From a virus, in the IMG/VR virus record IMGVR_UViG_3300032241_001747, positions 1 to 20,978 of that record: 20,978 bases of DNA; one strand, 5' to 3'. Of this stretch, positions 1 through 20,978 are shown piece by piece (positions within the stretch are counted from its first letter, which is position 1; the number at the start of each line of letters is the position of its first letter). Made by a program: the position numbers and the translations under genes. The notes under the pieces were generated by a model, which had not been told where the DNA came from, searched no databases, and saw only the letters and a list, made by a program, of their open reading frames with translations.

Positions 1-768
1 ACACCATATGATACTGGATTTACTTATAATAATAATACATTTACAATTACTAATAATACTGGTGGTACATTAAATGCTAGTATTAATACAGTAACAGGTC
101 TAACAGTAAATGGTACATTAAGTGCTACTACAATAAGTGCCTCTTCACTAACAGTATCAGCATCAACCAATCCATTAAAACTTATTGGTTTAACATCATC
201 TACTGGTGATACTAACTATTTGACTATTGATAGTACTGGTGTTGTTCACCAAAAATTACTTACTGGTCAAATTATACTTGGTGCTGCAGGTTCTTGGCCA
301 TCACAATCATCAGGTTCATCATATCCATCTCTAATACAGACAACAAATAATAGGGTTAACTATTATTCAGTTGGTTTTGCGCCTTCTACACAGACATTTA
401 GTGAATGGGGATTAGCATTGCCATCTGATTTTGGAACTGGTGGTACTGTAACAGCTAACTTTTTATGGTTAACAAATAGTATATCTACTGGTACTTCAGG
501 AACAACTGTATGGGGTATTCAGGGTATTGCATATGGTAATGGAACAGCTATAGATACGGCATATGGTAGTGCAGTAGAAGTTGTACAAGCAAATCAGGGA
601 AGTAACGTGGTAAATATATCATCAGCCTCAACAACTGTTACACTTGCAGGTAACGCTGGCCCGACAACACATGCTCAATTCAGAGTCTATCGTAAGGGTA
701 GTGGCGCAGATACTTTAACAGCAACAACACAATTACTTGAAGTTAAATTAAACTATACAAGAACATAA
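1..768 (+). CDS. Tail fibre / receptor-binding structural protein, 5'-truncated
   Basis: The frame is open from base 1 with no start, so the gene begins outside the window; 255 residues are visible. The first ~70 residues are rich in Thr, Ser, Asn and Gly with short repeated beta-type phrases (TGLTVNGTLSATTIS), a style typical of phage fibre stalks. The last ~150 residues look like a compact beta-sandwich (EWGLALPSDFGTGGTVTANF, then VWGIQGIAYGNG, then FRVYRKGSGADTLTATTQLL), a pattern I associate with C-terminal heads of phage fibres and surface proteins. The TTG at 220 is only an internal Leu codon. The TAA stop at 766-768 is followed after one base by the next ATG, so the two genes are probably co-translated. 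Likely role is virion surface and host binding; the ligand is unknown. Family recognition is by style, not by a named domain. Confidence 0.75.
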   Translation, partial: TPYDTGFTYNNNTFTITNNTGGTLNASINTVTGLTVNGTLSATTISASSLTVSASTNPLKLIGLTSSTGDTNYLTIDSTGVVHQKLLTGQIILGAAGSWPSQSSGSSYPSLIQTTNNRVNYYSVGFAPSTQTFSEWGLALPSDFGTGGTVTANFLWLTNSISTGTSGTTVWGIQGIAYGNGTAIDTAYGSAVEVVQANQGSNVVNISSASTTVTLAGNAGPTTHAQFRVYRKGSGADTLTATTQLLEVKLNYTRT

Positions 769-769
769 T

Positions 770-2452
770 ATGGCTCAGATTAGACAAGAAATTAATATTA
801 TTAATTCAGCCTATACATCCACTGGAGGATTAGATTTAGGTGGGGTTATTCAAATTGATACACTTAAATTTTATAGTGCAAGTACTTTTTATTTTGATTT
901 AGTCGCATCTGGATCTGCATCAAATACAGGCAAGGTTACATTGAGACAATATAATACAACAACTGATTCAGCAGTTATACAAATAGGTGCAACAACTGGA
1001 AAACAATTATTTAGAACAAGTTTTTCAGCACCATATACTTCAGGAGCTGGTGCTAATCCACAACAGTTTTTTGTACATATGTCTGGTGATAATACACATG
1101 CGCAGACAGTATATTCCGCTAAAGTAAATATAATTCAAAATGGACCACAAATTAAATCAACTATTAGTAATTTTGAAATAGGAGGGCAATTTACAACTGG
1201 TTCAACTACTTATGTACCGTTGCAATACCCCAAATATTTTTATTATGATGCGACAAAGTATTCAGGAAGTAATGTCAGTGGATTATTTGAAGTGACATTA
1301 AGTTGCAGTGGTTCTAGTGGTGGCGTTCTTGCTAGATTGGAATATGCTCCAACGCCAAATTCATTTAGTGGATGGACACCAGTTCCAAATATGGAAGTAA
1401 CCGCCACGACATCAGCGCAAACATTATATTTACCAACATCTCGTTATTATTTTTTCACCTTAACTAGTAATACATATTATCGTGTAGCCGTAAGAACAAC
1501 TGGTGCCACTAATCCAGTAACAATAAGCAATGCTAAAGTAGCTTTATGGATGAATGATGGTAGTTCTATTCATGTTCCTTTTTTTGGTAAAAACATTTTT
1601 GGATATACTGGTGGAACATATGGACAACAATTTAGAACAGTTCAACCAATGTTACTTACTGGTGTAAAAGTAAATATAGGTTCTGTCAATAACCCAACAG
1701 ACCAATTAGCGTTTTGTGTTGTACCATCTCTGCCAACCGCACCAGGCATACCATCAAATACAGTAGCATATGGAACAATTTCAGGAGCTACTCTTAATAG
1801 TAATGGTTCTGGTACTCTTCTTACATATCTAATTAATATGACACAACCAGCAGCAATTAGTGCTGGTACTTGGTTTTGTATTGCAATTAGAGTTCCAGAC
1901 TTAGCAAATTCAACAAATTACTATAATTGGGAAGAAGAATCTTATCAAATTGCAAGTTACGCTTATGGCGGATTTGTAAATCAAACTAGTTCTACAACAG
2001 CTTATACATGGAATTATGGGTCCAATAGCGGTATTGGTAATAATAATATGTATTTGGAATTGGTTGGCAGTCCTGGCATCAGTAATTATCAATCAGAATT
2101 ATTAATAACAAATACATTATTATCTGCTGGTACTTCACCTCAGCAAGCTTATACAAATTTTAATACTACGGACTGGTTTAACGTTCAGAATACTTATAGT
2201 TTTTTGATTGATTCCGCTTCGGCATCAACATCAAATGTCAGTTTAATAACAACTGGTGGTACTCTTATTGTAACTGGACAACCAGCAAATGAAATTTATA
2301 TAACTGGTTTTACAATGCCATATTTAGCAAATGTATTAGATATATCAGCTACGACTAATAATAATGATATATATGCGACAAAACTACTAATAAATAATAC
2401 CATTAATTTACAAAAACCAAGTACACCATCAGTAGGTCCATTTTTTTTATAG
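770..2452 (+). CDS. Multidomain tail adhesin / fibre protein
   Basis: A 560-residue, almost all-beta protein rich in Thr, Ser, Asn, Tyr and Gly, with no signal peptide or membrane helix. Two related N-terminal modules are visible, about residues 25-125 and 150-262: each has an aromatic strand (TLKFYSASTFYFDLVASG; KYFYYDATKYSG), a G/S-rich turn, and a strand with charged and aromatic residues (GKVTLRQYN; GVLARLEYAP). A different module follows (about 275-435, starting at GYTGGTYGQQFRTVQPMLLT), then a C-terminal module of about 120 residues. Such tandem beta-sandwich modules are typical of carbohydrate-binding phage adhesins; the role is inferred. The gene starts one base after the previous stop, which supports coupled translation and makes this ATG the natural start. 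The stop is TAG. Together with the previous gene it probably forms the host-recognition part of the tail. Confidence 0.72.
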   Translation: MAQIRQEINIINSAYTSTGGLDLGGVIQIDTLKFYSASTFYFDLVASGSASNTGKVTLRQYNTTTDSAVIQIGATTGKQLFRTSFSAPYTSGAGANPQQFFVHMSGDNTHAQTVYSAKVNIIQNGPQIKSTISNFEIGGQFTTGSTTYVPLQYPKYFYYDATKYSGSNVSGLFEVTLSCSGSSGGVLARLEYAPTPNSFSGWTPVPNMEVTATTSAQTLYLPTSRYYFFTLTSNTYYRVAVRTTGATNPVTISNAKVALWMNDGSSIHVPFFGKNIFGYTGGTYGQQFRTVQPMLLTGVKVNIGSVNNPTDQLAFCVVPSLPTAPGIPSNTVAYGTISGATLNSNGSGTLLTYLINMTQPAAISAGTWFCIAIRVPDLANSTNYYNWEEESYQIASYAYGGFVNQTSSTTAYTWNYGSNSGIGNNNMYLELVGSPGISNYQSELLITNTLLSAGTSPQQAYTNFNTTDWFNVQNTYSFLIDSASASTSNVSLITTGGTLIVTGQPANEIYITGFTMPYLANVLDISATTNNNDIYATKLLINNTINLQKPSTPSVGPFFL

Positions 2453-2479
2453 TAAAAATACGATTTAATAAAAACTTAG

Positions 2480-2490
2480 AATATTTATAT
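2480..2490 (+). promoter_or_regulatory. Candidate phage late-promoter motif (AATATTTATAT)
   Basis: TATTTATA occurs 9 bases before the ATG at 2499. The same motif recurs just upstream of several other structural genes in this window. It could be a late promoter or an A/U-rich translation signal; background AT richness is high. Confidence 0.4.
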
Positions 2491-2498
2491 AAAAACAA

Positions 2499-2819
2499 AT
2501 GAGCGGTTCAACCTATACATGGAATATAACAAATTTTGATATTATACCAAATATTAATGGCCTAGAATATTTTGTAACAAGAGTTTATTGGGTATATGTT
2601 GGTATTGATGTCAGCGGAAATACGTCAAATATACAGGGTTATACAGAATATGATAATATAGATCCAAATAACTATACACCATATTCAAGTCTTACACAGG
2701 ATATGGTTAGTAAATGGCTAGATAATAGTAATAATACCGATAATTTACAGAATATCATAGATCAGCAAATACAGAATATTATTAATCCGCCAACAATAAA
2801 TTTACCATTACCATGGTAA
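2499..2819 (+). CDS. Small phage tail-region protein of unknown function
   Basis: A 106-residue protein. The pattern is a beta-rich first half (TYTWNITNFDIIP, then YFVTRVYWVYVGIDVSG) followed by a Tyr/Pro/Leu segment (YTPYSSLTQDMVSKWL) and a C-terminal helix with a Pro-rich end (INPPTINLPLPW). This layout resembles small hypothetical proteins often found beside phage fibre genes, with W-x-I near the start, a V-x-W strand, and 'YTPY-x-x-L-T-x-x-x-V-x-x-W'. I recall such a family but cannot name it with certainty, so no function is asserted. The ATG is preceded by an A-rich leader and the TATTTATA motif. It lies between the adhesin and another small gene, all in the same direction, so a virion or tail-fibre accessory role is plausible. 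Confidence 0.7.
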   Translation: MSGSTYTWNITNFDIIPNINGLEYFVTRVYWVYVGIDVSGNTSNIQGYTEYDNIDPNNYTPYSSLTQDMVSKWLDNSNNTDNLQNIIDQQIQNIINPPTINLPLPW

Positions 2820-2835
2820 GTTTATTTGAAAACAA

Positions 2836-2850
2836 TATATTTATATAAAA
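2836..2850 (+). promoter_or_regulatory. Candidate phage late-promoter motif
   Basis: ATATTTATATAAAA lies 13 bases (from the end of TATTTATA at 2845) before the ATG at 2859. It also supports that ATG over the TTG codon at 2826, because the TTG would place the motif inside the coding region. Confidence 0.38.
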
Positions 2851-2858
2851 AAATTATT

Positions 2859-3173
2859 ATGACAGATTATTTTAATATTCAACCAATTACATTTTCAGAA
2901 CTTAATGGCGATTTTACAGTTAATGCAATTAAATGGAAAGTCTTAAATTTAGATCGTGGTATTACATCTGCTAAAGTAATGTGTATTTTAATTAATATAT
3001 CAACACAGACTATTACTCTTTCAAATGGACAAACACAGGAAAGAGAAATAATTAAATATTACACTTCTTTCACTATGAATATACCTAATAATATTCTTCA
3101 AGCTTGGGGTTCTGATGATACGGTAATTGATAATTTTGTCCTTACATATTCTCCTAAATTTATTAAGGTCTAA
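2859..3173 (+). CDS. Small protein of unknown function, last gene of the fibre block
   Basis: A 104-residue protein when started at the ATG 2859. The open frame reaches back to a TTG at 2826, but the 11 extra residues (MKTIYLYKKII) are encoded by the AT-rich leader motif and are unlikely to be translated. The protein is beta-rich with a Trp-containing helix near the end (NNILQAWGSDDTVIDNFVL). In outline it resembles its neighbour at 2499: strands first, then a helix with Trp and Asp residues, so the two may be distant paralogues; this is inference. No known domain is recognised. It ends the fibre block and is followed within 25 bases by a strong terminator. Confidence 0.65.
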   Translation: MTDYFNIQPITFSELNGDFTVNAIKWKVLNLDRGITSAKVMCILINISTQTITLSNGQTQEREIIKYYTSFTMNIPNNILQAWGSDDTVIDNFVLTYSPKFIKV

Positions 3174-3193
3174 AGTATATAACAATATTAATT

Positions 3194-3229
3194 AATGGTC
3201 TCTCATAAAGAGGCCATTTTTATTTTTTT
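3194..3229 (+). terminator. Rho-independent terminator after the fibre block
   Basis: The stem AATGGTCTCT (3194-3203) pairs with AGAGGCCATT (3209-3218) with one G-U pair and a five-base loop (CATAA). A run rich in T follows (TTTTATTTTTTTA). It separates the fibre genes from the sheath gene. Confidence 0.88.
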
Positions 3230-3300
3230 AATTTAAAAAACCCCCATTATAATTAATTTTCAAATATTTATCCCAATATATTATTTTTCCAATTTTTTTG

Positions 3301-3315
3301 AATATTTATTAATAA
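3301..3315 (+). promoter_or_regulatory. Candidate late promoter of the sheath gene
   Basis: AATATTTATTAATAA lies about 35 bases before the sheath ATG and downstream of the preceding terminator, so the sheath needs its own promoter in the 3230-3348 gap. A second look-alike, AAATATTTATCCC, lies near 3260. The leader between motif and ATG is purine/AT-rich and free of a Shine-Dalgarno sequence. Confidence 0.42.
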
Positions 3316-3348
3316 CAATAAATAATTTAACAAAATAAACAAAATAAT

Positions 3349-6189
3349 ATGGCAAATCAAGTATTCGTTAGCCCAGGTGTTTACACATCAGAAAAAGACC
3401 TTACATTTGTAACAAGTCAAGTAGGTGTTACTACTTTGGGTTTAGTAGGTGAGACAACACAAGGACCTGCTTTTCAACCTATTTTCATAAGTGACTACAC
3501 AGGGTTTCAAACATTTTTTGGTGGTTTGGATAATACTTTGGTTACTGATCCAGATGGCTATGGTTCACCATTATATGAACTACCATATATAGCCAAATCA
3601 TATCTTTCACAATCTAATCAATTATTTGTAACTAGGGTTTTGGGTTTATCTGGATATGATGCAGGACAAGCTTGGGGTATTACTTTAAGTGCTGCTTTGG
3701 ATATTACTACAACTGCTACAACTATTTCAACTACACCAACAATTACATATTCAGCAACTAGTGGTGGAACTTTATTATCAGTAACTAGTTCTGATCCATT
3801 AATTCAATTAATGTATAATAATGGTATAATTGATTTTTCAGCATTAGCAACTGCTACTATTTCAACAACTATTAATTTCTCAGGTGTAGATAAAATTGAT
3901 ACAATATTTAGCGGGGTAAATCTTAGTGTAACTATTAGTAGCATAAATCCAAGTGGCAGTAATCCAGCTAACAATACTGGTACAACAACTTCAAGTGCTG
4001 TATATTTTTCAGGTAGTGGATATAGTGATGTTGAAAATATGGTAATTGCTTTGTTACGTTCAAGGGGAACAGTTGATACTAGTACTCAATTGCCACAGTT
4101 CCAAGTAAGTGCTTCTACTGGTTTAATTTTTGACCCAAGTGTAAATGGTGCGGCTACTAATCCTTTAGCTTACTTTAGTCTAAGTGGTTTTTCAAATACA
4201 CAGAAAGCATTTGATTATTCTTGCTCATTTGACCAAACACAAAAAAATTATATTACAAAAGTTCTTGGTACCGAAGCTCAAAATGGTAAAACAGCAATTT
4301 TTGTTGAGGAAATATATCAAAGTTTATTCAATGAATTGATGAACAATAATATGATATATGGTATAAAATTATCATTAGCTAACTATAATACCAAATTCGA
4401 TAATTACTTTCAACAATATCAAGGAGCAGTTTCTCCATATGTTGTATCGGAATTGAGAGGTAATAAACTTCTTAGATTATTTAGATTCTGGACGATTGCT
4501 GATGGTAATAGTTCAAATAATCAAATTAAAATTTCTATTCAAAATATTATTCCAGACGAATTAATTTTTGATGTAGTAATTAGAGCTTACTATGATACAG
4601 ATGCAAGTCCTGTAATTTTGGAACAATATACAAAATGTACAATGAATCCATCATCTAACAGTTATATAGCAAAACAAATTGGTACAATTGATGGTACATT
4701 TGCCTCTAAATCATCCTATGTATTACTTGAATTAGATACTAATTCAGATACAAGCGATTCATTTCCAGCTGGATTTGTTGGTTATCCTGTAAGAGATTAT
4801 ACCTCAAATAGTAATCCAACAGTAAAAGCACCAAGCATTACTTATAATTTAGCCTATGGCCCATATCAAAATCCACGTAAATATTATTTAGGTATTTCTG
4901 ATACTGTTGGTATTGATAACGCTTTCTTTGATTATAAAGGTACACAACAAAACAATGTTATATGGACTGGTTTAACAAATGGATTCCACATGGATATCGA
5001 TGCTAGTGCTGCAACAATTGATGATGTATATATTGTAATTAATTCTACAGGTGGAACATATTACCCAATATTTACTTTCGATACTGGTGTATGGCAATTT
5101 AGAACAGATGCTGGTTTAGCTAATGGACCATATGCAAATGTTAACGCTCGTAAGTTTACACTTGTTCCTTATGGAGGATTTGATGGTTGGGATATCTACA
5201 GAACAAGAAGAACCAATTTAGATGAATATGCAATAAATGGTATATTAGGACAAGCTGGTTTAACAAATGGCAGAACATTTAAAGATCGTATAACAAGTCA
5301 AGAACAATTAGGATTAAATTCTGATTATTATGCATATCTAGAGGGTATTTATACTTTCATAAATCCTGAAGAAGTAAATATTAATGTATTCTCCACACCA
5401 GGCATCGATACTCAAATTAATGGTAGCTTAGTTAATGCTGCAATTGAAATGGTTGAAATAAACAGAGCTGACTCATTATATGTTGTAACAACTCCTGATA
5501 CCGATTCAAGTGGCGCACCATTAACAGCTGCTGATGCTGTAAGTATCTTGAATGATGGACCTTATGATAGTAACTATACAGCTACTTATTGGCCATGGAT
5601 TCAAATATTGGATAGTGAAAATAACGTATATATTTATGTACCGCCTACAAGAGATGTAGTAAGAAATATCGCATTGACAGATAATATTGCATTCCCATGG
5701 TTCGCTGTGGCTGGTGTAAATAGAGGTGATGTAGATTGTATTAAGGCTAGAACTAAACTTACTTTGACTGATAGAGATACATTGTATAATGGAAGAATTA
5801 ACCCAATTGCTACATTCGCATCAAGCGGTGTTAATATATGGGGTAATAAAACACTTCAAGTTGCAGATAGCTATCTTAATCGTATCAATGTTAGAAGACT
5901 TCTTCTTCAAGCTAGAAAACTTATTTCTGCTGTTGCAATTAGATTGCTATTCGAACAGAATGATACAATTGTTAGAAATCAATTCTTGAGCCTTGTTAAC
6001 CCAATATTGGATAATATTAGAAGCGAAAGAGGTCTATCTGACTTTAGAGTTGTATTAAGTAATAGCCCAGAAGATATCGATAAAAATCAATTGACTGGTC
6101 AGATTTATTTAAAACCAACAACTGCCTTAGAGTTTATAGTCATATCATTTAATATACTCCCAGCAGGTGCAAGTTTCCAGAATATTTAA
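3349..6189 (+). CDS. Contractile tail sheath protein (T4 gp18-like)
   Basis: A 946-residue protein that forms the contractile outer tube of the tail. The N-terminus carries the sheath signature (VFVSPGVYTSEKD, followed by GLVGETTQGPAFQP and a 'Y-x-x-F-x-x-F-F-G' segment). The C-terminal ~110 residues match the conserved polymerising end: NINVRRLLLQARKLI, then LFEQND, then a variable strand with LTGQIYLKP and an aliphatic last strand. T4 gp18 is 659 aa, so this one is clearly longer. The extra length appears to be mainly a Thr/Ser/Gly-rich beta insertion near residues 115-290, which would face outward, plus extra mid-protein beta domains. The ATG is the first codon of the signature, so the start is secure. 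It has its own upstream motif and a perfect terminator after it, consistent with a high-copy structural gene. The tail tube gene lies about 6.8 kb downstream rather than adjacent. Confidence 0.95.
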   Translation: MANQVFVSPGVYTSEKDLTFVTSQVGVTTLGLVGETTQGPAFQPIFISDYTGFQTFFGGLDNTLVTDPDGYGSPLYELPYIAKSYLSQSNQLFVTRVLGLSGYDAGQAWGITLSAALDITTTATTISTTPTITYSATSGGTLLSVTSSDPLIQLMYNNGIIDFSALATATISTTINFSGVDKIDTIFSGVNLSVTISSINPSGSNPANNTGTTTSSAVYFSGSGYSDVENMVIALLRSRGTVDTSTQLPQFQVSASTGLIFDPSVNGAATNPLAYFSLSGFSNTQKAFDYSCSFDQTQKNYITKVLGTEAQNGKTAIFVEEIYQSLFNELMNNNMIYGIKLSLANYNTKFDNYFQQYQGAVSPYVVSELRGNKLLRLFRFWTIADGNSSNNQIKISIQNIIPDELIFDVVIRAYYDTDASPVILEQYTKCTMNPSSNSYIAKQIGTIDGTFASKSSYVLLELDTNSDTSDSFPAGFVGYPVRDYTSNSNPTVKAPSITYNLAYGPYQNPRKYYLGISDTVGIDNAFFDYKGTQQNNVIWTGLTNGFHMDIDASAATIDDVYIVINSTGGTYYPIFTFDTGVWQFRTDAGLANGPYANVNARKFTLVPYGGFDGWDIYRTRRTNLDEYAINGILGQAGLTNGRTFKDRITSQEQLGLNSDYYAYLEGIYTFINPEEVNINVFSTPGIDTQINGSLVNAAIEMVEINRADSLYVVTTPDTDSSGAPLTAADAVSILNDGPYDSNYTATYWPWIQILDSENNVYIYVPPTRDVVRNIALTDNIAFPWFAVAGVNRGDVDCIKARTKLTLTDRDTLYNGRINPIATFASSGVNIWGNKTLQVADSYLNRINVRRLLLQARKLISAVAIRLLFEQNDTIVRNQFLSLVNPILDNIRSERGLSDFRVVLSNSPEDIDKNQLTGQIYLKPTTALEFIVISFNILPAGASFQNI

Positions 6190-6207
6190 AAAAAATATAA
6201 AAAAATT

Positions 6208-6237
6208 AAAACCCTTGATTAATCAAGGGTTTTTTTA
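6208..6237. terminator. Bidirectional palindromic terminator, sheath / endonuclease
   Basis: ACCCTTGATTAATCAAGGGT (6211-6230) is a perfect palindrome extended by AAA/TTT on its sides. It has a T run on the + side and an A run (T run for the - strand) on the other, so it can stop both convergent transcripts. The stop codon of the minus-strand gene (6219-6221) lies inside it. Confidence 0.9.
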
Positions 6238-8018
6238 TATACTATTGTACCGCAATCATAGATTCTATATATGCCACGTTCAATCATAATTTCATGTTCT
6301 GTTTTATTTGAATCAAACCCCTTTTTGACTAATATTGATTTTCTAAAGCCAAATCTATGTTTTCTTTTACGTCCAATAATATACCAATAGTTTGGATCTG
6401 ATTCATGAGTTTTAATAAATTTTAATTTTTCATATAAATTTCCAATGCTCCATCTTTTATCAGCGTAACTTATTATTGTTTTTGGAAAATACATTTTAAT
6501 AAAATATTTGAATAATTTATCAGCAGCACCAATAACAATTCTATCTAATTTATTACAGAATCTTAACAATTCATAATCATTTGAGCTACCGCCCATTGCG
6601 ATTCTACCCCTTCCAAAAGTCATGAGGCTAACTAGCTCATCATTATAATATAATCCAATTTTTATACTTGAATTAACATGTCCTTGTAAATGATTAGAAT
6701 TTAAAAAATTTTTTGATTCATCTATTGAAATTTCTTTTATAATACATTTCCTTGCATATATTTTATTAGTAGTTAATCCGAGTATATTTCTTAATCTACT
6801 TTTTACGATATTTTTTGTATTTAACCATTCATCTTCAAATATATGTATTAATTGAATTCCCCTTTCTTGACATAAATTTGTTTTATTAAGATGATAATTT
6901 GATGGTTTATTTATTTCACTATGCCAATACAGGCCATTATATTCTATTGCAATATTTTTTGATGGAATGTATATGTCTAATTCTAACGGAGGTATTATTT
7001 TTTTTGAATTTTCAATAATTTCAATGTTTAATGAAGTTATAAATTCCTTTAATTCATTTTCAACTTTATCATATTTTAAAGAACATTTTGGGCATCCGCA
7101 ACCCTGTAAATGTGAATCAGGGACTTGTTGAAATTCGCCATGCTCTGGGCAATTTATTAATATTTTATCTTTACAATTGGTATAATTTATATTAGAATAA
7201 TCATATTTATCTCCATGAATTTCTTTTGCCGCATTAATAAATTCTTCAGTAGTTTTAGTTTTCTTTTCAGTTATTGAAAGTCCTTTACATTTTGGGCATC
7301 CTTGGCCTTGTAAATGTGCACTTGGCATTTGATTAAATGTGCCATGTAATAAACATATTATATCAATTTTTGTTGTTGAATCAATATAATTAACTAGAGA
7401 ATAATCGTATTTATTTCCATGAATTTCTTTTGCCTCATTGATATACTCTTCATTTGTTTTATTTAATCCATGACATTTTGGACATTCGTGACCATTTTTA
7501 TGTGTATTGAATGTTTGTTCAAATATTCCGTGTTTTGGACAAATAATTTTTATTGGTGTTTGTGGATTAATATAATTAACTAACGAGTAGTCATATTTAT
7601 TATTATGTTTTTTACTTAAGATATTAATAATATCGTCATTTTTTTTATTCCTTCCATAACACATTGGACAATTAGAACCATTCATATGTATTTTTGCCAC
7701 TTGTTCAAATATGCCATGTATTGGGCAAATAATTTTAACATTTGAATTATTATTGATATATAAGACTTGTGAATAATCATATTTATCGCCATGAATTTCT
7801 TTAGATTTTTTAATAAAATCATCAATAGTTAATTTATAATTATTAGAGCATTTTGGACAACCCTGTTTTCTATTAATATGTTTATCTGGAGTTTGTTCAA
7901 AAACGCCATGTTCGGGACATATTATATTAATTTTTGCTTTATTGTTTATATATATGACTTTAGAATAATCATATTTATTTCCATGTATTTTTCTCGCTTT
8001 TTCTATAAATTTTTCCAT
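6219..8018 (-). CDS. Free-standing homing endonuclease with five Cys/His treble-clef-like repeats
   Basis: A 599-residue protein. Five repeats of about 56 residues lie at roughly 3-57, 65-120, 127-182, 189-244 and 257-312. Each reads 'A-x-x-I-H-G-x-K-Y-D-Y-S ... I-I-C-P-x-H-G-x-F-x-Q ... H ... G-C-P-K-C', a DUF723-type zinc-binding DNA-recognition unit; repeat 4 has CLLHG in place of CPxHG. The nuclease domain follows: [20 protein letters not shown] (about 346-365) with likely catalytic D348 and E359, then IHIFEDEW and IYARKC. The C-terminal part (LMTFGRGR, ISYADKRWS, RIYDCGT) matches Hef-like phage endonucleases. It probably cuts phage DNA lacking the gene and so spreads itself. It is antiparallel to all structural genes around it. 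Its last codons (K-K-T-L-D-stop) are formed by the sheath terminator palindrome. All core residues are present, so it looks intact. Confidence 0.9.
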   Translation of the reverse strand: MEKFIEKARKIHGNKYDYSKVIYINNKAKINIICPEHGVFEQTPDKHINRKQGCPKCSNNYKLTIDDFIKKSKEIHGDKYDYSQVLYINNNSNVKIICPIHGIFEQVAKIHMNGSNCPMCYGRNKKNDDIINILSKKHNNKYDYSLVNYINPQTPIKIICPKHGIFEQTFNTHKNGHECPKCHGLNKTNEEYINEAKEIHGNKYDYSLVNYIDSTTKIDIICLLHGTFNQMPSAHLQGQGCPKCKGLSITEKKTKTTEEFINAAKEIHGDKYDYSNINYTNCKDKILINCPEHGEFQQVPDSHLQGCGCPKCSLKYDKVENELKEFITSLNIEIIENSKKIIPPLELDIYIPSKNIAIEYNGLYWHSEINKPSNYHLNKTNLCQERGIQLIHIFEDEWLNTKNIVKSRLRNILGLTTNKIYARKCIIKEISIDESKNFLNSNHLQGHVNSSIKIGLYYNDELVSLMTFGRGRIAMGGSSNDYELLRFCNKLDRIVIGAADKLFKYFIKMYFPKTIISYADKRWSIGNLYEKLKFIKTHESDPNYWYIIGRKRKHRFGFRKSILVKKGFDSNKTEHEIMIERGIYRIYDCGTIVYKKTLD

Positions 8019-8023
8019 AATTA
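8008..8023. repeat. 16-bp direct repeat, copy 1 (over the endonuclease start)
   Basis: AATTTTTCCATAATTA is identical to 8106-8121. On the minus strand it reads TAATTATGGAAAAATT and contains the endonuclease start codon with its first codons. Confidence 0.8.
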
Positions 8024-8116
8024 CAAATATGCATAAAAATATTTAATAAGTAAAATAAAAATAAAAATATTTAATATATTAATTACGGGTAGATTATAAT
8101 TAATTAATTTTTCCAT
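8021..8116 (-). other. Mini-ORF of 31 codons upstream of the endonuclease, duplicated start region
   Basis: On the minus strand an ATG at 8116 opens a 31-codon frame (starts MEKLINYNLPV, strongly hydrophobic after that) ending with TAA two bases before the endonuclease ATG. Its first bases are an exact copy of the endonuclease start region. It may be a leader peptide, or a recombination scar left by insertion. There is no independent support that it is translated. Confidence 0.25.
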
Positions 8117-8121
8117 AATTA
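8106..8121. repeat. 16-bp direct repeat, copy 2
   Basis: Second copy of AATTTTTCCATAATTA, 98 bases from the first. It immediately precedes the TATTTATA motif of the next plus-strand gene. Confidence 0.8.
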
Positions 8122-8125
8122 TATA

Positions 8126-8136
8126 ATATTTATATA
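8126..8136 (+). promoter_or_regulatory. Candidate phage late-promoter motif (AATATTTATAT)
   Basis: Same motif as at 2480; TATTTATA ends 5 bases before the ATG at 8140. Upstream genes on this strand are cut off by the terminator at 6208, so a promoter is expected in this gap. Confidence 0.42.
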
Positions 8137-8139
8137 GAT

Positions 8140-8598
8140 ATGACTAAATTAATAATAACAGAATCTCAATATAATAGACTTTTTAATGAAGACATTGATC
8201 CTTCCGAAGCCTATCGTGATGAGAATGGTATTGAAGCTGTAATAAATGGTAGAAGAAATGTCGGTTTTTTAGCTGTAAGAGATTACAATAAAAATCTTAT
8301 AAAAAACATAAAAGAAGCAAATCTAAAAATAATAAAATTAATACAAGATAATAGCCCAGATAAATACTCATTAATTTTTTTTCGTAGTGGACATGAAAAT
8401 CAGGCTTTAGAATTGGCGATAATTGCTAAAAAATATGATGGTTATTTACCAGCTAGTCCAGATCAAGGAATAACTGCTGATGAAGTATATAAAATAGGCC
8501 GATTATTAGGCTATTATAGAGATAAAGTTATTGAATTTGTATGTAATAAGTTTAATTTACGTCCAGACTATTTCAAAAATAAAAATATTTATAAATAA
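8140..8598 (+). CDS. Protein of unknown function with an ITESQ-type N-terminal peptide
   Basis: A 152-residue protein that I do not recognise. It begins MTKLIITESQYNRLFNE, which aligns with the start of the next gene ([17 protein letters not shown]: shared M1, K3, I5, I6, Q10, N16, E17). The body is mixed alpha/beta with a buried strand (YSLIFFRSG), a helix (ENQALELAIIAKKYDGYLP) and a C-terminal helical part (DEVYKIGRLLGYYRDKVIEF). The 'Y-K-I-G-R-L-L-G-Y' stretch looks conserved-type but I cannot attach a family. There is no signal peptide or membrane helix. It is 11 bases from the next gene and probably expressed with it. The position between sheath and tube suggests a virion-associated or tail-assembly role; this is inference only. 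Confidence 0.72.
   Translation: MTKLIITESQYNRLFNEDIDPSEAYRDENGIEAVINGRRNVGFLAVRDYNKNLIKNIKEANLKIIKLIQDNSPDKYSLIFFRSGHENQALELAIIAKKYDGYLPASPDQGITADEVYKIGRLLGYYRDKVIEFVCNKFNLRPDYFKNKNIYK
8584..8594 (+). promoter_or_regulatory. Candidate phage late-promoter motif
   Basis: AATATTTATAA spans the last codons of the 152-aa gene, with the end of TATTTATA 16 bases before the ATG at 8610. It would give the 878-aa gene its own transcript in addition to read-through. Confidence 0.35.
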
Positions 8599-8609
8599 TA
8601 ATTGTATTC

Positions 8610-11246
8610 ATGGCAAAAGTAATAATAAATAAAGAACAACATTTGTTAATAATAAATGAAATTATTAAAGAAATGAGTAATATTGAAACTATAAATGAAG
8701 AAATAATTAGTGAAGGAATATGGGAAAAAATTAAATATAATTTATCAAAATTAGGTAGATATAAAGCTGGTGGAAAAATATTAGGAAAAGGACAGATAGA
8801 CGCTGATGCTAAGGCTAAAATTGAAGCCATTTTAGATAAAAAAGGTAATGAAGTTATAAAAAATCTTGATAATACTGTTAAGACTTCAAATCCAGAATTT
8901 CCAAATAACGAAAAAGGCACAGAATTTTTAAGTACAATAATGAGCATATCAGCGGTATATGATTCAATTATTGCTGCTACTCAAAAAAATCAAGAAGATA
9001 AAGATTATTTACCAATAGATGCTGCTAATTCTATTATAAACGATTTAAGAGAATATGTTAAAAAATTTTTAGATATTGATTTGACTGCGGCTTATTCAGT
9101 CGTAGATGAAGCTGAGGGTAATACATTAAATATATCCGAAGAAGAACTAAATAAATTTAATGAACATTGGAATTCTATTGAAGAAGCAGCGTATATAGAG
9201 AAACCAGAAGATCGTAGCAGAAAAGAATTTGATAGGGGTGGTGCTCATGTAGTAATTCCAAAAGAAAATCCTACTAATTCTAATACTGATACAGATTTGG
9301 ATGCTGGTGATGTTAGAAAAAGTCTACAGGCTAAGAGAGGAGGCGGACCTGAATTTGATAGTGAGAGAATGAAAACATTGAAATCCAATAAATTACCAGC
9401 TATGATGGCTTCTGTTGGTAGCGCTCTTGGTGGCCTTAGTTGGTTAGTAAATACAGCATGGTTTAAGCATTTATTTGATACGACTATTACTCAAACAGAT
9501 CCAGTAACTATTAAAAATACAATAGAACAACAGACACAAATATTTAGACAAATAAAACCAAATGAAGGCGTATATAAATTTGTTGGTCATTTTACGGGAC
9601 ATCATTTAGATGCTCATTCAAAACCAAGTGATTTCATCAATGCTTTAAAACAAATAAGCGGTAGTAATGATCCACATAAAGGTGTTGAATTGCTATGTCA
9701 AAAAGGCGGTATAATGATGAGACCTGATGAGGCTAAAGCTGGTTTGGATCAATTTTTGGCTAACCCAAATAAATATCATAATTTAAATGATTTATTTAGC
9801 CATGATGCTGCTACTGGTACTGGTAAATTAGGTCCTGTAGATACCACATTATATGGTACAAAAGTCGGAACAAATATGAGTGGTTTTATTACTCAAGTTT
9901 TAATAAAAACAGTAACTAAATTTATAACAACTACAACTGTTAAAACTGGTGCTGGTTATTTAGTTGCTAAAGGATTAGGATCTGTTTTAGGACCAATAGG
10001 TATAACTTTAATTGCTAGTGGAGCTTTAGTGAAATTAATGAGAATGAAAGGCCAAAAACAATCTAGAGCTAAGACATTAAATGATTTATATCAATCAATT
10101 AGGAATATAGAGGGTGGTGCAATCGTTGAACCAGAGGGTGAAGTAATTAATTCAAAAGAAGCACAAAATCCAGAAACAATAGATAATAAAAATACTGAAA
10201 CTAAAAACGTTCCACGTGGAACAAATGCCGAAAAAGGTGGTCCTACAGATAATTCTGATTTATATAATTCAATTAAAAATTTATTCAAATTTGTCGTATC
10301 AAATAAAGAAAAAGTAGGAAATATTGTATATGGCGGTAAAAGTTTCAATCAGGGTGATAAAGTAACGTGGACTAATAAAAATGGTAAAAAAATTGAGGCA
10401 GTCGTAGTAGGGAAATCTAAAAATCCAGACGATACAATTGTTCAAATATCTGGTCAACAAGGTACTACTGCTGTTAGTACAGATAAATTAAACGCATTAA
10501 GTGAAAACATATTAAATGAGGCCAAATATTTTAAAGATGTACAGACTTATAAAATTTTAACACAACAATTTGGTGGTTCTGATACTATGATTAAATCGTT
10601 TGAAGAATTGTTATATATGGTTCAAATGTTAATATATAAAATTTCAAAATTTGAGACTAATGATAAAATATTATTGGATAAATTAAATCAGTTAAAGCGG
10701 AATCCAATTATGGTGACTAATTTTCAAAAAATGTTTAATATACCTTCTGATAACACTAAATTAACCGAATCATTAAAATCTTTTATAGTTAACATATTAA
10801 AAACAATATATAGTGGAAACTTTAAATATGGTAATATGATTGATAAACTCATAAAACTAGGTGGAGATATTGAAAAACTTGAAGAAGCTGATAATAGAAA
10901 TCAAGAATTTATTAAATCTGGACAGGATAGAGGAAAATTTAAAACAAATCTTTTAAACTTTATGGTAAGTTTAATTGGAATTTTTCAATACCTAAATAAA
11001 ATACAAAATAATCAAACCAATAATAAAACTAATAATAAACAATCAAAAGGAGATTTAAAATATAATAACCAAAAAGTAACTCTTGTACAACCACCTAATA
11101 TAGAGTTAGAACCTGGTAATGTTGAAATTAGATTACCAAACGGTAATGAAACACAGGTTAAAAAAGATGAAGTTGATAACTTGCAAGAAATAAAAAGAAT
11201 TAATGAAGAAATAAAAAGAATAAAAAATTTAATGTTAATTAAATGA
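8610..11246 (+). CDS. Large virion-associated protein of unknown function
   Basis: An 878-residue protein of unrecognised family. It opens with the leader-like peptide shared with the 152-aa gene ([17 protein letters not shown]), followed by an acidic linker ending in IISEG (residues 32-36), which fits the T4-type prohead protease pattern (L/I)-x-E before a small residue. A basic segment follows ([19 protein letters not shown], 38-56). Hydrophobic stretches lie at about 262-285 and 446-477 (a Gly/Ala/Leu-rich pair of possible membrane-active helices, [18 protein letters not shown]). An SH3/KOW-like module lies at about 572-627 ([20 protein letters not shown]) and a similar one near 825-868. 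The remaining C-terminal half is helical and Lys/Asn-rich. This mix would suit an internal or ejected virion protein, but that is inference. The stop is TGA; the last 12 bases overlap the end of the convergent endonuclease gene. Confidence 0.7.
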
Positions 11247-12860
11247 TTTTTTATATGTGATTGTACCACAATCATATATTCTGTATATTCCACGTTTTAA
11301 CATTATTTCATGTTCAGACATATTATTTATTTCTTTTAATTTTTGTTTTCTAAAATTAAATCTATGAATTCTATTTTTTCCAACTATATAACTATAATTT
11401 GGTTTATTGGTATGCATTCTAATAAATTTTAATTTATTATATAAATCACCAGTACTCCATCTTCTATCGGCATAACTTATAATTTGTTTTGGTTTATAAT
11501 TCCTAATAAAATACTGTAATAATTTATCAGCGCCTCCAATTACATTTAAATTTAATTTAGTACAAAATCTAGTTAATTCATATCCATCATGCTTCTGGCC
11601 AATCCCTAATCTTGATCGCCCAAAGGTCATAATACTAACTAATTCATCATTATAATATAATCCAAGTCTTACACTTGAATTAACAAACCCTTGAATATGA
11701 TTAGTGTTTAAAAACTCTTTACTGTTTTTACTATTAACTTCTTTAATTATACATTTTCTTGCATATATTTTATTATTCGTTAATCTAAGGATATTTCTTA
11801 ATCTGCTTTTAACAATATCTTGTTTATAAATCCACTCATCTTCAAATATATGTATTAATTGAATTCCTTTTTCTTGACATAATTTTGTCTTATTTAAATG
11901 ATAATTCTTATCTATAAACTCCTCAGAATGCCAATATAACCCATTATATTCAATAGCAATATTATGACTTGGGATATAGATATCTAATTGATGTGGCTTA
12001 ATAATAGACATTGATGAGCATATAGTATCTACTCCAAGTGATTCTATAAAATTATTAATTTGAATTTCATCGTTTGATATTGATGATGTACATTTATTAC
12101 ATCCATGTCCTGCAATGTGATCATATGGTAATTGTTCAAATATCCCATGTTCAGGGCATATTATTTTAATCTTTGTTGTTGAGTTTATATAATTAACTAA
12201 TGAATAATCATATTTATTATTATGTTTTTTTATAGCCTCAGAAATAAATGTCTCTTTATTTTTTGTTAATTTATTAGTACGTACTTCTATTCCACATTTA
12301 ACACAACCCCTACCTCTTAAATGTGAATACGGTAATTGTTCAAACATTCCATGAGTAGGACATATAATTTTAACAGGCGTTTTAGCATTAACATAATTAA
12401 TTAACGAATAATTATATTTATTACCATGTGTCTTTTTTGATTTATTTATAAAATCATCAATTGTATCAGGTATATTATTTTTCCCAAAAAAACATTTTCT
12501 ACATCCTTGTTTTTTAATATGATTAATAGGTAATTGTTCAAACACTCCATGTATAGGACATATTATTTTAACTTTTGTTGATGAGTTAATAAAATTAACT
12601 AATGAATAATCATATTTATCACCATGTATTTCTTTTGCTCTAATTATAAAACTATCATAACTGTTTAATAAATTTTTGCATTCATTACATGCTTTTCTAC
12701 CTCTTAAATGTTCAGCTGGCGATTGTTCAAAAATTATATTATGTCTATTACATTTTATTTTTATTTTTTTAGAACTACTCTCATAATCCATTAATGAATA
12801 ATCATAATCATCACCAAATTTACCTATTGCTTTATTTTTAAAAATTTCACCATTATTCAT
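11235..12860 (-). CDS. Free-standing homing endonuclease with four Cys/His repeats (paralogue)
   Basis: A 541-residue protein when started at the ATG 12860; the frame also extends to a TTG at 12914, but those 18 residues cover the candidate promoter and lack repeat similarity. Four repeats lie at about 5-61, 69-123, 136-189 and 203-257. Repeat 1 is divergent ([13 protein letters not shown]) but keeps its Cys and His. The nuclease core is [20 protein letters not shown] with likely catalytic D293 and E304, followed by [23 protein letters not shown] and RIYDCGT. The C-terminal half is clearly homologous to the enzyme at 6219-8018, which has five repeats. Different repeat number and sequence imply a different DNA target, while the cutting domain is shared. 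It is antiparallel to its neighbours, its 3' end overlaps the 878-aa gene by 12 bases, and it looks intact. It presumably invades the sheath-to-tube interval in related phages. Confidence 0.9.
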
Positions 12861-12911
12861 TTTTTTTTTATTTTTCACATATTTATTAGAAAGTATATTA
12901 TATTTTATACA

Positions 12912-12919
12912 CAAATATA
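12912..12919 (-). promoter_or_regulatory. Bacteroidetes-type -7 element of the endonuclease gene
   Basis: On the minus strand this is TATATTTG, matching the TAnnTTTG consensus of Bacteroidetes housekeeping promoters, 51 bases before the ATG at 12860. No TTG is found at the 20-base spacing; the nearest upstream TTG is 28 bases away, so the match is partial. Confidence 0.4.
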
Positions 12920-12957
12920 CTAAATAAAAAATAAAAAAAAACTAAAACAATTATAAT

Positions 12958-13446
12958 ATGGCAGACTTACTCATGAAAATGCCCTTACCGTACGAACCTA
13001 AAAGGAAAAATAGATGGCTAATAACATTTCCTAGTGATTTGGGTATTCAACAGTGGTGGCTATCAACAGCTTCAAGACCATCAATAACTCAAGCTGAGAC
13101 TGAAATTCAATTTTTAAATACATCTACATGGGTTATTGGTAGATTTACTTGGGAGACTATTGATGTAACATTCAGAGACCCAATTGGACCTTCAGCCGCC
13201 CAAGCTATTATGGAATGGGTACGTTTACATTCAGAATCTATTACTGGTAGACAGGGATATGCTGCAGGTTATAAAAGACCTGTTGAACTTGAGATGCTTG
13301 ATCCAACTGGTGTAGTTGTTGAAAAATGGCTATTAGATGGTACAATGTTAACTAATGTTGGATTTGGAGATTTGGGTATGGATGATGATGGTATTGCAGA
13401 AATTACTGCAACATTAAGATTTGATCGTGCAATACTCTTGTTTTAG
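12958..13446 (+). CDS. Tail tube protein (T4 gp19-like)
   Basis: A 162-residue protein; T4 gp19 is 163 aa. It polymerises into the rigid inner tube through which DNA passes, surrounded by the sheath. The sequence shows the family layout: N-terminal proline-rich entry (MPLPYEPKRKNRWLITFPSD), a strand with aromatic end (WWLSTASRPSI), the loop-plus-strand TWVIGRFTWETIDVTFRDPI, the helix AQAIMEWVRLHSES, the strand region VELEMLDPTGVVVEKWLLDG, and a last pair of strands with an acidic turn (GDLGMDDDGIAEITATLRFD). The ATG is the first in the frame and has an A-rich leader with no Shine-Dalgarno sequence. It stands alone between two endonuclease genes. Its upstream leader (12921-12957) is nearly pure A/T and lacks a clear TATTTATA motif. 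The stop is TAG. Confidence 0.93.
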   Translation: MADLLMKMPLPYEPKRKNRWLITFPSDLGIQQWWLSTASRPSITQAETEIQFLNTSTWVIGRFTWETIDVTFRDPIGPSAAQAIMEWVRLHSESITGRQGYAAGYKRPVELEMLDPTGVVVEKWLLDGTMLTNVGFGDLGMDDDGIAEITATLRFDRAILLF

Positions 13447-13459
13447 TAACTTATTGATT

Positions 13460-13474
13460 ATCAATTAGTTATAT
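13460..13474 (+). repeat. 15-bp direct repeat upstream of the third endonuclease (copy 1)
   Basis: ATCAATTAGTTATAT is identical to 14475-14489. Each copy is followed 54-63 bases later by AAAATCTTTTAAT and a terminator stem, so about 100 bases of intergenic DNA are similar on both sides of the gene. Confidence 0.8.
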
Positions 13475-13511
13475 GTATTAAAACAATAAATAAAATAGTT
13501 TTATCAAACTA

Positions 13512-13542
13512 TTGACTTGTAGAAAATCTTTTAATATATTTG
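13512..13542 (+). promoter_or_regulatory. Bacteroidetes-type promoter (TTG-N20-TATATTTG) of the third endonuclease
   Basis: TTG at 13512-13514, a 20-base spacer, then TATATTTG at 13535-13542 match the Bacteroidetes -33/-7 consensus (TTTG and TAnnTTTG). The -7 element overlaps the loop of the terminator at 13523-13574, so a transcript starting about 7 bases downstream would carry only the 3' arm and escape termination. Confidence 0.62.
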
Positions 13543-13574
13543 TTTAAATAACAATTATATTAAAAGATTTTTTT
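13523..13574 (+). terminator. Rho-independent terminator after the tail tube gene
   Basis: AAAATCTTTTAATATA (13523-13538) is the exact complement of 13556-13571, giving a 16-bp stem with a 17-base loop, followed by a run of seven T (13568-13574). The endonuclease ATG follows directly after the last T. Confidence 0.8.
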
Positions 13575-14465
13575 ATGTTAATATGCAAAGAATGTAATAG
13601 AGAATTTGAAACAATGGATGGTTTAAGAAGACATAATGTTCAAAAACATAAAATGACAGCAGAACAAACTTATGTTAATTATGTTTTAAACGGAATAACG
13701 CCAACATGCAAATGTGGGTGTAATGAAAAGCCAAAATTTTTAGGGATTGAGCTTGGGTTTAGAGATTATAAATGGGGACATGGTGCTAGAGTTAATAATA
13801 ACTGGGGACATAATCCAGAAGTTGTTAGGAAATCGCATGAAACTCAGAAAAAGATGTATAATAATGGTGAATTAATTATATGGAATAAAGGATTAACCAT
13901 GGAGGATGAAAGAGTTAGAGATAATATTAATAAAATTATGGCTAATCCTGAACGTGGTAAAAAAATATCAGATAAATTAATTGGTATTCCAAAATCAGAA
14001 GAACACAAGAAGAAGATTAAGATTAAAGCTAAAATTAGATGGGAAAACCAAGAAGAACGAGATAAACAATCAGTTAAAAGAGTTGATTGGATGGCGGCAA
14101 ATGATTTTAAAGTTACTTCAAAATTAGAAACAATATTTAACAACCTATTAATTGATTTAGGGTTAAAAGAAAATGTTAATTATAATAGATGGCATTATGT
14201 TAAATCAATAAAAGCTTTTTATGATTTTCATATATTTGAAAAAAACATTTTAATTGAAGTTGATGGTGATTTTTGGCATTGTAATCCAAATACTAAAGAT
14301 TCAATACCAAAATACAACTCTCAAAATAAAAATTTAATAAAAGATGAAATAAAAAATAATTGGTGTAAAGAAAATAATATTAAATTATTAAGATTTTGGG
14401 AGAAAGATATAAATGAAAAACCAGAAGAAATTATTTCAATATTGAAAAAAGAATTGGGATTATAA
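13575..14465 (+). CDS. Homing endonuclease: zinc finger, NUMOD3-like motif, Vsr/PD-(D/E)XK-type nuclease
   Basis: A 296-residue protein, unrelated in architecture to the two minus-strand enzymes. Residues 4-25 form a C2H2 zinc finger (C4, C7, H20, H25). A Cys cluster follows (TCKCGCNEKPKF, 44-55). Residues 103-150 have NUMOD3-like character (WNKGLTMEDERV, then GKKISDKLIGIPKSEEHKKK), a DNA-binding module common in homing enzymes. The C-terminal ~110 residues are a Vsr/very-short-patch-like nuclease: FYDFHIFEKNILIEVDGDFW with likely catalytic D217, E228 and D230, next to H235, then a helix and LLRFWEKDI. The ATG abuts the T run of a terminator and there is no Shine-Dalgarno sequence, so translation may be weak unless a later start is used. 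The gene is bounded on both sides by similar terminator DNA, suggesting insertion with duplication of the tube gene's downstream region. Confidence 0.87.
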   Translation: MLICKECNREFETMDGLRRHNVQKHKMTAEQTYVNYVLNGITPTCKCGCNEKPKFLGIELGFRDYKWGHGARVNNNWGHNPEVVRKSHETQKKMYNNGELIIWNKGLTMEDERVRDNINKIMANPERGKKISDKLIGIPKSEEHKKKIKIKAKIRWENQEERDKQSVKRVDWMAANDFKVTSKLETIFNNLLIDLGLKENVNYNRWHYVKSIKAFYDFHIFEKNILIEVDGDFWHCNPNTKDSIPKYNSQNKNLIKDEIKNNWCKENNIKLLRFWEKDINEKPEEIISILKKELGL

Positions 14466-14474
14466 ATTTTAATA

Positions 14475-14489
14475 ATCAATTAGTTATAT
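14475..14489 (+). repeat. 15-bp direct repeat downstream of the third endonuclease (copy 2)
   Basis: Second copy of ATCAATTAGTTATAT, 1015 bases after the first and just after the endonuclease stop codon. Confidence 0.8.
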
Positions 14490-14528
14490 ATTTTATTAGG
14501 ATTCTTTAATAAAATTATTAATTTATAT

Positions 14529-14571
14529 AAAATCTTTTAATTTATTATAAAATAAGTTAAAAGATTTTTTT
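14529..14571 (+). terminator. Rho-independent terminator after the third endonuclease
   Basis: An 18-bp stem (14529-14546 with 14551-14568, one G-U pair), four-base loop ATAA and seven T. The first 13 bases of its stem, AAAATCTTTTAAT, are identical to those of the terminator in front of the gene. The rest of the gap to 14675 is AT-rich DNA with the next gene's leader. Confidence 0.85.
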
Positions 14572-14648
14572 ATTTATAGATTTTGTAATATAAATTATAA
14601 TAAAATAATTATTAACTCTTTAATTATTTACAAAAAAAATTAAACTGA

Positions 14649-14665
14649 TATATTTAATATAAACA
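14649..14665 (+). promoter_or_regulatory. Weak late-motif match before the baseplate gene
   Basis: TATATTTAATATAAAC resembles the TATTTATA motif with one change and lies about 16 bases before the ATG at 14676. A promoter is expected here because a terminator precedes it. Confidence 0.28.
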
Positions 14666-14675
14666 GTTTTAATTT

Positions 14676-15830
14676 ATGGAAAATAGAAGACCAAATGTGT
14701 TCCCTACACAAAAAAATGATATTCCAAATACAGTAGAAGTAGAAAAAGTAGAAAAAAAAATAGTTACGGATGAAGAATATGAAGCTAAAAAAATAGAAGT
14801 AGCTAATGAAGTATATACTAATTCAATGACTGAAAGTGGTATGAATGCTGTGGAGGCTATGCGTAAAAGAACTGAGGAGCAGATAAGATTACGTGATGCT
14901 GCTCTTAAAAAAAATATTGATCAAACCAATTCATACCAGGCTCAATTCAATGACGCTAATAATAAAAAAAATAATCAGACAGAGTTAAAAAAGACTACAT
15001 TAAAAACAGATATAAAATCCCCAATAAATACATTAAACATACCAAACTTAAATATGAATACAATTGATCCATACATTCAACAATTGAGTCAGCCTCAATT
15101 TAATACAGCTTTTGATGTAATTCCTTTACCATCTGAGGGTAAATTATATAAGAATAAAAAATCAGGAGTTAAAGTAGCGTATATGACTACTGCGGATGAG
15201 AATATATTAACATCACCAAATTTACTTCAGAGTGGTGAATTTTTAGAAATTTTAATTAATAGAAAATTATTGGAGCCTGATTTAAGGTATCGTGATTTAC
15301 ATATTGGTGATAGAAATGCGATAATGTTATGGCTGAGAGCTACTAGTTATGGTGAAATGTATCCAGTTACAATTTTTGATAAAGATGGTGAGCCATTTGA
15401 GACTGAATTTGATTTAAATACGCTTAAGACTAAGAAATTGGGTGCTGAGCCTGATGCTGAGGGATTATTTGATTTCTTTTTACCAATTAGTAAGAAAAAT
15501 ATTAAATTTAGATTATTGACAGTTGGGGATGCTGAGGATATTGATAAAATAATTGAGGAAGAGAAAAAAAATAATATACCAGTTAATAATACAACAACAT
15601 ATGTCTTAGAAAGACAATTGGTAGAGGTAAATGGTGATAGAAGTTTAGGGACAATTAAGAATTTTGCTCAGAATATGAGAATTGGTGATGCTAGTAAATT
15701 AAGAGATTATATTGAATCTATCGAGAGTGGTGTTGATTTAAATATTGAATTAATGACTCCCAGAGGTGAGTCAATTAAGACCTTTCTTCCGCTTAACGTC
15801 AGATTTTTTTGGCCTAAATTATCAGTATAA
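14676..15830 (+). CDS. Baseplate hub assembly protein (T4 gp26-type)
   Basis: A 384-residue protein. Residues 1-145 are a charged, Lys/Glu/Asn-rich, partly coiled-coil extension. The core (146-384) matches the T4 gp26-type phage baseplate family: a start of type 'LPSEGKLY' (IPLPSEGKLYKNK), then YMTTADENILTSPNLLQSGE, then LHIGDRNAIMLWLRATSYGE and strands ending in an acidic loop (DFFLPISKKNIKFRLLTVGD). The C-terminus is VRFFWPKLSV. T4 gp26 is 208 aa, so the core is of similar size and the N-terminal part is extra. The protein likely helps build the hub on which tube and tape measure assemble. A run of seven T at 15804-15810, six codons before the stop, could allow a shift into the downstream frame. 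Next in order are the small frame and the tape measure gene, a classic tail-assembly order. Exact T4 equivalence (gp26 versus gp51) is uncertain. Confidence 0.8.
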   Translation: MENRRPNVFPTQKNDIPNTVEVEKVEKKIVTDEEYEAKKIEVANEVYTNSMTESGMNAVEAMRKRTEEQIRLRDAALKKNIDQTNSYQAQFNDANNKKNNQTELKKTTLKTDIKSPINTLNIPNLNMNTIDPYIQQLSQPQFNTAFDVIPLPSEGKLYKNKKSGVKVAYMTTADENILTSPNLLQSGEFLEILINRKLLEPDLRYRDLHIGDRNAIMLWLRATSYGEMYPVTIFDKDGEPFETEFDLNTLKTKKLGAEPDAEGLFDFFLPISKKNIKFRLLTVGDAEDIDKIIEEEKKNNIPVNNTTTYVLERQLVEVNGDRSLGTIKNFAQNMRIGDASKLRDYIESIESGVDLNIELMTPRGESIKTFLPLNVRFFWPKLSV

Positions 15831-16074
15831 ATTATCATTATGGGAGGAAATTTATGTCTGTATTCAGCATCTTAAGATTGGGTATAATGATGTAATGATG
15901 ATGCCAACGGGTGAGAGAAGGTTCTTTTTAAGCCTTCTAATCAAAAATAAGACCCAAGAGCAGGAGAGAATGAAAGAGACAACCAAATCTACTGGTAAGG
16001 GAAAAAGAAGCTCCACGATAAGCGGAGAGGCCTTAAAATCAAAAATAAAAACTGGAGAAATTCCAATGACTTAA
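15766..16074 (+). CDS. Small tail-assembly frame overlapping the baseplate gene, no good own start
   Basis: This frame is open from 15754 and has a GTG at 15766 inside the baseplate gene. The region that looks conserved begins near 15820: LWEEIYVCIQHLKIGYND, then a MP-x-x-x-R-R-F segment (MMMPTGERRFFLSLL), then a basic tail (TGKGKRSSTISGEALKSKIK). The pattern 'helix, GY, MP, R-x-F' resembles short proteins I recall next to gp26-type genes in T4-like phages; it is not certain. The first in-frame ATG (near 15895) lies inside the conserved part, so neither ATG nor GTG gives a convincing independent start. A +1 (or -2) shift at the T7 run would fuse about 87 residues onto residue 378 of the baseplate protein, about 465 aa in all. 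The annotated start is therefore provisional. The stop overlaps the following terminator. Confidence 0.6.
   Translation: MSQLRPFFRLTSDFFGLNYQYKLSLWEEIYVCIQHLKIGYNDVMMMPTGERRFFLSLLIKNKTQEQERMKETTKSTGKGKRSSTISGEALKSKIKTGEIPMT
15804..15810 (+). other. Candidate programmed frameshift site (T7)
   Basis: In the baseplate frame the codons are AGA TTT TTT TGG; one skipped base (or a -2 slip) gives TTT TTT GGC and continues in the small frame to 16074. A -1 slip instead meets TAA within two codons. The position, just before the tape measure gene, parallels the frameshifted gene pair of many long-tailed phages. Confidence 0.45.
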
Positions 16075-16100
16075 AACCATATGAAAATATGGTTTTTTTT
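16073..16100 (+). terminator. Rho-independent terminator with GAAA tetraloop
   Basis: AAAACCATAT (16073-16082) pairs perfectly with ATATGGTTTT (16087-16096) around a GAAA loop, followed by T to 16100. The ATG at 16081 lies in this stem, which argues against it as the tape measure start. Confidence 0.9.
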
Positions 16101-16117
16101 ATTTATATATTTATTAA
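16100..16117 (+). promoter_or_regulatory. Candidate late promoter of the tape measure gene
   Basis: TATTTATATATTTATTAA contains two overlapping copies of the late-type motif, directly after the terminator and 12 bases before the ATG at 16129. Confidence 0.42.
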
Positions 16118-16128
16118 AAAAGCAATTT

Positions 16129-18972
16129 ATGGCAGATGATAAAGTAAAAGCATCAAAACTTGGAGCCGATGATTTGAAAAATCTTATTGAAACAGCACAA
16201 GGAATAGAAGCCTCAGTAAAGGGTATTCATGATATACAACTATTAGATGAAAAAACTATAAAAGAAATAGTAAAAGAGTATAAAAGGCTATATGATATTA
16301 ATGTATCTATTAAACATATAACATCAGAAGAATATAAAATTAGCTCTAAAATATTAGATGATTTACATACTAGAGCTAAAATTGAAGAAGAAATTAAAAA
16401 AGATGCAAAATCTTTGGTTGGTTATATTAAACAAATTAAATCTATTAACAAAGATATTGCTGCAATTGAAGGTAAGATTTTAGAGTTACAAAAAGAAGGT
16501 GGAGACGAAAATATAAAAGCTGCTAAGAAATTAAAAGAGAAAATAAAAAAACTAGGAGAGGAAAGAGACTTAATTCAAGATACAGTAAATAAAACAAATA
16601 AATGGGGTTCTGGATTAAAATTAGCAGCCGATGCTGTTTCTGCTGTTGCTGATGGGTTAAAAAGAGGTTATGGGGCTATTAAAGATTTAGGATTATTCGA
16701 AATGGATAAGGCCATTAAAAATTCAGCCATGAGCATGGGTATTTTGCAAGGTCAATCAAAAGCATTTGCCGCCCAAATAACAGATGCCGCTAATGAAACA
16801 ATAAGTTTTGGTGTTGGAATTGAGGATATAGCAAAAATACAGAGTTCTTATAGTGATACGATGGGTAGAACAGTATTATTGGGTAAAGATGCTGCTGAAC
16901 AAATGGGTGCTATGTCAAAAGCCACTGGTTTGGGTGCTGAGGGTGCTGGTGAATTTGCTGGAAGTATGGATTCAATTGGATATTCAGCAGGACAGACGGC
17001 TGGGTATGTTGAAGATACAATGAATGACGCTCATGCCATGGGGTTAAATTCCACTAAAGTAATAAAATCTATTGCACAGAATATTAAATTATTAAATAAA
17101 TATAATTTTAAAGCTGGTGCTAAAGGATTAGCAAAAATGGTCGAAGAAACTCAAAGAATGGGTGTGAGTGTTGATCTTGTTGCTCCGATGGCTGAAAAAT
17201 TATTTAATATTGAAGGAGCTGTTGAAATGTCTGCTCAATTGCAAGTATTGGGTGGGGAATGGGCTAAATTAGGAGATCCATTTAAATTAATGTATAAAGC
17301 ACGTAATGACATGGAAGGGCTTACTAAAGATGTTATAAATGCCGCTACAGCAACTGCTCATTTTAATAAAGAAAATGGTGATTTTGAAATATCAAGTCTT
17401 GAAATGTCCAGATTAAGAGAAGTAGCTCAAGCAACTGGTTTAGATTTTACCGAATTAGCTCAAGCTGCAAAAAAAGCTGCACAATATGCTGGAATTAAAA
17501 AACAAATAAGTTATGGTTTTGATGAAAAAACTGAAAAATTCATTGAATCTACAGCAATATTAGATGAAAAAGGTAAAGCACAAATAGATGTTGATGGTAA
17601 GGGTACAAAAAAATTCTTAAGTGAATTAACAGCAGCAGATAAAGATATAATTAAAAAAAGAGCTGATGAGAAAGAATCAATGGCACAAAGAGCAAAAGAA
17701 AACCAAACATTTGATGATGCTTTAAATAATACAATTACATTGTTTAAACAAATGTTATTACCAATAGTTACGACATTAAACGAAAAGTTAATGCCAAAAG
17801 TTAAATCTTTTGTAGAAAATTTTAATAAGAAAGGTGGATGGGGAGAAAAAATTCAAGAATTTGCAAAAGTAATTGGTAGTTTAATATCAACACTTGGAGG
17901 ATGGATAATTGATAACCCAATTAAATCAGCTCTTATTTATGGCGCAGCGAAATTTACTGGTTTTTTATTTAATACTATTGAATGGGTAAAAAATGGAATC
18001 GCATTATCCGAAGGTTTTTTAGCTGGAACTGGAGGTGGTGGGTTGTTTAAAGGTATTGGTGGATTTTTGAGTAAAATGTTTGGTGGTAAGGGTGTTGGTG
18101 GTGGGTTTGGTGGTGGTGAATTGGCGCTGACAGAAGCTGGAGAAGGTGCAAATGTTAGTCAAGCAATAACTGGACAAGCAAATGCAATAGATGGGGCAGC
18201 TGTAAATTTAGCTAAAACAACAAAAATACTTGGAATGACAACTAAAACATTTACAGTTGTTGGTAGTTCACTTGCAGGATTAGTTTCGGGTATTACAACT
18301 TATTTTGAAAATAAAGATAAGGGTATGAGTACTGGTGAAAATCTTAAAAGAAGTGCAACTAGCGGTATTATTACTGGTCTTCTTTCTGCTGGATTGGGTG
18401 CAATTGGAACTGCATTACTACCAGGCATCGGAACAATGGCAGGTGTGGCTCTTGGTGGTTGGCTTGGAGATCAATTAGGCGCATCAGCAAATGATGCTAT
18501 GTATGGTAAATATGATGAAAATGAAAGAGGTGTAAATGATGGTGTTATACAATTTAATCCACGTGATAAATTCATGAAAGTAAATGATACTACTATGATT
18601 GCTGGCACAAATGAAAATGGTAATAAAGATTTAGCAAAACAATTAAGATATAAAGACGATACTAATAATATAACTACAATGAGTGGTTCTATTCCCAATA
18701 GTTATAGTCCCTCAATGTTTACTGGAAATTTAAATAAAACTTTAAATAGACCAGTAAATAATGCTATTACGCAATCACAAATACCAAGTAATCTAAATGT
18801 TAATTTTGGTCAATTAATGTTAGGTGGAAGTGTTGAATTAAAAATGGGTCAAGGTTATTCTAAAGAATTAGGTGTTCAACTTATTCATGATCCAGAATTT
18901 ATAAGAACTATGACTAAAATGATTAATATGGAAGTAAATAAAAATCTAAATGGTGGTAAACCAAAAGCATAA
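16129..18972 (+). CDS. Tail tape measure protein
   Basis: A 947-residue protein with the ATG at 16129; the earlier in-frame ATG at 16081 lies in a terminator stem and would add 16 leader-encoded residues. It spans the tube lumen during assembly and fixes tail length. Residues 1-170 are charged and coiled-coil-like. The middle is long Ala/Gly/Met-rich helix (MSMGILQGQSKAFAAQITDA, then MGAMSKATGLGAEGAGEFAG). Hydrophobic stretches lie near 591-619, 707-727 and 745-785, with a Gly-rich linker near 631-665. Near 804-827 is the typical C-terminal tape measure motif, DGVIQFNPRDKFMKVNDTTM followed by IAGTNENG. It has its own promoter-like motif and follows the gp26-type gene and the small frame, the expected tail-assembly order. 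At the usual ~0.15 nm per residue it would give a tail near 140 nm, longer than T4's; this is an estimate. No lysozyme or peptidase motif was seen. Confidence 0.9.
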   Translation: MADDKVKASKLGADDLKNLIETAQGIEASVKGIHDIQLLDEKTIKEIVKEYKRLYDINVSIKHITSEEYKISSKILDDLHTRAKIEEEIKKDAKSLVGYIKQIKSINKDIAAIEGKILELQKEGGDENIKAAKKLKEKIKKLGEERDLIQDTVNKTNKWGSGLKLAADAVSAVADGLKRGYGAIKDLGLFEMDKAIKNSAMSMGILQGQSKAFAAQITDAANETISFGVGIEDIAKIQSSYSDTMGRTVLLGKDAAEQMGAMSKATGLGAEGAGEFAGSMDSIGYSAGQTAGYVEDTMNDAHAMGLNSTKVIKSIAQNIKLLNKYNFKAGAKGLAKMVEETQRMGVSVDLVAPMAEKLFNIEGAVEMSAQLQVLGGEWAKLGDPFKLMYKARNDMEGLTKDVINAATATAHFNKENGDFEISSLEMSRLREVAQATGLDFTELAQAAKKAAQYAGIKKQISYGFDEKTEKFIESTAILDEKGKAQIDVDGKGTKKFLSELTAADKDIIKKRADEKESMAQRAKENQTFDDALNNTITLFKQMLLPIVTTLNEKLMPKVKSFVENFNKKGGWGEKIQEFAKVIGSLISTLGGWIIDNPIKSALIYGAAKFTGFLFNTIEWVKNGIALSEGFLAGTGGGGLFKGIGGFLSKMFGGKGVGGGFGGGELALTEAGEGANVSQAITGQANAIDGAAVNLAKTTKILGMTTKTFTVVGSSLAGLVSGITTYFENKDKGMSTGENLKRSATSGIITGLLSAGLGAIGTALLPGIGTMAGVALGGWLGDQLGASANDAMYGKYDENERGVNDGVIQFNPRDKFMKVNDTTMIAGTNENGNKDLAKQLRYKDDTNNITTMSGSIPNSYSPSMFTGNLNKTLNRPVNNAITQSQIPSNLNVNFGQLMLGGSVELKMGQGYSKELGVQLIHDPEFIRTMTKMINMEVNKNLNGGKPKA

Positions 18973-18989
18973 AATATTTTTAAAAAAAG

Positions 18990-19021
18990 TTTGCATTTGT
19001 GAAAAAAAAAGTGTATATTTG
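18990..19021 (+). promoter_or_regulatory. Bacteroidetes-type promoter (TTTG-N20-TATATTTG)
   Basis: TTTG at 18990-18993, a 20-base spacer, and TATATTTG at 19014-19021 match both elements of the Bacteroidetes consensus at good spacing. The same TTG-N20-TATATTTG arrangement occurs at 13512-13542. It would transcribe the AT-repeat leader and the gene at 19167. Confidence 0.62.
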
Positions 19022-19112
19022 TTATATAATATATATAGTATAATAATATAATAATATAATATATATAGTATAATATATAATATATAGTATAATATAATAT
19101 AATAATATAAAA
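19022..19112 (+). repeat. AT-only imperfect tandem repeats
   Basis: About 90 bases consisting of A and T with only three G. Three exact copies of TATATAGTATAATA start at 19032, 19062 and 19081, separated by further ATAATAT units. It may be a flexible leader, a protein-binding array or slippage-prone filler; no gene fits. Confidence 0.75.
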
Positions 19113-19144
19113 TTATTGATTTATATAAAAAATTGAATACAATG

Positions 19145-19160
19145 GTATTTATATATAAAG
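19145..19160 (+). promoter_or_regulatory. Candidate phage late-promoter motif
   Basis: GTATTTATATATAAAG, with TATTTATA at 19146-19153, lies 13 bases before the ATG at 19167. The gap therefore carries both a host-type and a late-type promoter candidate. Confidence 0.42.
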
Positions 19161-19166
19161 TAATTT

Positions 19167-20978
19167 ATGCCATTGTATTACAATAATGCTAGTCCTCAAC
19201 AAGGTAGTGCTAATTCAATAACAAATACAGCTACAAATCTTCGTTTAAGAGACTTTTTATTAACTAGGAATATACAGAATCCTATTGTATATCCTCAATT
19301 ATCTACATCAATTAATGGGTCACCAAGAGGTGGTCAACCATTTACAGATACATCACAAGGTAATGATACTGTTATTCAACAAGTTAGCATTGAAGTAGAT
19401 GGTATTTTTAGATATGGCAATGCTATTTCTAATAATTTATTTAAAGATACATCCCAAATTGCTGGTCAGTTAATTAATATTGAGGATATAACTACTCAAC
19501 CAATATATCCCACACCTCAATCAGGTACAATTAGTTATGATCAAGAAGATTTAACAAAATATGGCATATTAGCTAAATCTGATTATGCTAATTTTAAAAA
19601 ACTATCAACATCTTTTAATTTATATGTTGATTATCAACAGCAAGTTGATGCTGGGGATAGTATTTCATTAAGACCAATGCCATTTAATACACAAATAGGC
19701 AGTTATAACTCCGTATATGGCGGTTTATTGGGCGATGGTGAAATTTCCATACAACCTTCAAGCATTTCTGATACTGTCTTAAATGCGGCTGCAAATGCGT
19801 TTAATAACGCTGTACCACAATTTGATTTAATAGGTGCATTAGCTGGTAGGTCATTAGGAACCAGTAATACTAGTATTGATACAAAATTGGGTGTTATAGC
19901 TGGTCAACAATTAGCATTATCTCTAACATATAATGCAGCATTTAATATACAACAGAGTTTACTCAACGCATTAAGTGTTAATGATAATACATTGAATTTA
20001 GTCAAGGGTAATGGATTATCGGCATTAAAACCTGATTATACAATTACAGTACCTTCAAGTGTTGGTCCACAGTTATTAAGTTATATGGATACTGTATTGG
20101 GATTCTATACCCCAACAAGCTATTTAGACAATAGTGCTTCTATCTTTTCTAGTGAGAATGGAAACCTTGCTAATATAGAAAGAGCTAACAATATGATATT
20201 AAATACTGGCCAAGGTCAAATAAAGGTATTACAAGACTTAATGAATAATAATTTATTTGGTACTTCTAACTATGACAATCCAGCAAATACAGCATTTAGA
20301 AGTGGATACGCACCAGGTTTTCAGGGTACAAATGGTCCTCTAATAAACCCATATTTATATGCTTTTTATAGTATTGATGGAAGTGTAATAGATGTATTAA
20401 ATGCTCCAAATGGAGATGTTATACCAACAATAAGCTATAATAGAACCAAACAAACACTTAGTTATGGTTTTGATGACTTTAATGATAATACATATGAAGT
20501 ATCATCTGTAGTTCCATTTCCCGTTAGATTTAGTTGGACTAGTACTGATGGAAATACTGTTAACGCAAATAGTAATAGTAGTGAATATGTTGGTGATACG
20601 AATGTTATTGGTACCCAACCAGTAAGTAAAAAGTCTTTATTAAATAAAACACAAGCATTATTTAATAGTATTGGAATGAAGACAATAGTATCCTCAAATG
20701 GCGATACAAGTATAGGTTCGGCATATGATCCAATACAGACTGGTATTGAACAAGGTGCTTTATCAAAGGGTTCTGCAGTATTAAGCAGTAACAACTTTAC
20801 AATTAATGGTACAATTATTCCAAATACAGGAATGTCAGCAGATAATATATTCTGCAGAACATGGACTTCATTTAATAGATACGACTCAGTTAATAAATTG
20901 ATTAGAAGTAGGGGATTAAATCAAGCTGAAAATACAGATGGTGCTTTAATATTAGACAATCCTTGGAGATTAAATTAT
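19167..20978 (+). CDS. Large structural protein of unknown function, 3'-truncated
   Basis: An ATG (MPLYYNNASPQQGSANSIT) opens a frame that stays open for 604 codons to the window edge, so the C-terminus is missing. The composition is Asn/Thr/Ser/Gly/Tyr-rich and nearly free of Cys, like virion proteins in this window. Near residues 25-45 is LRLRDFLLTRNIQNPIVYPQ. A charged and hydrophobic helical stretch near 205-260 (IGALAGRSLGTSNTSIDTKL, then LGVIAGQQLALSLTYNAAFN) suggests a structural core with interspersed loops. No enzymatic motif is visible. The position directly after the tape measure gene makes a baseplate or tail-tip component most likely, but I do not recognise the family. The start is supported by an A/T-rich leader with the late-type motif; there is no earlier start in frame. 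Confidence 0.75.
   Translation, partial: MPLYYNNASPQQGSANSITNTATNLRLRDFLLTRNIQNPIVYPQLSTSINGSPRGGQPFTDTSQGNDTVIQQVSIEVDGIFRYGNAISNNLFKDTSQIAGQLINIEDITTQPIYPTPQSGTISYDQEDLTKYGILAKSDYANFKKLSTSFNLYVDYQQQVDAGDSISLRPMPFNTQIGSYNSVYGGLLGDGEISIQPSSISDTVLNAAANAFNNAVPQFDLIGALAGRSLGTSNTSIDTKLGVIAGQQLALSLTYNAAFNIQQSLLNALSVNDNTLNLVKGNGLSALKPDYTITVPSSVGPQLLSYMDTVLGFYTPTSYLDNSASIFSSENGNLANIERANNMILNTGQGQIKVLQDLMNNNLFGTSNYDNPANTAFRSGYAPGFQGTNGPLINPYLYAFYSIDGSVIDVLNAPNGDVIPTISYNRTKQTLSYGFDDFNDNTYEVSSVVPFPVRFSWTSTDGNTVNANSNSSEYVGDTNVIGTQPVSKKSLLNKTQALFNSIGMKTIVSSNGDTSIGSAYDPIQTGIEQGALSKGSAVLSSNNFTINGTIIPNTGMSADNIFCRTWTSFNRYDSVNKLIRSRGLNQAENTDGALILDNPWRLNY

Follow-up and report, generated by a model that had tools for sequence, protein, structure and literature searches.

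A frameshift in the tail chaperone genes has long been known in lambda-type phages, with a shift of −1 in lambda and −2 in Mu. The tail assembly chaperones of T4-like phages were reportedly identified in a 2022 Virology paper by Vladimirov et al. T4 itself is listed as the exception among the long-tailed phages (PMC5009743), and its gp26 and gp51 are listed as hub assembly chaperones (PMC3004832). Here we analyzed a virus record of 20,978 bases with a T4-like tail module (hereafter the window), in which a small frame overlaps the end of a gp26-type gene and lies directly before the tape measure gene, as the second frame does in pairs of the G/GT type. A programmed +1 frameshift is very probably the best explanation of positions 14676–16074, judging from the sequences compared below. 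The relevant parts of the window are as follows.

3349–6189: sheath gene of the T4-like tail module.
12958–13446: tube gene of the T4-like tail module.
14676–15830, plus strand: short form (G-like), a gp26-type tail assembly chaperone of 384 aa in frame 0 (PF12322, phrog_150, AF2, Foldseek).
15783–15786, plus strand: upstream UUU_C site (TTT CTT), where a second or alternative +1 slip may occur (conservation, synonymous resampling).
15804–15810, plus strand: T7 run, candidate slip site UUU_U in the codons TTT TTT TGG (invariance; homologous to the immuto-like slip site).
15804–15830, plus strand: dual-coded overlap, FFWPKLSV and stop in frame 0, FFGLNYQYK in the +1 frame (translations; TTT, TTT and CCT columns invariant).
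15811–16074, plus strand: putative long-form C-terminal domain (T-like) of 87 aa in the +1 frame (no stops, dN/dS, immuto-like homology, AF2).
16129–18972, plus strand: tape measure protein, likely start ATG 16129 (MADDKVKASK; phrog_167, E = 4.2e-16).

The frame-0 protein ends in FFWPKLSV at the stop codon 15828–15830, and the +1-frame ORF ends at the stop 16072–16074, after which the tape measure ORF comes next. The initial annotation had located a T7 run at 15804–15810 inside the overlap, and these positions are exact; its statement that only a +1 or −2 change fuses the two frames into a 465-aa product was reproduced from the sequence (378 + 87 residues). The −1 frame closes with a stop directly past the T7 run (FLA and stop), and T is encoded in the +1 frame. 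Conservation of the small frame, previously placed from near 15820, begins instead at the T7 run itself, with GGC at 15811. The tryptic peptides predicted to span the junction are FFGLNYQYK for a +1 shift at the T7 run, FFFGLNYQYK for a −2 shift, and LTSDFFGLNYQYK for a slip at the upstream UUU_C.

Reading from ATG 16081, the tape measure ORF is open as well. The interval from the T stop to the tape measure start holds AAACCATAT-GAAA-ATATGGTTT followed by a T run (16074–16100), a terminator-like hairpin with few G-C pairs, which was missed by the terminator scanner. Because ATG 16081 sits inside this hairpin, 16129 is the more likely start. In some relatives (L014, L015 and L017), another long ORF (MKLIITE.QY...) lies between T and the tape measure gene, and it resembles the start of the window ORF 8140–8598. 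Elsewhere in the window, two paralogous proteins with DUF723/DUF4379 zinc repeats are encoded on the minus strand between the tail genes (6219–8018 and 11235–12914); their C-terminal region weakly matches the Mom family (E = 0.0025 and 7e-6), and one of the two weakly matches a restriction-endonuclease-like domain (MTES_1575). They are possibly homing-type elements with an unusual Mom-like part. The ORF at 13575–14465, which is inserted between the tube and gp26-type genes, carries an N-terminal C2H2 finger and looks like a free-standing homing endonuclease.

To count the junction features, we used the window together with 80 relatives (43–62% identity) found by a viral-contig scan with the gp26-type protein, which gave 81 sequences with 58 distinct contexts; the 58 distinct sequences form 36 clusters that are below 85% nucleotide identity. 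At the gene end, 80 of the 81 sequences carry TTTTTTTGGCCT in frame, the sole exception (L064) being cut by its contig end; the motif is found once per locus, with 58 occurrences in 472 kb of distinct loci and none elsewhere there. All relatives reaching the gene end share a common layout, with frame 0 ending in FFWP[N/D/K]... and a stop, and the +1 frame reading GLTSEYK..LLEEIYICTQ...ERRFFLG; the T7 run is invariant in every sequence of the window's clade that reaches that point. When the 58 distinct sequences were aligned, five of the 114 conserved degenerate codon columns held an invariant codon, and all five (CTT, CTT, TTT, TTT and CCT) are at the junction, within the last 14 frame-0 codons. 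Across the genes of this clade, TTT makes up 84% of the Phe codons and CTT 22% of the Leu codons. A shift-prone site with such excess nucleotide conservation is a mark of G/GT-type pairs.

A second clade of 63 distinct sequences, recovered with the hub protein of Flavobacterium phage immuto, has the same overlap, the same +1 frame and a homologous T domain (hhalign 92.7% against that of the window). The initial proposal, a programmed frameshift that makes a pair of the lambda G/GT kind ahead of the tape measure gene, thus gains strong support from two clades, in which ~120 distinct relatives share the +1 arrangement. The letters at the immuto-like slip site vary, being TTT TTT TGG in 31 sequences, TTT CTT TGG/TAC in 28 and TTT CTA TGG in four. 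The first TTT is invariant (63/63) although TTC accounts for 22% of the Phe codons, and the base 3' of it is a pyrimidine in all. In 11 sequences a +1-frame stop lies 1–3 codons before this TTT, implying that the slip would occur on or after it. The +1 arrangement is also present in the single sequences of Mel-JY01, RM378, SP-15, LIS04, GXN1 and LR756508, and the junction letters are TTT TTT TGG in Mel-JY01 and RM378 and TTC TTT C in GXN1; viral-contig scans with the SP-15 and RM378 proteins recovered only SP-15 and RM378.

The T7 run is not necessarily the sole slip site, and the upstream TTT_CTT at 15783, which is conserved too, may be another. A copy of the motif stands 21 bases before the T7 run (TTT CTT CCN CTT AAC NTC vs TTT TTT TGG CCT AAC NTC). 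As a separate observation, the tandem similarity in the window runs between TTTCTTCCNCTTAACNTC (15783–15800) and TTTTTTTGGCCTAACNTC (15804–15821), with 21 nt spacing and the same codon register, and is kept clade-wide. The upstream letters are TTT CTT in 57 of the 58 sequences. We see a somewhat less than even chance that in the window's clade the slip, still a +1 frameshift, occurs mainly at this UUU_C; if so, the invariance of the T7 run would result from dual coding, the run being kept solely by FF coding in both frames. Several results favor this. All 58 sequences keep the +1 frame open from the upstream site to the T7 run, compared with an expected 6.6 ± 2.3 (max 16) from synonymous resampling of the 58 sequences, a calculation that ignores their relatedness. 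It is open across the stretch mainly because CTT before AAC avoids a +1 TAA/TGA, and both CTT codons are invariant while the third-position C is kept in AAC and NTC. L013, the one departure from TTT CTT, reads TTC TTT C and so retains UUU_C, and TTT CTT is the same hexamer as that of the immuto-like slip site. However, the protein alignment pairs the immuto-like slip site with the T7 site as its homolog, not with the upstream site; in the immuto-like clade, +1 stops close by exclude a slip farther upstream. Several relatives also alter AAC or NTC. In the upstream stretch, either the ribosome would already be in the +1 frame via a TTT_C slip or a stimulator is present, and an RNA or nascent-peptide stimulator could explain the conservation as well.

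A Mu-like −2 slippage on the T7 run would give an identical reading frame, and the T7 run of the window re-pairs perfectly at −2 as well as at +1. In the immuto-like clade, however, a −2 re-pairing of the tRNA is impossible at the 28 TTT CTT and four TTT CTA sites, and GXN1 has TTC TTT C, which makes a −2 shift very improbable. By comparison, +1 re-pairing of tRNA-Phe (UUU to UUU or UUC) is good in all immuto-like forms, which argues for a +1 shift by P-site slippage on UUU_Y; of the two signs originally allowed, +1 is borne out and −2 is not. UUU_Y is a known +1-prone tetranucleotide, and P-site tRNA slippage on CUU_U or UUU_Y is described (PMC5009743). Slippage on CUU_U, as in RF2, would fit the immuto-like CTT sites too, but not the CTA sites. 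The variable immuto-like letters thus point to tRNA-Phe slippage on UUU_Y rather than −2 or homopolymer slippage. Transcriptional slippage in the T7 run, yielding mRNAs short of one U and needing no ribosomal shift, has in its favor a 7-base homopolymer that is invariant in the window's clade. But seven T are short for RNA polymerase slippage, and relatives with TTTCTTTGG or TTTCTATGG have no homopolymer and still keep the +1 frame, leaving this explanation only a slim chance.

The coding capacity of the second frame is clear from the window's clade, where the +1 frame past the junction has no stop in 4669 codons, against 540 and 414 stops in 4613 codons of the other two frames, and a dN/dS of ~0.28–0.36. 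As in G/GT-type pairs, the second frame is under coding selection and has no start of its own. The only candidate start in the window, GTG 15766, is not conserved, and in 14 of 58 distinct relatives a stop 8 codons ahead of the T7 run closes the +1 frame, consistent with the initial view that the small frame overlaps the gp26-type gene without a convincing start. Three relatives (L047, L060 and L081) contain no ATG, GTG or TTG ahead of the conserved core, and no conserved start codon for the small frame was found among the 58 distinct sequences. The proposed alignment of homologous loci therefore came out on the side of the frameshift, with the overlap and the slip-prone run kept and no start conserved. 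These data also bear on whether the small frame is a separate gene, expressed by re-initiation or from a non-AUG start past the stop of the first gene. The frame-0 stop is close to the small frame, and a GTG at −38 or an ATG at +58/+67 is present in some relatives; yet, besides the unconserved start, the early stops and the three start-less sequences, the conservation spans the T7 run and reaches upstream of it, which a separate start does not need, and we regard a separate gene as highly unlikely. A sequencing error or private indel, for which a homopolymer is the classic spot, is refuted by the conservation of the same junction layout in ~120 distinct sequences from independent assemblies, and its probability is close to nil. 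The alternatives first listed beside the frameshift, namely an indel, a homopolymer read error or a non-AUG start, are thus unlikely, since the junction is conserved and no start is. The comparison across relatives shows a conserved slip-prone site and a conserved +1 frame, the lack of a start and the +1 sign of the shift.

From this pattern we infer that the ribosome itself slips, by the following mechanism. Positions 14676–16074 would be one tail assembly chaperone gene with a product in two lengths. Most ribosomes would terminate at 15828–15830 and yield the 384-aa short form, like lambda gpG and T4 gp26. Near the gene end, with tRNA-Phe on UUU followed by a pyrimidine, a fraction of the ribosomes would slip one base forward, at UUU_U in the T7 run (15804), the upstream UUU_C (15783) or both sites. 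Continuing in the +1 frame, they would produce a 465-aa product extended by a helical domain, comparable to lambda gpGT and T4 gp51. By analogy, both forms would coat the tape measure protein and recruit the tube subunits. We found no convincing stimulator at the junction and no Shine-Dalgarno sequence at RF2-like spacing. Alignment folding predicted a stem around the site (TTTCTTC / GAAGAAA), with no compensatory change and only one-sided changes of the G-U type; it was not counted because the changes are one-sided and lie in protein-coding sequence.

The protein family is consistent with this assignment. The G protein matches PF12322 (31.6 bits, cut-off 24.5) and phrog_150 (E = 4.8e-9). AF2 models of G and T were made separately from plain translations. 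That of G has a pLDDT of 88, and its Foldseek matches are T4-like baseplate hub assembly proteins; in BFVD, the matches reach E = 8e-26, including the SP-15 hub (E = 1.6e-18) and T4-like hub assembly proteins (E to 4.6e-14), and the search of the PDB gave no match. In the window's clade, the gp26-type proteins are extended at the N-terminus by ~130–200 residues (MDKKPNVFPT..., Q/N-rich; 14676–15065 in the window), which T4 gp26 and the 246-aa immuto-type proteins lack. The T domain is predicted to be helical (pLDDT 81). It matches cyanophage gp51 weakly (E = 3e-5, a single comparison) and T4 gp51 weakly (hhalign 1.6%, E = 0.013), the latter collinear with the gp51 C-terminus. A tblastn search of phages with the small frame gave no match, and the fold search of T in viral models gave nothing significant, its one weak match being an Acinetobacter baseplate hub assembly catalyst. 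An identity of the small frame with DUF6760 is unsupported (E = 0.14).

T4 gp26 and gp51 are both members of PF12322/phrog_150; the end of gp26 coincides with that of the short form, and gp51 continues into an additional C-terminal segment that takes the position of T. Cyanophage gp51 is described without the first ~200 residues (PMC3037559), implying that it corresponds to the T part only. Taken together, the T4 ends and the extent of cyanophage gp51 imply that the short form is G-like and the long form GT-like. The contigs of nine relatives (137–369 kb) each contain one G and one T, both at the junction site, so the frameshift seems to be the sole route to the long form; no separate full-length long-form gene was found in these contigs, which are possibly incomplete. 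The chaperone role of both forms is suggested by homology or analogy with T4 and lambda and by gene order.

Other members of the gp26/gp51 family have the T domain in the −1 frame past six or seven consecutive T (mostly U_UUU_UUC), namely Syn9, P-SSM2, S-PM2, HTVC008M, KVP40, Aeh1, M12, Atu_ph07, PA5oct and LR756511, and TTT TTC is invariant in 74/74 distinct P-SSM2-like sequences. We also observed, in L100, L102–L107, L109, L111, L113 and L207–L286, a gp26 end on U_UUU_UUC/U with the short-gp51 T domain in −1. Neither Aeh1 nor Syn9 has an ATG near the T start; the annotated gp51 of Syn9 begins inside the T domain, and Aeh1, whose gp51 was reported missing (PMC3037559), has the T domain in the −1 frame. 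The overlap of the cyanophage/KVP40/Aeh1 type looks like a −1 frameshift within the gp26/gp51 family. Poly-T −1 signals in T4-like chaperone genes are already credited in PMC12846349 to Vladimirov et al. 2022, and the −1 form is thus not claimed as new here. The initial belief that no such frameshift had been reported for T4-type tails accordingly fails for −1 and stands for +1, as we could not find a report of a +1 version in the T4 gp26/gp51 chaperone family.

By sequence, the pair of lengths is reached in this family by three routes: a +1 shift, a −1 shift and, in T4, two genes. It is conceivable, although we lean against it, that the window's clade employs both of two tandem +1 slip sites 21 nt apart (UUU_CUU and UUU_UUU) and so produces a pair of long forms distinguished only by a 7-residue linker, and that the family changed the sign of its shift between +1 and −1, T4 having replaced the frameshift by gene duplication. 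With +1, −1 and gene duplication comparable in one family, it becomes testable whether the two lengths are conserved and not the route. T4 long stood as the exception to a tail-chaperone frameshift found in most long-tailed phages, and members of its own chaperone family would appear to use a +1 shift at a strongly conserved UUU_Y. The +1 arrangement spans phages of very distant hosts (Flavobacterium, Rhodothermus, Microcystis and Bacillus), may offer a natural case of UUU_Y +1 slippage that is deeply conserved and lacks an obvious stimulator, and shows annotators where the missing long form sits.

Compared with the known systems, the locus shares with lambda G/GT and relatives such as Mu the two overlapping frames directly before the tape measure gene and a short form and a low-copy long form, here predicted, joined near the end of the first frame. 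A fused protein of the G/GT type is characterized by a low ratio, by its absence from the virion and by binding of the tape measure and tube proteins. The likeness considered here is one of arrangement: lambda shifts by −1 and Mu by −2, whereas the window would shift by +1 on UUU_Y in a protein of the T4 gp26/gp51 family. With T4 (Straboviridae) it shares that family, but the T4 proteins come from two separate genes on opposite strands without a frameshift, whereas the frames of the window overlap. In cyanophages, KVP40, Aeh1, M12 and PA5oct, too, a frame overlapping the gp26-type gene encodes the T domain; it is −1 at U_UUU_UUC in these phages and +1 in the window. The tail chaperone frameshift of the haloarchaeal myovirus HSTV-2 is 'very likely' +1 (PMC5009743), as proposed here, and the likeness considered for this archaeal virus is in the sign of the shift. 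Slippage of the P-site tRNA by +1 is shared with prfB (RF2) and with UUU_Y sites such as YopN-TyeA (PMC5009743). RF2 requires a stop codon and a Shine-Dalgarno sequence (CUU_UGA with the Shine-Dalgarno 3 nt upstream), whereas the window site, UUU_UUU_UGG, has neither.
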